From Labilithrix sp. (GTDB taxonomy: Bacteria; Myxococcota_A; Polyangia; Polyangiales; Polyangiaceae), in NCBI GenBank assembly GCA_019637155.1, contig JAHBWE010000005.1:62001-126000 (forward strand): DNA of 64,000 nt, given 5' to 3'. Positions 1 through 64,000 of the stretch are shown here, in pieces (position 1 is the first letter of the stretch; each line of letters starts with the position of its first letter). Under the pieces are notes generated by a model. That model ran no database searches, had not been told where the DNA came from, and saw nothing but the letters and a program-made list of their open reading frames with translations. The translations under genes were made by a program, and so were the position numbers.

Positions 1-150
1 GAGCTGGCGCGGCTGCCGGAGACGGCGGAGTGGTTCGCGCTCCACCTCGATCTGCCGGGGAGCCATCCTCTCTCCGACATCGTCGCGCTCGACGCCGTGT
101 GCCGCCTCGGCGACGACGTCGCGCTCCTCCACGCCGGGTGGAGCGACTGA
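1..150 (+). CDS. C-terminal end of an unidentified protein
   Basis: An open frame runs from the first base to a TGA at 148-150 and gives the last 49 residues of a protein whose start lies outside the window. The fragment ends LLHAGWSD and has the third-position G/C bias of the genes around it. It contains no motif I can assign, so the function is unknown. The next gene starts 25 bases later with its own promoter-like hexamer, so the two need not be cotranscribed. Confidence 0.55.
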   Translation, partial: ELARLPETAEWFALHLDLPGSHPLSDIVALDAVCRLGDDVALLHAGWSD

Positions 151-163
151 CGCGCGGACGAGG

Positions 164-169
164 TACGTT
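164..169 (+). promoter_or_regulatory. TACGTT, -10-like hexamer for a leaderless start
   Basis: TACGTT ends six bases before the ATG at 176. No Shine-Dalgarno-like sequence lies between. A -10 element at this distance puts the transcription start at or next to the start codon. The same arrangement recurs before nine other genes in the window. Confidence 0.5.
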
Positions 170-175
170 CGTTCG

Positions 176-1063
176 ATGCGTCGCGTGCTCTTCGCTCTGG
201 TCCTGGTCGCGTGCAGCAGTGAAGGCTCGAAGGCGTCGCCCGACACGGACGGCGGCTCGACGAGCCCGCCGGGGAGCGACGGCGGCGCGCCCGGAGGCGA
301 AGAGGCAGGCGCGCCCGCGGACGGCGGCGTCGCCGCGAACCCATGCGAGCGGCCGAAGCCGGGGCCGACGACGACCGGCGTGCCGGCGGGCACGAAGCTC
401 ACGCCGAGCGGGACGGTGACGGTGACCGAGGACGGCGCCGTCGTCGAGGACCTCGACGTCTCCGGGGAGATCGTCGTCAAGGCCGACAACGTCACGATCC
501 GGCGCGTCCGGATCACGAGCGGCGACTACTACCCGATCCGCTACGACGATCATCGCGGGCTCCTGATCGAGGACAGCGAGATCGTCGGCACGTCCGACGC
601 CGTCACGTCGGCGGTGTCGTTCGCGCACTACACCGCGCGCCGCGTCGACGTGCACGGCGGGGCGGACGGCTTCAAGGCGGACGAGGACGTCCTCATCGAG
701 GACTGCTGGATCCACGATCTGCGGAACGGCCGCGGCCAGCACAACGACGGCGTGCAGTCGACGGGCGGCAAGAACGTCACGCTGCGCCACAACGTCATCG
801 CGGGGGCGAGCAACGCGTGCGTGCAGACCGGGGACGAGAACGCGCGCGTCGAGAACCTCACGATCGAGTGCAACTGGCTCTCGGGCGGCGGCTACACGCT
901 GAACATCCGCGGCAAAGGAGCGACCGTGCCGACGGGGACGAAGATCATCGGCAACCGCTTCGGGCGCGACCACGGGTACGGCCCGTGGACGATCGACGAC
1001 CCGAGCCCGACGATCCGCGACAACGTCTACGACGACGACGGCACGCCGATCCCGTACCCGTGA
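176..1063 (+). CDS. Right-handed beta-helix (pectate-lyase-like) lipoprotein
   Basis: The 295-residue product starts with a lipoprotein signal peptide: Arg-Arg, a short hydrophobic stretch, then the lipobox LVAC near residue 13. An Asp/Gly/Ala-rich linker follows to about residue 60. The rest is a ladder of short beta-strand repeats with conserved Asn/Asp turns (for example HNDGVQ near residue 190 and repeated N-hydrophobic-T steps). This is the pattern of the parallel beta-helix fold seen in pectate lyases and phage tailspikes. It is likely anchored in a membrane and exposed outside the cytoplasm, where it may bind or cleave polysaccharide. No catalytic residues can be named with confidence, so the enzymatic role is open. 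Confidence 0.75.
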   Translation: MRRVLFALVLVACSSEGSKASPDTDGGSTSPPGSDGGAPGGEEAGAPADGGVAANPCERPKPGPTTTGVPAGTKLTPSGTVTVTEDGAVVEDLDVSGEIVVKADNVTIRRVRITSGDYYPIRYDDHRGLLIEDSEIVGTSDAVTSAVSFAHYTARRVDVHGGADGFKADEDVLIEDCWIHDLRNGRGQHNDGVQSTGGKNVTLRHNVIAGASNACVQTGDENARVENLTIECNWLSGGGYTLNIRGKGATVPTGTKIIGNRFGRDHGYGPWTIDDPSPTIRDNVYDDDGTPIPYP

Positions 1064-1072
1064 CGCCGGCGT

Positions 1073-1591
1073 CTATCCGGCGTCCTTCTTCGCGGTCGCG
1101 GTCGCGGTCGCGGCGTCCGCGCCGGCGTCCTTCGGCGGCGGGCCGGCGTCGACGCCTTCGATCTCGAGGAGCTCGACGTCGAACTTGAGCGGTGAGTTGG
1201 GGGGGATCTTGTCGCCGGAGCCGTTCTCGCCGTACGCGAGCTCGGACGGGATCGTGAGCTTGCGCTTGCCGCCGACCTTCATCCCCGGGACGCCCTGGTC
1301 CCAGCCCTTGATCACGTTGCCCTTGCCGAGCTGAAACGAGAACGGCGCCTTCCCGACCGACGAGTCGAACTGCGTCCCGTTGAGGAGCGTGCCGGTGTAG
1401 TGGACCTTCACCGTGTCGCCCTCCTTCGCCTCGGGCCCCCACCCGACGACGACGTCCTCCTTCACGAGCTCCTTCGGCCCCTGCGGCGGCGGCGGCGACA
1501 CCGGCTTGAAGTCCGTCTGCGGCAGCTCCTCGACCTTCTTCGAGCAACCGACCAGAGCGAGCGAGACGAGGAGAATGGCGGCCAGATGCAT
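1073..1591 (-). CDS. FKBP-type peptidyl-prolyl isomerase, lipoprotein
   Basis: This 172-residue protein has a signal peptide ending in the lipobox LVGC near residue 16. A short acidic linker follows, then one FKBP domain at about residues 55-145. FKBP hallmarks are visible: VHYTGTLLNGTQFDSS, the GWDQGVPGMKVGGKR segment, and IPSELAYG near the end. The family catalyses cis-trans isomerisation of Xaa-Pro bonds. The lipobox places this one outside the cytoplasm as a folding helper. The gene starts 14 bases after the stop of the membrane-protein gene 1606-3111 on the same strand, so they are probably cotranscribed. The last 25 residues are Ala/Asp/Thr-rich low-complexity sequence. Confidence 0.9.
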   Translation of the reverse strand: MHLAAILLVSLALVGCSKKVEELPQTDFKPVSPPPPQGPKELVKEDVVVGWGPEAKEGDTVKVHYTGTLLNGTQFDSSVGKAPFSFQLGKGNVIKGWDQGVPGMKVGGKRKLTIPSELAYGENGSGDKIPPNSPLKFDVELLEIEGVDAGPPPKDAGADAATATATAKKDAG

Positions 1592-1605
1592 GGCCGCCGA
1601 TTACA

Positions 1606-3111
1606 TCACTCGCGGTGTGGAGGGAAGGTGGTGCCGCTCGCGCCGCTCGCGGAGGCCGGCGGGGCGGGGGGCGGCGGGAGCGTGACGTTGAGCGACGCGG
1701 CGACGAGCTGCAGGATCGCCTCGAGCTGCTCCTGCGTCGCGACGACGTGGAGCTTGATCTTCTTGCCATCGGCGTCGACCTTCGCCTGGTTCAAGAGGCC
1801 GCGCGTCGCGATGCGCACGCCGATGCTGTTGACGTTCCGGAGCAGCTCGTTGAGGCGCTCGGCGTTGTCGGCCGCCGCCTCCGCGTCGGTGTTGTCGCCC
1901 TCGGCGTAGACGTCCGCGCCGCCGTCGTCGCGCGGGATGATCCAGAGCCGGATCTCGCTGAGCGACTCGGCGAACTTGAGCCCGCGGATCGCGATCTGCT
2001 GCGACGGGTTCTTCACGATGAGCCGCATCGCCTCCGCCGGCGAGGGGCCCTTCGGCGTCTGCTTCTTGAAGACGAGGGCCGCCTCGTGACCGTGCGACGG
2101 CGGGACGATGACCATGAGGTGCGGCTGCGGCCGGAGGAACACGCGCTCGCTCCGATCGGCGAAGCCGAGCGAGGCCTTCACGCCCGGGACGCCGGCGTCG
2201 AACGGGCCGCCCTTCGGCGACGCCTTCGTGACGTCGCTGATCGTCCGGTCGACGATCGCGTCGTCGACGTTGTACTTCACGAGCATCGCGTCCTTCTCGG
2301 TGCGGATGAGCGACGGCCCGTAGATCAGGATCCACTCCGAGTCGCGCACCGGCTCGAAGGTCGTCGTCGAGCCCTTGAAGAAGTCGCGCCACTGCGGGAG
2401 CGCCATGAGGACGGGGCCGAGGCGTCCGCCGACCGGGTGCTGCCTCACGAGCGTCGTGTTCACGCCGAGCACGATGTTCTGCACGCCGGTGTTCACGATC
2501 TTGCTCAGCCCGAACATCGCGGCGGGATCGCGCGGGCCGTCCGCGCCCGGCGTGCCCGCGTCTCCGAGCGCGGCGACGAGACCGGCGTCGCTGTCGAGCC
2601 CGCCGTCGCCGTCTTCGACCCCCGCGTCGACGATCTCACCGCCGTCGACGCCCTCCGCGCCCGCGTCGAGCGTGCTCAGCGGGACCCCCGCGTCCTCGAC
2701 GATCGGCGGAGGACCGGCGTCGCGCTTGCCCGGCGTGTTCTGATCGTCCGTCGCGTTCGGCGTCGGCTCCGGCTGTGCCGGCGCGGGCGGCGCGGGCTCG
2801 GGTGGGGGAGGGGTCGCTTCTTCTTCGCCGAGCATGTCGACCGGGATCGCGAGCTCGCCCGCGGGATCCTTGAACTCGACGTCGGACGTCTGGGGCAGCA
2901 GGTTCCACGGCGCGACGTACCAATGGACGCCGCTCGACGCGACGAGCGCGAGCACGAACGCGATGCGCGCTCGGCGGAGCGACCAGAAGCGCGCGGGACC
3001 GCTGAGCTCGCTGCCCTCCGCGGTCGGCTGGGCGTGCGGAGCGGTGGGCGCGCCGAGTTCGGCTCCCCGCGTCGGATCGCCGCGCCAGCGCGAGTGCGTC
3101 TGCTTAGACAC
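1606..3111 (-). CDS. Unknown single-pass membrane protein with Pro/Asp-rich linker
   Basis: The 501-residue product starts at GTG. A polar cytoplasmic N-terminus of about 45 residues is followed by one membrane helix at about 47-66. A Pro/Glu- and Asp/Ala-rich linker runs to about residue 190. The C-terminal 300 residues are an extracytoplasmic domain of mixed alpha/beta character ending in a Pro/Ala-rich tail. I do not recognise the family. The topology resembles TonB-like or anti-sigma-like transperiplasmic proteins, but no TonB C-terminal box or zinc-finger motif is visible. It lies immediately upstream of the FKBP lipoprotein gene and is divergent from the L,D-transpeptidase gene, so an envelope role is plausible. 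Confidence 0.7.
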   Translation of the reverse strand: MSKQTHSRWRGDPTRGAELGAPTAPHAQPTAEGSELSGPARFWSLRRARIAFVLALVASSGVHWYVAPWNLLPQTSDVEFKDPAGELAIPVDMLGEEEATPPPPEPAPPAPAQPEPTPNATDDQNTPGKRDAGPPPIVEDAGVPLSTLDAGAEGVDGGEIVDAGVEDGDGGLDSDAGLVAALGDAGTPGADGPRDPAAMFGLSKIVNTGVQNIVLGVNTTLVRQHPVGGRLGPVLMALPQWRDFFKGSTTTFEPVRDSEWILIYGPSLIRTEKDAMLVKYNVDDAIVDRTISDVTKASPKGGPFDAGVPGVKASLGFADRSERVFLRPQPHLMVIVPPSHGHEAALVFKKQTPKGPSPAEAMRLIVKNPSQQIAIRGLKFAESLSEIRLWIIPRDDGGADVYAEGDNTDAEAAADNAERLNELLRNVNSIGVRIATRGLLNQAKVDADGKKIKLHVVATQEQLEAILQLVAASLNVTLPPPPAPPASASGASGTTFPPHRE

Positions 3112-3302
3112 GCCGGAGGTCCATCACGCCCACACCCTAAGACGGACCAGCGCTCGAAACCATGGAATTTCAGGCCTCTGCCGTGGGTCCTACGTGCGGC
3201 ACGGCCGTGGCATTCCGGTCTCCTCGCGTGTTCTCCACCGTCTGCAAAAAACTCGCTGAATCCCGTGGCTTCTGGCATACCAAGCGCGCGAAGAGCGGAA
3301 CC

Positions 3303-5123
3303 ATGAAGGCTCGTCCCATCATCGCCCTCCTTCTTCTGGCGTCGGCAACGGGCGGAGGCCTTGCTGCGTGCAAGGACAAGAACCCGAGCGAGCCGGCGCC
3401 GGCCACACCCAAGAAGATGACGGCTCCAACCGGCTCGGCGACCACGAGCGCGACCACTGCTGCGGCCGACGGTCACGACGCGGGCGCGGGCGCGGCCCCC
3501 ATCCCGCCGGCCTACGACGGCCCGTACATCGGCGCGCTCTACCCGCAGACGCCGATCATGAGCGACATGGAGTGGCCGAAGAAGGACGAGGAGGCGAAGA
3601 AGGGGGACAAGGGCGCCGTCCGCATCGGGTACATTCGGCAGGGCCAGAAGGTCCCGGTGAACCCGGAGGCCCACGTGAAGAGCAACTGCAAGGACGGCTG
3701 GTACGAGCTCGTGCAGGGCGGCTTCGTGTGCGGCAGGTACGCGTCGCTCGATCTCAAGCACCCGCGCTTCCGTCTCGGCCCGCACATGCCGAGCATGACG
3801 ACGCCGCTCCCGTACGAGTACGGCTACAACGTCGCGCACGGCACGCCGCTCTACCGCACGTACCCGTCGCGCGAGGAGCGCCTCAAGCTCGAGCCCTGGC
3901 TCGCGCCGAAGCCCAAGCCGAAGCCCAAGCCGCGGGAAGAAGAGGAAGAGGAGACCGCGTCGTACGGCGACGAGCAGCTCGACGCGGGGGCGATCCCGCT
4001 GACGCTCGCGAAGGCGACGTCGACGACGACGATCACGTCGACGACGACCGATCCCTTCGGCCTCGGCGTCGACGAGGCGGAGGCGCAGCAGCCGTGGTAC
4101 CTGCGCCAGTACGACGGCGGCAAGCCGCAGATCACGCTCGACGAGCTCAAGGGCGAAGGCCCCGTCGCGCGGCGCATGGTGAAGGGCTTCTTCGTCGGCC
4201 TCGACAAGGAGATGAGCGAGAAGGGCTCGCGGTGGTGGCGCACGACCGCGAACCTCTACGCGCCGTACGAGCGCATCTACAGGCACAACTCCGCGAGCCG
4301 CTTCCACGGTGTGTGGCTCGACGAGGAGCGCCCCGAGGCGAAGGCGCTCGCGACGGTGGCGACCGCGGCCGCGATCGCGGCCGACGCGGGCGTCCCCGCG
4401 CCGCCGCTGACGACGCGCAAGGCGACGCCCGACCTCTGCAAGCCGGGCTCGAAGAGCCAGGTCGCGATCGTCACGTTCTACAAGGCGAAGCGCTACAACC
4501 TCTCCGCGTCGCGCAAGGCGGTGACGCAGGACACGAACCTCTCGCGTCACACCGTCCTCAAGCTGACGGGCGACAGCGTCTCGATCAACGGCGCGAGCTA
4601 CGACGAGACGGACGAGGGCTGGTGGGTGAAGACGTCGGACGTCATCAAGACGAACCCGGGTGCGCCGCCGAAGGACCTCGCTCCGAACGAGAAGTGGGTC
4701 GACGTGAACCTCAAGTCCCAGACGCTGGTCATGTTCGAGGGCGACAAGCCGGTCTTCGCGACCGCGGTCTCCACCGGCAAAGAGGACAAGGTGGACAGGG
4801 AGAAGGACCACCACACGCCGACGGGCCAGTTCCGCGTCCGCGAGAAGCACATCGCGGCGACGATGGACGGCGACGTCGCGAGCGACGGCCCGTACTCGAT
4901 CGAGGACGTGCCGTGGATCATGTACTTCAACGGCAGCTACGCGCTCCACGGCGCCTTCTGGCACAACAACTTCGGCCGCACGCAGAGCCACGGCTGCGTG
5001 AACCTCGCCCCCCAAGACGCCAAGAGCATCTTCGGCTGGACGGAGCCCAAGCTCCCCGAAGGTTGGCACGGCGTGATGTCGACCCCCGAGAACCAGGGCA
5101 CCCGCGTCGTCGTCCACGAGTAG
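3303..5123 (+). CDS. L,D-transpeptidase (YkuD) lipoprotein
   Basis: The start at 3303 gives a lipoprotein signal peptide (MKARPIIALLLLAS) with lipobox LAAC near residue 23. An earlier in-frame ATG at 3162 would bury this signal. The 606-residue protein has a long N-terminal region with a Lys-Pro repeat (PKPKPKP near 200). An SH3-like stretch near residue 440 is followed by the C-terminal YkuD catalytic domain at about residues 470-606. The signature His-(Xaa)n-SHGCVNL is present, with catalytic Cys near residue 565. The family forms 3-3 peptidoglycan cross-links or attaches proteins to peptidoglycan in the periplasm. At about 600 residues it is longer than usual; the extra N-terminal domain is unassigned. 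Confidence 0.88.
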   Translation: MKARPIIALLLLASATGGGLAACKDKNPSEPAPATPKKMTAPTGSATTSATTAAADGHDAGAGAAPIPPAYDGPYIGALYPQTPIMSDMEWPKKDEEAKKGDKGAVRIGYIRQGQKVPVNPEAHVKSNCKDGWYELVQGGFVCGRYASLDLKHPRFRLGPHMPSMTTPLPYEYGYNVAHGTPLYRTYPSREERLKLEPWLAPKPKPKPKPREEEEEETASYGDEQLDAGAIPLTLAKATSTTTITSTTTDPFGLGVDEAEAQQPWYLRQYDGGKPQITLDELKGEGPVARRMVKGFFVGLDKEMSEKGSRWWRTTANLYAPYERIYRHNSASRFHGVWLDEERPEAKALATVATAAAIAADAGVPAPPLTTRKATPDLCKPGSKSQVAIVTFYKAKRYNLSASRKAVTQDTNLSRHTVLKLTGDSVSINGASYDETDEGWWVKTSDVIKTNPGAPPKDLAPNEKWVDVNLKSQTLVMFEGDKPVFATAVSTGKEDKVDREKDHHTPTGQFRVREKHIAATMDGDVASDGPYSIEDVPWIMYFNGSYALHGAFWHNNFGRTQSHGCVNLAPQDAKSIFGWTEPKLPEGWHGVMSTPENQGTRVVVHE

Positions 5124-5247
5124 TCACAGGCGCGCGATCCGCGAAAGCTGCTCGTAGACGTTGAAATCGTTGAGAACTAATAAAACGGCTGGCGCGGGCC
5201 TCCGCACCTGCTAGCGTCACTTTTGCCGCGCGAGCCTGCTCGCCGGT

Positions 5248-5255
5248 GGAGGGGG
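5248..5255 (+). promoter_or_regulatory. Strong Shine-Dalgarno that fixes the start at 5258
   Basis: GGAGGGGG lies just upstream of the ATG at 5258. It argues against the in-frame GTG at 5246, which would overlap it. A TAGCGT hexamer at about 5214-5219 could be the -10 of a conventional promoter with a leader of about 30 bases. This is unlike the leaderless pattern elsewhere in the window. Confidence 0.55.
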
Positions 5256-5257
5256 AA

Positions 5258-6580
5258 ATGACGCCGGCAAGGATTCGCGGGGTGGGGACGGTTGCGTCCA
5301 TCGTCGTTATTTGTGGGCTCGGTTGCGAGATGCCGCCTGGGCCCGTTGGTGATGACAGCCCGACCGAGACGATTGGTGTCAACGAGCAGGAGCTCCTGTC
5401 GACCGGAGGAGGTGACAGGTGCGCCACGCTTGCCACGACGGCCAAGCAAGCCGCGCTCCGAGCCAAGAAGTCTGCGGAGAAGGCGCAGCTCGCCCACGAT
5501 CTTGCTTACGTGGCGTGTGCGCTCGTCGCTCCGCGTTGCTCGTGTGAAGCGGAGAACGCGTGCCGCGAGGTCGCGAAGCGGCGTCTCGAAGCCGATTGCG
5601 AGCGCCGGCCTTCCATCACGGTGCTCGCGCGTCGGATCGCCGAGGAGGTCGAGCACTGCAGGCACGTGTGCAAAGGCGACGCGCCGAGCGACCTCGAAGC
5701 ATGCGCGTCGAAGGTGCCCATTCGAACCGAGCTCCCGGCAGGCAAGGAGCGCGAGATCGCCTACCAAGTCGACATCGGAAACTACTGTGGTGCGCCCGGA
5801 GTTTCATCCTGCTCCAACCGGCTCATCGCGCGCGCGAACGTCGACTACACCGCTGCCGCGTCGCAGGTCGTCGCGCAGCACATGTCGCCTGCGCAGTATC
5901 TGGCCCTCGCGCGCGATCGCACGCGGAAGCTCCGTCGCGCCGAGGACGATGCACGGACAGCGATCGCGCTCTGCAATTCTCCCGACTCCGACGGCGACTG
6001 GGTCGTCGACGCGAACGATCGCTGCCCGAACACGCCCGATCTCACCGCGACCGACGACCGAGGTTGCCCGCTGACGACACTTCCGCAGGCCCCGCCCGCC
6101 GCCGACGTCGCGAAGCTCCTCGACGGTATGAACCTCGCTGTCAGCCCGCACTGCAAGGGCGCGACGGTGCCGCAGCGCATTCCGGCCGGAGCCTTCTACT
6201 ATCCGTCGGCCCTCGAGCGCGGGACGTATATCCTTGCAGGAGCCGTGGAGAACCAACCGCCGGGCTGTCCCATCTGGTACGAGTTCGACCTCGAGGAGAG
6301 CAACGGCTTCCACTACGGCGTCATTTTCCTAGACCGCGAATCCAAAGCGGACCTCGTCGACCTTGGACGTCCCGTGCCGAGCGGCTTCATCCAGTTCAAC
6401 CCGAGACCAACTGACACGAGGCCCGGGCAGCAACGTCTCGCGACGACCGCCGGCAAGGTCGGCCTTCGATACCGCGTTCGCGCGATGAACGGCAATGGGC
6501 TCCGCGGTCCTTGGAGCGATTGGAAGATATCCGACCGTTCGAGCTGCACCGCCCTCGGATTCACATGCGGCGATCGCTAG
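5258..6580 (+). CDS. Secreted lipoprotein with thrombospondin-3-type calcium repeat
   Basis: The 440-residue product has a signal peptide with lipobox GLGC near residue 25. A Cys-containing helical region (about 50-230) is followed by one clear thrombospondin type 3-like calcium-binding stretch near residue 250 (DSDGDWVVDANDRCPNTPD). The C-terminal 160 residues look beta-rich and may be a fibronectin- or lectin-like domain. Function is unknown; a surface or secreted calcium-binding protein is likely. Codon use is less G/C-biased at third positions than in flanking genes. This continues through the next two genes, with which it forms a tight unit: it overlaps the next gene by 16 bases. Confidence 0.7.
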   Translation: MTPARIRGVGTVASIVVICGLGCEMPPGPVGDDSPTETIGVNEQELLSTGGGDRCATLATTAKQAALRAKKSAEKAQLAHDLAYVACALVAPRCSCEAENACREVAKRRLEADCERRPSITVLARRIAEEVEHCRHVCKGDAPSDLEACASKVPIRTELPAGKEREIAYQVDIGNYCGAPGVSSCSNRLIARANVDYTAAASQVVAQHMSPAQYLALARDRTRKLRRAEDDARTAIALCNSPDSDGDWVVDANDRCPNTPDLTATDDRGCPLTTLPQAPPAADVAKLLDGMNLAVSPHCKGATVPQRIPAGAFYYPSALERGTYILAGAVENQPPGCPIWYEFDLEESNGFHYGVIFLDRESKADLVDLGRPVPSGFIQFNPRPTDTRPGQQRLATTAGKVGLRYRVRAMNGNGLRGPWSDWKISDRSSCTALGFTCGDR

Positions 6581-7323
6581 GCAGCGCGCGGGCTGTCGTC
6601 CTTGCGGTCAGCCTGAGCGCCATCTTCACTTTGGCCGCCTCGTGCGGCTTCGTCGACGAGTGTGAGAACGTCAACCTGCGCCCGTGCGTGAGCGAGAATT
6701 CGTATCAAGTCTGCAGCTACGGAGAAGGCGTAAAACGCTCACGCGTCGAGGTGTGTCCTTCGGGCCGGCTCTGCAATCCAGCATCGCGCGGCGTCACGCC
6801 ATGTGACGGCGCTCCGGTCGGAGCGACCTGCGAAGGCGACGCCATCTGCGCGGACAACCTCCGATGCGTCAGTGGCGTGTGCGCAGAGCCAACCGCGGAG
6901 CAGCGTAGCCTCTGTGCTGCTGCGACGACGATCGATGTCCCCGACGACGGCTCGGCGATAGAGGTCGATCTCCCGTTCGACACCGACGCGTCACTGGCCA
7001 ACCTCATCGCGCGACCGGAATGCCCGGGGCCCGACGGAGGCTCGACGTTTGATGGGCAACAGCTCGTTCGTGTTCGTCTAAGCCCGGCGCAGAGAGCGTT
7101 GGCTCTTCGGATCGAGCTACAAGACGAGGCAGCAGCTTTGGCGATAACGGCTATTGCCTGCGCGAACCTGTATGCGCCGGCGACGACGGGACTCTGCGTA
7201 CCGTTTGCATCACCGAGCCTCACGCTTGGGCTCGAGTCACAGACGGAGCTTGTGCTGCTGCTCGCGCGTCGCGTCGGGTATGCCCCGAGCGCGGCGCGGT
7301 TGAAGCTTTCAGGTCTGACATGA
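6565..7323 (+). CDS. Cys-rich lipoprotein, unknown function
   Basis: The ATG at 6565 overlaps the end of the preceding gene and gives a normal signal peptide with lipobox AASC near residue 29. An earlier in-frame ATG at 6511 would add 18 charged residues in front of it. The 252-residue protein has eight or more Cys in the first 110 residues, including CxxDNLRCVSGVC, the spacing of small disulfide-rich modules. A beta-rich C-terminal domain without a recognisable signature follows. It is probably exported and anchored. Codon use is relatively AT-rich, as in the genes on either side. Confidence 0.65.
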   Translation: MRRSLGSARAVVLAVSLSAIFTLAASCGFVDECENVNLRPCVSENSYQVCSYGEGVKRSRVEVCPSGRLCNPASRGVTPCDGAPVGATCEGDAICADNLRCVSGVCAEPTAEQRSLCAAATTIDVPDDGSAIEVDLPFDTDASLANLIARPECPGPDGGSTFDGQQLVRVRLSPAQRALALRIELQDEAAALAITAIACANLYAPATTGLCVPFASPSLTLGLESQTELVLLLARRVGYAPSAARLKLSGLT

Positions 7324-7357
7324 ACGAAAGTCGAGACTCTCGCGGAGGGCACCGAGA

Positions 7358-9394
7358 ATGAAAAGGGGAATCTTGGTCTGCGCGACGAGCGCGCTCTGCG
7401 TATTCGCTTGCGACGCACAAGCCTACAACGAGCCAACACATCGCCGTATCGTAGAGGTTGCCGTTGATGCGATGCGTGCTTCGAGTACACAAGCGGGTCC
7501 GATACCTCGTCCCGATGGCGTCGATCCTGCGCAGTGGGATGCCTTCATCACTCGCGCGCTGAGAGCCACGAACGATCTCTCGCGGCTTCGTACTGGCCTT
7601 ACAGGCGCCTACGATGGCTTCTACGACCGTGACCACAACGACTCTCGCGCCCGTCCGAAACAGATAGTTGGTGGTGGTTCACCCGCGGTCGATATTTTTC
7701 TCGAGAATGCCAACGATCCACGCGTTTGCGACTATCGCTTGAAAAGCTCCGCGCGTCCGGAGAGTCCAATTCCGGCCGGTCGCGAGTATAACCTCCTGAA
7801 CGCCGGGAACGCGCGTATCTTCGAGTTTCCTTACGTGGTCGAGGACGGCTATCGTCCGTGCGCGTTCAAGCCATGGGCGGACGGGAGGTCGCCCGGCCTC
7901 GGTGACGTCCTCGGCTGGCACGCGGCCTCGGTGGACTGGCGGATCGCGGACTCGTCGATGTGGGTCCGTCCAACGAACACGGGAATGTTCGGTCTCCTGC
8001 AGGAGGCGCAATCCCGAGCCTTCGAGTACGCCGGAGGCGCCTTGGTCTTTCCATTCCTCTGCTTGTACAACCTGTTCACTGGTCGCAGCTGCAGCATGGC
8101 GGACGCGCAGAACATCGCGAGCAGCGTCAATGTGCTCGAGCTCGTTCAAGGACTCGTTCCCGGCGTTGGACCAATCGACGCCGCCGTCAACGTCGGCATG
8201 TGGCACTTCGTCGACGTCGAAGCCACCCAAAATCGCTTCAACGACACCCGTGGTCTCTTCTACGAGAACGCAGGACCGAATTTCCCCGGTGCCTTCGACG
8301 TCGCCATCATGGTCGCGACGGACATCGCGGGGCTCACGCTGCATCCGTTTGCTTCCGAGGGGGTCAAGAGGTACGGCGCCTACGACCGACGGAGTCGGAA
8401 TGGGTTCCAGTGGCAGGCGCACAACGTCGGTCACACGGAGTTCTCACCGGTCAGCAATCTCGCCAATCATGGCTGGAACACCTTTGCTGGAATCGACGCC
8501 GCGGCGCTCGGCTGGCCGCTTCACGCGATCGGAGACTCGGCGGCGCCTCACCACGTGACGGGCACGACGTCGTGGGGCCATCGTTCGTTCGAGGATGCAG
8601 TCGAGCAGCTCGGTGAGGGACTCTTGCCCAGACCGACCTCGACCGAGGCATTCGGCGCCGTGCGCGACCGCGTCCTTCGCAGCGCGTTCGAGCACGTGCG
8701 CGACCTGAACGCGAACAGTATTTCGATCCCGAGCTTCGTGATTAACGAAGCTCGGGTGACGCGCGACCTCGCTCGGAACGACGACGATTGGATCTTCAAG
8801 GACTCGACCTCGGTCGAGTACTTGACGCCGCTCCTCCAGCAGCACTCGATCGACGCGTACAAAGACCATCCGGAGAAGCTGCGGCCGTTCGTCGAGCACG
8901 CGGTGGCAAACACCATTGCGTTCCTGATCGTCGCGTCGGAGCGGATGCGCCCCAACGAGCCTGCCTTCGAAGCGAGCACGCTGTGCGGTGAGAATCAGTA
9001 CTTCACGGGCAGGGGCAGCGGATGCGCGGAAGGCATCGCGCCCGGACTCGGTCAGCAGTCGATGCCGTTGGGCCTGCGTGCTGTCTCGTGCGTCGCTGCC
9101 GGTCAGAGCTGCCTCGTGACGAGCGACTGCTGTGACGGCACGACCTGCAACGGGAGCTCTTCGACGGGCTACGGGAGATGCGAGGCGCCGCCCCCGCCGC
9201 CACCGCCTCCTCCTCCGACGTGCGTCCACGGGTCTTGCACCAGCAACAGCAACTGCATCCCTGGGTCGGGCGTTTGCGGGGCCGATGGTTGCTGTCAGGC
9301 TCCGGTATGTAGCCACGGAACGTGCAGCACGGACGCCGACTGTCTCGTCGGAGAATACTGTTCCGGTGTCTGCTGCCTTTCTCTCGTCCAGTAG
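7358..9394 (+). CDS. Zinc-dependent phospholipase C / P1-nuclease-like exported protein with Cys-rich tail
   Basis: The 678-residue product has a signal peptide ending near DAQAYNEPTH, so a metal-binding His lies close to the mature N-terminus, as in this fold. Near residue 390 the segment HAIGDSAAPHH is followed by GHRSFED. These match the HxxGDxxQPxH and GxHxxxxD pattern that binds the trinuclear zinc site of phospholipase C and P1 nuclease. The last 75 residues are a Pro run (about 608-618) followed by Dickkopf/granulin-like Cys motifs such as CVHGSCTSNSNC. A GGAGG sequence nine bases before ATG supports the start. The expected role is hydrolysis of phospholipid or nucleic acid outside the cell, perhaps in predation; this is inferred. 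It ends four bases before the next gene. Confidence 0.72.
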   Translation: MKRGILVCATSALCVFACDAQAYNEPTHRRIVEVAVDAMRASSTQAGPIPRPDGVDPAQWDAFITRALRATNDLSRLRTGLTGAYDGFYDRDHNDSRARPKQIVGGGSPAVDIFLENANDPRVCDYRLKSSARPESPIPAGREYNLLNAGNARIFEFPYVVEDGYRPCAFKPWADGRSPGLGDVLGWHAASVDWRIADSSMWVRPTNTGMFGLLQEAQSRAFEYAGGALVFPFLCLYNLFTGRSCSMADAQNIASSVNVLELVQGLVPGVGPIDAAVNVGMWHFVDVEATQNRFNDTRGLFYENAGPNFPGAFDVAIMVATDIAGLTLHPFASEGVKRYGAYDRRSRNGFQWQAHNVGHTEFSPVSNLANHGWNTFAGIDAAALGWPLHAIGDSAAPHHVTGTTSWGHRSFEDAVEQLGEGLLPRPTSTEAFGAVRDRVLRSAFEHVRDLNANSISIPSFVINEARVTRDLARNDDDWIFKDSTSVEYLTPLLQQHSIDAYKDHPEKLRPFVEHAVANTIAFLIVASERMRPNEPAFEASTLCGENQYFTGRGSGCAEGIAPGLGQQSMPLGLRAVSCVAAGQSCLVTSDCCDGTTCNGSSSTGYGRCEAPPPPPPPPPPTCVHGSCTSNSNCIPGSGVCGADGCCQAPVCSHGTCSTDADCLVGEYCSGVCCLSLVQ

Positions 9395-9398
9395 GCCC

Positions 9399-11189
9399 AT
9401 GCTTCGCGCCGGTTTTCCTATCGTTGCGGTGGCGGGGCTCGTCGCCATCGTAGCGTGTGGCGACGATGGAGGGCCGGTGGTCGCGGTTGCGGCGGACGCG
9501 GCGGTGGAGGAGGAGACGGGGACGGGGACCGATGCGGAGGCGCCGGTCGATGCGGCGCCTCCGCGCGTCGACAAGCTCGACGTGCTGTTCGTCGTCGACA
9601 ACTCGTTTGGGATGGCGAGCAAGCAACGAGCCGTCGCGGGTGGGATCGCGCGGTTCTTCGGGCAGATCGCGGCGACCGACATCCACGTCGGCGTGATCTC
9701 GTCGACCATCGATCAGGGCGGGGACATCTGCGATCGGAGCCGCGGCAACAACGGCGACAGCGGCCGGCTGCTGAATCGGACGCACTTCGGCGCCGACGCG
9801 GGGCCGAGCGTGCACGGCGCGGAGGCGGGGTTCCTCTCCCTCGGTCCAGGCGGCAGCGTGCCCGACATGGCGACGCTCGAGGAGCGGGCGAAGGAGCTCG
9901 TGCTCGGGGCCGACGAGTATGGATGTGGAATCGAGTCGCCGCTCGAGGCGATGTACCGCTTCGTCGCGCAGCCGGATCCGCCGCTTCGATTCACGATCGA
10001 CTCCGCTGCGCGCGCGGAGCCCACCGGCGTCGACTACGCCTTGCTCGCGGAGCGGCGCGCCTTCTTCCGCCCGGACTCGGCCGTCGTCATCTTGATCGTC
10101 TCGGACGAGGACGATGCGTCGATCGATCCGCGAGCGCTCGGTGGTCTCGGATACGGCTTCGCCTCGCTCCGTTTCCCGTATTCCCAAGTATCTCGCCCCG
10201 TCGCGGCGCTCGGAACGACCGCGCCGCGCGGCACCTCGGCGTGCGCGACGGATCCGTTTTCTGCCGATTGTCGATCATGCATCCGCGCGCGCGACTGCGA
10301 TCCGAGCGAGCCCGCGTGCGCCGCGGTGCGCGCTGATGCGGAGTGCAAGACGTCGCCGGTCGATGGGCAATCAGGAGAGGGATTCGACGGCTTCGTCGCG
10401 CCCGACGACGATCATTTGAACCTTCGTGGGTTCGACATGAAGCGTCGTTTCGGCGTCGAAGCGCGATATCCGATCGAGCGATATGTCGCCGCCCTCACGC
10501 GCCGGCAAGTGCCCAATCGGGCCTCGGAGCATCCGCGCCCGAGCATGGCCGCGGCGCCGGCACCGTACGAGCAAGCGACCAATTGCGACAATCCGCTGTT
10601 TAGCACCGGATTGCCGGCGAAGGAAGGCGACGAGCTCTGTGCGCTGCCGCCCGGTCCGCGCGATCCGCGGCGCGTCGTGCTCGGGATCCTCGCCGGCGCT
10701 CCACCCGGCCTCGTGTCGCCGGCGCCCGACTGGACGAAGCTGCTCGGGCAGGGAGGGTTCGAGAGCGACGACACGACGGGCCTCGATCCTCACATGCTGC
10801 CGTCGAGCCTCCCGCGCGCCGGGCTCGGCGGCGCCGATCTGCCGCTGGGCGACAACGGCACCGATCCGGTCCACGGCCGCGAGTGGACGACCCGGAACAC
10901 GGACCTCCAGTTCGCGTGCACGTTCGCTTTGCCGGTCCCGGAGGACTGCATGCGCGTCGCTTGCATTTGTGGCGGCCGACCCGAAGACAACTTCCCGCTG
11001 TGCAGCGGCCCCGGGAACACGACGCAGGTGCGCGCCAAGGCGTACCCCGGGATCCGGCTGCTGCGCTTCGCGCGGCAGCTCGGCGAGCAGGGCGCCGTCG
11101 GTTCGGTGTGCGGCGCCGATACGGAGGGATCGTACGGGGCGTTCCTCGAGGCGCTCGGTCGTCGCGTCGCGGGGCGGCTCGCGGAGTAG
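9399..11189 (+). CDS. Von Willebrand factor A-like lipoprotein
   Basis: The ATG at 9399, four bases after the preceding stop, gives the signal peptide MLRAGFPIVAVAGLVAIVAC with a lipobox Cys near residue 20. In-frame upstream starts lie inside the preceding gene and are rejected. The 596-residue mature protein begins with an Asp/Ala-rich linker. A VWA-like fold follows: LDVLFVVDNSFGM near 65-77 has the DxSxx(M/S) metal-ion-dependent adhesion site, and a later IVSDEDD matches another MIDAS loop. Many paired Cys occur in the second half. Lipoproteins of this type are numerous in myxobacteria; binding partners are unknown. Confidence 0.75.
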   Translation: MLRAGFPIVAVAGLVAIVACGDDGGPVVAVAADAAVEEETGTGTDAEAPVDAAPPRVDKLDVLFVVDNSFGMASKQRAVAGGIARFFGQIAATDIHVGVISSTIDQGGDICDRSRGNNGDSGRLLNRTHFGADAGPSVHGAEAGFLSLGPGGSVPDMATLEERAKELVLGADEYGCGIESPLEAMYRFVAQPDPPLRFTIDSAARAEPTGVDYALLAERRAFFRPDSAVVILIVSDEDDASIDPRALGGLGYGFASLRFPYSQVSRPVAALGTTAPRGTSACATDPFSADCRSCIRARDCDPSEPACAAVRADAECKTSPVDGQSGEGFDGFVAPDDDHLNLRGFDMKRRFGVEARYPIERYVAALTRRQVPNRASEHPRPSMAAAPAPYEQATNCDNPLFSTGLPAKEGDELCALPPGPRDPRRVVLGILAGAPPGLVSPAPDWTKLLGQGGFESDDTTGLDPHMLPSSLPRAGLGGADLPLGDNGTDPVHGREWTTRNTDLQFACTFALPVPEDCMRVACICGGRPEDNFPLCSGPGNTTQVRAKAYPGIRLLRFARQLGEQGAVGSVCGADTEGSYGAFLEALGRRVAGRLAE

Positions 11190-11201
11190 CGGGCGCCGCG
11201 G

Positions 11202-13238
11202 TCACTTCCGGCTCTGCAGCGTGTTCACGCGGTCCTGGCCGCCCGACGCTCCGAGGTGCGCCTTCAGCGCGGCGCCGATCTCCTCGAGCGTCGCCTTCGG
11301 CGCGGGGCCGAGGAGGAGCGGGCCGCCCTCGCAGTCGACCTCGATGTGATCGCGCACGCGTTTGTACGCGCGGATCTTCCGCCATGGCCGCGCGGCGCCT
11401 GCGAACGTGATGCCGTAGCTGTCGACGACGACGTCGAGCGGGAGCGCGGTCGCGACGCCGAGCGCGGCGAGGATCAGCGGCGCGAGGAGCACGGTCGAGC
11501 CGACGACGAAGAGCATCGACGGTCGATGGCGCGAGAGCTGGTAGTACGCGCCGAGGACGAAGATGCCGAAGGCGAGGGCGTGGAGGAGGACCGCCGACGC
11601 CCAGAAGAGGAGCGGCCGCCCTACGCGGAAGAGCGCGCGGTCCTCGGGCGCGATCGCGGCGGCGCGCATCTCGTCCGTGATCGGGCCGTGGCGCAGCGAG
11701 CGGCGCACGAGCGCGACGAAGGCGGAGGCGAGGAGCAGGTTGAGGACGACCGCGAGGATCCCCGCGCCGTCGGTCGAGAGGAGCGCGTCGAAGAGGCCGT
11801 GGCACGCGGCCGCGAGCGCGATCCACGCCCACCGCCGCGTCTTCGGATCGACGAGCGTGTGCCCCAGCGCGTAGCCCCAGAGCGCGCCGAAGAACATGTG
11901 CGCGGGGACGCTCATGAAGCAGCGCGCGATCACGAGCGGCGCGTTGAGGCGCCCGATCGCGAAGTAGCGGATGTTCTCCGCCGCCGCGAAGCCGAGCGAC
12001 GCGACGATGCCGTAGACGATCCCGTCGACCGGCTCGTCGAACTCCGCGCGCCGGACCGCGAGCTCGCTCGCCGCGCGCTTCGCCCCCTCCTCCGTGAGGC
12101 CGACCACGACCGTGAACACCGCGAAAGAGAGCGGGAACGCGAACATCTGGCCGCCGTACGTCACGAGGTTCGGATCGAGCCAGTGCGACGAGCTCGCGAG
12201 GAGCTCCTCGACGAACGCGGCTGGTACGGTGGAGACCGCGCCGAGGAGGAACGTCGCGCCGATGAGCCACATCGGCTCGGGGTGCGCGCGATCGAAGCGC
12301 CGAATGAAGAAGAGCCACCCGAGCGAGAGCAAGATCGGGACGACGAGGCACGCGATGGTGAGGGTTCGGTTCGGCGGGAGCCCGACCGCGTCGACGCGAC
12401 GGAGGGGAGGGAGGCGCGGCGTCGCGAGGAGGATGCGCTCGCGCCGCGCCCGCGCGTAGGCGCCGGCGCCCTCGCCGAAGTCGACGTGGAGCGCGTCGTT
12501 CGCGAAGGCCGGCGCGCCGAGGGAGATGCGGCCGCGCGCGAGGACCACGCCGGCGGGATCGTCCTTCACGCCGTCGATGACCGCCGCCGACGGCGAGCCC
12601 GACTCGGCGCGGACGCGGATGTTCGGCGCGCCGCCCCAGCCGACGATCGCGCCGTCGCCGAGCTCGCCGCGCGGCGCCGCCCGCACGACGCGCGTCCGCC
12701 AGCGTAGGACGGCGAGGCCGTCGGACGGCGAGGGGATCGGCTCGGCGACGATCTTGTGGTCGCGATCGATCGTCCACGTCTCGATCGCGCGCAGCACGTC
12801 GCCGCGGCGGCCCTCGTACCAGACCTCGCCGTCGGCGCCGCCGCGGGTGAGGTTGGCCGAGGTCGCCGGCGCGGCGAGGACGACGGTGGGATCGCGCTCG
12901 AGCACGAGGAGCGTGCCCGTCCACGTCGTCAGCTCGTCGACGCGCGGCGCGAGGCTCTCGTCGACCACGATGTGGAGGCGCGGCGGACGGCCCTCCGCCT
13001 CGTCCTCGTCGACGTCGGCGCCGATCTGCGCCGCGCCGAGCCGCGCGAGCACGAGCGCGCGGAGGTCCTTGCCGAACCCCTGCGCCGGGATCGGCGCGCC
13101 GACGACCTCGTAGGTGAGCTCGACGTCCTTCGTCCCCGCGAACGGCGTCGCGAGCGGCTCGCGCTGGCCGCCGGGCGTCTCGCAGCCGAGCAGGCCGAGG
13201 ACGAGGAAGCAGAGGAGCGCGACGAGGACCCGCTTCAT
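11202..13238 (-). CDS. PrsW-family intramembrane protease with extracytoplasmic N-terminal domain
   Basis: The 678-residue protein starts with MKRVLVALLCFLVLGLLGC, a membrane or lipoprotein signal. An unassigned soluble domain of about 270 residues follows, then a multi-helix membrane domain. That domain contains EEGAK near residue 381 and the downstream FAAAENIRYF motif. These are the glutamate/Asn motifs of the PrsW (peptidase M82) and related glutamic intramembrane proteases. A PH-like C-terminal tail of about 120 residues follows the last helix. PrsW proteins cleave membrane-bound anti-sigma factors and related substrates; the substrate here is not known. The ATG overlaps the pheA stop by four bases (ATGA), so translation is probably coupled to pheA. 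Confidence 0.78.
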   Translation of the reverse strand: MKRVLVALLCFLVLGLLGCETPGGQREPLATPFAGTKDVELTYEVVGAPIPAQGFGKDLRALVLARLGAAQIGADVDEDEAEGRPPRLHIVVDESLAPRVDELTTWTGTLLVLERDPTVVLAAPATSANLTRGGADGEVWYEGRRGDVLRAIETWTIDRDHKIVAEPIPSPSDGLAVLRWRTRVVRAAPRGELGDGAIVGWGGAPNIRVRAESGSPSAAVIDGVKDDPAGVVLARGRISLGAPAFANDALHVDFGEGAGAYARARRERILLATPRLPPLRRVDAVGLPPNRTLTIACLVVPILLSLGWLFFIRRFDRAHPEPMWLIGATFLLGAVSTVPAAFVEELLASSSHWLDPNLVTYGGQMFAFPLSFAVFTVVVGLTEEGAKRAASELAVRRAEFDEPVDGIVYGIVASLGFAAAENIRYFAIGRLNAPLVIARCFMSVPAHMFFGALWGYALGHTLVDPKTRRWAWIALAAACHGLFDALLSTDGAGILAVVLNLLLASAFVALVRRSLRHGPITDEMRAAAIAPEDRALFRVGRPLLFWASAVLLHALAFGIFVLGAYYQLSRHRPSMLFVVGSTVLLAPLILAALGVATALPLDVVVDSYGITFAGAARPWRKIRAYKRVRDHIEVDCEGGPLLLGPAPKATLEEIGAALKAHLGASGGQDRVNTLQSRK

Positions 13239-14344
13239 TGCGCGCGCGGATAGCTCCCGATGACCTTCACGAAGTCGGTGCTCTTCGCGACCTGCTTCAG
13301 CGCGGACGCGAGGGCGGCGTCGGCGCGGTGGCCCTCGACGTCGACGAGGAACACGTAGTGCCACGCGCGGTTCCGGTTCGGCCGCGACTCGATGCGGGTG
13401 AGGTTCACGTTCGCGTCCTCGAACACGGAGAGCACGCGGCGGAGCGCGCCCTTCTGGTCGCGCACGCCGAAGGCGAGGGTGGTGCGATCGGCGCCCGACG
13501 GCGGCGCGTCTTCGCGCCCGAGGACGACGAAGCGCGTCGCGTTCTCGGCGCGGTCCTGGATGTTGGCGCGCACGACCGGCACGCCCTCGAGCTCGCCCGC
13601 GATGTCGGACGCGATCGCGGCGGAGCGAGGGTCCGCCTTCGCCTCGCGCGCGGCCGCGGACGTCGACGTCGTCTGCACCACCGTCGCGCGGGGGAGGTGC
13701 TTCTGGATCCACGAGCGGCACTGCCCGAGCGCCTGCGGGTGCGAGTAGAGCGTCGTGATCTTCGGGAGCGACGGCGTCTGCGAGAGGAGGCAGTGCGAGA
13801 TCGGGAGCACGTACTCCTGCCGGATCACGAGCGTCCCTTCGAGGAGCGCGTCCGACGTCATGCTGACCGCGCCCTCGGTCGAGTTCTCGAACGGGACGAC
13901 GCCGTAGGTCGTGTCGCCGCTCGACGTCGCCTCGAACACGGCGTCGATCGTCGCGCACTCGCGGTACTGCGCCTGGAGCCCGAAGAGCCGGCGCGCGGCG
14001 AGCTGCGAGAACGTGCCCTCCGGCCCGAGGAACGCGACGCGGAGCGGCTTCTCGAGCGAGAGGCACGCGCTCATCACCTCGCGGAACACGGCCCGGATCG
14101 CGTCGGGCGGGAAGCGCTTGCCGCCCTTGGTGACGAGGCGATCGAGGACCGCGCGCTCGCGCTCGGGGTCGTGGAAGACCGGCACCTTCGCCGCGCGCTT
14201 CACGACCGCGACGTCGCGCGCGACGGTCGCGCGCTGCGCGAGCAGCTCGAGGATGCGATCGTCGAGCGAGTCGATCTGCTTGCGAGCGTCCGCGAGGCCC
14301 GGGATCGGCGCGGCGCTCGGGCGCTTGCCCACTTTGCGCTTCAC
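13235..14344 (-). CDS. pheA: Bifunctional chorismate mutase / prephenate dehydratase
   Basis: The 369-residue length and domain order match the bacterial P-protein. A chorismate mutase domain (about 15-100, with the ARKQIDSLDDRILELLAQR helix) is followed by a prephenate dehydratase domain (about 105-285, beginning RVAFLGPEGTFSQ and carrying the ATRF motif). An ACT regulatory domain (about 293-365) has the Phe-binding ESRP motif. The enzyme converts chorismate through prephenate to phenylpyruvate in phenylalanine synthesis and is normally feedback-inhibited by Phe through the ACT domain. The start is GTG. The gene is divergent from 14379 and overlaps the protease gene downstream by four bases. 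Confidence 0.95.
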   Translation of the reverse strand: MKRKVGKRPSAAPIPGLADARKQIDSLDDRILELLAQRATVARDVAVVKRAAKVPVFHDPERERAVLDRLVTKGGKRFPPDAIRAVFREVMSACLSLEKPLRVAFLGPEGTFSQLAARRLFGLQAQYRECATIDAVFEATSSGDTTYGVVPFENSTEGAVSMTSDALLEGTLVIRQEYVLPISHCLLSQTPSLPKITTLYSHPQALGQCRSWIQKHLPRATVVQTTSTSAAAREAKADPRSAAIASDIAGELEGVPVVRANIQDRAENATRFVVLGREDAPPSGADRTTLAFGVRDQKGALRRVLSVFEDANVNLTRIESRPNRNRAWHYVFLVDVEGHRADAALASALKQVAKSTDFVKVIGSYPRAQ

Positions 14345-14359
14345 GCCCGCATCCTCGCA

Positions 14360-14369
14360 TGACTACGAT
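14360..14369. promoter_or_regulatory. Overlapping divergent -10 hexamers (pheA and 14379 gene)
   Basis: The two start codons are separated by only 34 bases. TACGAT (14364-14369) reads toward the + gene, and TAGTCA (14360-14365, read on the minus strand) reads toward pheA. They share the central TA. This is the geometry of a symmetric bidirectional promoter. It is a prediction from sequence only. Confidence 0.35.
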
Positions 14370-14378
14370 GCGCCAGCG

Positions 14379-14711
14379 ATGCCCGAAGCCAACGTCCTCT
14401 ACTCCGTGACCGGTGTGGTCGTCGTCGGCCTCGTCGTTTGGGTCGCGCTGGTCCTCAAGTCGGCGAAGGAGCCCTGGGCGCGCCCCGCCCCGCCGCTGGC
14501 GGAGGAGCTCCCGTCCGAGGACGCGCCGCCCGAAGAGCCTGAAGAGAAGAAGGACGACGAGAAGAAGGACGACGATCCGAACAAGCTCGACGCCGACGAC
14601 ACGGCGCGCGCGACGCCGGTCGCCCTCTCGGAGGGCCGCACGAAGGCGGCCGAGGCGGCGGAAGAAGCCGAAGTGTCGAAGGCCGAGACGAAAGAGAAGG
14701 CCGAGAGCTGA
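14379..14711 (+). CDS. Small membrane-anchored acidic protein
   Basis: The 110-residue product has one membrane helix near its N-terminus (residues 6-26) followed by a highly charged, Glu/Asp/Lys/Ala-rich tail that is probably disordered or coiled coil. No domain is recognisable. The start MPEANVLYSVTGVVV is chosen because it directly precedes the helix. The function is unknown. It is divergent from pheA and precedes a lipoprotein gene by 22 bases. Confidence 0.6.
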   Translation: MPEANVLYSVTGVVVVGLVVWVALVLKSAKEPWARPAPPLAEELPSEDAPPEEPEEKKDDEKKDDDPNKLDADDTARATPVALSEGRTKAAEAAEEAEVSKAETKEKAES

Positions 14712-14719
14712 GCGCAGGC

Positions 14720-14725
14720 TAGACT
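14720..14725 (+). promoter_or_regulatory. TAGACT, -10-like hexamer before a GTG start
   Basis: TAGACT ends eight bases before the GTG at 14734, and no Shine-Dalgarno is visible. It fits the leaderless pattern seen elsewhere, with slightly longer spacing. Confidence 0.4.
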
Positions 14726-14733
14726 TTGACGCT

Positions 14734-15519
14734 GTGTCGTGGCGCAGCGTCAGCGGGGCGTGTGTCGTGCTCGCGGCGTGCAGGGCGTTCGGCGCCGAAG
14801 GGTCGGCAGACGCGACCGACGACGACGCGGGAGCGGAAGCCGATGCGGGGGCCGACGCGGACGTGAAGGTGGACATGCCGCTGGGCCCGAACGCCGGGGA
14901 CGGAGACGTGCCTGAGCGTTTGCACATGCAGTGTTTCAATCTCCTGCTCGATGACGGGCCGTTCGAGTCGCACGGGGAGGCGAAGTGGGGGGACGCGGGC
15001 TGGATCGTGCCGATGCTCAACGGAGCCAAGAACTCGATCTACGCGACGTTCGAGCTCGACGCGTCGATCGGTCGCTCCATCGTCGACGTCGAGATGAAGG
15101 TCGAGGCCGGCACCAACGCCGGCGTCGAGTGGTGGTCGAACGTCATCGCGCACTACTACGGAAGTACGACGACCTTCGAGTCGGGCCCGCCCCTCTGGGG
15201 GCTCCAACTCTCGGGCAGCGGACAGTACGTGGACTTCTGGCCGAATGGTGGGCCGTCGGATCCGCCGCAGAGCGTGGTGAACGTTCCGCTCCGTGAGCTC
15301 GACGGTCGCTTGACCCTCACGACGACGTGGGCCGAAGACGGCGGCGTCGTGATCAGGGACCAGGGAGGACGGAGCACGGCGCTGCCCTTCGGCGTGCTCG
15401 GGAGCGGGCAGCCCGGGTCGAGGTCGCTCACGATCGAGATCGGCGGGTTCGCACCCAACGGCGTGTCGGCGACTTCGTTCACGGTGCGCTCCATCTGCGT
15501 CCTGCTCGAGCGGCGTTGA
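14734..15519 (+). CDS. Lipoprotein with lectin-like beta-sandwich domain
   Basis: The GTG start gives a 261-residue protein with lipobox LAAC near residue 16. An Asp/Ala-rich linker (about 20-60) is followed by a C-terminal domain of about 190 residues. It alternates short hydrophobic strands and ends in FTVRSICVLLE, the layout of concanavalin-A-like jelly-roll domains. It resembles the lipoprotein at 55970 in architecture, though not clearly in sequence. It is probably surface-anchored; the ligand is unknown. Confidence 0.6.
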   Translation: MSWRSVSGACVVLAACRAFGAEGSADATDDDAGAEADAGADADVKVDMPLGPNAGDGDVPERLHMQCFNLLLDDGPFESHGEAKWGDAGWIVPMLNGAKNSIYATFELDASIGRSIVDVEMKVEAGTNAGVEWWSNVIAHYYGSTTTFESGPPLWGLQLSGSGQYVDFWPNGGPSDPPQSVVNVPLRELDGRLTLTTTWAEDGGVVIRDQGGRSTALPFGVLGSGQPGSRSLTIEIGGFAPNGVSATSFTVRSICVLLERR

Positions 15520-15526
15520 GCGGGCG

Positions 15527-17068
15527 TCAGAACGAGGCGCCGGCCCAGAGGCGCGGCTCGTATTGCGAGATGACGCCGACGGTCGTGGAGCTCGTCGTCG
15601 TGAAGGCGAGCGGCGTGAGGCCGAAGAGGACCGGTCCGAACGGGAACTGCGCGCCGACGCCGTAGCGGAGGCCGTACGCGTTCGTGTCGGTGAAGAACTC
15701 GCTCTCGAAGTCGAACCACGTGTGATGCGGCACGAACGTGAAGAGGAGCTCGAAGTGCTTGCCGCCGATGAGCACGAGATCGGCGGCGACGCCGATCGAC
15801 CAGTGGGTCGCCTCGACGTTCACGTAGCGGCGACCTTCGACGCCGACGTCGATCCGCGATTTCTCCGAGAGCCGCAAACGATAGAGCACGTCGAGCTCGA
15901 GGGCCCATCCGCTCGGCACGTCGGGGCGAGCGATCGTCGCGGACGACGCGAGGTTGAGGCGCGCCGTCACGCGCTTCGGCGACTCCACGGCCGCGTCGGC
16001 CGGCTTCGGCGCGACCGCCTGGTCGGCGGCGGCCGCCGCCGGCCCGCCCGTCGCAGTCGCGGCCGCCGGCTCGCCCGTCGCGGTCGCGGCCGCCGGCTCG
16101 CCCGTCGCGGAAGCGGGCACGGGCGCGGGCGCCTGCGTCGTCGGGAGCGCCTCTTCCGCCGTCGCGGGCTTCAGGGGCGCCGGCTTCGGCTCTTGCGCGT
16201 TCGCGGTCGACGGCGCGACGACGAGGGCCGTCATCGTCGCGGCGGCGGCGGCCGCGGCGACGACGAGGCGGCGGCGGCGCGCGAGCGTGACGAAGAAGAT
16301 GCCGGCGAGGATCGCGACCGACACCCACTGCGCGGTGCTGAGCATCGCGTAGCGGCCACGCTCGACGTCGCCGCGGAGGAGCTCGATGAGGAAGCGGCCG
16401 ATCGCGTAGACGACGAGCCAGGTCGCGAACGCGGCGCCGTCGCGACGGCCACGGCGGAGCGGCACGAGCGCCGCGCACGTCGCGAGGAGGCCGACCGCGG
16501 ACTCGTAGAGCTCCGTCGCGTGCACGGGGAGGCTCGGCGCTCCGGCGGGGACCCACCCCGCGAGCGCGTGCGCCTCGGCCGCGATGCTCCCCGCGGGGAA
16601 GCGCACCCCCAGGACCGAGGCGGTCGGCCGCCCGTAGTCGCAGCCTTCGAGGAAACACCCGAAGCGGACGCACGCGAACACGATGCCCATGCCGAGCGTC
16701 GCGCGATCGAGAAAGTCGAGGAACGTGTCGCCGCGGCGGCGCAGGTACACCGCCGGCGCGAGCGCGCCGAAGATGAGCCCGCCGTACGCGGCGCGCCCCG
16801 CGAACGCGATCGGCGCGAACGAGTGCGCGTGGATCGCGTCGGGGACCGCGCGGATCCACTCGAAGAGGTAGCCCCCGACGAGCGCGCCGAAATACGCGCA
16901 GACGATGGCGCGCGCCTGCACGTGGACGCGCGCGCCGTCGCGCTCCGCCTGGCGCAGGACCAGCACCGAGCCGAGGAGCGTCGCGAGGCCGACCATCATC
17001 GCGTAGTCGGGCGCGAGCGACTCCGGCCAACCGTGACGCACGAGCCAGAGGACGAGCACGGGCTTCAT
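15527..17068 (-). CDS. lgt: Prolipoprotein diacylglyceryl transferase fused to an outer-membrane-barrel-like domain
   Basis: The start MKPVLVLW at 17068 begins the first membrane helix and overlaps the upstream stop by four bases (ATGA). Residues 1-280 match Lgt: several membrane helices, YGGLIFG, RFGCFLEGCDYGRPT, HATELYESAVG and GRFLIELLRGD with QW. Lgt transfers diacylglycerol from phosphatidylglycerol to the lipobox Cys of prolipoproteins in the inner membrane. After a helix near 290 comes an Ala/Thr/Pro linker with repeats of ATGEPA. Residues about 370-513 then resemble an outer-membrane beta-barrel, with alternating strands and a terminal Phe (WAGASF). This addition is absent from ordinary Lgt of about 270-300 residues. 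Confidence 0.82.
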   Translation of the reverse strand: MKPVLVLWLVRHGWPESLAPDYAMMVGLATLLGSVLVLRQAERDGARVHVQARAIVCAYFGALVGGYLFEWIRAVPDAIHAHSFAPIAFAGRAAYGGLIFGALAPAVYLRRRGDTFLDFLDRATLGMGIVFACVRFGCFLEGCDYGRPTASVLGVRFPAGSIAAEAHALAGWVPAGAPSLPVHATELYESAVGLLATCAALVPLRRGRRDGAAFATWLVVYAIGRFLIELLRGDVERGRYAMLSTAQWVSVAILAGIFFVTLARRRRLVVAAAAAAATMTALVVAPSTANAQEPKPAPLKPATAEEALPTTQAPAPVPASATGEPAAATATGEPAAATATGGPAAAAADQAVAPKPADAAVESPKRVTARLNLASSATIARPDVPSGWALELDVLYRLRLSEKSRIDVGVEGRRYVNVEATHWSIGVAADLVLIGGKHFELLFTFVPHHTWFDFESEFFTDTNAYGLRYGVGAQFPFGPVLFGLTPLAFTTTSSTTVGVISQYEPRLWAGASF

Positions 17069-18954
17069 CGCGCCACCACCTTCACGCGCCGCGCGCGCTT
17101 GCCGAGGAACATGACTGGGAGCGCGAGCCAGAAGAGCGGCATCATCGCCCCGATCGGCAGCTCGCCCTTCTGCGGGGCCTCCTCGCAGTTGTTGCAGTTG
17201 CTCCCGCCGCAGTTGCAGCTTCCGTCGTTGCAGCTCCCGCAGTTGCTGCTGCTCGACGAAGACCCCGACGACGACGATCGCTTGCTGCTCCCGCATCCGC
17301 TCGACGACGAGCCGCTGCTCCCGGAGGACCCGCTGCTCCCGGAAGATCCGCTGCTGCCGCCCGACGACGTACCGCCGGAGGACGTACCACCGGACGAAGT
17401 ACCCCCTGACGACGACGTATCCCCCGACGACGTACCGCCGGACGACGAAGTACCCCCCGACGAAGTACCCCCTGACGACGACGTGTCCCCCGACGACGTA
17501 CCGCCGGACGACGACGTGCCCCCCGAGCTCGTGCCGCCGACGGGCGGCGGTACGCCGGTGCCGGTGCTGCCGTAGCCGCTCTTCTTACCGGTGCGCGTGC
17601 TCGAGTCGCAGCCCGAGCACGTGGTGCACCCCGAGCACGAGGAGCAGGAAGGACCGCTCCGGCCGTTGCACTTCCCTTGCTCGCAGGCCTTGCTGCAGCC
17701 CTCGTAGAAGGAGGAGCACGAGGAGAAGGGATTGCTGCAGCCCTCGACGCGGATGTCGTTGCTGCGCGTGCTCGGCGGCGCCTCCTTGCGCTCGTCGACG
17801 CCGGAGAGGCAGAGGTTCAGCGCGCGCACGCACGCCTCTTTCTCCAGGAACGGGATCGCGGCGCCGAGCGCGCTCTGCGTCGTCGCGCCGGTCGGCGGGA
17901 CGCACCCCTCCTTCTTCACGCACTCCTGCACCGTGACGATGCTCGCGAGCGCGAGCACGCAGAGCTGGTCGATCCGCGCGCGGTCTTCGAGCAGGAAGAG
18001 GCACTCCGCGCGTCCGTCGGAGAAGTCGAGCGTCGCGTCCTCGTCGCACGCTCCGTTGGTGCGGCAGTCATCGCAGCGCGCCGCGACGTCGGCGACGCAG
18101 CTCGCGAGCGTCGTGTACGTCGAGTACGGGTTCCCGCGGAACGTCGCCGGCGCGACGCCCGGCGCGACGATCGCGACGGGCGGCGCCGGCTCCCCGCCCA
18201 CGCCGTCGACCTCGCGGCTCGCGTTCGCGACGAGCCACGCCGCGTTGACGTAGATCGTGTCGTCCACCGCGACCGCGCCGGCCGGCCACCCGGTGACGCG
18301 GACGAGGTGCGTCGCGCCCGACTCCTCGAGCATCGCGCGCAGCGCGTCCGCGGTCTTGCCGCGAAGCGCCCGCTCCTCCAGCGCGCGCGTCGCCTCGGCC
18401 GCCGCCTCCCCCTCGAGCGTCGGCAACGCGAGCGCGCCTTTCCCCTCGAGCGTCGGCGACGCGTGCGCGCCTTCGGCGGCGTCGCGCGGGCGCGGCGCGG
18501 GGCGCACCTTCACCGCGTCGTCCTCGAGCTCGACGATCGCGAGCGGGAGCGCGTCGGCGGGCAGCGACTCGCGCTGCGCGTCGATCGCGGCGACGATCTC
18601 CTTCGCCGAGAGGCGCGACGGATCGAGCGCGACGCGGTCCTCTCCCGCGCCGCGCTGCTCGAGCCGCTCGGCGGGCGCCTTCTGCGCGGGCTCGGACGTC
18701 GACGCGATGGAGGCGCGCTCGAGCCGCTCCGCGAGCGTCTTCCGCGCGGGCTCCGGCATCGACGCGATCGACGCCGGGTCGGCGCGGAGCGCGTCGCGGA
18801 GCGAGAGCTCCTCGTAAGGAGGCGTGTCCGCGTCGTCGGCGCAGCCCGCGAGCACGGCGAGGAGCGCGCCGGCGATCGCGAGCGCGACCCCGAGCATGCG
18901 GAGCCGCGGCCGCGGCGGTGCGTGGTGATGACATGCCCGTTCCTCGGACTTCAC
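17065..18954 (-). CDS. Cys-rich, Ser/Gly-repeat protein with C-terminal membrane sorting-type anchor
   Basis: The start is uncertain. GTG at 18954 has GGAGG nine bases upstream; ATG at 18897 would begin exactly at the hydrophobic core MLGVALAIAGALLAVLAGC. With GTG the protein has 629 residues. A lipobox-like LAGC is followed by an acidic/Ala-rich helical region, a Cys-rich domain (about 330-470) and a Ser/Gly/Thr tandem-repeat stalk (about 475-580). A Cys cluster, a single hydrophobic helix (GAMMPLFWLALPVMFLG) and a basic tail KRARRVK end the protein. The Cys cluster, helix and Arg/Lys end resemble MYXO-CTERM-type sorting signals. It is likely a surface stalk protein. It is translationally coupled to the lgt fusion. 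Confidence 0.68.
   Translation of the reverse strand: MKSEERACHHHAPPRPRLRMLGVALAIAGALLAVLAGCADDADTPPYEELSLRDALRADPASIASMPEPARKTLAERLERASIASTSEPAQKAPAERLEQRGAGEDRVALDPSRLSAKEIVAAIDAQRESLPADALPLAIVELEDDAVKVRPAPRPRDAAEGAHASPTLEGKGALALPTLEGEAAAEATRALEERALRGKTADALRAMLEESGATHLVRVTGWPAGAVAVDDTIYVNAAWLVANASREVDGVGGEPAPPVAIVAPGVAPATFRGNPYSTYTTLASCVADVAARCDDCRTNGACDEDATLDFSDGRAECLFLLEDRARIDQLCVLALASIVTVQECVKKEGCVPPTGATTQSALGAAIPFLEKEACVRALNLCLSGVDERKEAPPSTRSNDIRVEGCSNPFSSCSSFYEGCSKACEQGKCNGRSGPSCSSCSGCTTCSGCDSSTRTGKKSGYGSTGTGVPPPVGGTSSGGTSSSGGTSSGDTSSSGGTSSGGTSSSGGTSSGDTSSSGGTSSGGTSSGGTSSGGSSGSSGSSGSSGSSGSSSSGCGSSKRSSSSGSSSSSSNCGSCNDGSCNCGGSNCNNCEEAPQKGELPIGAMMPLFWLALPVMFLGKRARRVKVVAR
17340..17530 (-). 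repeat. In-frame tandem repeat coding for a Ser/Gly/Thr stalk
   Basis: Nested repeats are built on a CGAAGTACCCCC-type unit. Two long copies, at 17395 and 17461, are offset by 66 bases and encode SSGGTSSSGGTSSGDT-like modules of 22 residues. All changes keep the reading frame, so this is a coding minisatellite rather than an intergenic repeat. Copy number is likely to vary between strains. Confidence 0.75.
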
Positions 18955-19130
18955 TGCGTTCGCCCTCCGCTTCGCCCTCGCTCGACACGCGGGGGCTACC
19001 ACGGCTGAGCTGCAAGCGACGTTCCCCCCGTACCCCACACGAAAATCCCCGAAATCACCCTGCGACGCGTATCCCTATACGCACCATAAGGGGCGAAACG
19101 GGATACTCATCGGCGGTCTCAACCAGCGGG

Positions 19131-19160
19131 TTGACGCAGGGTGGCCGGGTGGTGCTTGAT
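19131..19160 (+). promoter_or_regulatory. Candidate -35/-10 promoter of the MscS-cNMP gene
   Basis: TTGACG (19131-19136) and CTTGAT (19155-19160) are 18 bases apart, and the ATG follows ten bases later. TTGACG, 18 bases, CATGCT and ten bases precede the ATP-grasp gene at 36225 in the same way. This supports the ATG at 19171 over the in-frame GTG at 19141, which would lie inside the promoter. Confidence 0.4.
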
Positions 19161-19170
19161 CGCGCGCTTC

Positions 19171-20721
19171 ATGCGAGGCGATCTGACCTGGGGCCTCGGG
19201 CTGTTCGCGGCGATCGTCGTCGTGGCGGGGCTCGTCAATCGGTTTCGGCCTGCCCAGCGGCAGCAGATCCGTCGCCTCGTCATCCTGTTCCTGCTTCACG
19301 TCGCCGCGCTCGGGTTGCACCACGGGCTGGCGGCGCTCGGAGAGGACACGTGGGCCACGCGCGCGCTCGTCGCGAGCGAGCTCCTCAAGGCCTTCACGCT
19401 CGTGAACCTCGGGTCGACCGGCATCTTCGCGGTGCTCTTGCCCGCGGCCGGGGTCATGCTCCCGATGATCGCGAGCGATCTCCTCGTCGGCGTCGGGTAC
19501 ATCGGCTCGACCCTCGGCGTCCTCTCCACCCACGGCCTGAACCCCAGCGGCGCGCTCGCGTCCGCCGCCGTCGTCAGCGCCGTGCTCGCGATCTCGCTCC
19601 AGAGCACCCTCGGCAACATCCTCGGTGGCGTCGCGCTGCAGCTCGACGGATCGATCAAGGAGGGCGACTGGGTCCAGCTCGCCGACGGCAAACAAGGCAA
19701 GGTGCGCGCGGTGCGCTGGCGGCACACCGTCCTCGAGACGCGCGACTGGTCGACGATCATCGTCCCGAACGCGCTCTTGCTCGCGAACAACATCATGCTC
19801 CTCGGCAAGCGGGACGGGAAGCCGACGCCGCAGCGGATGTGGCTCTACTTCAACGTCGACTTCCGCTATGCGCCGTCGAAGGTGATCGACGCGGTGAACG
19901 CGGCCCTCGTCAACGCGTCGATCCCGAACGTCGCGCGCGATCCGGTCGCGAACTGCGTCTGCATCGACTTCGGTCGCGAGCCCGGCCAGCAGCCGCAGAG
20001 CTTCGCGACCTACGGCGTGCGCTACTGGGTCAACGACATGGGCGCGACCGACGGCACCGGCTCGCTCGTGCGCACGCGCGTGTTCACCGCGCTCCGGCGC
20101 GCGGACATCCCGTTCGCGATGCCCGCCAACACGATGTGGGTCCAGGTCGAGGACGACGCGCGCAAGCAGCGGAAGCGGACGGAGCGCCACGAGGCGAGGG
20201 TGAACGCGCTCCGCAGCGTCCCGCTCTTCCGCTCCCTCACCGACGAGGAGATCGAGACCCTCGCCGAAGGCCTCGGCCACGTGATCTACACCCCGGGCGA
20301 GGTCTGCACCCGCCAGGGCGCCGTCGCGCACTGGCTCTACATCCTCGCCGAGGGCACGGTCGAGATCCGCACGCGGTTCGATCCCGACGGCCCCGGCCCC
20401 ATGTCGGAGCGCACGACGACGCTGACGAAGCTGACCGCGCCCGACGTCTTCGGAGAGATGGGGCTGATCACGGGCGAGCCGCGCACGGCCGACGTCGTGG
20501 CGGTGACGGACGTCGCGTGCTTCCGCCTCGACCGGGCGACCTTCGAGCGCGTCCTCCTCGAGCGCCCCGAGATCGCGCAGGAGCTCTCGGAGCGGCTCGC
20601 GCACCAGCGCACGGAGCTCGTCGGCGTGCGCGAGGGCCTCGACGAGACCTCGATGAAGAAGCTCGAGGCGAACGAGCGCGATCGGATCTTGAAGCAGATC
20701 CGAAGCTTCTTCAGCATGTGA
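19171..20721 (+). CDS. MscS-type mechanosensitive channel with C-terminal cyclic-nucleotide-binding domain
   Basis: The 516-residue protein has four N-terminal membrane helices to about residue 145. The MscS pore-lining helix and beta domain follow at about 130-250 (LQSTLGNILGGVALQLDGSIKEGDWV, then the TIIVPNALL segment). A cAMP/cGMP-binding domain lies at about 340-470 (VPLFRSLTDEEIETLAEGL, then the phosphate-binding cassette FGEMGLITGEPRTADV). Small MscS channels release solutes on hypo-osmotic shock. The added cNMP domain suggests gating or tuning by a cyclic nucleotide, as in the bCNG subfamily, many of which have lost mechanosensitivity. The ligand cannot be told from the sequence. Confidence 0.9.
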   Translation: MRGDLTWGLGLFAAIVVVAGLVNRFRPAQRQQIRRLVILFLLHVAALGLHHGLAALGEDTWATRALVASELLKAFTLVNLGSTGIFAVLLPAAGVMLPMIASDLLVGVGYIGSTLGVLSTHGLNPSGALASAAVVSAVLAISLQSTLGNILGGVALQLDGSIKEGDWVQLADGKQGKVRAVRWRHTVLETRDWSTIIVPNALLLANNIMLLGKRDGKPTPQRMWLYFNVDFRYAPSKVIDAVNAALVNASIPNVARDPVANCVCIDFGREPGQQPQSFATYGVRYWVNDMGATDGTGSLVRTRVFTALRRADIPFAMPANTMWVQVEDDARKQRKRTERHEARVNALRSVPLFRSLTDEEIETLAEGLGHVIYTPGEVCTRQGAVAHWLYILAEGTVEIRTRFDPDGPGPMSERTTTLTKLTAPDVFGEMGLITGEPRTADVVAVTDVACFRLDRATFERVLLERPEIAQELSERLAHQRTELVGVREGLDETSMKKLEANERDRILKQIRSFFSM

Positions 20722-20729
20722 GCCCACGC

Positions 20730-21425
20730 ATGATCGGCTTCGAGATCGGAACCCGCGCCGGTGAGGAGCTCCTCCGCTTCGTCCGCGCCCTCGGCCAGCA
20801 TCGCTACGTCGCGAGCCGGCTCCTCCTCGTCCACGCCTTCGCCGTCGACGCCGCCGCGGACGACTCCATCCCGGAGGCGGCCGAATGGGCAAAGCGCGTC
20901 ATCAACGCCGGCGCCGACGGCGTGATCGACCTCGCCTCGAAGGACGAACGCCTCTGGCGCAAGGCCACCGAGGCCGAGCTCGCCGCCGTCCTCCGCGCCT
21001 TCTGGGGCCCCGATCGCGCCGCCGCGTCCCGCCTGCGCGCCCACCTCTCACGCATCGACGTGAAGGTCGACGCCGCCGCGCTCCCCTTCGACGAGGGCGG
21101 AGAGGACGACATTTTCCCCGTCCTCGTCGACGCAGGCTGGGAGCTCTTGCCGCTCGCGCACCTCGACCTCGATCGCCACCGCGGCGCGATCCAGGCGTTC
21201 GACGACTTCGAGGTCGCGCGCTTCGAGGAGGAGAGCGCGATCCCGCCGCTCGTGTCGCTCCACGAGCTCCCGCTCCTCGGCCCAGTGGAGCTCCTCGCTC
21301 CGTTCGGACCCGACGGCCGAACCCGCGCCCCATTCGTCCTCTGGCAAGAGGGCAACGAAACCTATCTCGACTACGTACTCCGCGGCGTGCTGAAGGTCTC
21401 GAAAATCACGCTCGACGACACGTGA
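20730..21425 (+). CDS. Hypothetical 231-residue protein
   Basis: The ATG at 20730 follows the channel stop by eight bases, so the two genes are probably cotranscribed. The product is acidic and mixed alpha/beta, with no signal peptide, membrane helix or Cys cluster. It has internal segments rich in Asp-Leu-hydrophobic pairs, and near the C-terminus FVLWQEGNETYLDYVLRGVLK. I do not recognise the family. Third-position G/C bias is strong, which supports real coding. A regulatory link to the channel is possible but is only contextual. Confidence 0.65.
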   Translation: MIGFEIGTRAGEELLRFVRALGQHRYVASRLLLVHAFAVDAAADDSIPEAAEWAKRVINAGADGVIDLASKDERLWRKATEAELAAVLRAFWGPDRAAASRLRAHLSRIDVKVDAAALPFDEGGEDDIFPVLVDAGWELLPLAHLDLDRHRGAIQAFDDFEVARFEEESAIPPLVSLHELPLLGPVELLAPFGPDGRTRAPFVLWQEGNETYLDYVLRGVLKVSKITLDDT

Positions 21426-21462
21426 AAAAGACTCGGGGCCCGCCCTCTCGAACGAGACAAGC

Positions 21463-24249
<2,787 letters not shown>

Positions 24250-24300
24250 GGAAGGCCCTTCCTACCACAAGGAACGCTGAAATCTGAGTCGTAGGGCTTC

Positions 24301-25428
24301 TTAGCGCCCTTTCTGCGTCAGCCAAGCGGTGAGATCCGCGTTCGCGTCGAGCGCGACCAGGACCGCGTCGACCGTGATCGCAGAGACGACGGTGCCGGCG
24401 GGCGCCACGTGGACCCCGTTGCCGTCGCGCCACACCACGACCCGCACCGCCTGCGTCGTCGTGATGCCGGGATCGTGCGGCTCCACCGCCCGCGACGACG
24501 CGGTCGAGGTCGCCGCCGACTTGGTGTTCGGCTTCGGCATCGCGGCGACGGTCGCCTTGAAGTCGGGCGCGAGCTGGACCGAGGTCTTGCGCGCGTCCGG
24601 CATGTTCGGGATCGGGAAGCCGAGCTCGTCGCCGGTGAGGTTCTGCGTCGGCGACGCGTCCCACTCCGCCGCGCTCTTGTCTTCGCCTTCCCACGCGCCG
24701 TCGTCGGCCTGCGACTCGGCCTTCTTCTTGATCACGTCGGCGACGCTGCCGACGAACGTAGGATCGTTGCTCCCGAGCTCGGGGCGGCTCCGGCGCATCA
24801 CCGGCTGCTCGATCACCGGCGCCTCCGACGTGTCGGAGATCGGATCGGGCGACGTGTCCGGCGCCGCGAAGGCCGCGCGCGCCTCGTTCTCGAGGTTCGC
24901 CTTCGACTTCCGCTTCTCGCTCTTCGCCGTCATCTTCGGCGGCGGGATCGACTTCGGCGTGTTCGTGCCGAGCGGCTTGCCTTTGCCCATCGCCGGCGGC
25001 GGCTGCGAGGTCTTCGACGGGAGCGGCGCGGGCGGGCGGCTCGGGGTGGAGACCTGCTTCGTGATCGACGCCGGCGCGCCGACCGGCTTCGGCGCGGGCT
25101 TCGGCGGCGCGGGCTTCGCCGTCGGCGGCTTCGGCGGAGGCGGCGGCTCGTCGGCGACGAGCTCGTCGTCGTCGATGTGGATCGAGGCGCGGCTCTGCCG
25201 CTTCGTCAGCATGCTCGCGAGGTCGGCGGCCGCCTTCGCGAGCTCGAGCGAGCGCGCGTCGTCCTCCGCGTCGGCCGCGGCTTCGGCCGCGCGCCGCACC
25301 CACTTCACGCCCTCGGAGTGATCGCCGCGCGCCCACATCGCCTCGGCGGTCGAGAGGGCCCACGAGACGTCCTCGGGATCCTCCGGCTTCGGCTCGGGTA
25401 CCTGCGGCAACAGGAGCTCGTCACTCAT
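24301..25428 (-). CDS. Scaffold-like protein with TPR-like N-terminus and Pro-rich middle
   Basis: The 375-residue product starts with two or three helix pairs (about 15-80) of the alpha-helical repeat type (AEAMWARGDHSEGVKWVRRAAEAAADA). A Pro/Lys/Ala-rich disordered region (about 95-190) with basic KSEKRKSKANLE follows. Further low-complexity sequence precedes a compact C-terminal 70 residues ending in VDAVLVALDANADLTAWL. No enzyme motif is present. It lies between a Ser/Thr kinase gene (36-base gap) and sucA (51-base gap), all on the minus strand, which suggests an operon. It may be a kinase substrate or adaptor; that is inference. Confidence 0.7.
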   Translation of the reverse strand: MSDELLLPQVPEPKPEDPEDVSWALSTAEAMWARGDHSEGVKWVRRAAEAAADAEDDARSLELAKAAADLASMLTKRQSRASIHIDDDELVADEPPPPPKPPTAKPAPPKPAPKPVGAPASITKQVSTPSRPPAPLPSKTSQPPPAMGKGKPLGTNTPKSIPPPKMTAKSEKRKSKANLENEARAAFAAPDTSPDPISDTSEAPVIEQPVMRRSRPELGSNDPTFVGSVADVIKKKAESQADDGAWEGEDKSAAEWDASPTQNLTGDELGFPIPNMPDARKTSVQLAPDFKATVAAMPKPNTKSAATSTASSRAVEPHDPGITTTQAVRVVVWRDGNGVHVAPAGTVVSAITVDAVLVALDANADLTAWLTQKGR

Positions 25429-25464
25429 CGCGCTTGGGCCCGAATCGTAGTCGAGTTGACGCGC

Positions 25465-26766
25465 TCAGCGCAGGAAAAGCGCGAGGAGCCCCCCGACCAC
25501 GATCGCGAAGGTGAGCACGCCGACGCCGATCGCGATCCACACGACGTTGTCGTTCTTCGGCGGCGGCGCGGGGACGGGGAAGGGGACGCTCACGCGGCTC
25601 GCGCGGAACGACGGCGGCACCGGCACCGCCGACGTCGGCGGGACGGGCGCGCTGAACGGCGCGGTCACGCTCTTCGGGTTCGGCGCGGGCCGCGGCGGCC
25701 CGGGCGCGGCGGCCGACGGCATCGGCAGCGGCGTCATCGGGCCGACCGGCGTCGCCATCTTCACCGTGCCGACCGCCTTGCCGTTCACGGTGCGGAGCGG
25801 GATGTCCTTCGGCGCGAGCATCTCCGCCGTGACCGGCGCGCCGACCTGGCGGATGGTCTCGTCGTCGAACGGCTTGAACCGCTCCGTCTTCTCCTGCGGC
25901 GCGACGAGCGGGAGGCACCGCGCGAGCGCCTGCGCGACCTCGTCCATCGTGGCGAAGCGCTCCTGTCGCTCCTGCTTCAGCATCCGCATCACCACGTCGG
26001 AGAGCTCGATCGGGATCTCCGGCTTCATCTTGTGGAGCGGCATGACCTCGAGCACGAGCGGCCCGCCCGCGTATTCGCCCGAGAGCAGCTCGTAGGCGGT
26101 GAGCCCGAACTGGAACTGATCGGACCGGCCGTCGGGCGTCTCGCCGACGAGCTGCTCCGGCGCCATGTAGCGCGGGGTGCCGAGGACCTGGCCGAAGTTG
26201 GTCTGGAAGCTGTGCGGGTTCGGGGCCGACTGCGCGCCCTCCGGCAGCGGCTTCGCGAGGCCGAAGTCGAGCACCTTCACCGTGCCCTCGTCCGAGACCA
26301 TGATGTTCGCCGGCTTGATGTCGCGATGGATGATGCCGGCCCGATGCGCGGCCCACAGCGCGCGCGCCGCGTCGACGAGCCAGCCGACCTTCGTCTCGAG
26401 CGTGGTGAGCGGGTTCTTCGTGTGGCTCCGCAAGGACTCGCCGCTCACGAGCTCCATCGCGATGAAGTGGACGCCGTCGGCCTCGCCGAGCTCGTAGATC
26501 GCGACCGAGTTGGGATGGTTCAGCGCGGCGGCGGCCTGGGCCTCGCGCATGAGGCGCGCGACGCCGCCGGTCCCGGTCTCCCAGCTCTGGTCCGTGTCGT
26601 TTCGCAGCACCTTCAAGGCGACGGGCCGTCGCAGGCGCGTGTCGATCGCGTGATAGACCTCGCCCATCCCGCCACGCCCGACCAGGCGGACGATCTCGTA
26701 GCGCTCGAGCTTTGCGCCTTCCGAGAGACCCACCGCGCCCGACCGTACCAGGGTGGCTTTCGACAT
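25465..26766 (-). CDS. Transmembrane Ser/Thr protein kinase
   Basis: The 433-residue protein has a complete kinase domain at about 20-280. Visible motifs are the Gly loop [10 protein letters not shown] near 29-38, the lysine in VALKVL near 52, [13 protein letters not shown] near 143, DFGLAKP near 162, and YMAPEQL of the activation segment. A Pro-rich linker with Val-Pro repeats leads to one C-terminal membrane helix ([20 protein letters not shown]). It would phosphorylate Ser/Thr of cytosolic partners from the inner membrane. It heads the run kinase, scaffold-like gene, sucA and is divergent from an E1 alpha/beta pair only 26 bases away. Control of 2-oxoacid oxidation is therefore an attractive but unproven role. 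Confidence 0.92.
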
Positions 26767-26773
26767 GCCACTC

Positions 26774-26783
26774 GCGCTAGAAC
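26774..26783. promoter_or_regulatory. Ultra-compact bidirectional promoter, CTAG core
   Basis: Only 26 bases separate the start codons of the kinase (minus) and E1 alpha (plus). TAGCGC (26774-26779 on the minus strand) ends seven bases before the kinase ATG. TAGAAC (26778-26783) ends nine bases before the E1 alpha ATG. The hexamers share their TA. Two promoters in so little space imply very short or no leaders on both sides and mutually exclusive polymerase binding. Confidence 0.45.
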
Positions 26784-26792
26784 GCGTCCCCG

Positions 26793-27836
26793 ATGTCCAC
26801 GTCCTTCGAGACCTCGTCCTCCTCGGCCACGCCCGGCGGCTCGGGCGCGAAAGAGCTCGCGCCCGATCTCGCGCTGAAGATTCATGATCTCATGCTGAAG
26901 GCGCGCGTCCTCGAGGACCGCCTCATCACCATGTATCGGCAAGGTGACGGGTATTTCTGGATCGGCGGCCCGGGCGAGGAGGCGTTCAACGTCCCGCTCG
27001 GCCTCCTCGTCGACAAGGGGCAGGGGATCCAGCACGACTACCTGCACCTCCACTACCGCTCGAGCGCTACGCTCCTCGCGCTCGGCGCCGATCCGGTCGA
27101 CTCGCTCCGGCAGATGAAGAACACCGCGACCGATCCGTACTCGCGGGGCCGCAACTTCGCGGGCCACTACTCGGCGCGGAAGTGGAACGTCGCGCCGATC
27201 AGCTCGCCGATCGAGGTGCAGTATTCGATCGCACCCGGCACCGCGCTCGCGCAGCGCGCGGCGGGCTCGAAGGGGATCACGATCGTCCAGGGCGGCGACG
27301 CCGGCACGGCCGAGGGCGACTTCGCGACCTGCCTCGTGTGGTCGTCGCGCAAGGGCACGGAGCTGCCGATCCTCATCATCGTGACGAACAACAAATACGG
27401 GATTTCCACGCCGTACGAGGGCCAGCACGGCGAGGTCCGCATCTCCGATCGCGGCAAGGCGTTCGGGATGCAGACCGCGACGATCGACGGCAACGACGTC
27501 GAGAGCGCGTACTGGGGCCTCAAGAAGGCGATCGACTACGTCCGCACCGAGCGCAAGCCCTACCTCCTCGAGGCGATGGTCTCACGCCTGAACGGCCACT
27601 CGAGCGCGTCGGGCGCGAACTTCGTGAAGGACGAGCTCGACTGCCTCGCGAGCTGGGAGAAGAAGCTCGAGGAGCGGAAGCTCAAGACGCGCGCGGAGAT
27701 GGACGAGATGCGTGCAAAATACACGCAAGAGCTGCTCGAGGCCTCGAAGCGCGTCCGCGAGGAGCCGCAGCCGGCGGGCGAGTCGATCTGGGACCACGTG
27801 TTCGCGGCGAAGAACCACGTCGCAGGAGAGGGCTGA
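26793..27836 (+). CDS. 2-oxoacid dehydrogenase E1 alpha subunit (branched-chain/acetoin type)
   Basis: The 347-residue product carries the thiamine-diphosphate motif that starts GGDAGTAEGDF near 168 and ends with NNKYGISTP near 197. The activation-loop region YSRGRNFAGHYSARKWN near 115-130 is also visible. Branched-chain 2-oxoacid and acetoin/pyruvate E1 alpha subunits share these features; NNxYxISTP fits the branched-chain type best, but the substrate cannot be fixed from sequence alone. It forms an alpha2beta2 E1 with the product of the next gene, one base downstream. No E2 or E3 gene follows, so those subunits must be encoded elsewhere. Confidence 0.9.
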   Translation: MSTSFETSSSSATPGGSGAKELAPDLALKIHDLMLKARVLEDRLITMYRQGDGYFWIGGPGEEAFNVPLGLLVDKGQGIQHDYLHLHYRSSATLLALGADPVDSLRQMKNTATDPYSRGRNFAGHYSARKWNVAPISSPIEVQYSIAPGTALAQRAAGSKGITIVQGGDAGTAEGDFATCLVWSSRKGTELPILIIVTNNKYGISTPYEGQHGEVRISDRGKAFGMQTATIDGNDVESAYWGLKKAIDYVRTERKPYLLEAMVSRLNGHSSASGANFVKDELDCLASWEKKLEERKLKTRAEMDEMRAKYTQELLEASKRVREEPQPAGESIWDHVFAAKNHVAGEG

Positions 27837-27837
27837 C

Positions 27838-28902
27838 ATGGCGACGATGGTCCAGGCGATCCGGATGGCGCTCCACGTCGGCGAGAGCCGGCTCGGGGTG
27901 ACGGACATCTTCGGCGAGGACGTGGGCCCGCCGCTCGGCGGCGTCTTCACCGCGACGCAGGGCCTCAAGACGGCGTGGAACTCGCCGCTCGACGAGCGCG
28001 GCATCGTCGGGATGGCGATCGGCCTCGCGCTCGCGGGCCGCAAGCCGGTCGCCGAGATCCAGTTCTGCGACTATGCGTTCAACACCGTCGACCTCCTCAA
28101 GATCGCGGGCAACACGTACTGGTCGTCGGCCGGCGACTGGAACGTCCCGATGGTGCTGATGACGCCGGTCGGCGCCGGCATCCGCGGCAGCATCTACCAC
28201 TCGCACTCGTTCGACGCGCAGGCGACGCGCATCCCCGGCTGGAAGATCGTGATGCCGTCGAACCCGCGCGACGCGTACGGCCTCCTCCTCTCGGCGATCG
28301 TGGACCCGAACCCGGTCTTCTTCCTGAAGCCGAAGGCGCTCCTCCGCGCGAAGGCGCGCCCGGGCGAGGAGATCCCGGGCGAGCCCGGCGACGACAAGGC
28401 GCTCTCGAAGATGATCGACGCGCCGCTCGGCGATCGCTCGAAGTGGCAGCCCGAGTGGCCGAAGCTCGACGACCTCTTCATCCCGATCGGCGAGGCCCGC
28501 ACCGCGCGCGCGGGCCAGCACGTCACGGTCCTCACCTACGGCCGCAACGTCCCGATGGCGCTCGCCGCCGCCGACGAGCTCGCGCGCGAGGAGTCCGTCG
28601 AGGTCGAGGTGATCGACCTTCGTTCGCTGCACCCGTACGACTGGACGGCGATCAAGGCGAGCGTGAAGAAGACGCACCGCGTCCTCTGCCTCAACGAGGA
28701 CACGGAGATCACGAACTTCGGCGAGCACCTCGTCCGCCGCATCGTCGAGGAGCTCTTCTACGAGCTCTGGGCCCCGCCCGCGCTCCTCGCCGGCGCCCAC
28801 GTCCCCGGCATCGGCCTCGCCGACAACCTCGAACACGCCAGCGTCCCGACCAAGGACAAGGTCAAGCAGGCGCTCAAGGACCTCGCGAAGCAGGTTCCAT
28901 AG
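27838..28902 (+). CDS. 2-oxoacid dehydrogenase E1 beta subunit
   Basis: The 354-residue protein has the E1 beta pattern: MVQAIRMAL at the N-terminus, FGEDVGPPLGGVF near 20-35, and the conserved QFCDYAFNTVDLL near 75. A transketolase C-terminal domain (about 210-350, with VIDLRSLHPYDW) follows. It completes the E1 heterotetramer with the alpha subunit encoded just upstream. AGGAGAG lies seven bases before the ATG. The stop codon is directly followed by an 8-base-stem hairpin and a repeated multi-hairpin element. Confidence 0.92.
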   Translation: MATMVQAIRMALHVGESRLGVTDIFGEDVGPPLGGVFTATQGLKTAWNSPLDERGIVGMAIGLALAGRKPVAEIQFCDYAFNTVDLLKIAGNTYWSSAGDWNVPMVLMTPVGAGIRGSIYHSHSFDAQATRIPGWKIVMPSNPRDAYGLLLSAIVDPNPVFFLKPKALLRAKARPGEEIPGEPGDDKALSKMIDAPLGDRSKWQPEWPKLDDLFIPIGEARTARAGQHVTVLTYGRNVPMALAAADELAREESVEVEVIDLRSLHPYDWTAIKASVKKTHRVLCLNEDTEITNFGEHLVRRIVEELFYELWAPPALLAGAHVPGIGLADNLEHASVPTKDKVKQALKDLAKQVP

Positions 28903-28921
28903 TCGGGGGCTTCGCCCCCGA
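28903..28921 (+). terminator. Hairpin directly after the E1 beta stop
   Basis: TCGGGGGC-TTC-GCCCCCGA is a perfect 8-base stem with a three-base loop that begins at the base after the TAG. No T-run follows. It is the first hairpin of the repeat element described next and may end transcription or protect the 3' end. Confidence 0.55.
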
Positions 28922-29000
28922 CACCCCCACCCCAGACACGGCCCTCGCGCTGCGCGCTCGGGGCGCTACGCGCCCGCATTCGCGGCCGCTTCTGGGGCCC
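28903..29000 (+). repeat. Multi-hairpin 3'-end repeat, copy A
   Basis: The element has a first hairpin (TCGGGGGC/GCCCCCGA), a C-rich spacer with CCAGACACGG, and a second GCGC-rich segment. A third hairpin (GGGCGC-TAC-GCGCCC) and the conserved end GCGGCCGCTTCTGGGGCCC follow. The same order of parts is found at 29010-29105 and 45225-45322, and in more diverged form on the minus strand at 62420-62496. Each copy or tandem array starts immediately downstream of a coding region. Confidence 0.75.
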
Positions 29001-29009
29001 TTCTCAACG

Positions 29010-29105
29010 TCGGGGCTTTGCCCCGACACCCCACCCCCGACACGGCCCTCGCGCTTTGCGCTCGGGGCGCTACGCGCCCGCATTCGCGGCCGCTTCTGGG
29101 GCCCC
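29010..29105 (+). repeat. Multi-hairpin 3'-end repeat, copy B (tandem to A)
   Basis: A second copy follows copy A after nine bases. Its first stem is one pair shorter (TCGGGGC-TTT-GCCCCGA), while the third hairpin and the GCGGCCGCTTCTGGGGCCC end are unchanged. The tandem arrangement suggests local duplication. Confidence 0.75.
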
Positions 29106-29112
29106 GGGTCGA

Positions 29113-29175
29113 CGCGGCCGCCCGCCCGGACCCTGGCGTGGCCCGGCCCGATGCGGCCGCCCGGACCCTGGTGTG
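29113..29175 (+). repeat. Short direct repeats downstream of copy B, and empty stretch to 29361
   Basis: GCGGCCGCCC...CGGACCCTGG occurs twice, near 29115 and 29152, the first copy with a small insertion. The rest of the gene-free stretch, 29176-29361, holds no convincing coding frame. Near its end is a TATGGG hexamer (29350-29355), six bases before the next ATG. Confidence 0.5.
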
Positions 29176-29361
29176 ATGTGGTGACTACGTGCGTTTTTCT
29201 TTAGGCGCGCACGACTCTCCAGCGCGCGGTGATGTCTTCGGTATGCGGCGTCGCGAGGATCTGCCTTTCGCTCCGCATCGCGCCTGCATCCCAGCCACGG
29301 CACCATCCCCGAGTCCACCACCCAGCCCCCCGTCGGGCGAGCGCGCTGCTATGGGACGAAG

Positions 29362-29739
29362 ATGATCTCTCGAGAGGGCGGGTGTCATTGCGGGCGCGTT
29401 CGCTTCCGCGTGACGTTCGACGAGGGCGCGCCGGTCCACGACTGTGACTGCTCCATCTGCACGAAGAAGGGGTTCCTTCACGTCATCGTGACGAAGGAGG
29501 CCTTCACGCTGCTCGCGGGCGCGGACGCGCTCACGACGTACACGTTCAACACCGGCGTCGCGAAGCACACGTTCTGCAGTACGTGCGGAGTACACGCGTT
29601 TTACACGCCGCGGTCGCACCCCGACGGGGTCGACGTGAACGCGCGGTGCCTCGACGACTTCGAGGCGCTACGGCCGTCGCTCCGCGTCGAGCGGTTCCAC
29701 GGTCTGGAGTGGGAAGCGAGCGTCGAGCGGATCCGTTGA
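29362..29739 (+). CDS. GFA-family (glutathione-dependent formaldehyde-activating-like) zinc protein
   Basis: The 125-residue product has the full set of GFA/CENP-V zinc ligands: GGCHCGRVRF near 6-15, CDCSICTKKG near 28-37, and CSTCGVHAFY near 72-81. The family fold binds two zinc ions. A few members aid formaldehyde-glutathione adduct formation, but most have no proven reaction, so a precise role is not claimed. It appears monocistronic. Only a TANNNG hexamer and no Shine-Dalgarno precede the ATG, suggesting a leaderless mRNA. Confidence 0.88.
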   Translation: MISREGGCHCGRVRFRVTFDEGAPVHDCDCSICTKKGFLHVIVTKEAFTLLAGADALTTYTFNTGVAKHTFCSTCGVHAFYTPRSHPDGVDVNARCLDDFEALRPSLRVERFHGLEWEASVERIR

Positions 29740-29772
29740 CTGGTCACGCGGACCGGTCACGCGGACCGGTCA

Positions 29773-30246
29773 CTACTCTGCGTCGCCCTCGGGGTCGGGC
29801 TTGTTCCAGCAGCCGTTCGCCGCCATGCACTGGTCCGAGTTGGTGCAGGTCGCGTTCGCGAAGCACTCCTGCGACGCCGCGTTCTTGCACGTCGGCTCGA
29901 AGTTGCAGGCGACCGCCTTCGTGTAGAAGGCCTGGTAGACGCCGCCCTGATCGCAGCAGGTGAGGCAGGCCTGGAGCGTATTGGTGCCGGTGCAGTCCGG
30001 GAACTTCGGCCCCGCGTCCACGGGGGTCGTCTGCGCCTGCGTCGTGCTCGACGGCTCCGGATCGTCGTCGGACGACGACGTCGAGGTCGAGCCCTTCGAC
30101 GGCTTGTCGTCGTCCTTGTCTTTGTCCTTGGTGGACTTGCCGGTCTTCACCGGGCCCTGGAAGGCCTCCGGCTGCTCGGCCTCGCAGGCCAGCAAGGCGA
30201 AACAGGCCGCGAAACCGAGAACGGCGGTCTTCGCGAGTCCCATCAT
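29773..30246 (-). CDS. Lipoprotein with Lys/Asp/Ser linker and Cys-rich domain
   Basis: Two adjacent ATGs (30246, 30243) precede GLAKTAVLGFAACFALLAC, a lipoprotein signal. An upstream in-frame ATG at 30291 would give an unusually long polar N-terminus. The 157-residue product has a charged, Ser-rich linker (about 30-80) and a C-terminal domain with ten or more Cys (CLTCCDQGG, CTNSDQCMAANGCW), probably disulfide-bonded outside the cytoplasm. The function is unknown. It converges on the GFA gene 34 bases away. Confidence 0.7.
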   Translation of the reverse strand: MMGLAKTAVLGFAACFALLACEAEQPEAFQGPVKTGKSTKDKDKDDDKPSKGSTSTSSSDDDPEPSSTTQAQTTPVDAGPKFPDCTGTNTLQACLTCCDQGGVYQAFYTKAVACNFEPTCKNAASQECFANATCTNSDQCMAANGCWNKPDPEGDAE

Positions 30247-30936
30247 CACGGTTCGATGGTCCTGCACGCCCCGGGCCAGCATCCGATTCAAAGTTACTTC
30301 AGTTTTTCTCTCGCGAACAACAGGCCCGCATAGGCTCCGCGGGGTGGTTGCAGGTCAGTGATCGTGGGTCATCCCGCCGGGCAGCGCCCCGCCTGGTGGT
30401 GCCGCGGTTGCTCACCCTGGCCCCACCCGACACCGTCGATGATCACGGTGCGCGATTTGGACGCTGCCTGCTCTTCGCCTTCGATGAGCTCCCGCCGCCG
30501 CAGCTGCGGCCCGCACGCACCTCCACGTCCAGACTGAGCCCAAAACCTCGAAGCTCGCGCACCCCAGGACCCACGACGCGCAACCCAGCCCGCGCGTCAC
30601 CGCTCGCCGCCGTCGCCTCACGTCTCGTCGAATGGCAAGCGCGGTCGCGGTCGCTGCCGTCGCCTCGCGCCTCCCGAATAGCTCGTACGCGCGTCGCAGC
30701 TCGCCGCCGTGGCCTCGCGTCCCTCGATGATCTCGCTGGCGCGGGTCGCAGGTCGCCGCCGTGGCCTCGCGTCTCTCGATGACCTCGGCCCGCGCGTCGC
30801 TGCTCTCCGCCTCGCCCTGCGTCTCCTCTATTGGCTCGGTCGCGTGGCGTCGTCCTCGCGCTGCGGCTCCTCGATGGCTCGGGCGCCGCTGGCGCGAAGG
30901 TCTCGCCTCGGACGAGGCGACGCATTTCGTCGGGTC
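30247..30936. other. Gene-free 0.69-kb stretch with degenerate tandem repeats
   Basis: No frame here has a start, a normal length and a recognisable product. The first 100 bases contain the upstream region of the lipoprotein gene (T/A-rich near 30290-30320). From about 30598 the sequence becomes the degenerate ~50-base repeat listed separately. The stretch lies downstream of the ParB-domain gene. Confidence 0.55.
30598..30798. repeat. Degenerate 48-52-base tandem repeat, about four units
   Basis: Units start near 30598, 30646, 30695 and 30747. Each contains a form of CGC(A/G)GCTCGCCGCCGTGGCC, TCGCGTC and TCGATGA or TCGAATG. The two last units are nearly identical; the outer ones are more diverged, and weak similarity continues to about 30890. 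The period is not a multiple of three throughout, so a coding origin is not evident. It is not a CRISPR array: spacers are too short and not unique. Confidence 0.6.
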
Positions 30937-31956
30937 TTACTCCTCGTCGGGGACGCCGCCGCCCATGCGCGCGAGGTCGTCCTGTTTGACCTTGTCCACG
31001 TTGAACTTCGCGGCGCGGTCGCGCATCTGGGTCAGCACCTTGTCCGCGGGCGGGAGGTCGCCCTGGATCCAGCGGAGCGGGTTCACGCGCGCGACGACGA
31101 AGCTCCGGAGGTACGGGCTCACGAGGCCCTTCTCGCGGAGCCGCTGCACCGCGGTGGCGACCTGCGCCTCGACCTCGAGCGTGAGCGCGGCGAGGCGCTC
31201 GTGCTCCGCGATCGCCTCCTTGATCGGTCGCTCGCTGAACTCCTCGACGCGGCGGAGGACCGGGTGGTACGCCCCGCCGGCGAAGCGCGGGTTCTTCTCG
31301 TAGCAGACGCCGAGCGTCACGAGCGCGGGATCCTCGAGGTAGAACGCGAAGCCCTTCTCGGAGAGCGAATCGTCTTCTTCGAGTAGACCGCGATAAATGC
31401 GAATAACCTCGAGAGCGCGCTCCTTCAGGTTGTGCGCCTTCTCGGTGTTGAGCGCGAGGATCTGCCACGCGACCTCGCGCGTGGGGACGACAAGCGCCGT
31501 GATCGCCCTCGCGCCGAGGCGGCGCATCGCCTCGAGGCGGTGGCGTCCATTCGGGGTCCAGAACCCGGCGTCGCTCTCGCCGCTCTTCTTCTTCCCGGGC
31601 GCGTGCTTCGGCGACGTGATCGCGATGAGCGGATCGAGGAAGCGACCCGTCTTCTGGATCACGTCGGCGAGCCGCTTGTGATGCGTGTCGCTGAGGTCGC
31701 GCTGGAACGGCGTCGGCTCGATCTTCCCGACCGGCAGGATCGCGGCGACGAGCGGATGCCCGCCGAGCGGATCCTTGTAGCGGCCGACCACGAGCCCGCC
31801 CTCGGCCTCGATGATCGCCTCGAGCGGCGCGAGCGCGGGATCGCCCTCGTCGACGCGGCACGCGAGCGGCTCGAGCCCCGCCGAGTCGGCCTTCTGTTTC
31901 CGCGGTGTCCGCTTCGGCGCCGCGCGCGACGCCGCCTTCTTCTTCGTGGCTGCCAC
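30937..31956 (-). CDS. ParB-N/Srx-domain protein, not paired with ParA
   Basis: The 339-residue product starts at GTG with a Lys/Arg/Ala-rich tail of about 25 residues. A ParB N-terminal (ParB/Srx) domain follows at about 75-190: PFQRDLSDTHHKRLADVIQK, DPLIAI, and TPNGRHRLEAMRRLG, which matches the GERR-like nucleotide-binding motif. The C-terminal half is helical with a conserved-looking NPLRWIQGDLPPADKV. ParB/Srx domains bind CTP in chromosome partition proteins or act as nucleases or kinases in others. No parA is nearby and the usual ParB helix-turn-helix is not obvious, so a partition role is doubtful. A TAAGAC hexamer six bases before the GTG suggests a leaderless start. Confidence 0.75.
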   Translation of the reverse strand: MAATKKKAASRAAPKRTPRKQKADSAGLEPLACRVDEGDPALAPLEAIIEAEGGLVVGRYKDPLGGHPLVAAILPVGKIEPTPFQRDLSDTHHKRLADVIQKTGRFLDPLIAITSPKHAPGKKKSGESDAGFWTPNGRHRLEAMRRLGARAITALVVPTREVAWQILALNTEKAHNLKERALEVIRIYRGLLEEDDSLSEKGFAFYLEDPALVTLGVCYEKNPRFAGGAYHPVLRRVEEFSERPIKEAIAEHERLAALTLEVEAQVATAVQRLREKGLVSPYLRSFVVARVNPLRWIQGDLPPADKVLTQMRDRAAKFNVDKVKQDDLARMGGGVPDEE

Positions 31957-32064
31957 GCGCCGGTCTTACCACCACGAGCGTTGGTGCTACGACCGATCTG
32001 GTGACGCATCGGGCTCTCTGCCGCATCCGGATAGTCGTGCCCGCGCTCGCGCTCGCGGCGCGTG

Positions 32065-32092
32065 GGCTCGAGCTGGTCGGCTCGAGCTGGTC
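32065..32092. repeat. Perfect 14-base tandem duplication
   Basis: GGCTCGAGCTGGTC occurs twice in succession in the 303-base gap between the ParB-domain gene and the Spy/CpxP-like gene. Otherwise the gap holds only the two regulatory sites near its right end. Confidence 0.7.
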
Positions 32093-32181
32093 GGCAGCCG
32101 CAATGGGTCGACCGGCCGTGCAGCCAGCTCCTCGCCGCGGTGTGCGAGCGCGACGCGTCGAGCCCCTGAGCCACACACTCC

Positions 32182-32196
32182 TTTACGGTTCTTTAC
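32182..32196 (+). promoter_or_regulatory. CpxR-box-like direct repeat TTTAC-N5-TTTAC
   Basis: TTTAC, GGTTC, TTTAC is a perfect match to the reverse complement of the GTAAA-N5-GTAAA site bound by CpxR, an OmpR-family envelope-stress regulator. It lies 63 bases upstream of a Spy/CpxP-like gene, the class of gene CpxR controls in Enterobacteria. In DNA this GC-rich a chance exact match is unlikely. The regulator gene is not in the window. Confidence 0.6.
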
Positions 32197-32235
32197 CGGT
32201 CCCCGCGCGACCTCCGCCCGGGCTCGCGGCATCGG

Positions 32236-32260
32236 TTCGTTACGAAGGTGAGGTAACGAA
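32236..32260 (+). promoter_or_regulatory. Perfect inverted repeat enclosing the Shine-Dalgarno
   Basis: TTCGTTAC and GTAACGAA are perfect 8-base arms around GAAGGTGAG, which contains the likely ribosome-binding site. The last A of the right arm is the first base of the ATG. In RNA the hairpin would hold the binding site in its loop; in DNA it could be an operator for a dimeric repressor. Confidence 0.55.
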
Positions 32261-32778
32261 TGGCTCTCTGTGGGATCGGCATTGCGGCAGGTGTGATCGG
32301 TGTCGTCGCGCTCGTGCGGCGCTTCCTCTTCCGGCGGCACTACGCGCGCTTCGGCGGCGGTGGTTATGCGTGTGGGCCTCGCGGCGGCGCGCGCTGGCGT
32401 CGCGGTCCGGGCGGGAGCTTCTGGCTCCGCGCCGTCTTCGCGCGGCTCGACACGACGCCGGGACAGGAGCGCGAGATCCGATCCGCGATCGAGGACTTCC
32501 AGACGCAGGCGCGCGCCGCGAAGGAGGGCCTGAAGGGAGCGCGCGAGCACCTCGCGAAGGCGGTCGGCGCCGAGGCGTTCGACGAGAGCGCGCTCGTCGA
32601 GGCGAGCGCGACCGCGGAGGACGCGACCGGCAAGGTGAAGGAGGCCCTCGCCGCCACGCTCCGCCGCATCCACGCCGTCCTCGACGCACACCAGCGCGAA
32701 CGCCTCGCCGAGCTCCTCGCCCGCGGCCCACGCTTCCGCGCCCGCTGGGGCGGCCCCTACCGCGACGCAGCCGTCTGA
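32260..32778 (+). CDS. Spy/CpxP-like envelope stress protein
   Basis: The 172-residue protein has an N-terminal membrane helix (about 3-22) followed by a basic, Gly/Arg-rich linker. A mostly helical C-terminal domain (about 60-165) contains LDTTPGQEREIRSAIEDF, resembling the LTxxQ motif of Spy/CpxP/CnrX proteins. Family members act as periplasmic chaperones or metal sensors and restrain two-component sensor kinases. The helix is probably an uncleaved anchor. Upstream lie a CpxR-box-like repeat and a hairpin over the ribosome-binding site, both consistent with inducible expression. Confidence 0.72.
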   Translation: MALCGIGIAAGVIGVVALVRRFLFRRHYARFGGGGYACGPRGGARWRRGPGGSFWLRAVFARLDTTPGQEREIRSAIEDFQTQARAAKEGLKGAREHLAKAVGAEAFDESALVEASATAEDATGKVKEALAATLRRIHAVLDAHQRERLAELLARGPRFRARWGGPYRDAAV

Positions 32779-32831
32779 ACGACGCACCAGCCGCGGCCCC
32801 GCCTGAGCGACGCACCGGCCGCGGGCCGGCT
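32776..32831 (+). repeat. Two 28-base direct repeats over the 3' end of the Spy-like gene
   Basis: TGA(A/G)CGACGCACC(A/G)GCCGCGG is repeated with a 28-base period. The first copy begins at the stop codon. The GCCGCGG cores are self-complementary, so the pair may act as a 3'-end structure. Only two copies are seen. Confidence 0.4.
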
Positions 32832-32861
32832 GAGCGGGAAGACGTGGCGCGTCGGCTTTCG

Positions 32862-32867
32862 TAGGAT
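32862..32867 (+). promoter_or_regulatory. TAGGAT, -10-like hexamer for a leaderless GTG start
   Basis: TAGGAT ends six bases before the GTG at 32874. No Shine-Dalgarno is present. It fixes the start at this GTG rather than at the out-of-frame ATG inside the hexamer. Confidence 0.5.
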
Positions 32868-32873
32868 GGTCGT

Positions 32874-33482
32874 GTGGTGCGTCGCGTCGTTGCTGGTGTC
32901 GCCGTGGCTGCGGTGTGCGCTGCTGCGACGGCGTGTGGGCTCGATCTCGTCGGCACCGCTGTCTTCGAGGCGCCGGGCTCCGGCGACGACGCGAGCGTGG
33001 TCGTCGACGCGTTCGTCCCGGACGCGCCCGCCGCGCCGGGAGCGGACGCGGACGCCGACGCGGTCCACGCGGCCGACGCGGCGAGCCCGCTCGCGCCGTG
33101 CGAAGGCGACGCGGCGATCGTCGCGTTCGGCCGCTGCTACCTCCGCTTGCGCGAGCAGCGATCGCAGCCCGAGCAGCGCCTCGCGTGCGAGGACGCGGGC
33201 ATGCACCTCGTGACGATCCGCAGCGCGGAGGAGAACGCGTTCGTCGCCGACGCCGGCGGCGGCGTCGATCAATGGATCGGCTTCGTCGCGCCGCCGGAGC
33301 GCGTGAACGATCCGGACGGCTTCGGCTGGCTGTCCAAAGACCCCGTCACCTTCATCGCCTGGCGCCCGCCCGATCCGAACGGCGGGCACCAGTGCGCGCG
33401 CATGTACCCGAACGAGCCCTTCGACTGGGGCGACCTCACGTGCACGGCCCCGCTCGCCGCGCTGTGCGAGCGCGACCGCTGA
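32874..33482 (+). CDS. Lipoprotein with C-type-lectin-like domain
   Basis: The 202-residue product has a signal peptide ending in the lipobox ATAC near residue 19. An Asp/Ala-rich linker leads to a C-type-lectin-like domain at about 75-200. Its pattern is clear: CYLRLREQ, CEDAGMHLVTIRSAEENAFV near 104-123, WIGF near 135, PNGGHQCARM, then FDWGDLTC and ALCERD at the end, with four Cys at the expected positions. In animals the WND motif binds calcium and sugar. Here the equivalent is WGD, so sugar binding is not assured. It is probably surface-exposed and binds glycans or proteins. Confidence 0.8.
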   Translation: MVRRVVAGVAVAAVCAAATACGLDLVGTAVFEAPGSGDDASVVVDAFVPDAPAAPGADADADAVHAADAASPLAPCEGDAAIVAFGRCYLRLREQRSQPEQRLACEDAGMHLVTIRSAEENAFVADAGGGVDQWIGFVAPPERVNDPDGFGWLSKDPVTFIAWRPPDPNGGHQCARMYPNEPFDWGDLTCTAPLAALCERDR

Positions 33483-33488
33483 CCCCGC

Positions 33489-34706
33489 TCACTCCGCGAA
33501 CATGCGGATGCCCGTCGCCGCGGCGAACGACATGCGGTGCGCCTCGTCCCACTCCGGGTGGCGCACGATGACGTGGCCGTCCGAGAGCAGCGTGTGCTTC
33601 CAGTTGCGGCGCGGCGTGCCGGGGCGGAGGAGCTTCTCCTCGCAGACCCACGCGCCGCACTCGCGCAGCCACGCGCCGAGGCCCTCGATGCGCGTGATGC
33701 GGCCCTGGCCCATCGCGCGCTTGAAGACGATGCCGGTGTTGTACTTGCGCGGCCCCTTCGCCGCGATCTCGCCGTGCACGCACGCGCGCGCCCACTCGCG
33801 GAACAGATCGATGTCCGAGGTGTAGTTCATCTGATCGACGAGGTGCGCCCCGCCGGGCCGGCAGCCGATCTCGCCGAACACCGCCTCGCCCTTCGCGGTG
33901 TAAAACCACTCCATGTGCGTGAAGCCCGAGCCCATGTTCAGGGCCTTCAGCACCTTGCGACCGAGCTCGATGCCGGTCCGGATCTTCTTCTGCTGGAGGT
34001 CACGCACCGTGATGATGACGGGGCTGACCCACTCGAGCGTGCGCATCTCGAGCGGCTTCGGCAGGTACTGCGCCACGTTCTCGTACGCGGGCACGCCGTC
34101 GACGCAGACCGTGTCGTAGGTGAACTCTTCGCCCGCGACGTACTCCTCGCAGCTCGCCTCCGGCACGCCGCGCATCGACTTCATCGCCGCCTCGAGCTCC
34201 TTGTCGCTCGTGACCTTGTACGTGTCCGCGCTGCCCGCGCCCGCGATCGGCTTGAGGATGAGCGGATAGCCGATCTCCTCCGCCGCCGCGCGGACCTCGC
34301 TCTCGGTCGCGACGCGGCGCGACTTCGGCACGCGGAGCCCCGCCGCCGCGACGCGCTCCTTCATCAGCTGCTTGTCGCGGAAGCCGGTCACCGTGTCGAC
34401 GCTCATGCCCGGGACGCCCCAGCGCTCGCGGAGGCGCGCGGCGAGGATGACGAGCGGCTCCCAGTTCGTGAGGACGCGGTCCACCGTCTTGCCGCGCATC
34501 CACGCGCTGACGCGGTCCATCACGTCGTCCTCCGCCATGATGCGCGGGACGCGGAGGTAGTCGTGGAGGTGCGGCCGCACGCGGGCGGGGAGGGCCTCGA
34601 AGGGCGTGTCGCCCACGCCGTAGACCTCCGCGCCGACCTCGGCGAGGCCGCGCGTGTACTCGATCATCTCGGGCGGGTAGACGGGGGAGAGGAACACGAC
34701 CTTCAT
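33489..34706 (-). CDS. ATP-grasp ligase (paralogue A)
   Basis: The 405-residue protein begins with a Rossmann-like pre-ATP-grasp domain (MKVVFLSPVYPPEMIEYTRGL). The central ATP-grasp fold has FRDKQLMKERVAAAGLRVP, YPLILKPIAGAGS with the ATP-binding Lys, and EEYVAGEEFTYD. THMEWF and GEIGCRPGG near 290-310 carry the metal-binding acidic residues. It belongs with biotin-carboxylase-like or amino-acid-ligase-like ATP-grasp enzymes, which activate a carboxylate as acylphosphate and join it to an amine. The substrate is unknown. Paralogues B (36225) and C (40591) keep the HMEWF...GEI/SEI...RP(G/P)G core. It is divergent from a HYDIN-like lipoprotein gene. Confidence 0.88.
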   Translation of the reverse strand: MKVVFLSPVYPPEMIEYTRGLAEVGAEVYGVGDTPFEALPARVRPHLHDYLRVPRIMAEDDVMDRVSAWMRGKTVDRVLTNWEPLVILAARLRERWGVPGMSVDTVTGFRDKQLMKERVAAAGLRVPKSRRVATESEVRAAAEEIGYPLILKPIAGAGSADTYKVTSDKELEAAMKSMRGVPEASCEEYVAGEEFTYDTVCVDGVPAYENVAQYLPKPLEMRTLEWVSPVIITVRDLQQKKIRTGIELGRKVLKALNMGSGFTHMEWFYTAKGEAVFGEIGCRPGGAHLVDQMNYTSDIDLFREWARACVHGEIAAKGPRKYNTGIVFKRAMGQGRITRIEGLGAWLRECGAWVCEEKLLRPGTPRRNWKHTLLSDGHVIVRHPEWDEAHRMSFAAATGIRMFAE

Positions 34707-34745
34707 GGCGTGCGCCGTCCTATCACGCCCAAGGGGCGGATGGGG

Positions 34746-34751
34746 TACGCT
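34746..34751 (+). promoter_or_regulatory. TACGCT, -10-like hexamer fixing GTG 34758
   Basis: TACGCT ends six bases before GTG 34758. The alternative ATG at 34740 would lie upstream of the predicted transcription start. The spacing is identical to that of the paralogous gene at 37528. Confidence 0.5.
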
Positions 34752-34757
34752 CGATGG

Positions 34758-36172
34758 GTGGGACTGCGCTCCTTCCGTCCGGCGTGGATCGTCGCCGGTG
34801 CGCTCGTCGCGTGTGCGCCGGTGATCGGCCTCGACGCCTACGTCATCGATCCCGCGGTCGAGAACGACGGCGGCGCGGACGGGGCCGACGGCGGCGCGTC
34901 GTTCGTGGTCGCGCCCGCGGCGGTGACGTTCTCCGAGGCGCAGTGCGGCGAGACGAAGACCACCGCCGTCACCGTCACCAACCCGACCGCGGCGCCGCTC
35001 GCGATCGACGCGAGCGTCGGCGGCGACGGCACCTTCACGATCGAAGGCGCGACCGGCGGCAAGCTCCGCCTCGACGTCGCTCCCGGTCAGACCGGCGCCG
35101 TGCGCCTCGCCGCGACGCAGGCGCTCCCGGGCACGACGACGGCGGACCTCGTGCTCATCGCGGGCGAGGAGCGGGTCTCCGTTCCGCTCCGCGCGACGAC
35201 GCACGGCGCGCGCCTCACCATCGCTCCCGCGGTGGTCGACTTCGGCCAGGTCCGGCGCGAGACCACGCCGCCGCCGATCCCGATCGTCGTTCAGAACACC
35301 GGCGACGTCGACGCCACGATCACCGCCTTCGAGGGCGTGAGCGCCGACTTCACGTTCCCGTCCGCGCTCGCGGTGCCGGCTGGCGGCACCGTGCCGGCGC
35401 TCGTCGCGCTGAAGGCGGGGCGGCGGGCTCGCCGATCGAGACGACGGGGACCTTGTCGACGAGCACGCCGCTGTGCGGGGGCGCGCCCGCGCTCGCGGCG
35501 AAGGCCCATCGCGTCAACCAGGACGTGCTCGTCAACCCGGCGACGCTCGACCTCGGCGCCGTCCCTTGCAACACGACGCCGGCCAGCGCGCCGATCACGA
35601 TCTCGAACTACTCCACCGCGGAGCCCGTCGTCTTCAGCGCCACCGTGCCGGAGACGGCGCCGTTCACGCTCACGGTCCCCGACGGCACCGTGCCGGCCGC
35701 GACCGGCACGACCCCCGCCACGCGCGAGATCGCGGTGGGCCTGAAGCCGACCGCCACGCCGGGCACGTACACCTCGGACCTCGAGGTGAAGATCCTCTCT
35801 CCCGCCGCCGCGGCGGCGACGAAGACGATCAAGCTGACCGTCAAGGTCAACGGCGTGGTCTTGAACCTCTCGAAGACGTCGGTGACGTTCGACCGTCCGA
35901 TCGACACGTCGCTCATCGTCCGGAACGACGGGAACGTGAAGGCCTGCATCGACTACGTGCTCGCGGGCGACGGCCGCCTCCAGGTCGAGCCGGAGGGGGA
36001 CGAGCTCGCGCCGGGAACGAGCGACGACGTCGAGATCCGCTGGAGCGGCGCGGGGGCGGCCCAAGGAGAGGGGCAGCTCACGATCCGCTCGCAGCTCTGC
36101 GCCGGCGCGACGGGCACGCCGCTTCCGCTGTGCGTGACGCCGCCGCCGGTCCCTGTCGCTCACCGCCGTTGA
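34758..36172 (+). pseudogene. HYDIN/choice-of-anchor-D-like lipoprotein gene with one-base frameshift
   Basis: Reading starts with a lipoprotein signal (VGLRSFRPAWIVAGALVAC, lipobox near residue 19). It continues through Ig-like ASH/HYDIN repeats (SFVVAPAAVTFSEAQCGE, LTIAPAVVDFGQV) to about 35416. There the frame is lost; coding continues one frame over with AGSPIETTGTLS and two more repeats to the TGA at 36172. Adding one G to the GGGG run at 35417-35420 restores a single frame of about 471 residues. The domain order then matches the intact paralogue at 37528. The cause may be a real mutation, phase variation or a sequencing error. A HYDIN-like protein would be a surface-anchored beta-sandwich stalk. 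Confidence 0.75.
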
Positions 36173-36184
36173 GGTGGTGAGGTG

Positions 36185-36214
36185 TTGACGCCCCGGCGCC
36201 GCGCGGGCCATGCT
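36185..36214 (+). promoter_or_regulatory. Candidate -35/-10 promoter for ATP-grasp B
   Basis: TTGACG (36185-36190) is 18 bases from CATGCT (36209-36214), and the chosen ATG follows ten bases later. This leaves almost no leader. The same spacing occurs before the MscS-cNMP gene. Confidence 0.4.
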
Positions 36215-36224
36215 CGCGCGCCCC

Positions 36225-37442
36225 ATGCCCAGGAACGTCATCTTCGTCGCGCCTTTCCCGATCGAAACGACCATGCGCTTCGTGCGCGCGACGTCGAAGC
36301 TCGCGGACGTTCGGCTGCTCGGCCTCGTGCACACGCCGCCCGACGGCGCGGACGCGAAGCTCTATCACGACGTCGTCCGCGTCACGCAGCCGCTCGACGT
36401 GCGCGACGTCCTCGACGGCGTGGAGGTGCTCCGCCGCCGCTACGGCGAGCCGTACCGCATCATCGGCATCCTCGAGGCGCTCATGGTCCAGATCGCGACC
36501 GCGCGCGCGAAGTACGGCGTCCCCGGCACGCGGCCGGAGGTGGCGGAGCTCTTCCGCGACAAGGCGGCGATGAAGAACGCGCTCCGCGCGGCGGGCCTCC
36601 CGTGCGCGCAGCACTGCCTCGTCACGAGCGAGGCGGACGCGAAGGGCTTCGCGGAGAAGGTCGGCTTCCCGATGGTGCTCAAGCCCCCGGCGGGCATGGG
36701 CGCGAAGGCGACGTTCCGCGTGAAGTCGATGGAGGAGTTCCTCCACGTCATCCGCGGAATGAACGTTTCGAGCGAAAATCCCGTTCTCGCGGAGGAGATG
36801 CTCCGCGGCCGTGAGCACTCGTTCGAGACGATCACGATCAACGGCAAGCCCGCGGTCTGGTCGGTGAGCGACTACCTCCCGACCTGCCTCGAGGTCGTCG
36901 AGAACGACTGGATCCAGTGGGCGTGCATCCTCCCGCGCGAGGAGGACCGGCCCGAGTACCAGGCCGCGGCGAAGATGGGCACCGCCGCGATCGAGGCGCT
37001 CGGCCTCGACAACGGCATGACGCACATGGAGTGGTTCCAGAAGGCGGACGGCTCGCTCGCGATCGGCGAGATCGCGCAGCGCCCGCCCGGCGCGAACATC
37101 ACGCGCATGACGGGCCTCGCGCACGACGTCGACTGCTACCGCGCGTGGGCGCGCGCCGTCGTCGACGGCGAGCTCGACGCGCCGTGGCACCGCAAGTACG
37201 CCGTCGGCTGCGCGTTCGTCCGCGGCATGGGCCGCGGCCGCGTCATCGGCGTCTCCGGCATCGGCGAGACGCGCGAGGCGGTGGGCAAACACGTCGTCGA
37301 CTACCGCATCCCGACCCTCGGCGCGCCGAAGTCCGACAGCTACGAGGGCGACGGCTACTTCATCGTCCGCCACGAGACGACCGACGGCGTCCGCGCGATG
37401 GTGAAGAAGATCATCGAGACGGTCAAAGTCCACTACGCCTGA
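36225..37442 (+). CDS. ATP-grasp ligase (paralogue B)
   Basis: Starting at the second in-frame ATG (36225) gives 405 residues, the same length as paralogue A, and begins directly with the strand MPRNVIFVAPFP. The ATP-grasp core shows FRDKAAMKNALRAAGLPCAQ, FPMVLKPPAGMGAK, EEMLRGREHSFETI, THMEWFQKADG and IGEIAQRPPGANI. The C-terminal 90 residues form the mixed domain typical of this subgroup. The reaction is expected to be ATP-dependent amide or ester formation with an unknown acid and amine. It lies between the two HYDIN-like lipoprotein genes on the same strand, 52 bases after the frameshifted one. Confidence 0.88.
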   Translation: MPRNVIFVAPFPIETTMRFVRATSKLADVRLLGLVHTPPDGADAKLYHDVVRVTQPLDVRDVLDGVEVLRRRYGEPYRIIGILEALMVQIATARAKYGVPGTRPEVAELFRDKAAMKNALRAAGLPCAQHCLVTSEADAKGFAEKVGFPMVLKPPAGMGAKATFRVKSMEEFLHVIRGMNVSSENPVLAEEMLRGREHSFETITINGKPAVWSVSDYLPTCLEVVENDWIQWACILPREEDRPEYQAAAKMGTAAIEALGLDNGMTHMEWFQKADGSLAIGEIAQRPPGANITRMTGLAHDVDCYRAWARAVVDGELDAPWHRKYAVGCAFVRGMGRGRVIGVSGIGETREAVGKHVVDYRIPTLGAPKSDSYEGDGYFIVRHETTDGVRAMVKKIIETVKVHYA

Positions 37443-37515
37443 ACGGACGGAGCACAGGGTAGGAGCGATTCTCCGGCCCGCGAGGGGATGCCCTTGGTTG
37501 CGATCCGGCGTTTGC

Positions 37516-37521
37516 TAGTCT
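37516..37521 (+). promoter_or_regulatory. TAGTCT, -10-like hexamer for a leaderless GTG start
   Basis: TAGTCT ends six bases before GTG 37528. A TTGGTT about 16 bases further upstream is a possible -35 element. Confidence 0.5.
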
Positions 37522-37527
37522 CCCTAG

Positions 37528-39009
37528 GTGCCTCCGCGTCTCTCGCTCGCCCTCGCCGGGATGGGTCTCGCCGGCCTCGTCGCCTGCGCCTCGATCGCCG
37601 GGCTCGACAAGGCCGACCCACCCAACCAGAACGGCCTGAGCCCCGGCGACGACGACGACGACGACCAGGACGCGGGCTCGATCGCGACGGAGAGCGGCCT
37701 CACGATCAGCCCGTCGACGCTCACGATCCCGGAGGGCAAGTGCGGCGACGACGAGAAGGAGTCGTCGCTCACGCTCTACAACGGCAGCGACAAGCCGGTC
37801 CCGTACGAGGTCTTCATCGGCGAGAACGACGTCTTCAGCATCGACGGCGCCAGCGTGGACGCTCCACGAAAAGGGACGGTCGCGCCGGGTGGCCGTGAGA
37901 CCGTGAAGGTGAAGGCGAAGCCGAAGGCGCCCGGCACGGCGAACGTGCAGATCATCGTGAGCGCCGGCGAGGGGGTGAAGGAGGTCAGGACGATCGACGC
38001 GTCGATGGAGACGAGCGGCGCGACCCTCGCCGTGAACCCCACGCTCGTCGACTTCGGCACGCTGCGCGCCGACGCGAACACGGCGGACAAGACGGCCGTG
38101 TTCGTGAACGACGGCAATCAGCCGATCACGATCAAGTCGTTCGACCAAACGGGAGACGAGGGCTTCGCGACGGAGTCCGCGATCACGATCGGTGCGCGCG
38201 AGCAGGTGGCGGTGAAGTTCTCGGCCGCCATGCGCGGCGTCGACGCGAACGTCGTCTCGGCGACGTTCACGCCGGTGATCGAAGGCCCGCTCTGCGGCTC
38301 GGCGCCGACCGTCAAGGTGGAGGGGCAGCGGACGAACCAGGCGGTCATCGTCCCGCCGAGCGTCGACGTCGGGCGGGTCAACTGCAAGTCCGCTCCGACG
38401 GCCGGCGCGAAGCTCACGATCGCGAACTACAGCACCACCAGCGGCACCGTCAAAATCACCGGCGCGTCGAAGTTCGCGACGAGCGGCGACACCCCGATCG
38501 GAGCGGGCAACAGCACCACCGCGACGACGGCCGACATCACGTTCACGCCGACCGCGGCCGCGGTCGCGCTCGACAAGCCGGGGCCGATCGAGGAAAACGT
38601 CACGATCACGGTCACGCGCTCCGGGCATGACGACGTCGTGAGGCCGGTGAAGGTCAAGGCGCTCGTCGTCGGCTCCGTCTTGAGCGTCTCGAAGACGTGG
38701 AACGCGTACTACTACTACAGCCTCGACAACATTCCGGACAACCGCACCGGGGTCGGGAAGCTCACGAACTCCGGCAACGCGCCGACGTGCCTCCGCTTCT
38801 CGCTGACCGGGGCGCAGGCGAACGTATTCAGGAAGCCGAGCGACAGGCGGGCGGAGGTGGGCGACGCCCAGCTCAGCGTCCCGTTCGACGCCAGCTACAA
38901 CGGCACCTACCGCGCGACGCTCGGGTGGGAACGGCTCGCCAGCTGCAGCGGCGAGAACGCGCCGATCTGCAGCGGCGCGACCTCGATCGAGGTCGTGGGA
39001 AAGCGCTGA
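37528..39009 (+). CDS. HYDIN/choice-of-anchor-D-like lipoprotein
   Basis: The 493-residue product has a signal peptide with lipobox VACAS near residue 20. An Asp-rich linker (DDDDDD near 47) is followed by at least four Ig-like repeats. Each starts with a strand of the L-x-(V/I)-x-P-x-x-(V/L)-D-F/V-G type, such as LAVNPTLVDFGTLRA and AVIVPPSVDVGRV. These are HYDIN/ASPM-SPD2 (ASH) or choice-of-anchor D repeats. The second copy of this gene, at 34758, has the same repeat order but is frameshifted. The protein is probably a surface stalk. Bacterial ASH domains have no settled function. Confidence 0.8.
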   Translation: MPPRLSLALAGMGLAGLVACASIAGLDKADPPNQNGLSPGDDDDDDQDAGSIATESGLTISPSTLTIPEGKCGDDEKESSLTLYNGSDKPVPYEVFIGENDVFSIDGASVDAPRKGTVAPGGRETVKVKAKPKAPGTANVQIIVSAGEGVKEVRTIDASMETSGATLAVNPTLVDFGTLRADANTADKTAVFVNDGNQPITIKSFDQTGDEGFATESAITIGAREQVAVKFSAAMRGVDANVVSATFTPVIEGPLCGSAPTVKVEGQRTNQAVIVPPSVDVGRVNCKSAPTAGAKLTIANYSTTSGTVKITGASKFATSGDTPIGAGNSTTATTADITFTPTAAAVALDKPGPIEENVTITVTRSGHDDVVRPVKVKALVVGSVLSVSKTWNAYYYYSLDNIPDNRTGVGKLTNSGNAPTCLRFSLTGAQANVFRKPSDRRAEVGDAQLSVPFDASYNGTYRATLGWERLASCSGENAPICSGATSIEVVGKR

Positions 39010-39019
39010 TCGCGGGTCG

Positions 39020-40492
39020 CTACGCGCGGCCCGGGGCGATCATCCGGTACACCGTCTCGTAGGCCGTCACGCGCTCGTCCCAGGAGAGGCGCATGCGCAT
39101 GCCGTTGCGCTGGAGCACCCTCCAGCGCTCGCGGTCGGGGCCGTCGCCGGTGCCCCAGAGTGAGATCGCGCGCGTGAGCGCCCACGAGAGGCCGCCCTCG
39201 TCGAAGTTCTCGAACGAGAAGCCGTTGCCGGTGCCGCGCGTGGTGTCGAAGTTGAAGACCGTGTCGGCGAGGCCGCCCGTCTTGTGCACGATCGGCACCG
39301 TGCCGTAGCGGAGCGAGTACATCTGGTTCAGGCCGCACGGCTCGTAGCGCGACGGCATCAGGAACATGTCCGACCCCGCCTCGATCATGTGCGCGAGCGG
39401 CTCGCTGAAGCCGCGCTTGTACGCGACCTGACGTGGGAACTCGTACCTCAGCGCGTTGAAGAACTTCTCGTACTGCGGCTCGCCCGTGCCGAGGACGACG
39501 AGCTGCATCGCGCGGTTCGCGAGGACGCGCGGGAGCACCTTCTGCGCGAGGTCGAAGCCCTTCTGCCACGCGAGGCGCGAGACGATGCCCACGACCGGCA
39601 CGCGCGGGAAGTACTTGAGGCCGGCGTTCTCGAGGAGCGCCTTCTTGTTCGCCTCCTTGCCGTCGAGGTTCTCCGCCGAGTAGTTGGCGACGATCTTCGT
39701 GTCCGTCTCCGGGTTCCACTCGCCGTCGTCGATGCCGTTCAGGATGCCGAACGTCCACTCGCGGCGGTTCCGGAGGAAGTAGTCGAGGCCGACGCCGTGC
39801 TCCGGCGTCTGGATCTCGCGCGCGTACGTCGGCGACACGGTCGTGATCGCGTTGGCGTACATGATGCCGGTGAGGAGGAAGTTGATCCGGCCTTCGCGGA
39901 GCTGGTCCTGATGGAAGTGATCGCGCGCGTCGGCGAGACCCGTGTCGGCGATCTTGTCCGCGCCGAACGTGCCCTGGTGGCCGATGTTGTGGATCGTCAG
40001 CACCGTGCGCGTGCCGTTGAAGAGGCGGTCCCACGCGAACATCGTGCGGAGGAGGAGCGGGATGAGCGCGGACTGCCAGTCGTTCACGTGGACGATGTCC
40101 GGCCGGAACTGGAGCCGCTGGCAGATGTGGAGCGCCGCCCAGTTGAGGACCGCGAAGCGGAGGTGCTCGTCGTGGTCCTGGGTGTAGATCCCCTGCCGGT
40201 CGTAGAGGCCGGAGCAGCGCACGAAGTAGACCGGCACCGACGAGTCGGGGAGCTTGCCGCGCAGGACCGAGAAGACGATCCGCGTCCCGCCGAGCACGAC
40301 CACGCAGTCCTTGAGCACGGTCTCGAACGGGCCGTTCGACGCCTTCTCGCGGACGCGGGCGTAGAACGGCATGACGACGCGGACGTCGTGACCCTTGGTC
40401 CCGAGCACGCGGGGGAGGGCGGCGCCGACGTCGCCGAGGCCCCCCGTCTTGGCGAAAGGCGCGACCTCGGCAGAAACGAAGAGGACGTTCAC
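39020..40492 (-). CDS. glgA: Glycogen synthase, ADP-glucose type
   Basis: The 490-residue product is full length for GlgA (GT5). The N-terminal VSAEVAPFAKTGGLGDV carries the KTGGL motif that binds ADP-glucose. Other markers are VHVNDWQSALIPLLLR, HNIGHQGTFG, TTVSPTYAREI, and the C-terminal domain with SRLAWQKGFD and MPSRYEPCGLNQMYSLRYG. It extends alpha-1,4-glucan chains from ADP-glucose in the cytoplasm. The start is GTG, with a TAGGGT hexamer nine bases upstream. It is inserted, on the opposite strand, among the ATP-grasp genes. No other glg gene is nearby, so the location may be chance. Confidence 0.94.
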   Translation of the reverse strand: MNVLFVSAEVAPFAKTGGLGDVGAALPRVLGTKGHDVRVVMPFYARVREKASNGPFETVLKDCVVVLGGTRIVFSVLRGKLPDSSVPVYFVRCSGLYDRQGIYTQDHDEHLRFAVLNWAALHICQRLQFRPDIVHVNDWQSALIPLLLRTMFAWDRLFNGTRTVLTIHNIGHQGTFGADKIADTGLADARDHFHQDQLREGRINFLLTGIMYANAITTVSPTYAREIQTPEHGVGLDYFLRNRREWTFGILNGIDDGEWNPETDTKIVANYSAENLDGKEANKKALLENAGLKYFPRVPVVGIVSRLAWQKGFDLAQKVLPRVLANRAMQLVVLGTGEPQYEKFFNALRYEFPRQVAYKRGFSEPLAHMIEAGSDMFLMPSRYEPCGLNQMYSLRYGTVPIVHKTGGLADTVFNFDTTRGTGNGFSFENFDEGGLSWALTRAISLWGTGDGPDRERWRVLQRNGMRMRLSWDERVTAYETVYRMIAPGRA

Positions 40493-40590
40493 GGGGCGCG
40501 CACCCTACTACGGCGCGGGATCGAGAGCGCCGTGGAATTTGCAGAGGGAGACTGGTAGGTTGCGTTCCCCACCTAGAGATCGAGGACAGC

Positions 40591-41820
40591 GTGGACGTCA
40601 TCTTCGTCGAGCCTTGTTTTCCGGCCAATCAGCGCGAGTTCGTCCGCGCCCTCCACGCCGTCGGCGCCCGCGTCATCGGGATCGGCGAGCGGCCGAAGTC
40701 GTCCCTGACCGACGACCTCCGCCGCCAGCTCACCCACTACGAGGAGATCGGCAACGTCACCGACGCCGGCGCGCTCGAGCACGTCGTGCGGAAGCTGCAG
40801 GGCCACCCCGGCACGAACGTCCAGCGCCTCGAGGCGGTCGTCGAGGCGCACGTCATGGCGGCGGCGAAGGTCCGCGAGGCCTGCGGGATCCCCGGCATCA
40901 GCGTGAAGACCACGTTCCTCTGCCGCGACAAGCCCTCGATGAAGGAGGCGCTCCGCGAGGCGGGCGTCCCCTGCGCGCAGTCGATCGGCAGCTCCGATCC
41001 CGCCGAGATCAAGGACTTCGCCCAGCGCGTCGGCTTCCCCCTCATCGTGAAGCCGCGCGACGCCGCCGGCGCCTCCGGCACGTACAAGTGCGAGAACGCG
41101 GGCCAGCTCCACGACGCGCTCGTCGCCTGCCACGTCGACAAGGGCCGCTCCGTCGCGATCGAGGAGTTCATCGAGGGGCACGAGGGCTTCTACGACACGA
41201 TCACGATCAACGGCGAGGTCGCCCACGACTTCGTCTCCCACTACTACCCGAACGTCCTCGAGGCGATGCGCACGCGCTGGATCTCGCCCCAGTTCGTGGC
41301 GACGAACCGCGTCGATCTCTCGAGCTACAAGGAGCTCCGCGAGATGGGGCAGCGGGTCATCAAGGCCCTCGAGATCACGACGTCGGCGACGCACATGGAG
41401 TGGTTCTTCGGGCCGAAGGGCCTGAAGTTCAGCGAGATCGGCTGCCGTCCCCCCGGCGTCCGCGCGTGGGACCTCTACGCCGCCGCGAACGAGTTCGACA
41501 TCTACCGCGAGTGGGCGATGGCGATCGTCCACGGCCGCACGAGCCAGCGCCTCTCGCGCCGCTTCGCCGCCGGCATCATCGCGCTCCGCCCCGACCGCGA
41601 CGGCCGCATCTCGCACTACGACGGCAAGGACGCGATCGAGCACAAGTTCGGCGGCATGATCATCGACGGCCACTTCCCGCCGCCCGGCACGCCGACGCAG
41701 GGCGTCGACGCGGGGTACATGGCGAACGCCTGGCTCCGCATGAAGCACCCCGACTACGACACCCTCCGCTCGATGCTCGACATCGTCGGCCAGACTCTGA
41801 AGGTGCGCGCGACCGCATGA
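40591..41820 (+). CDS. ATP-grasp ligase (paralogue C)
   Basis: The 409-residue product (GTG start, GAGGA five bases upstream) has the same architecture as paralogues A and B. A Rossmann-like start MDVIFVEPCFPANQ is followed by CRDKPSMKEALREAGVPCAQ, FPLIVKPRDAAGASGTYK, EEFIEGHEGFYDTI, THMEWFFGPKG and FSEIGCRPPGVRA. It is the first gene of a tight unit: its TGA overlaps the next ATG (ATGA), the next pair overlaps the same way, and the fourth gene follows 15 bases later. TAGGTT near 40556 may be the -10 of this operon. The substrate is unknown. Confidence 0.88.
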   Translation: MDVIFVEPCFPANQREFVRALHAVGARVIGIGERPKSSLTDDLRRQLTHYEEIGNVTDAGALEHVVRKLQGHPGTNVQRLEAVVEAHVMAAAKVREACGIPGISVKTTFLCRDKPSMKEALREAGVPCAQSIGSSDPAEIKDFAQRVGFPLIVKPRDAAGASGTYKCENAGQLHDALVACHVDKGRSVAIEEFIEGHEGFYDTITINGEVAHDFVSHYYPNVLEAMRTRWISPQFVATNRVDLSSYKELREMGQRVIKALEITTSATHMEWFFGPKGLKFSEIGCRPPGVRAWDLYAAANEFDIYREWAMAIVHGRTSQRLSRRFAAGIIALRPDRDGRISHYDGKDAIEHKFGGMIIDGHFPPPGTPTQGVDAGYMANAWLRMKHPDYDTLRSMLDIVGQTLKVRATA

Positions 41821-42800
41821 TCTCCGGACACACGCGCGCGATCGTCTTGCTCGGCGCGCAACGATTCGACCCCACCCTCGGTGAGGCCGTCGCGGAGCTG
41901 AAGGTCGAGGGGAAGATCGCGACGATCACGGCGGGGTGGCAGGAGCGCGAAGAAGAGGACGACGACCTCCGGGAGCACCTCGGCGGCCGCGCGGTGAACC
42001 TCAAGCTCCACAAGCGCGCGGAGGAGGCGTTCCGCGACGACGCCGAGCTGATGGAGGCGCACCGCGAGCGGCAGGCGCTCCTCCGCCACCGGCAGGACTT
42101 CTACCGCATCCGGATGGAGCACGCGCTCGAGGCGCAGCACGTCATCGACAACCGCAAGGCGCCGCCCGACATCCTCGAGGACGAGGCGCGCGCGAGCATC
42201 CAGGCGATCCGCGACATCGATCGGATGCACCTCGAGCGCTGCGTCCGCGACCGCGAGGAGTTCGACGCGAAGTGGAAGCCGCTCACGCGCCCCGCGATCG
42301 CGCGGCACGTCGCCGAGCTCGCGGAGATCATGAAGGACTGCGACGCGATCGCGATCGCGGGCGGCCACGTCGCGTCGCTCCTCAATCGCCTCCGCCTCTT
42401 CGACATCCAGAACTTCGCGAAGGGAAAATTCATCTTCGCGTGGTGCGCGGGGGCGATGGCGATCAGCGAGCGCGTCGTCATCTTCCATCACTCGCCGCCG
42501 CAGGGGCCGGCCGCGGTAGAGGTGCTCGACGAGGGCCTCGGCCTCGCCGGCGACGTCGTCGTCCTCCCGCAGCCGGAGCTGCGGCTGAAGCTCGACGACC
42601 GCGAGCGGATCCAGACGATGGCGCGCCGGTTCGCTCCGGCGACGTGCCTCGCGATGCCCGCGCGCTCGCGCGTGACGTGGCGGAGGCGCGGCCCCGAGCA
42701 CGCGCACGGCGTCATCGCCCTGCGTGACGACGGGATGCACGTGCGCTTCCACGAGACGGAGTCGGGGGTGTTCCAGCACCGCGGAGTCCTCGGCTCATGA
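41817..42800 (+). CDS. Peptidase-E/GAT-like protein with Cys at the nucleophile position
   Basis: The 327-residue protein has an N-terminal helical region with many charged residues (about 40-160), including a long Arg/Glu coiled-coil-like helix. A C-terminal domain (about 170-320) has DAIAIAGGHVASLLNRLRLF followed by FAWCAGAMAISE near 205. Peptidase E (S51) and cyanophycinase carry GxSAGA at this place; here it is WCAGA, as in class I glutamine amidotransferases. The His expected further on is not evident. It may be an amidohydrolase, an amidotransferase, or an inactive relative. It is translationally coupled to ATP-grasp C and to the esterase. Confidence 0.65.
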   Translation: MISGHTRAIVLLGAQRFDPTLGEAVAELKVEGKIATITAGWQEREEEDDDLREHLGGRAVNLKLHKRAEEAFRDDAELMEAHRERQALLRHRQDFYRIRMEHALEAQHVIDNRKAPPDILEDEARASIQAIRDIDRMHLERCVRDREEFDAKWKPLTRPAIARHVAELAEIMKDCDAIAIAGGHVASLLNRLRLFDIQNFAKGKFIFAWCAGAMAISERVVIFHHSPPQGPAAVEVLDEGLGLAGDVVVLPQPELRLKLDDRERIQTMARRFAPATCLAMPARSRVTWRRRGPEHAHGVIALRDDGMHVRFHETESGVFQHRGVLGS

Positions 42801-43957
42801 GCGCAGCACCTTCGAGTCTCCCTCGCCTCGCGATCCACGAGCTCATCGGCACGAAGCCGACGCCGGAGAAGATCGACAAATGGCTCGACGGCCGGACGAT
42901 CCCGATCGTCGAGGGCCGGAGCTGCACCTTCATCTGGCGCGGCGAAGCCAACGCGGTGAACCTGCGTCACTGGATCTTCGGCCTCGAGACCGCGAACGCG
43001 CTCGCGCGGATCGAGGGCACCGACCTCTGGTACCTCACCCTCGAGATCCCGGAGAACTCGCGCGTCGAGTACAAGTTCGAGCTCGTCCGCGAGAAGGGTT
43101 TCAAGTGGGTCGAGGACCCGCGGAACCCCAACCGCGCGCGGGATCCGTTCGGCGCCAACTCCGTCCTCCAGAGCGACGGCTACGCGTTCCCGGATTGGGC
43201 GAAGTACGACGCCACCTCGCGCCCCGGCTACCTCGAGCCGTTCAGCTTCCACTCGAAGGCGTTCGGCGGAATGCGGAGCGGCAAGATCTATCTGCCCGCG
43301 CGCTTCCGCAAGTCTCGCCTCTATCCGATCCTCGTCGTCCACGACGGCACCGACTACATCAACTTCGCGGCGATGAAGAACGTGCTCGACAACCTGATCG
43401 AGCGCCTCGAAATCCCCGACATGATCGTCGCCTTCACCGACTCGCCGGATCGCCTCCGCGAATACGCGAACGACGAGCGGCACGCGAAGTTCCTCACCGA
43501 GGAATTGCTCGTCGACCTCACGAAGCGACTCCCGATCATCGATCGCCCGCAGTCGCGCTGCCTCATGGGCGCGAGCTTCGGCGCCGTCGCCGCGTTCTCG
43601 ACCGCGACGCGCTACCCCGGAGTGTGGGGGCGCCTCTTGCTCCAGTCCGGCTCTTTTGCGTTCACCGACATCGGCAAGACCAACCGTCGCGGTCCGCTCT
43701 TCGACCGCATCGTCGAGTTCATGAACGAGATGCGGAGCGAGCCCAAGGCGGTCAGCGAGCGCGTCTTCGTGAGCTGCGGCGTCTACGAATCATTGATTTA
43801 CGAGAATCGCTCTCTCATTCCCCTGCTCGAAACGACCGGCATGCAGGTGAAGTTCGTCGAAGCGCGCGACGGTCACAACTGGGAAAACTGGCGCGACCGC
43901 CTGCGGGAGGGCCTCTCGTGGCTCTTCCCGGGTCCGCTGATGTTCATCTACGAATAA
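42797..43957 (+). CDS. Fes-like (esterase D family) hydrolase with N-terminal E-set domain
   Basis: The 386-residue protein has an immunoglobulin-like E-set/CBM48-type domain at about 30-130 (TFIWRGEANAVNLRHWIFG, VEYKFELV). An alpha/beta-hydrolase domain follows at about 150-380: YPILVVHDGTDYINF, the nucleophile elbow CLMGASFGAVAAF near 256, and the final HNWENWRDRL with catalytic His near 368. This is the layout of enterochelin esterase Fes and related enzymes that cleave esters or transfer acyl groups. It sits between ATGA overlaps in an operon with ATP-grasp C and ATP-grasp D. Hydrolysis of a product or precursor of those ligases is a reasonable inference. Confidence 0.82.
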   Translation: MSAAPSSLPRLAIHELIGTKPTPEKIDKWLDGRTIPIVEGRSCTFIWRGEANAVNLRHWIFGLETANALARIEGTDLWYLTLEIPENSRVEYKFELVREKGFKWVEDPRNPNRARDPFGANSVLQSDGYAFPDWAKYDATSRPGYLEPFSFHSKAFGGMRSGKIYLPARFRKSRLYPILVVHDGTDYINFAAMKNVLDNLIERLEIPDMIVAFTDSPDRLREYANDERHAKFLTEELLVDLTKRLPIIDRPQSRCLMGASFGAVAAFSTATRYPGVWGRLLLQSGSFAFTDIGKTNRRGPLFDRIVEFMNEMRSEPKAVSERVFVSCGVYESLIYENRSLIPLLETTGMQVKFVEARDGHNWENWRDRLREGLSWLFPGPLMFIYE

Positions 43958-43972
43958 CGGGGATAAAGGACT

Positions 43973-45208
43973 ATGGCCGAAGTTACTCGCCAAATCGGGC
44001 TCTCGCTGGGCGCCGACATCTGCTGGCCTCTCTGCTTCGAGGCGATCGTGAAGGAGCTCAACCTCGCGATCCCGATCGGCGGCGACACCGTGAAGTTCAA
44101 CGTCGAGCGGGTGATGATCGAGCCGTTCAACCTGCGGCAGCCGGTCAAATACGACCTCGTCGTCGATCGCTTGACGCACTGGTACCACACCAGCCGCGAG
44201 TGGATCAAAAAGGCCATTTTGATGAATGACCTCTACGTGTTCAACAACCCGTGGAGCGTCCAGGCGAACGAGAAGCACACCAGCTACGTCGCGATGATGC
44301 GCCTCGGCATGCGCATCCCCGAGACGTGGATGATCCCGCCGAAGACGTACGAGCCGAACCCCGATTTGAAGCTCACGCTCTCGCGCCACGCGAAGCTCTT
44401 CGACGTCACGCTCCTCGGCAAGGAGCTCGGCTGGCCGATGTTCATGAAGCCGTACGATGGCGGCGGCTGGCGCGGCGTCACGAAGGTCGACGACGCGGAG
44501 TCGATGTGGAAGGCCTACGACGAGAGCGGCAAGTCCGTCATGCACGTCCAGGCGGCGGTCCACGATTTCGACAGCTTCGTCCGCTGCATCGGCTTCGGCC
44601 CGCAGACCCGCTGCGTCCTCTACGACCCGAGCGCGCCGCTCCACGAGCGTTACACGACGAAGACCGACTTCATCACCAAGGCGGAGGAGGAGCACCTCCG
44701 CAAGCTCACGCTGACGATCAACTCCTTCTTCGATTGGGAGTTCAACTCCTGCGAGGCGCTGCGGAAGGACGGGATCTGGTACCCGATCGACTACGCGAAC
44801 CCGTGCCCCGACTCGCAGGTCACGAGCCTCCACTACCATTTCCCCTGGCTCGTGAAGGCCTACGTGAAGTGGTCGATCTTCTGCGCCGCGACGAAGCGGA
44901 AGATGCGGAAGAACCAGAGCTGGCAGCCGTTCATCGACGTCTCGAGCCTCGACCTCCCGTTCGAGGAGAAGCTCGAGCGCTACGCCGCGATCGCGGACGA
45001 GCGCTTCGAGACGAAGAAGTTCGAGGAGTTCTGCGCCACCCACCTCAAGCACCTCGACGGCGTCGCGCACGAGTTCTTCGGCACCCCCGCGGCGAAGGAC
45101 GCCGTCCGCCAGAAGGTGACCGCGCTCTTCCCGGCCCACGAGGTCGAGAAGTTCACGGAGCACTTCTGGCAGCGCATCCAGGACTGGCGCAAAGCGAATC
45201 CTGTCTAG
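43973..45208 (+). CDS. Divergent ATP-grasp ligase (D)
   Basis: The 411-residue product contains an ATP-grasp-like core: ELGWPMFMKPYDGGGWRGVTKV near 150-170 with the ATP-binding Lys, HVQAAVHDFDSFVR, and YTTKTDFITKAEEEHL. DWEFNSCEALRKDG and PIDYANPCPDSQ carry the acidic and Asn metal ligands. It lacks the HMEWF...GEI...RPPG block shared by paralogues A-C and has a longer helical C-terminus, so it is a different subgroup. AAAGGA lies just before the ATG. It is the last gene of the C, peptidase-E-like, esterase operon, and its stop is followed by a multi-hairpin repeat. Confidence 0.8.
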   Translation: MAEVTRQIGLSLGADICWPLCFEAIVKELNLAIPIGGDTVKFNVERVMIEPFNLRQPVKYDLVVDRLTHWYHTSREWIKKAILMNDLYVFNNPWSVQANEKHTSYVAMMRLGMRIPETWMIPPKTYEPNPDLKLTLSRHAKLFDVTLLGKELGWPMFMKPYDGGGWRGVTKVDDAESMWKAYDESGKSVMHVQAAVHDFDSFVRCIGFGPQTRCVLYDPSAPLHERYTTKTDFITKAEEEHLRKLTLTINSFFDWEFNSCEALRKDGIWYPIDYANPCPDSQVTSLHYHFPWLVKAYVKWSIFCAATKRKMRKNQSWQPFIDVSSLDLPFEEKLERYAAIADERFETKKFEEFCATHLKHLDGVAHEFFGTPAAKDAVRQKVTALFPAHEVEKFTEHFWQRIQDWRKANPV

Positions 45209-45224
45209 TTCGAGTCTGTCTTGT

Positions 45225-45322
45225 TCGAGGGCTTTGCCCTCGAGCTCCCACCCCAGACACGGCCCTCGCGCGGAGCGCGAGGGTTGCTTCGCAACCGCTG
45301 TGGCGGCCGCTTCTGGGGGCCC
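45225..45322 (+). repeat. Multi-hairpin 3'-end repeat, copy C
   Basis: The element has the same parts as the copies after the E1 beta gene. Its first hairpin is TCGAGGGC-TTT-GCCCTCGA, followed by CCAGACACGG. The second hairpin is CCCTCGCGC-GGA-GCGCGAGGG and the third GGTTGC-TTC-GCAACC. It ends GCGGCCGCTTCTGGGGGCCC. The stems differ from copies A and B but remain perfectly paired. It starts 17 bases after the stop of ATP-grasp D. Confidence 0.78.
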
Positions 45323-45403
45323 TTCTCGAAGTCGGCGTTCGAGGGCCCAGGGGTGCCTCTGGCGTGGGCATGAGCTGGGGCGGCTTGCGTGTTCGTGTGC
45401 TGG

Positions 45404-45409
45404 TAGGAT
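45404..45409 (+). promoter_or_regulatory. TAGGAT, -10-like hexamer for a leaderless GTG start
   Basis: TAGGAT ends six bases before the GTG at 45416, with no Shine-Dalgarno. It is the same hexamer and spacing as before the C-type-lectin lipoprotein gene at 32874. Confidence 0.5.
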
Positions 45410-45415
45410 GTTTGG

Positions 45416-46738
45416 GTGCGTGCGACGCCGGACGACATCGTGGGGATGGCGTTCTTCGCGCGGGTGGTCGAGGCGAAGTCGTTTCGGGACGCGGCGCGCT
45501 CGCTCGGGGTCTCGAAGTCGGCGGTGAGCGCGCGCGTGGCGCGGCTCGAGGCGGCGCTCGGTCTGAAGCTGCTCCATCGCACGACGCGGCGGCTCGCGCT
45601 GACCGCCGACGGCGTGCGGCTCTACGAGCGGTGCGCGCGCCTCGTCGCGGAGGCGGACCAGGCGGCGGAGGTCGCCGCCGGCGCGAGCGCGGCGCCGCGC
45701 GGGACCTTGCGCGTGCACGCGTCGTCGGCGCTCGCGGGTCCGATCTTCGCGCGGACGATCGGCGAGTTCACGCAGGCGTACCCCGAGGTCCGGGTCGAGC
45801 TCCGCTTCATCGACCGCGCGCCGGATCCGACGCCGGATCCGTTCGACGTCGCCGTCGTCGTCTCGCGGCGCCTCGCCGACTCCGGCCTCGTCGCGCGGAA
45901 GCTCGCGACGTCGCGCGCGGTCGTCTGCGCCGCCCCCGCCTACCTTCGCCGCCGCGGGATCCCGTTCCGCCCGCAGGACCTCGTGCATCACGACTGCCTG
46001 CGCCTCCTCCACACGGAGGACTGGCAGTTCGACACGGACGAAGGGCGGATCCCGCTGCCGAGCGCGCGGAGCCTCTGCTCCGACGACGCGCGCTTCCTCC
46101 GCGAGTCCGTCCTCGCCGGCCTCGGCATCGCGGTGCTCCCGCGCTTCGTCGTCGGCGACGACCTCGCGAGCGGCCGCCTCCACGCGATCCTCGAGGACTT
46201 CCACGCGAACGAGGTCTCGATCCTCGCGCTCCACGCCCATCGCCGCCTCGCGTCGGCGAGCGTGCGCGCGTTCGTGGAGCACCTCGCGGAGGTGTTCGGC
46301 AAGACGGTCTCGCAGCCGCGCGCGAAGCCCGTGGCGCCGCCGGCACAGGCGAAGGCGACGCGGCCTCGCGGGGCGTCGATCCCGATGACGGCGCAGGACG
46401 TCCGTCGCCTGAGCGCGGTAGCGGCGGTCTACGCGGAGACGGACCCCGCCGGCAGCGCGCGGCTGCGCGAGCGCCTCGAGCGCCTCACCGTCCTCGCCGC
46501 GGACGCGATCCCGCGCTCCGCGGTGACGATGAGCTCCCGCGTCACGCTGCGCGAAGGCGCGCGCGAGCGCGAGGTCTCGCTCGTGTACCCGTGGGACGCC
46601 GCCGCCGCCGATCGCGTGTCGGTCCTCTCCGATCTCGGCGCCGTGCTCCTCGGCGCGAAGGTCGGCTCCACGGTTTCATCGCAGCGCATCACCGCGATCC
46701 CCTACCAACCCGAGGCAGCGGGCGACCACCACCTCTGA
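45416..46738 (+). CDS. LysR-type regulator fused to a GreA/Rnk-type C-terminal domain
   Basis: Residues about 5-65 are a LysR winged helix-turn-helix (FFARVVEAKSFRDAARSLGV, SKSAVSARVARLEAALGLKL), and 90-300 match the periplasmic-binding-like effector domain. An Ala/Pro/Lys linker near 305-325 leads to a third domain at about 330-440. That domain has MSSRVTLREGAREREVSLVYP, DLGAVLLGAKVGS and the end ITAIPYQPEA. This is the pattern of the RNA-polymerase-secondary-channel Rnk/GreA C-terminal fold; the stand-alone Rnk at 55407 ends almost identically. I know of no standard LysR regulator with this tail. It may bind both DNA and RNA polymerase. Confidence 0.85.
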   Translation: MRATPDDIVGMAFFARVVEAKSFRDAARSLGVSKSAVSARVARLEAALGLKLLHRTTRRLALTADGVRLYERCARLVAEADQAAEVAAGASAAPRGTLRVHASSALAGPIFARTIGEFTQAYPEVRVELRFIDRAPDPTPDPFDVAVVVSRRLADSGLVARKLATSRAVVCAAPAYLRRRGIPFRPQDLVHHDCLRLLHTEDWQFDTDEGRIPLPSARSLCSDDARFLRESVLAGLGIAVLPRFVVGDDLASGRLHAILEDFHANEVSILALHAHRRLASASVRAFVEHLAEVFGKTVSQPRAKPVAPPAQAKATRPRGASIPMTAQDVRRLSAVAAVYAETDPAGSARLRERLERLTVLAADAIPRSAVTMSSRVTLREGAREREVSLVYPWDAAAADRVSVLSDLGAVLLGAKVGSTVSSQRITAIPYQPEAAGDHHL

Positions 46739-46747
46739 CGGACGCGC

Positions 46748-46753
46748 TAGAAT
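46748..46753 (+). promoter_or_regulatory. TAGAAT, -10-like hexamer before the MNT gene
   Basis: TAGAAT ends seven bases before the GTG at 46761 and lies just after the stop of the LysR-fusion gene. It suggests separate, leaderless expression of the nucleotidyltransferase gene. Confidence 0.5.
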
Positions 46754-46760
46754 CGAGCAC

Positions 46761-47162
46761 GTGACGTCTCGCGAGGAGCTCAACGCCTACGATCTGGGGT
46801 TGCCCCTGCCGCTCGCTCCGCTCGAGGAGCGTCGTCATCGCGTGCCACCGGAGGTCGTTCTGCTCCTGAAGACGCGGAAAGAGCGGGCCATGCGGCTGCT
46901 TGGCGAGCGATTCCGCGAGATGCGATTGTTCGGCTCGTACGCGCGGGGGCAGTTCAACGAGGACTCCGACGTCGACGTGTTGGTGGTGACGGCGCCGCTC
47001 GCGCCGGGCGAGCGCGCACGCGTCGTCGGCGAGGTCGCCTGCACGACCCCGGAGGGGCTCATCGTCAGCCCGATCGTCCTCAGCGACGTGGAGCTGGACG
47101 AGCTCCGACGACGCGAGGCATTGCTGGTGCAGGACATCGACCGCGAGGGAATCACCTTGTGA
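46761..47162 (+). CDS. MNT-type nucleotidyltransferase (putative antitoxin)
   Basis: The 133-residue protein carries the minimal nucleotidyltransferase signature RLFGSYARGQ...DSDVDVLVV near 54-75: a GSY/GSxARG turn followed by DxD. It is of the size and type paired with HEPN toxins. In MntA-type antitoxins the enzyme adds AMP to the partner HEPN protein. Its TGA overlaps the GTG that begins the downstream HEPN reading frame (GTGA). That is a normal operon arrangement, although the HEPN frame is now disrupted. Confidence 0.85.
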   Translation: MTSREELNAYDLGLPLPLAPLEERRHRVPPEVVLLLKTRKERAMRLLGERFREMRLFGSYARGQFNEDSDVDVLVVTAPLAPGERARVVGEVACTTPEGLIVSPIVLSDVELDELRRREALLVQDIDREGITL

Positions 47163-47552
47163 GCCCGGAGAACCGCGAAGCCGCGTCGCGAGCCGAGATT
47201 GATTCGCGCGGAGGAATCGTTACGCGCCGCGATGGCCTTGATCGGTCTGGGGCTCGGCAGGGATGCGGTGAGCCGTGCCTACTACGCCGCGTTTCATGCG
47301 GCATGCGCGCTCCTCGCGCAACTCGGCGAACAGGCTCGAACGCATCGCGGTGTGCAGCGCCTGCTCTCCACCCGCGTGGTCGCGACCGGTCGAATGGACG
47401 CCGCGCACCTCCGCACGTTCCAAGCGCTGCAAGAACGGCGGAACATCGCGGACTACAGCGTTGCCGACGTCGCTCCGGAGGAGGCCTCCGTGCTCGTCGA
47501 GAGCGCGCGCGTGTTTGTCGAGGCCGCGCGGTCGTTGGTGTCGTCCGACTGA
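47159..47552 (+). pseudogene. HEPN-domain gene with a one-base insertion near its start
   Basis: From GTG 47159 the frame reads VSPENREAASRAE and is then lost. One frame over, from TTG 47199, reading continues LIRAEESLRAAMALIG... SRAYYAAFHAACALL ... QERRNIADY to the TGA at 47550-47552. Removing the A at 47198 joins them into a typical HEPN protein of about 130 residues starting with the usual helix. The SRAYYAAFHAA helix is characteristic. The RxxxxH RNase motif of HepT toxins is not seen; RRNIADY stands in its place. The gene is either inactivated, restarted at TTG 47199, or misread in the assembly. Confidence 0.72.
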
Positions 47553-47596
47553 ATCGAGGACGCGTTCAGAGCCAAAGCCGCGGCGCGACGGGCGCG

Positions 47597-48001
47597 TCAG
47601 CCGCCGTCGGGGCAGAATCGGGAGGTTGCTGCTTGGATCGCGACGTCTCGGGGGCAGGTCTTCATGCCGAGGAAGCCGTCGTACCAGGCCTGCGGCGTGA
47701 CGATCGTCGTCTCCGCCGCCGCGTCGCGTGTGAGGCGATAGCAGCCGGTCGCGTCGTTGCCGTGTCCACACGCCAGCGGCGAGCACCCGATGACGATCCA
47801 TTCGCCCATGCAGCCTCGTGCCGTGTCGTACGTCCAGCCTTCCACGTCGCAGCACGTCGCGGCGTCCGGGCTCGCGGCTTCAACGACCTCGCCTCCGGCG
47901 TCGGGGTCGCCTCCGAGGTCGGGCGGCACCACGTCCCGCGCGCACGCGGCGAAGCCCCCTCCAAGCAAGAGCACGATCGCTCGACGGAACCGAATCGCCA
48001 T
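47597..48001 (-). CDS. Small Cys-containing lipoprotein
   Basis: The ATG at 48001 gives a signal peptide (MAIRFRRAIVLLLGGGFAAC) with a Cys near residue 20. Starting at 48052 would add a very basic tail in front. The 134-residue product has a Pro/Asp/Ala-rich linker and about eight Cys in the C-terminal 90 residues (CCDVEGW, GCMGEW, CSPLACGHG). No family is recognised. TACGAT eight bases before the ATG suggests a leaderless start. Confidence 0.65.
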   Translation of the reverse strand: MAIRFRRAIVLLLGGGFAACARDVVPPDLGGDPDAGGEVVEAASPDAATCCDVEGWTYDTARGCMGEWIVIGCSPLACGHGNDATGCYRLTRDAAAETTIVTPQAWYDGFLGMKTCPRDVAIQAATSRFCPDGG

Positions 48002-48087
48002 GAACGCCGATCGTACAGAGTCCTTCGAGCGAGGCCGCTTGCGTTTCGGCATCCGACCGTATCGACGGCTACTCTGATCCTCCCTCC

Positions 48088-48972
48088 ATGATGAAACACG
48101 TCGACGAGGCCACCTTGAAGGCTCGATGGCTCGATGCGACGGGAGCGAGCATCGGCGTCGATCACTCGATCTTCGAAGGCGTCGCCTGGGGAGCGCTCGA
48201 GGTCTTCGACGAGACGGGCGCGTCGCTGCCCTACGCGCTCGCCTCGCTGACGGGATCGCGCCGTCCCCCGTACGCCTTCGGCTTCCTCGAGAACGCCTGC
48301 TTCCATCAGACGACGGTGGCGGCGAGCGCCAAGCCGGTCGCGCGCGTCCTGGTCGCGATCCTCGACGCGGAGCTGGGATCGCGCGAGGAGATCCTCTCGA
48401 TCCTCACCGGGCTGCCGTTCGGGCGCTTCCTCTCGAACGCGCAGAAGAAGAAGTACAACCTCGGCGGGAGCCCGGCGGCGGCGGACGGTCGTCATCGCGG
48501 AATGCTGAAGCACGAAGGCGCGAAGTGGTTCTGCGACTACGGCATGAAGGACGGAAAGCTCGACGGCCCGTTCGTCTCGTACTGGGAAGAGGACCGCAAG
48601 GCCTGGGAAGGAACCTACGAGGCGGGCCGGAAGATCGGGCGCTGGCGCCAACACCACGCGAAGGGGTGGCTCGAGCGGGAAGGGGACTTCTCCGCCGACG
48701 CGAAGACCGGCGCGTGGAGCGTCTACGAGTCGTTCGGCAAGAAGCTCCGCGAAGAGACGTACGCGAAGAACAAGCTCCATGGCCCGTTCCGCGCCTACTA
48801 CTTCAACGGGAAGCCGAAGGAAGAAGGGCAATACGTCGCCGGCAAGAAGGACGGGCCCTGGACGGAGTGGCACTTCTCCGGCGCGAAGAAGCGCGAGAGC
48901 ACCTTCGCGAAAGGCAAAGAGCGCGGCCCGGCGCGTGCGTGGGACGAAAGCGGAAACGAGATCGCGCCGTAG
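48088..48972 (+). CDS. MORN_2/YwqK-like repeat protein
   Basis: The 294-residue product starts at one of two adjacent ATGs. The N-terminal half (about 1-130) is unassigned. From about 145 it has six or more repeats of the form G-x-(W/F)-x-x-(Y/W)-x-x-x-G-K-x-x-x-E-(G/R), for example GPFVSYWEEDRKAWEGTY and GPWTEWHFSGAKKRESTF. These are MORN-variant repeats, sometimes annotated as YwqK-like antitoxins. The protein is soluble and lacks a signal peptide. MORN repeats mediate protein or membrane binding; no specific partner is evident. Confidence 0.8.
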   Translation: MMKHVDEATLKARWLDATGASIGVDHSIFEGVAWGALEVFDETGASLPYALASLTGSRRPPYAFGFLENACFHQTTVAASAKPVARVLVAILDAELGSREEILSILTGLPFGRFLSNAQKKKYNLGGSPAAADGRHRGMLKHEGAKWFCDYGMKDGKLDGPFVSYWEEDRKAWEGTYEAGRKIGRWRQHHAKGWLEREGDFSADAKTGAWSVYESFGKKLREETYAKNKLHGPFRAYYFNGKPKEEGQYVAGKKDGPWTEWHFSGAKKRESTFAKGKERGPARAWDESGNEIAP

Positions 48973-48990
48973 CCCGGCGAGAGCGAGCGC

Positions 48991-50208
48991 TCACCCCTCC
49001 GGGGGGCGCTCCACCAGCCAGACCGCCTCTTGGTTGCGGATGCGGCGGAAGCCCAGGAGGTGGAACATGTCGCGCGGGTAGAACGCGGCGAGCTTCGTGT
49101 CGACCGTGAGGCGCGTCTTGCCCTTGCCGTCCTTCGCGACCGCGGTGCGCTCGACGCCGGGGAGGAACTTGAGGAAGCGATCGACCTGCACCTTGCGGAG
49201 CGCCTCCGAGAGACGCAGACGCGCCGGGCTGATCTCGCGGCCCCAGAAGAAGCCCTCGCTGCCCTGCGCCTGGTAGAGCGGGAGGATCACGATGCCGTCG
49301 CGCGGGGCGCGGATCTCGCCGTTCTTGTCGCGCGCGAGCAGGCGGCCGGCGCGGACCGGGGCCAGGTTCGCGAAGCCCGGCTCCATCACGAACTCGTCGT
49401 CCCTCGTGATCGCGCGGCGCGAGATGACCTCCATGATGTGCGGGAGATCGCCGCGACGGCGCTCGCACAGCGCGAACGCCGCGCTCGTCTCGATGATCGT
49501 CCCCGCGCCGAAGAGGCCCGCCGACTCGGCGCCGAGGAGGACGACCGCCTCCAGGTTGTCCACCGAGCCCGGATCGTCGTGCTGGCCGCCCTCGCAGCCC
49601 ATCGTGATCAGGCCCTGCGTCGACCAGTACGCCGAGAGCACGCCGTCGAGGTGCTCCTCGAGGCCCATCAGGATCGGGAGCGGGATCGCGGTCGCGAACT
49701 TGCGCTGGCGGAGCGTGTCGCCGAACAGGATGAACGGGAAGCCCTGCGCGCTCGTGGTGTGGAGATCGATGAGATGCACCGGGCCGCGCGCGCGCGCGAT
49801 GCCGGCGCGGATCTCGCGGAGCATCTCGAGCTGCTCCTTGTCCTCCGCGTCGAGGTCGGCGCCCTTGGCGGCGCGCTCCTCCAGGTCCGCGACGCGCGCG
49901 TCCGTCCAGACGCGGTTCAAGTCGCGCACCTGATGACGGAGGCCGAGGCGCATCGCGGCGAGGTTGCCGGAGATGGCGACGATCTCGCCCCGGATGCGGC
50001 TCTTGCGGCGTTCGAGCGTGGCGAAGACGCGCTTCGCCGCGAGGACGCCCGCGCGCTCGTTGCCGTGGATGCCGCACACCACGATGAGCGTGGGGCCCGC
50101 GTGCTCGCCCACGATCTGGCCGATGATGCGGCCGGCGGGCACGTCGGGGCCGCGCGCGGCGGCGGCGAGGTCGGGAGAGGTCCAGTCCGGGTGGTAGTGC
50201 AGCGTCAT
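48991..50208 (-). CDS. AstE/aspartoacylase-type zinc carboxypeptidase
   Basis: The 405-residue product has the M14 AstE/AspA signature. CGIHGNERAG near 46-54 supplies the HxxE zinc ligands, RDLNR near 94-98 binds the substrate carboxylate, and LIDLHTT near 146-152 gives the third zinc ligand His. A C-terminal beta-domain (about 300-380) resembles the AstE barrel-sandwich region. The family cleaves N-acyl-amino acids or C-terminal amino acids. The ATG overlaps the stop of the GCS2-CBS gene upstream (ATGA), making it the third gene of an esterase, ligase, carboxypeptidase operon. Trimming or recycling of an amide product is inferred. Confidence 0.87.
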   Translation of the reverse strand: MTLHYHPDWTSPDLAAAARGPDVPAGRIIGQIVGEHAGPTLIVVCGIHGNERAGVLAAKRVFATLERRKSRIRGEIVAISGNLAAMRLGLRHQVRDLNRVWTDARVADLEERAAKGADLDAEDKEQLEMLREIRAGIARARGPVHLIDLHTTSAQGFPFILFGDTLRQRKFATAIPLPILMGLEEHLDGVLSAYWSTQGLITMGCEGGQHDDPGSVDNLEAVVLLGAESAGLFGAGTIIETSAAFALCERRRGDLPHIMEVISRRAITRDDEFVMEPGFANLAPVRAGRLLARDKNGEIRAPRDGIVILPLYQAQGSEGFFWGREISPARLRLSEALRKVQVDRFLKFLPGVERTAVAKDGKGKTRLTVDTKLAAFYPRDMFHLLGFRRIRNQEAVWLVERPPEG

Positions 50209-52268
50209 TGGCTTTGGATCTTCTCTTCGAGGAGGTCGGCGGCGATGCCCATGAAGTCCTCCTCCATCACCATTGCAACGATGCGACCATCTTTGACGAC
50301 TGGCAAGCAGCCGATGCGGTGCGTACGCATCAGCTTGATCGCTTCGAGGGTGGAGGTGTCCGGCGGAATCGTGACGAGATCCGCGCGCATGACGTCGCCC
50401 ACGGTCGTCACGCCCGGGGGAGGGGAGCTGCCGGTGCCGCTCGACGTCCCGGTCGTGCGGACGATCTCCGCGATGAGGGAGGTGGAGCTGTCGCTCCGCG
50501 GGAGCATGCTCGAGCTCTCGGTCGGCAGGCCGAGGCGGCGCGCGTAGTGACGGAGCACCGCGCGCGACGTGACCACGCCGAGGAACTTGCCGTTCTCGTC
50601 CTCGACCGGCAAATGCCGAATGCGCTCCCACGTCATGATGTCCGCCGCGAGCTCCACCGGATCGCTCGGGTGAACGGTGAGGAGGTCCGTCTGCATGTAT
50701 TGCGAGACGCGCTCCCAGCCCGTCTTCCGCGCGGGGAGCTCGTCGATGCGCGCGCGCTCCCACTCCGAGACCGGACGCGCCGTCTCCTGCCGCGCGATCG
50801 TCGCGGCGACGAGGGCGGCGAGCTCCTCGCCCCGGTTGCCGCGGCCGCGCGGCTTCATGTCCTGGAGCGAGCGGAGCGCCCAGCGCGTGCCGGTGTGGAG
50901 CGAGCGGACGCGCTTGTCGATGACGGAGAGGTACTTCTTCGCCTCTGCGTCGTCGACGCCGCCGCGCGCGAGGCCACGCTCCGCGAGCGGGAGGAGGTGA
51001 TCGAGGATGAACGGCTGCGCGATGACGTCCTGGCCGTCGAGCCACACGAAGCGCGCGGAGAGGCCCTCGCGCGAGGCGTTGTAGAAATTCTGCTTCGCGT
51101 TCTCGAACTCCATCCGCGCGGGGAGGTCCTCCACCGTCTCGGTGAGCTCGCGCATGAGGCCGATCCAGAACGCGGCGTTCGCGACCTCGTCGATGATGGA
51201 GGGGCCCGACGGGAGGATGCGGAGCTCGATCCGGAGGTGCGGCTTGCCGCTCGGCGAGATGCCGTAACACGCGCGGTTCCAGCGATAGACCGTGCCGCCG
51301 TGGAGGCGGAGCGCGCGGAGCTCGGGGACGCCGCCCTTCGCGAGGATGCCGCTCGAGTCCTCCTCGCCGCTCATGCCGACGAGCGGGCGGTAGCGCGTCA
51401 CGTTCTCCTTGAAGATGCCGACCACGCCGCCGTCGGTGTGCCACTGCGTGCCGAAGCCGACGCGCGGGACGTCCTGCCGCGCGTGGAGGTCGCGCGTGCG
51501 GATGTCGCACGACTGCTCGAAGAGCGTGATGCGCGTCTCCGCCCAGAGGCGCTGGCCGAGGAGGAGCGGCGAGTTCGTGCCGAGCGCCATCGTCGGCGCG
51601 AGGACGAGCTGCGCGACGTCGTAGAAGTGACCGAAGTCCTTCGGCTCGAGCGCCTGGAGATGGACCTGGAACGAGGCGTTGCAGGCCTCGAACATGAGGG
51701 ACTCGCTCTTCACGTTGAGCTCGTCCAGCCCCTTGATCGAGATGTCGTAGTCCTCGCCCTTCGCCTGGCGCATCACGCGGTTCAGCGTGAGGTAGCGCGG
51801 GTTCGGGACCATGTTGTCGAGCGAGAGGTCCGTGCGCTGCAGGGTCGGGAGGATGCCGGAGAGGACCGGCTTCACGCCCATCTCGGAGCACGCGCCTTTG
51901 ACCTTGGCGTAGAGCTCGTGGAGCTGCGCCTCCAGCTTCGAGAAGCCGCTCCCGGCGAGGGGCTGCGGGTCCGCGTTCATCTCGAGGTTGAAGAGACCGA
52001 GCTCGGTCGTGAAGTGCTTGTCCGCGACCTTCTCGATGACCTGGAGCGCGGTCGGCGACGCGTTGAACGCGCGATCGACGAGGAACATCTCCTGCTCCGC
52101 GCCGATCATCGCCACGTTCTTCTCGAACATGTCCTCGTCGACCATGCGCTCGAGCGCGCGCAGATCGTTCAGGAGCGCGCGGACGTAGCGCGCGCGGTCG
52201 GGCCCTTCCAGCTCCCCCGCCGACGTCTTGTCCTTCTTCGCTGCTTCGTCGTCGCCGTTGACGTCCAT
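50205..52268 (-). CDS. Glutamate-cysteine-ligase-like (GCS2) carboxylate-amine ligase fused to two CBS domains
   Basis: The first about 500 residues of this 687-residue protein match the GCS2/COG2170 group. They show GAEQEMFLVDR near 55-65 (the ExE metal motif), ELGLFNLEMNADPQPL, EACNASFQVHLQ, GTNSPLLLGQ, and LRIELRILPSGPSIIDE. Residues about 530-600 and 625-685 are two CBS motifs (MQTDLLTVHPSDPVELAADIM, then MRADLVTIPPDTSTLEAIKLM), separated by a Ser/Thr-rich linker. GCS2 enzymes form a gamma-glutamyl or similar amide with ATP. CBS pairs bind adenosyl nucleotides, so control by ATP/AMP is likely. The gene abuts the esterase gene with no gap and overlaps the carboxypeptidase gene. Confidence 0.9.
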   Translation of the reverse strand: MDVNGDDEAAKKDKTSAGELEGPDRARYVRALLNDLRALERMVDEDMFEKNVAMIGAEQEMFLVDRAFNASPTALQVIEKVADKHFTTELGLFNLEMNADPQPLAGSGFSKLEAQLHELYAKVKGACSEMGVKPVLSGILPTLQRTDLSLDNMVPNPRYLTLNRVMRQAKGEDYDISIKGLDELNVKSESLMFEACNASFQVHLQALEPKDFGHFYDVAQLVLAPTMALGTNSPLLLGQRLWAETRITLFEQSCDIRTRDLHARQDVPRVGFGTQWHTDGGVVGIFKENVTRYRPLVGMSGEEDSSGILAKGGVPELRALRLHGGTVYRWNRACYGISPSGKPHLRIELRILPSGPSIIDEVANAAFWIGLMRELTETVEDLPARMEFENAKQNFYNASREGLSARFVWLDGQDVIAQPFILDHLLPLAERGLARGGVDDAEAKKYLSVIDKRVRSLHTGTRWALRSLQDMKPRGRGNRGEELAALVAATIARQETARPVSEWERARIDELPARKTGWERVSQYMQTDLLTVHPSDPVELAADIMTWERIRHLPVEDENGKFLGVVTSRAVLRHYARRLGLPTESSSMLPRSDSSTSLIAEIVRTTGTSSGTGSSPPPGVTTVGDVMRADLVTIPPDTSTLEAIKLMRTHRIGCLPVVKDGRIVAMVMEEDFMGIAADLLEEKIQSQ

Positions 52269-53036
52269 TCAGCCGCGCGCCTCGACCGCCTTCGGCTGCG
52301 CGGCAGCCTGCGTCCACTCGTCGAGGTACTTCGGCAGCTTCGCGCGCCAGGTCACCCAGTCATGGTCCCACTCTTTGCCCCACGACTCGACCCAGTTCGG
52401 GATGCCCTTCTTGCCGAGCGTCTGCCCCATGCGGAAGCTCTCGCCGATGTTCTCCCATTTGCCTTCGCCGGTCGCGAGGTGGATGTAGCGCGTGCGGAGC
52501 GTGTCGAGGTGCGGGCCCGAGAGCGTGGGCACGAAGTGGAGCGGCGAGGACACGCGCCAGAAGTCGTTCGCCTTCGGATGACCGATGAAGCGAAGGAGCT
52601 CGTACGAGCCGCTCATGCCGAGCGCGCGGTGGAAGATGTCCGGGAAGCGGCAGGTGACAGCGACGGAGTGGAACGCGCCGATCGACGCGCCGGTCGCCCA
52701 GATGCCGATGTCGTTCGAGCGGCAGTCACGGCGGATCGCGGGGGCGACCTCGTGCTTGATGTACTGGTGGAACTGGTTCGTGATCCAGTAGCGGTGCTCG
52801 ACCGAGTGCTGGTTCGAGAAGAACTCGCGGCCGGCGACGCTGTCGATCGAGTAGATCTTCACGCGCCCGGCCGAGAGGAGCGGCTCGAGCACGTAGATCA
52901 TCTTGAAGCGCTCGATCTCCTCGGCGTCACCGCCCGCGGTGGGAAAGACGAGCACCGGTTGCCCGGAGAAGCCCCATCGGGCCATCGTCGTGTCGCACTG
53001 GAGGCGCTGAGAATACCAGGAGACTTTCTCGAACAT
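52269..53036 (-). CDS. COG4947-like esterase (alpha/beta hydrolase)
   Basis: The 255-residue protein has PVLVFPTAGGDAEEIERF near 28-45, IDSVAGREFFSN near 63, and the nucleophile elbow IWATGASIGAFHSV near 122-135 with Ser in GASIG. The C-terminal EWDHDWVTWRAKLPKYL carries the likely catalytic His. The HDWVTW end resembles HNWENW of the Fes-like esterase at 42797. It is the first gene of the operon with the GCS2-CBS ligase and the zinc carboxypeptidase; its stop codon directly abuts the ligase ATG. The substrate is unknown. Confidence 0.82.
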   Translation of the reverse strand: MFEKVSWYSQRLQCDTTMARWGFSGQPVLVFPTAGGDAEEIERFKMIYVLEPLLSAGRVKIYSIDSVAGREFFSNQHSVEHRYWITNQFHQYIKHEVAPAIRRDCRSNDIGIWATGASIGAFHSVAVTCRFPDIFHRALGMSGSYELLRFIGHPKANDFWRVSSPLHFVPTLSGPHLDTLRTRYIHLATGEGKWENIGESFRMGQTLGKKGIPNWVESWGKEWDHDWVTWRAKLPKYLDEWTQAAAQPKAVEARG

Positions 53037-53142
53037 GTGAGCGAAGCCCGGTCGTAGCGAAGGGCCCGAGCGGGAGCAAGCAAACCCGTATGTTCTCCGG
53101 CGTTTTATGGGAAAGTGGTAACCTCGGCGTCCGAGTCCCCGA

Positions 53143-54876
53143 ATGGATCCCCGTCAGACCGGCTGGATCGGCGCCATCATCGGGAACCGGTGGCGCATCG
53201 ACTCACGCATCGCGCGCGGCGGCGTCGCGACCGTGTTCAAGGCGAGCGAGCGCGGCGGCCCCAACGTCGCGGTGAAGATCATGCACCCGGAGTATTCGCG
53301 GAACCTCGACGCGCGCGGGCGCTTCCTGCGCGAGGGGTACGTCGCGAACAAGGTCGGGCACCCCAGCGTCGTGAAGGTGCTCCACGACGGGGCGGAGCCC
53401 GACGGCGCGGTCTACCTCGTGATGGAGCTGCTCGAGGAGGGCGAGCTGCTCGAGACGAAGCGCGAGCGGCTCGGCGGCAAGCTCCTCCCCGACGAGGTCG
53501 CGCGCCTCGGCGATCAGCTCCTCGACGTGCTCGCCGCCGCGCACGAGAAGGGGATCGTCCACCGCGACATCAAGCCCGAGAACCTCTACGTCCTCGGCGA
53601 CGGCACGCTGAAGGTCCTCGACTTCGGCATCGCCCACATCAAGGAGGGCGTCGCGAAGGCGGAGCCGACCGCGACCGGCCTCCTCCTCGGCACCCCCGAC
53701 TTCATGTCGCCGGAGCAGGCGCAGGGCATGCGCGGCACGATCGATCCGCAGACCGACGTCTACGCCGTCGGCGCGACGCTGTTCACGCTGCTGTCGGGCG
53801 AAGCCGTGCACGTCGAGACCGCGCTCGGCACGCTCCTCCACGCGACCGCGTCGAAGCAAGCGCGCTCGCTCGCCGCGACGCGCGCGAAGGCCACGATCCC
53901 GGAGGAGCTCATCGCCGTCGTCGACAAGGCGCTCATGCTCCAGAAGGCGCAGCGCTGGGCGTCCGCGCGCGCGATGCAGGAGGGGCTCCGCAAGGCGATG
54001 CCGCCGACGCGCACGCAGGCGCTCCGCCCGATCAAGATCCCGCCCGTCGCGCCGCGCGTCGGCACCGCGTCCGCGAAGCCGCCGGCGCCGCTCGCGCCGG
54101 GCGTGAAGGCGACGCCGGTGAAGCCGCCGCGTCCGGCGCTCGAGGAGCCGAAGCCGCCGTCGGATCGCACGGTGATGGAGCTCCCCCGCGTCGAGGAGCC
54201 GAAGCCGCCGTCGGACCGCACGGTGATGGCGCTCCCGCGGATCGAGGAGCCGAAGCCGGCGTCGGATCGGACGGTGGTGCACGGCGGGCCGCTTCGAGGG
54301 CTCGCGGACGATCCCGCGTGGACGAAGCCGTTCGCGGAGGGCGAGCTCGACGGCGGGCACACCGTCGCGCTCGCCGACGCGCCGCCGCTCCCCGCCCCGC
54401 GCGCGAAGGCGCCGTCCGCGGTCGACGCGCAGGGCGAGACGCAGGCGGTCGATCCGGCGCTCCTCCCGATCCCTCCGCCGCCGCGCACGCCGTCGATCGC
54501 GCCGCCGCCGATGTCGCTCGCGCCGAACACGCCGCCGATGCACCAGCTGCCGCAACCGACGAACCCCGCCTACGCGCCGCCGGCGCCGCGCCACGCGTCG
54601 ATGGCCCCGCCGCCGGGACATCACTCGATGCCGCCGCCGCCCGCTCCGCCTGGGCAGCAGTTCAATTCGTTCCCGCCGCCGGCGCCCGCGACGCCGCGCG
54701 GCGGCCAGGGCTACCGCGACCTCGGATCGGGCTCCTCGCCGCTCATGCCGAAGATGATCGCCGCCGAGCCGGAGAAGAGCGCGAAGCCGCGGAGCATCCT
54801 CGTCGCGGAGATCATCCTCGCCGCGCTCGTCGTGATCACGCTCTCGATCGGCGGCTGCCTCTTGCTGCGACGGTAG
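53143..54876 (+). CDS. Ser/Thr protein kinase with DRTV repeats and C-terminal membrane helix
   Basis: The 577-residue product has a kinase domain at about 12-280: IARGGVATVFK, VAVKIMHPEY near 44, VHRDIKPENLYV near 139, DFGIAH near 160, and FMSPEQAQG. A disordered Pro-rich region follows, in which PKP(P/A)SDRTV occurs three times at about 335-380. A Pro/Met stretch and one membrane helix at the C-terminus (ILVAEIILAALVVITLSIGGC) end the protein. The repeats would present Thr residues in a regular array, perhaps for autophosphorylation and FHA-domain docking. It is divergent from the esterase-GCS2-AstE operon and meets the hemerythrin gene tail to tail with no gap. Confidence 0.92.
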   Translation: MDPRQTGWIGAIIGNRWRIDSRIARGGVATVFKASERGGPNVAVKIMHPEYSRNLDARGRFLREGYVANKVGHPSVVKVLHDGAEPDGAVYLVMELLEEGELLETKRERLGGKLLPDEVARLGDQLLDVLAAAHEKGIVHRDIKPENLYVLGDGTLKVLDFGIAHIKEGVAKAEPTATGLLLGTPDFMSPEQAQGMRGTIDPQTDVYAVGATLFTLLSGEAVHVETALGTLLHATASKQARSLAATRAKATIPEELIAVVDKALMLQKAQRWASARAMQEGLRKAMPPTRTQALRPIKIPPVAPRVGTASAKPPAPLAPGVKATPVKPPRPALEEPKPPSDRTVMELPRVEEPKPPSDRTVMALPRIEEPKPASDRTVVHGGPLRGLADDPAWTKPFAEGELDGGHTVALADAPPLPAPRAKAPSAVDAQGETQAVDPALLPIPPPPRTPSIAPPPMSLAPNTPPMHQLPQPTNPAYAPPAPRHASMAPPPGHHSMPPPPAPPGQQFNSFPPPAPATPRGGQGYRDLGSGSSPLMPKMIAAEPEKSAKPRSILVAEIILAALVVITLSIGGCLLLRR

Positions 54877-55407
54877 TCAGGCGCGGCGTCGATCGATCAT
54901 CTCGCGGCGGATCGTGCGCTGCTCGGCCGGCGTGAAGTGCGTGCGGACGGCGGGGAACACGACCTTCGCTTCGCCGTGGAGGTGGTCCTCCATCAGCGCG
55001 CGGAGCGGGCGCGCGACGGCGCCGATCGCGTCGCGGGCGACCGCGTCCTTCGGATCGATCGAGAGCGCGCTCGCCTGCGCGCAGAGGCGGCGGATCATGT
55101 GCTCGTGCACGCGATGCTGCTCCTGCATCCGGTAGAGCGCGGCGTCGATGCGGGAGGAGCGGCCGCGGAGGCGCGGCAGCACGCTCGTCTCCTCGTCGGC
55201 GACGTGGAGCGGGTACGACTTCGAGAAGTACCGCTCGATGCGCTGGACGTCCTCGACCAGCTCCGGTGAGCCGAGCTCGCCTCGTTCGCCGACGACGACG
55301 GCGAGCTCGACGAAGTCGCGAATGCGATCGTGGCCCTCGATGAGGACGCTCACGACGTCGGCCTCGTCTTCGGGGAGCGAGAGCCAGCGACGGATGAGGG
55401 GCATCAT
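54877..55407 (-). CDS. Hemerythrin HHE-domain protein
   Basis: The 176-residue helical protein has the ligands of a hemerythrin di-iron site: LIEGHDRI near 22-29, LHVADEE near 67-73 (HxxxE), EQHRVHEHM near 103-111, and MEDHLHGEAKVVFP near 139-152 (HxxxE). Bacterial HHE proteins sense or scavenge oxygen or nitric oxide, or store iron. The start overlaps the Rnk stop by one base (TGATG), so translation is coupled to the Rnk-like gene. No signal peptide is present, so it is cytoplasmic. Confidence 0.85.
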   Translation of the reverse strand: MMPLIRRWLSLPEDEADVVSVLIEGHDRIRDFVELAVVVGERGELGSPELVEDVQRIERYFSKSYPLHVADEETSVLPRLRGRSSRIDAALYRMQEQHRVHEHMIRRLCAQASALSIDPKDAVARDAIGAVARPLRALMEDHLHGEAKVVFPAVRTHFTPAEQRTIRREMIDRRRA

Positions 55408-55826
55408 CAGAGGTGCCAGTGCCCCGCGGCCTCGGGTTGATACGGCAGCGCGATGACGCGGAGGACCTTCGCCGCGCCGTCGTCGAGGGTCCACGCCACG
55501 AGGTCGCCGACGCGGAGGCCGAGGAGCACGGTGCCGAGCGGCGAGAGGACGTTGACGGTGGAGCGCTCGTGCGCGCGCCACGGATACACGAGCGTCGCGC
55601 TCCGCGAGGCGCCGGCGCCGACGTCTTCGAAGCAGACGGTGGAGTTCATCGTGACGACGTCGGGCGGGACGCTCATCGCGCGCACGACGCGGGCGCGGCG
55701 GAGCTCACCGCGGAGCCGGCGCGCCTCGGAGCGATACGCGAGCCCGACCCGCGTGCACAAGAGCGATCCGAGACGCCCGACGTCGGGCTCGGTCAGCGTG
55801 ATCGGCGTCTCGCCCAGCGCCTCCAT
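55407..55826 (-). CDS. Rnk/GreA-C-type RNA-polymerase-binding protein
   Basis: From ATG 55826 the protein has 139 residues. A helical N-terminal hairpin (about 10-55) is followed by the Rnk C-terminal domain with MNSTVCFEDVGAGASRSATLVYP, SPLGTVLLGLRVGD and LRVIALPYQPEAAGHWHL. Rnk binds the RNA polymerase secondary channel region and is related to GreA. The end is almost the same as the tail domain of the LysR fusion at 45416. A TACGCT hexamer seven bases upstream indicates a leaderless mRNA; the in-frame ATG at 55901 is upstream of it and rejected. It is translationally coupled to the hemerythrin gene. Confidence 0.85.
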   Translation of the reverse strand: MEALGETPITLTEPDVGRLGSLLCTRVGLAYRSEARRLRGELRRARVVRAMSVPPDVVTMNSTVCFEDVGAGASRSATLVYPWRAHERSTVNVLSPLGTVLLGLRVGDLVAWTLDDGAAKVLRVIALPYQPEAAGHWHL

Positions 55827-55833
55827 GAGGAGG

Positions 55834-55839
55834 AGCGTA
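55834..55839 (-). promoter_or_regulatory. TACGCT (minus strand), -10-like hexamer of the Rnk gene
   Basis: Read on the minus strand, TACGCT ends seven bases before the ATG at 55826. It shows that the leaderless pattern is not limited to lipoprotein genes or to one strand. Confidence 0.5.
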
Positions 55840-55956
55840 GGGATCCGACGCGACCCCGCGAAGCTCGGTCTCGGGGCCAGACTGTCCACCTGCACGGACA
55901 ATCCATCAACCGGGCGGGCGCGCGTCTTTGCTCGTCGCCCGACGGCGGGAGGCGGC

Positions 55957-55962
55957 TACGCT
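55957..55962 (+). promoter_or_regulatory. TACGCT, -10-like hexamer for a leaderless GTG start
   Basis: TACGCT ends seven bases before GTG 55970. It sets the start exactly at a lipoprotein signal peptide and excludes the longer frame from 55928. Confidence 0.5.
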
Positions 55963-55969
55963 CGTTCGG

Positions 55970-56728
55970 GTGAAGAAGCTCGTCTGGGCGCTCTGCCTCG
56001 TCGCTTGCTCGTCGTCGAAGGTGTCGGGCGAGGCGCCGCTCGAGGAGGTAGAGGACGGCGGCGCGGCGCGCGCGGACGGCGGCGGGACCGGCGCGACCGA
56101 GCGCATGTTCATCGAGGAGTTCGAGGGCGACCTCTCGCAGTGGAGCGCGCCCGTGCTCTCGGGCGTGGAGGGGAAGTCCGTGCCGACGCTCGCGATCGAC
56201 ACCACCGTCGCGACGACGGGGAAGGGCGCGCTCTTCGTGCAGCTCGCGCCGCCCGCGACCTTCGGGACGCGCGGCTACGTCGAGCGATCGTTCGAGAAGG
56301 ACGCCGCGCGGCTCGGCGAGGGCATCAAGTGCAAGCTGTACCTGCGTCCCGAGGTCGACCTCGGGAGCAACGGGCACGCGCTCGTGTCGTACGTCGCGAA
56401 CGGAGGCACGCCGTACCGCGTGAGCCTCGACCTCCGGCAGAACGGGAGCTCGTCGCTCCACGAGGAGTTCCAGGCCGGGGCGGACGTGTCCGGGCCGCGG
56501 CTCGAGAAGGAGGAGTGGACCCTCGTGCAGCTCGAGCTCGTGCTCGGCGCGGGCGGGGTGTTCGCCGTCCGCAGCGGCGGCGTGCTGTACACGTTGCCGC
56601 TCGAGAAGCTGCCCTCCGACGTGAAGAGCTGGTCGCTTCGCCTCGGCGTCGTGTCGAGCGGGTTCCTCGACGAAGGCGACAACACGCTCGCGGTGCGCTT
56701 CGACGCGCTCGCGTGCGATCCGCTCTGA
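55970..56728 (+). CDS. Lipoprotein with concanavalin-A-like beta-sandwich
   Basis: The 252-residue product begins VKKLVWALCLVACSSS, with the lipobox Cys near residue 13. A Glu/Gly/Ala-rich linker is followed by a jelly-roll domain at about 45-250. It starts FIEEFEGDLSQWSAP and ends LAVRFDALAC, like LamG or polysaccharide-lyase-type domains that describe a damaged or wrapped ligand. Catalytic residues are not identifiable. It resembles the lipoprotein at 14734 in layout. A surface-exposed binding protein is likely. Confidence 0.7.
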   Translation: MKKLVWALCLVACSSSKVSGEAPLEEVEDGGAARADGGGTGATERMFIEEFEGDLSQWSAPVLSGVEGKSVPTLAIDTTVATTGKGALFVQLAPPATFGTRGYVERSFEKDAARLGEGIKCKLYLRPEVDLGSNGHALVSYVANGGTPYRVSLDLRQNGSSSLHEEFQAGADVSGPRLEKEEWTLVQLELVLGAGGVFAVRSGGVLYTLPLEKLPSDVKSWSLRLGVVSSGFLDEGDNTLAVRFDALACDPL

Positions 56729-56732
56729 CGCG

Positions 56733-56963
56733 TCAGTTCATGACCGAGAGCGCCATGCCGAACGCCCACGTGAGGTAGACGCCGACGATGCTCGCGAGCG
56801 CGACCGGGACGAGGCCTCGGCCGACGCCCGCCGCGACGCGGACATGCCACGGCGCGAACGCGCCCACGAAGGCGGCGCGCGCGGCGCCGTTCTTGGGCGC
56901 GGCGTGGACCGGTAGATCGCGGAGCGACTTCAGCAGGCGATCGTCGGGGGTCTCGTCGCTCAT
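56733..56963 (-). CDS. Small membrane protein coupled to an ECF sigma factor
   Basis: The 76-residue product has a cytoplasmic N-terminus of about 40 residues (TPDDRLLKSLRDLPVHAAP) and one membrane helix (VPVALASIVGVYLTWAFGMAL). Its ATG overlaps the sigma-factor stop by four bases (ATGA). Position and topology suggest a very short anti-sigma factor or regulator, but the HxxxCxxC zinc motif is absent, so this is inference. Confidence 0.65.
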   Translation of the reverse strand: MSDETPDDRLLKSLRDLPVHAAPKNGAARAAFVGAFAPWHVRVAAGVGRGLVPVALASIVGVYLTWAFGMALSVMN

Positions 56964-57559
56964 ACGGCCTCCTTCGGGCGCGGTCCAGGCGCGCCCTTCT
57001 TTTCGAGCTTTTCCATCGCCGCCGCAAGCTCGGCGCGAGCGCGGCTCAGGCGCTTGCGGAGCGCGGCGTATTCGACGCCGAGGATCGTCGCGGCCTCTTC
57101 CTGCTCGAAGCCCTCCACGCCGACGAGGAGCAGCACCTCGCGTGACGCGACGGGGAGCGCGCGGAGCGCGGCGTCGAGGCGCGCGATGTCGGCGTTGCGG
57201 TCGTGGAGCGTGTCCGGCGCGTCGGCGCCGGCGGCGGCGTCGCTCGCGCTGTCGAAGCCGAGCGTCACGAGTCGCGAGAGGTCGAGCATCGCCCAGCGCC
57301 GCCAGCTCACGAACGCGTTCCGCGCGACGGTGAAGAGGAACGGCGCGAGCCGCGTGTCCTCGCGCAAGCTCGGGGCGGCCTTCGCGAGCTTGATCCACGT
57401 CTCCTGCGCGAGGTCCTCCGCGGCGTCGCGCCGGCCCGAGAGACGAAGGAGAAACGAGAACACGCGCGCAGAGTGGACCGCGTAGACGCGATCGAACGCG
57501 GCGACGTCGCCGCGCCGGAGCCCCTCGACGAGGGCCGCATTCTCCTCCACGTCACCCAC
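56960..57559 (-). CDS. ECF-type RNA polymerase sigma factor
   Basis: The product has about 199 residues from GTG 57559. GTG 57550 is also possible, and a longer frame to 57643 has a Cys-containing tail unlike sigma factors. Region 2 is seen at about 10-85 (GDVAAFDRVYAVHSARVFSFLL, AEDLAQETWIKLAK, FLFTVARNAFVSWRR). Region 4 lies at about 130-185 (RALPVASREVLLLVGVEGF, EEAATILGVEYAALRKRLSRAR). It directs polymerase to an unknown regulon. Its stop overlaps the start of a small membrane protein gene. Divergent, 116 bases away, is another small membrane protein gene. Confidence 0.9.
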   Translation of the reverse strand: MGDVEENAALVEGLRRGDVAAFDRVYAVHSARVFSFLLRLSGRRDAAEDLAQETWIKLAKAAPSLREDTRLAPFLFTVARNAFVSWRRWAMLDLSRLVTLGFDSASDAAAGADAPDTLHDRNADIARLDAALRALPVASREVLLLVGVEGFEQEEAATILGVEYAALRKRLSRARAELAAAMEKLEKKGAPGPRPKEAV

Positions 57560-57675
57560 GCCCGCACAAACGCACGCCCGCTCGGGCTGTGACAAGAAAA
57601 GACTCGCCCGCTGTCCCTCGCGGGCGCGCACTTTTCTGGTCACACCGGCCGCGGGCGGGCGTTCATAGGGGCGTC

Positions 57676-58056
57676 ATGTGGACCTTGATCCGGAACGGCG
57701 GGGTGCCGCCGATGCTCTTCATCCTCCTGACGGGGCTCATCGGGCTCGGCGCGGCGTTCCATTTCGCGCTGAAGGCGCGGCGCGCGAGCCTCGGGTTCGT
57801 GAAGAACATCGCAACGGCGCTGCTCTTCGGGACGTTGGCCGCGACGTGCGCGGACTTCGGTGCCACGTTCGCCGGCGCGGGTCGGGTGCTCGAGAAGAGC
57901 TCGAACGACCTCGCGACCGCGGTCCACTGGGTCATCGAAGGGACGTCCGAGTCGACGAGCCCCGGGATCCTCGGCTTCTCGTTCCTCGCGCTGATCTGGC
58001 TGCTCACCGCCGTGGGACGGCGTCGACTCGACGAGCGCGAGCTCGGCGGACCTTGA
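57676..58056 (+). CDS. Three-helix membrane protein, unknown function
   Basis: The 126-residue product has membrane helices at about 8-30, 43-67 and 98-117, a conserved-looking GGVPPMLFILLTG start and an acidic/basic C-terminus. The first helix and its GG turn recall MotA/ExbB-type proteins, but the length and the missing second half argue against that family. The start at 57676 precedes the first helix directly. It is divergent from the ECF sigma gene, which may control it. TAGGGG four bases before the ATG could be a weak leaderless -10. Confidence 0.6.
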   Translation: MWTLIRNGGVPPMLFILLTGLIGLGAAFHFALKARRASLGFVKNIATALLFGTLAATCADFGATFAGAGRVLEKSSNDLATAVHWVIEGTSESTSPGILGFSFLALIWLLTAVGRRRLDERELGGP

Positions 58057-58062
58057 TACCGC

Positions 58063-58449
58063 TCAGTGGCAGAAGCCGATGGGAGCGGGGGCGGGGGAGG
58101 GCTGCGGGGCCGGCGTCGGATCGGTGTCGGGGCGGCCGCGGACGTCCGGCTTCGGCGCGGGGGCGGGCGTGGGGGTCGGGTCCGGATCGGTCGGCTCGCC
58201 CTCGGGCTCGCCGTCGGCTTCGCCGCCGCCGGGCGCCGGGAGGCCGCGCGTGCGGAGGCCGCCGCCGTTGACCGCCGGCTGGCACGTGAGACCCGACGCG
58301 CAGTCCGCGGTCCGCGCGCACGCCTCGCCGTCGCCGGCGAGCTGCTGCTGCTGCGTCGACGGAGCGGGCTCACCGTCCTCCTCGCCGCAGGCGACGACAC
58401 CAAACGAGAGAGCGAACATCGGGACCAGAGCGACGACGAGGGAGCGCAT
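58063..58449 (-). CDS. Short lipoprotein with Cys motif and Pro-rich tail
   Basis: The 128-residue product has lipobox VVAC near residue 21 and a Cys motif CARTADCASGLTC near 45-57, as in small disulfide modules. A Pro/Glu/Asp-rich tail with repeats of PTPAPAP ends in FCH. GGAGG lies six bases before the ATG, so this mRNA has an ordinary leader. The 124 bases upstream of it hold no gene. Function is unknown; a surface spacer or stalk is possible. Confidence 0.7.
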   Translation of the reverse strand: MRSLVVALVPMFALSFGVVACGEEDGEPAPSTQQQQLAGDGEACARTADCASGLTCQPAVNGGGLRTRGLPAPGGGEADGEPEGEPTDPDPTPTPAPAPKPDVRGRPDTDPTPAPQPSPAPAPIGFCH

Positions 58450-58573
58450 GATGACCTCCCATCGAGCAACGACCCTGCCAACTCGTGCCGCGCGCGATAT
58501 GACGTAATTTCAAGGGTTTTCTGCGTGTGCGTGGCACACTTTGGCGCGGTGTGCCGGCGCTGGATGTCAGGTC

Positions 58574-59599
58574 TTACGGGAACACGAGGACGTCCGCCTC
58601 CGAGCGCTCGGCGATCTTCTTCGCGATCGTCGCGAGCACGGCCGACAGGCGCTCGCGCACGAGCGTGACGACCGGTGGGAGGAGGAGGGGCTCGCCGTCG
58701 AGGCCGTGCCCGAGCGCGGCGCGGAGCGGGGCGTCGCCGTCCAGCGCGCGCAGCGCCGAGTAGAGCGAGCGGGAGAAGCGCTCCGTGCGCGCGAGCGCGT
58801 CCATGTTCTCGCGCATGCGCTCCGCCGGCGGTTGGCTCATGAACGTCGAGTCGTTGTCGATGAAGAGGACCTGCTTGCCGGTCGCGTCGAGGCCGACGTT
58901 GCCGCCGCTGTAGCGATCCCAGTGACCGGCGACGGCGTCGAACACCACCAGCGTCGAGATCTGCGCGGCGAGCTCCGACTTCTCCGCCGGCACGGGCTTC
59001 GCGCGATCGCGGAGCCACGCGCGCGCCTCGGAGCGGAGCGGATCCTTCTCGAGCGCGAGGAACGAGAGGCTCGGGATCCACGGGATGAGCGCGCCCTCGA
59101 TCGCGTCGCCGGGCGAGGCGATCAGCTCGTCGAAGGCAGGTCGTCCGAGCAGGGCGAGGACCTCGTCGCGCGGGAACGAGCGCGGGCACGCGAGCGGCAC
59201 GTTCGGGATCCCGAGCGCGCGTCCGAGCCGGTACGCCGCGACCTCGCCGCGCCACCGATCCTTCACCTTCGTCGCGTTCACCTTCCACGCGTAGGTGCCG
59301 CCGCCTTCGAGCTCGATCTTGTAGACCACCGACGTGTGGCCGATGCTCTTCGCGCGTGTGATCTTCGCCACCCGCGGCCCGCACTCGTCGCGCGCCGCGG
59401 CGCGGGCCTCGCCATCCGGCATCGCCGCGCTCGCCGTCGGCGCAGCAGCGCTCGAGCCCGCGAGCGACGGAGGAGCGCTCGATTCGGCGGCCGAATCGCC
59501 CCCCGGCGCAGGCGCGGGCGTCGTCGTTCGCCGATCGCACGCGGCGAGCGCGAGGAGAAGCAGCGCGAGCCCCGCGCCCACGGAGCGACGCGCGCTCAC
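58574..59599 (-). CDS. Lipoprotein with HipA/Fam20-like kinase fold
   Basis: The 341-residue protein starts at GTG 59599, overlapping the upstream stop by four bases. It has a signal peptide with lipobox ALAAC at residue 21. After an Ala/Ser/Pro linker the catalytic-type motifs of HipA, Fam20 and PI-kinase-like enzymes appear in order. K106 lies in YAWKVNATK, E119 in RGEVAAYRLGRALGIPNVP, D228/R229 and N234 in GHWDRYSGGNVG, and D248/D250 in LFIDND. This would be a kinase on the outer side of the membrane, where ATP is scarce. Either it uses another donor, or the lipobox is not used. It is coupled to an alpha/beta hydrolase gene. Confidence 0.68.
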   Translation of the reverse strand: MSARRSVGAGLALLLLALAACDRRTTTPAPAPGGDSAAESSAPPSLAGSSAAAPTASAAMPDGEARAAARDECGPRVAKITRAKSIGHTSVVYKIELEGGGTYAWKVNATKVKDRWRGEVAAYRLGRALGIPNVPLACPRSFPRDEVLALLGRPAFDELIASPGDAIEGALIPWIPSLSFLALEKDPLRSEARAWLRDRAKPVPAEKSELAAQISTLVVFDAVAGHWDRYSGGNVGLDATGKQVLFIDNDSTFMSQPPAERMRENMDALARTERFSRSLYSALRALDGDAPLRAALGHGLDGEPLLLPPVVTLVRERLSAVLATIAKKIAERSEADVLVFP

Positions 59600-60552
59600 G
59601 GTTCGGCGGCGACGCGCGCGAGGAACTGCTTGATGCGAGGGTTGATCAGCTCCGGCTGCTCGATCGGCGCGACGTGGCTGCCGCCTGTCACCATGAGCAT
59701 CTCCGCCTTCGGGATGCGGTGGACCATCGACTCCGAGAGCGAGGCCGGCGTGAACGTGTCCTTCTCGCCCGCGACGACGAGGACCGGCACGTCGATCTCG
59801 CCGAGCCAGTCCTCCGCCGTGTGCTCGCCCGCGGAGCGGAGCATGCGGAGGAACATGCGGAAGTCCACGTGGGTCATGTGCTTCAGGTACGGCAACATGT
59901 CCTCGCGGCGGACGTGGCCCGGATCGACGTCGCGCGCGATGAGGGCTGCCTTGAGCGCCATCTCCGGCGGGATGCGCGACCACAGCGCGCGCGCGATGTC
60001 GGGCTGCTTGTCGACGATGTCCATCACCTTCGGGAGGATCATGTCGAGGATGGGCATGCCGCGGAACGACTGCGTCACCTTGCCGAAGCTGCCGCAGATG
60101 AGCACGAGGCCCGCGACGTTCTTCGGGTAGCGACGCCACTCCTCGAGCGCGACCTGCGTGCCCATCGAGTGACCGATGATGACGACCTTCCGATCGCCGA
60201 GGTCGTCGCGGACGGACTTCAGGTCGGCCGCGTGCGCGCCGATGTCGAGGCGGTCCTTGTCGACCGGCGCTCCGCTCCGCCCGTGACCGCGGTAGTGCCA
60301 ATGGGCGACGTCGCAGACCTCCGCGACGTCGTTCCACAAGTACTTCCATATGAAGCCGTCGCAGAGGATGCCGTCGCAGAAGACCGCCTGAATCGGCAGC
60401 TTCTCGCCGTCACCTTGCGCCGGCTTCGCCCTGACCCATAGGCGTGTGCCGTCCTCCGCCGTGACGGTGTGCTGTACCTCGGCCGGATCGAGCAGCGTGG
60501 GCTGCACCGACGGCGGCGGAGGCAATGACGGAGGACGTGTGCTCTCGCTCAC
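59596..60552 (-). CDS. Alpha/beta hydrolase
   Basis: The 318-residue protein has the classical elements: AVFCDGILCDGFIW near 57-70, HWHYRGHGRS with the oxyanion-side turn, VVIIGHSMGTQVAL near 124-137 with the nucleophile Ser, VLVVAGEKDTF with the Asp near 256, and GGSHVAPIEQPE with the His near 284. No signal peptide is present, so it is cytoplasmic. The start is GTG after a Pro-rich tail. The substrate is unknown. It is translationally coupled to the kinase-like lipoprotein gene downstream and follows a ribbon-helix-helix gene by 15 bases. Confidence 0.87.
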   Translation of the reverse strand: MSESTRPPSLPPPPSVQPTLLDPAEVQHTVTAEDGTRLWVRAKPAQGDGEKLPIQAVFCDGILCDGFIWKYLWNDVAEVCDVAHWHYRGHGRSGAPVDKDRLDIGAHAADLKSVRDDLGDRKVVIIGHSMGTQVALEEWRRYPKNVAGLVLICGSFGKVTQSFRGMPILDMILPKVMDIVDKQPDIARALWSRIPPEMALKAALIARDVDPGHVRREDMLPYLKHMTHVDFRMFLRMLRSAGEHTAEDWLGEIDVPVLVVAGEKDTFTPASLSESMVHRIPKAEMLMVTGGSHVAPIEQPELINPRIKQFLARVAAEP

Positions 60553-60567
60553 GTTCAGGACGAGAGC

Positions 60568-60834
60568 TCAGCCCTCGTCGTCGTCGTCGCCGCCTTCGAC
60601 TTCGTTGACGCTCGGCAGCTTCTTGATCTCGAGCCGCGAGATCTTCCAGGCGCGCTGGACGACCCACGACAACGAGCGGTCGAGGCGCGCCGCTTCCTCT
60701 TTGATTTCCTGGAGCATCGACTCCGGGAAGTAGAGGCTCTGCTTCCTCTTATCGGTCTTGGAGCTCTCACTGCGCAGGTTGCTGATCGAGTCCTTGTCGT
60801 TCGCCAAGGGAGGCCTCCTGGATACGGGCGACAT
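60568..60834 (-). CDS. Small ribbon-helix-helix-like DNA-binding protein
   Basis: From ATG 60834 the product has 88 residues. A longer frame exists only from TTG 60864. The centre KRKQSLYFPESMLQEIKEEA followed by RLDRSLSWVVQRAWKI has the strand, helix, turn (S/D-x-S), helix layout of ribbon-helix-helix repressors. The end is a Glu/Asp run. Such small proteins are frequent in myxobacteria. It may autoregulate the run of genes it heads (hydrolase, kinase-like lipoprotein); this is inference. Confidence 0.75.
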   Translation of the reverse strand: MSPVSRRPPLANDKDSISNLRSESSKTDKRKQSLYFPESMLQEIKEEAARLDRSLSWVVQRAWKISRLEIKKLPSVNEVEGGDDDDEG

Positions 60835-60911
60835 TCGCCCGTTTTTCGTCCCGTCTAACGACAATGATCCACTTCCACGGTTCGGTCGTCCACATGTTTT
60901 CGCATCGGCGA

Positions 60912-60917
60912 TAGCCT
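60912..60917 (+). promoter_or_regulatory. TAGCCT, -10-like hexamer for a leaderless GTG start
   Basis: TAGCCT ends six bases before the GTG at 60924. The GTG begins a signal peptide directly, so the start is well supported. Confidence 0.5.
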
Positions 60918-60923
60918 GAGTGC

Positions 60924-62372
60924 GTGAAGCTCCTTCGCCTCGTGGTTCCTACGGTGGGTGCATTTGCGGGCGGCCTCTTCCTCGGAGGCCTCCGCGCCGA
61001 GGCCACGCCGGCCCAACAAAACCCGTACGAGGTGGTCAACCAGCTCGGCCGCGTGCTCGTCCAGGTCGAGAACCACTACGTCGATCCGGCGCCTCGCGAG
61101 AAGCTCGTGGAGGGCGCGATCAAGGGCATGGTCGACGCCCTCGATCCCCACTCGAGCTACCTCCCCGCCGAGGAGTGGAAGCAGTTCCAGAGCGACACCG
61201 AGGGCAAGTTCGGCGGCGTCGGCATCGAGGTCGACGGGCGCAACGACAAGCTGATCATCATCGCGCCGATCGAGGGATCTCCCGCGCAGAGGGCCGGGAT
61301 CAAGAGCGGCGATCAGATCGTCGGCGTCGACGGCGAGGACGTCCTCGGGCAGCCGCTCGACAAGGTCGTCAAGCGCATGCGCGGCGCGCCGGGGACGAAG
61401 CTGAAGATCACGGTGCTGCGCGAAGCGAAGAACGCGCGCGCGCACGAGCTGAAGGAAGAGGCGCTCGACGCGGGCGCGTCCCCCGACGCCGCGCCGCCGG
61501 AGCGGCAAGGGCAGACGCTCTCGTTCGAGCTCACGCGCGAGATCATCCACGTCTCGGCGGTGCTCTATCGGCTCCTCGACGGCAACGTCGGCTACCTCCG
61601 CATCAAGCAGTTCCAGGAGCGCACGCACGCCGAGCTCCTCGCCGCGACGGCGAAGATGCGCCAGGAGGTGGCGGCGGCCGGCAAAGGCGGCACGCTGCAG
61701 GGCATCCTCCTCGATCTGCGCTCGAACCCGGGCGGCCTCGTCGACGAGGCGACCGAGATCGCCGACGAGTTCCTCGCGAGCGGCGGCATCTATTCGATGC
61801 GCCATCGCGGGCAGGTGATCGAGGACCTCAAGGCGCGCTCCGGCGGCGCGTTCGTGGACATGCCCACCGTCGCGCTCGTGAACGAGTGGAGCGCGAGCGC
61901 GAGCGAGCTCCTCGTCGGCGCGCTCCAAGACAACAAGCGCGCCACCGTCGTCGGCGCGAACACGTTCGGAAAGGGCAGCGTGCAGAGCATCCTCCCGCTC
62001 CCGAACGGCGCGGGCCTCAAGCTCACGACCGCGCGCTACTACACGCCGAGCGGTCACGCGATCCAGGCCGACGGCATCCACCCCGACGTCGTGATCGAGC
62101 CCGGCACGCGCGCGCCGAACGAGCCCGCGAAGGTGCTCCGCGAGCGCGACCTGCCGGGCCATCTCCCCGCCGAAGGACCGCAAGGCGGCAACGCCCCGTC
62201 ACGCGCCCCGACCACCGACGCCGGCCTCACCTCGAGCCCCGAGGACGAGGTCATCGGCTCCCGCGCCCGCGACATCCCCTTCGACCCGAGCCAGTCCCGC
62301 GACGTCGTCCTCCGCGTCGGCTACCAGACGCTCCGCACCGCGATGAGCCAGCGCTCGACGCTCACCAAGTAG
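60924..62372 (+). CDS. C-terminal processing protease (S41, CtpA-like)
   Basis: The 482-residue product has an N-terminal signal or anchor helix (KLLRLVVPTVGAFAGGLFLGG). An N-terminal S41 segment (EVVNQLGRVLVQVENHYVDP, MVDALDPHSSYL) is followed by a PDZ domain at about 95-175 (GVGIEVDGRNDKL, PAQRAGIKSGDQIVGVDG). The protease domain has DLRSNPGGLVDEA near 270, NEWSASASELLVGAL near 322-336 with the nucleophile Ser, and GKGSVQ near 349 with the general-base Lys. These enzymes clip exported proteins near the C-terminus. The protein is exported to the periplasm. The gene stands alone. Confidence 0.93.
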   Translation: MKLLRLVVPTVGAFAGGLFLGGLRAEATPAQQNPYEVVNQLGRVLVQVENHYVDPAPREKLVEGAIKGMVDALDPHSSYLPAEEWKQFQSDTEGKFGGVGIEVDGRNDKLIIIAPIEGSPAQRAGIKSGDQIVGVDGEDVLGQPLDKVVKRMRGAPGTKLKITVLREAKNARAHELKEEALDAGASPDAAPPERQGQTLSFELTREIIHVSAVLYRLLDGNVGYLRIKQFQERTHAELLAATAKMRQEVAAAGKGGTLQGILLDLRSNPGGLVDEATEIADEFLASGGIYSMRHRGQVIEDLKARSGGAFVDMPTVALVNEWSASASELLVGALQDNKRATVVGANTFGKGSVQSILPLPNGAGLKLTTARYYTPSGHAIQADGIHPDVVIEPGTRAPNEPAKVLRERDLPGHLPAEGPQGGNAPSRAPTTDAGLTSSPEDEVIGSRARDIPFDPSQSRDVVLRVGYQTLRTAMSQRSTLTK

Positions 62373-62419
62373 CCGGCGCTCGTGTGGCCAAAGAGACGGA
62401 ACGCCCAGGGCAACTCCTC

Positions 62420-62496
62420 GGGGCCCCAATGCCCGAAGAGCGGCGCCCGCGGGCGCCGGTCGATGGGTTGGGGCGGGGTATGGGGCAGAGCCCCAT
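62420..62496 (-). repeat. Diverged multi-hairpin 3'-end element (copy D)
   Basis: Read on the minus strand, starting 11 bases after the glycosyltransferase stop, it has ATGGGGC-TCT-GCCCCAT and a C-rich spacer. A perfect palindrome CGGCGCCCGCGGGCGCCG and a TTGGGGCCCC end follow. The order and position match copies A-C, but the conserved GACACGG and GCGGCCGCTTCT boxes are missing. It is therefore either a distant relative or an independent terminator. It also lies between two converging genes. Confidence 0.45.
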
Positions 62497-62507
62497 CGTG
62501 ACCAGCG

Positions 62508-63239
62508 CTATCCGCGCACGCGGATAGCATACGTGAGCTTCGCGACGCTCTTCAGGACGTTGGGGACGCGCTTGAAGAGGTTGATCGACGGAGGGCGCTT
62601 CTCGATGACGCGCACGGGGATCTCGCGCGTCTTCACGCCGCCGCGGTCGGCGCGGATGACGAGCTCGCTCGCGAACACGTCCTTGTCGACGAGGCACGCG
62701 CGCACGATGTCGATGAGCGCGACGCGGCGGAACGCCTTGAGGCCGTGCGTGTCGGTCCCGCGGAAGCCGAGGAGGACCTTCAGCATCGACGAGTAGGCGA
62801 TGCTCGCGACGTGACGGATCGCGGGGCGATCGTCCTCCGCGCCGGCGGCGAGCTTCGAGCCGATGACGAGGTCCGCTTCGCCGCTGTCGAGGATGTCGAC
62901 CGCGCGGCGGTGGAAGTCCGCATCGCAGAGGTCGATCTCGTCGCAGATGACGATCTCCCCGCGCGACAGGAGGATGCCTTGTTTCAGGGCCTTGCCGTAG
63001 TTCGGCTCGCCCATGCTGATGATCTTCACCTGGCCTTCGGGGCCCGCGTATTTCTCCGCGAGCTCCTGGCCGATCGCGATCGTGCGGTCCCGCGATCCGT
63101 TCTCGGCGAGGATGATCTCGTAGCTCCACGCGAAGGGCCGGAGGCGCTCGCGGATGTCCACGATCGCAGCGTGGAGGATGGCCTCCTCGTTGTAGATCGG
63201 GATCACGATCGAAATGCGCGGCGCCGCGGAGCTGGTCAT
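62508..63239 (-). CDS. GT2-family glycosyltransferase (DPM1/dolichyl-phosphate-mannose-synthase-like)
   Basis: The 243-residue product starts at ATG 63239 with AAGGAAG just upstream. It shows SIVIPIYNEEAIL near 10-22, IILAENGSRDRT near 44-55, GKALKQGILLSRGEIVICDEID near 85-105 containing the acidic metal site, and GTDTHGLKAFRR near 170. There is no membrane helix. The family transfers sugars from nucleotide-sugars, often to polyprenyl phosphate. The acceptor here is unknown. It converges on the CtpA-like gene and is divergent from a lipoprotein gene 43 bases away. In that gap TAATCG (minus) and TAGCGT (plus) share their TA. Confidence 0.88.
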   Translation of the reverse strand: MTSSAAPRISIVIPIYNEEAILHAAIVDIRERLRPFAWSYEIILAENGSRDRTIAIGQELAEKYAGPEGQVKIISMGEPNYGKALKQGILLSRGEIVICDEIDLCDADFHRRAVDILDSGEADLVIGSKLAAGAEDDRPAIRHVASIAYSSMLKVLLGFRGTDTHGLKAFRRVALIDIVRACLVDKDVFASELVIRADRGGVKTREIPVRVIEKRPPSINLFKRVPNVLKSVAKLTYAIRVRG

Positions 63240-63282
63240 CTTCCTTGCGGCGCCCTCCTTACCACGATTAGCGTGCGCTGCG

Positions 63283-64000
63283 ATGCGTACGCATTCCTCC
63301 TTCCGGGCGCTCTTCATCGTCCTCGTGCTCGCCGCCGCCGGCTGCGACAAGGACAAGCCGAAGCCGGAGGAGACGAAGAAGTCCGAGCCGACGCCGGTCC
63401 CGTCGGACCTCGTCTTCAACGACTTCATCCCTTCCACCGGCGCGCCGCTCGGCGTGCGCGCGCGCGACGCCGGGATCGAGGGCGGCCTCGCGGAGGTCGC
63501 GGGCGGCGCGGAGCCGGGCGATCCGAACGCAGGAGGCGCGCCCGACAACCTGAAGGTCACCGATCCCGGCGCGGATCCGAAGGCCGCGCGCAAGTACACC
63601 TTCGTGCAGGGGCGGGTCGAGAAGCGCCTCCTCACGATCTCGCAGAGCACGTCGGGCTCGATGGGAGGACAGACGGCGCCGCCGCAGGAGGTCACCTTCA
63701 AGCTCCATCTCGACCTCACGCCGAAGCAGGTGAAGAAGGAGGGCACGGCGATGGAGCTGAAGCTCACGAAGGTGGAGATCCCCGGCGCGCCTCCGCAGCT
63801 CGCGCCGCTCCTCGCCGGTCTCAACAACCTCGCGGGCGTGTTCGACGTGTCGCCCCAGGGCGAGGCGGGGGAGGTGCAGTTCGGAGCGCCGCCGCAGGTG
63901 CGGAGTCAGGACGAGGCGCGCCTCTTCCAGAGCGTCCTCCAGGGCTTGAGCCAGGCGGCGCAGCTCCTCGTCGCGCCGCTGCCGGAGGCTCCGATCGGCA
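63283..64000 (+). CDS. Lipoprotein, unknown, running off the window
   Basis: The first 239 residues are present. The signal peptide MRTHSSFRALFIVLVLAAAGC has its lipobox at residue 21. A Lys/Glu/Pro linker (KPKPEETKKSEP) and a domain with no recognised signature follow. Near 95-190 it alternates beta strands (KYTFVQGRVEKRLLTISQS, VTFKLHLDLTPKQVKKEGTA). The frame is open to the end of the window. A TAGCGT hexamer ends eight bases before the ATG. Function is unknown. Confidence 0.7.
   Translation, partial: MRTHSSFRALFIVLVLAAAGCDKDKPKPEETKKSEPTPVPSDLVFNDFIPSTGAPLGVRARDAGIEGGLAEVAGGAEPGDPNAGGAPDNLKVTDPGADPKAARKYTFVQGRVEKRLLTISQSTSGSMGGQTAPPQEVTFKLHLDLTPKQVKKEGTAMELKLTKVEIPGAPPQLAPLLAGLNNLAGVFDVSPQGEAGEVQFGAPPQVRSQDEARLFQSVLQGLSQAAQLLVAPLPEAPIG

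Follow-up and report, generated by a model that had tools for sequence, protein, structure and literature searches.

Organization of the locus

Two genes on the minus strand overlap in the window, by which we mean the whole stretch of 64,000 nucleotides that was analyzed. The upstream gene encodes a Cys-rich protein, here called the partner. The downstream gene (15527-17068) is a single uninterrupted frame of 513 codons, starting at ATG 17068, in which an Lgt domain is followed by a predicted outer-membrane beta-barrel. This continuous frame, and its overlap with a gene for an anchored Cys-rich protein, had been recognized in the original prediction, and both hold. A signal-peptide-like segment between the two halves of the fusion had been missed. 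The features are:

17065-18897, minus strand: partner gene, 610 aa, with lipobox VLAGC and Cys19 at 18841-18843
17065-17187, minus strand: the partner's C-terminal tail, which resembles a sorting signal: Cys571 ... PLFWLALPVMFLG ... KRARR, a single copy per genome
17065-17068, minus strand: 4-bp overlap (ATGA) between the stop codon of the partner gene and the start codon of Lgt
16268-17068, minus strand: Lgt domain (PF01790 match and alignment), residues 1-267, with seven transmembrane (TM) helices expected
16196-16279, minus strand: internal signal-peptide-like segment, residues 264-291, RRRR-LVVAAAAAAATMTALVVAPSTANA, with a predicted signal peptidase I cut before Gln292
15971-16195, minus strand: Ala/Pro/Thr linker, residues 292-366, hypervariable among orthologues
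15530-15970, minus strand: predicted eight-stranded outer-membrane beta-barrel, residues 367-513, with a terminal Phe (AlphaFold2 and structure comparison)

The overlap is exactly 4 bp in all 16 complete fused loci, i.e., the window locus and 15 orthologues, and translational coupling of the two genes is likely.

A convergent gene (14734-15519, plus strand) encodes a 261-aa protein that is possibly a lipoprotein and has no Pfam match. Another nearby gene (11202-13238, minus strand) encodes a protein of 678 aa with an N-terminus that resembles a lipobox (LGLLGC), an exported region of about 300 residues of no assigned kind, and a PrsW domain (PF13367, 7.4e-32), which is an intramembrane protease domain; such a lipoprotein-protease arrangement is unusual. 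We considered this gene as a part of the system and rejected it, because orthologous loci (L036, L039 and L040) have sucA-like and mscS-like genes in its place.

The Lgt half

Lgt is a core, much-studied enzyme of the envelope and an antibiotic target. The PF01790 model matches residues 22-260 of the fusion protein (E 3.2e-33) over positions 14-238 of 240, which is a whole-domain match; a PDB sequence search with the fusion protein gave no match. The structure of E. coli Lgt has seven TM helices, with the N-terminal part periplasmic (PMC4728403). The C-terminus of the Lgt half should therefore be cytoplasmic, which is the right side and topology for a following signal peptide to start.

We next give residues in E. 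coli numbering, based on the alignment. The window Lgt retains Y26, R143, G154, Y235, R239, E243 and R246, and carries the substitutions H103Y, N146C and E151C. Thus, within the set required in E. coli (Y26, H103, R143, N146, G154 and R239), four residues are intact, and H103 and N146 are changed. Replacements of both are known from other Lgt branches, H103Y from other phyla; E. coli Lgt requires N146, and a mycobacterial homologue with N146C is presumed to be weakly active (PMC13251419). It might be argued from H103Y and N146C that the enzyme is dead. We reject this argument because other Lgt paralogues of the same genome carry like changes: there are four further PF01790 genes, and Cys also occupies position 146 in the genome's other alignable Lgts (own_C16, own_C15 and own_C3). 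As far as an alignment can indicate, the active-site residues are compatible with Lgt activity, and we expect the window Lgt to transfer diacylglyceryl to a cysteine.

The barrel half

The last ~145 residues had been described as barrel-like, with alternating strands and a terminal Phe, and structure prediction agrees. The AlphaFold2 model of residues 367-513, made from a family alignment of 18 sequences, is an eight-stranded barrel with pLDDT 93.4 and pTM 0.85. The top match among solved structures is NspA (TM-score 0.74, Z 17.8), and others are OmpA (Z 16-17), OprF, PagL and OmpW; NspA, OmpA, OprF and PagL all lie at Z 16-18. The barrel half has no sequence family match. Strand alternation in the window barrel exceeds that of within-strand shuffles (z 3.4), and it was above shuffled strands in 10 of 10 family members tested. 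Based on the model, the barrel probably resides in the outer membrane.

Elsewhere in the source genome (L005:2307-3140, on contig C20), a separate frame lies downstream of another Lgt paralogue; it begins like a signal peptide, and its sequence is barrel-like.

A signal-peptide-like segment between the halves

An outer-membrane protein is expected to have a Sec signal peptide ahead of its barrel. In the fusion protein a putative signal of this kind is present as an internal segment, assessed by motif and hydrophobicity only. After the last Lgt helix (TM7), a hydrophobic core and then A-x-A|Q/E follow in this order in all 18 fused loci, so that the features of a signal peptidase I substrate, a hydrophobic core and then AxA, are found in every one. 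In shuffled tail segments, an AxA|Q/E site is expected in 1.24 of 18. The core is mostly preceded by positive residues, and the site itself varies: ANAQ (in the window protein and L072), ASAQ, AFAQ, AHAQ, AAAQ, AAAE and others. By contrast, seven unfused relatives (L084-L087 and L145-L147) end shortly past TM7 and have no second hydrophobic segment. The source genome has a signal peptidase gene (PF10502, 1.1e-42).

It is important to emphasize that the window segment makes a weak case as a single sequence (null 0.26) because its h-region is Ala-rich. The strength of the case lies in the set of 18 loci rather than in the window protein.

We also considered that the barrel arises from a separate internal translation start, a possibility raised in the original prediction. 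In the window gene only ATG279, which falls midway through the hydrophobic core, is a candidate, and no internal start that would yield a complete signal peptide plus barrel is conserved among the fused loci. We therefore rejected this candidate, and the barrel must derive from the fused frame. In our reading, signal peptidase I would cut the precursor at the predicted site.

The linker and the possibility of an uncut protein

It was originally proposed that a single protein sits in both membranes by means of a periplasm-spanning linker. In such an uncut protein the segment would be an eighth TM helix, the linker would cross the periplasm to a barrel in the outer membrane, and the two membranes would be tied together where the partner is made. 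The frame is indeed continuous in 18 loci, and several lineages have long, Pro-rich linkers (118-223 aa) resembling periplasm-spanning segments; TonB, for example, has a Pro-rich segment of this kind. However, AxA|Q/E stands right behind the hydrophobic core in 18 of 18 loci. Moreover, the distance from the AxA site to the barrel ranges from 40 to 223 residues across fused orthologues, a more than 5-fold variation, which makes a fixed trans-envelope tether unlikely. The mature linker has about 75 residues in the window protein and 40 in L068; 40 residues reach at most ~14 nm when fully stretched, as compared to ~20-25 nm for a typical periplasm. We conclude that an uncut trans-envelope protein is quite improbable, and that the precursor is very probably cut into two membrane proteins.

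The ATGEPA repeats that had been noted in the linker are real (a 27-bp unit in 2.8 copies, 16035-16110) and lineage-specific. Their suggested role as the mark of a fusion point does not stand: other lineages have quite different linkers in the same place, with Pro/Tyr repeats or an extra small domain, and we rejected the idea of a fusion scar. The extra domain occurs in L069, L070 and L071, past the AxA site and ahead of a Pro-rich part (DAIVLxTGERxxGxITExSPGDHVxIRLAxGQVTTI...).

Distribution among myxobacteria

When bacterial genomes were scanned with the complete fusion protein, a single full-length orthologue (L037, 40%) came up, together with a Labilithrix orthologue that is cut at a contig end (L036), with its barrel on another contig (L040). 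Searching 317 genomes of the class with the partner family, we detected it in 27. Reading downstream of 20 partner genes, we found a fused Lgt-barrel gene in 15 cases, a fusion cut by a contig end in one (L082, with its barrel on L104), and Lgt only in four (L084-L087). Three additional Lgt-only loci (L145-L147) bring these to seven, and in none does a barrel gene adjoin Lgt. Another family contributes two divergent fused loci (L107 and L108), for which the DNA upstream is either absent or masked. Including the window locus, 18 fused loci, from 8 genera and 3 myxobacterial families, are complete enough to test. The same fusion is therefore carried by orthologues, as the original prediction would have it, and a two-gene version was not seen among the related loci.

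A tree of 57 Lgts includes 24 that are linked to a partner gene, of which 21 form one clade (support 100/99). Three others, of family f22, adjoin the main clade, and the diverged L008 and L010 lie nearby with uncertain placement. The tree leaves room for a single origin of the partner-linked Lgts.

These data bear on two trivial explanations. The first is an artefact of assembly or frame, in which a lost stop or a frameshift joins two genes, and high GC content does make spurious open frames common in this DNA. This explanation is refuted, with a negligible residual probability: the fusion recurs in 18 loci of independent assemblies, including single-contig genomes (G283-G285 and G300-G302), and the protein sequence is conserved on either side of the joint. 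The second is that the fusion amounts to mere co-expression, where a stop codon was lost between an Lgt gene and a neighboring porin gene with no functional link. Seven cassettes do lack the barrel half, so that the barrel is not strictly needed, and the linker sequence is free to vary. However, the barrel co-occurs with the cassette and selection acts on it (pairwise dN/dS between 0.12 and 0.45), and at strong scores its family is found in the 317 genomes only with the cassette, apart from one relic, and not as an independent gene. In addition, in three unfused loci (L084-L086) the partner is missing its central helical Cys-rich domain, a hint that this domain and the barrel belong together; the barrel-less L087 and L145-L147, however, keep the domain. 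We consider mere co-expression improbable. The Lgt-barrel fusion is genuine, and neither an artefact nor a chance fusion.

The relic is a lone barrel in a genome of the same genus (L039:1498-1947, G003:C5), left after loss of the partner and Lgt. It is intact, with 72% identity, and flanked by the same genes (mscS-like and sucA-like). Nothing remains of the partner, Lgt, signal segment or linker, and the barrel has no recognizable signal peptide ahead of it. Its pairwise dN/dS versus G006 is 0.12, which indicates purifying selection, and relative to the window barrel it has not evolved faster than G006. It could be either a recent relic or a protein still in use, and misassembly of this locus is possible.

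The partner and its C-terminal tail

The partner consists, in order, of a lipobox, an alpha/beta ectodomain, a helical Cys-rich domain, a Cys cluster, a Ser/Gly/Thr stalk and a Cys-helix-Arg tail. It belongs to no Pfam or NCBIfam family. Its ectodomain has two confidently modelled domains; comparison with the PDB gave no match at E <= 0.001, although a known fold is still possible. The stalk is encoded by 33/66-bp tandem repeats (17360-17526), and its length is likely variable.

The tail of the window partner reads Cys571 ... FWLALPVMFLG ... KRARR, and the pattern conserved among partners is C ... WLxxPxxYL ... RRR. A profile of the tail matched only the partner, once per genome, with significant scores in 6 genomes. 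In layout, with a cysteine followed by a helix and a C-terminal Arg cluster, the tail resembles MYXO-CTERM signals. However, the corresponding model, TIGR03901, matched none of seven partner proteins at E <= 10, while it has matches by the dozen in four genomes that carry the cassette. We therefore rejected membership of the partner in MYXO-CTERM.

Which cysteine might the Lgt half modify? One possibility is that the precursor is cut, but that the Lgt half acts on the partner's N-terminal lipobox cysteine or as a general spare Lgt, the tail being an anchor only. The partner does have a normal lipobox, at which the enzyme could act; a lipobox-type cysteine is present in all partners scanned, lipobox proteins are the classical Lgt substrates, and the genome has four other PF01790 genes. 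Those same genes, however, leave other Lgts available for ordinary lipoproteins, and the fused Lgt pairs strictly with a single partner, whose tail is unique. A further argument comes from a diverged related Lgt at L128 (4334-5670, G007:C673), which overlaps a different gene. The product of this gene has an N-terminal helix that lacks a lipobox cysteine; it also contains a Cys array and ends in a Cys-helix-Pro-RRR tail (ARC...LLLPLVVMIGWRRRVRR). Since the L128 partner has no lipobox, what the two pairs have in common is not the lipobox but the Cys-helix-Arg tail or, alternatively, the Cys array. Given these observations, action on the lipobox or as a spare enzyme is unlikely, if less so than the other alternatives above, and dedication of the Lgt to the partner is probable. 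For the tail cysteine as the target of lipidation, we regard the chances as even.

The L128 locus is a second kind of pair of an Lgt and a Cys-tailed protein, with the gene order reversed and a partner rich in Cys repeats. No adjoining gene of this kind was found within the 1.5-kb flanks of the other Lgt loci scanned.

A proposed mechanism

We propose that a two-membrane precursor is cut by signal peptidase I, with its Lgt dedicated to the Cys-rich partner and its barrel being an outer-membrane counterpart; we consider this reading as a whole to be likely. The two genes (17065-18897 and 15527-17068) would make up a cassette with coupled translation that serves a surface protein. Lgt would enter the inner membrane with its seven helices, its C-terminus facing the cytoplasm. 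The segment after TM7 would then act as a signal peptide, N-in/C-out, and start the export of the tail. Signal peptidase I would cut after AxA, leaving the Lgt half in the inner membrane, and the freed linker-barrel would traverse the periplasm, to be folded into the outer membrane by BAM. In the inner membrane the Lgt half would lipidate the partner, most plausibly on the cysteine of the Cys-helix-Arg tail, and the barrel would serve the partner at the outer membrane. That the barrel acts together with the partner seems to us somewhat better than an even bet.

Guo, Haft and Wall (PMC11980579) postulated an Lgt-like enzyme, as yet unidentified, that lipidates the CTERM cysteine before the myxosortase cut. 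The window Lgt may belong to this postulated type of enzyme, which would attach lipid to C-terminal sorting cysteines. The more specific idea of a one-frame polyprotein, split by signal peptidase I, whose transferase is dedicated to a C-terminal sorting cysteine, we advance tentatively, as slightly less probable than its negation. If true, it would fill the step missing for Cys-containing CTERM signals, and the enzyme, its substrate and an outer-membrane receiver would all lie within one two-gene cassette. The cassette offers a concrete, testable enzyme-substrate pair for lipidation of C-terminal cysteines in myxobacteria. Text searches of the open-access literature found no report of an Lgt fused to an outer-membrane barrel, and no description of a precursor serving two membranes in this way.

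Comparison with known systems

The window protein resembles known Lgt (PF01790; PMC4728403) in its full-length domain match and in the seven residues that it keeps. It differs in its three substitutions, in having one operon partner, and in its C-terminal signal-peptide-like segment and barrel. An extension of Lgt has a precedent in M. tuberculosis, whose Lgt has a long C-terminal extension with no known homology (PMC13251419).

The partner's tail shares with the MYXO-CTERM/myxosortase system (PMC11980579) its three-part build (cysteine, helix and Arg cluster), its occurrence in Myxococcota, and the Lgt-like enzyme postulated there. In contrast to MYXO-CTERM, it contains a WLxxP helix, is a single-copy feature of each genome, comes with an Lgt gene of its own and is not matched by TIGR03901; the conserved cassette includes no myxosortase gene.

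LtaS of Gram-positive bacteria (PMC12445088) is likewise a membrane enzyme with an exported C-terminal domain that is released by signal peptidase I. LtaS, however, releases an extracellular enzymatic domain, whereas the part released here would be a separate outer-membrane barrel. That barrel is similar to NspA, the OmpA N-domain, OmpX/Ail and PagL in predicted fold, in size and, for most members, in a hydrophobic C-terminal residue. Unlike those proteins, which normally are encoded by separate genes with an N-terminal signal peptide, it matches no sequence family and is made as the end of an Lgt frame.
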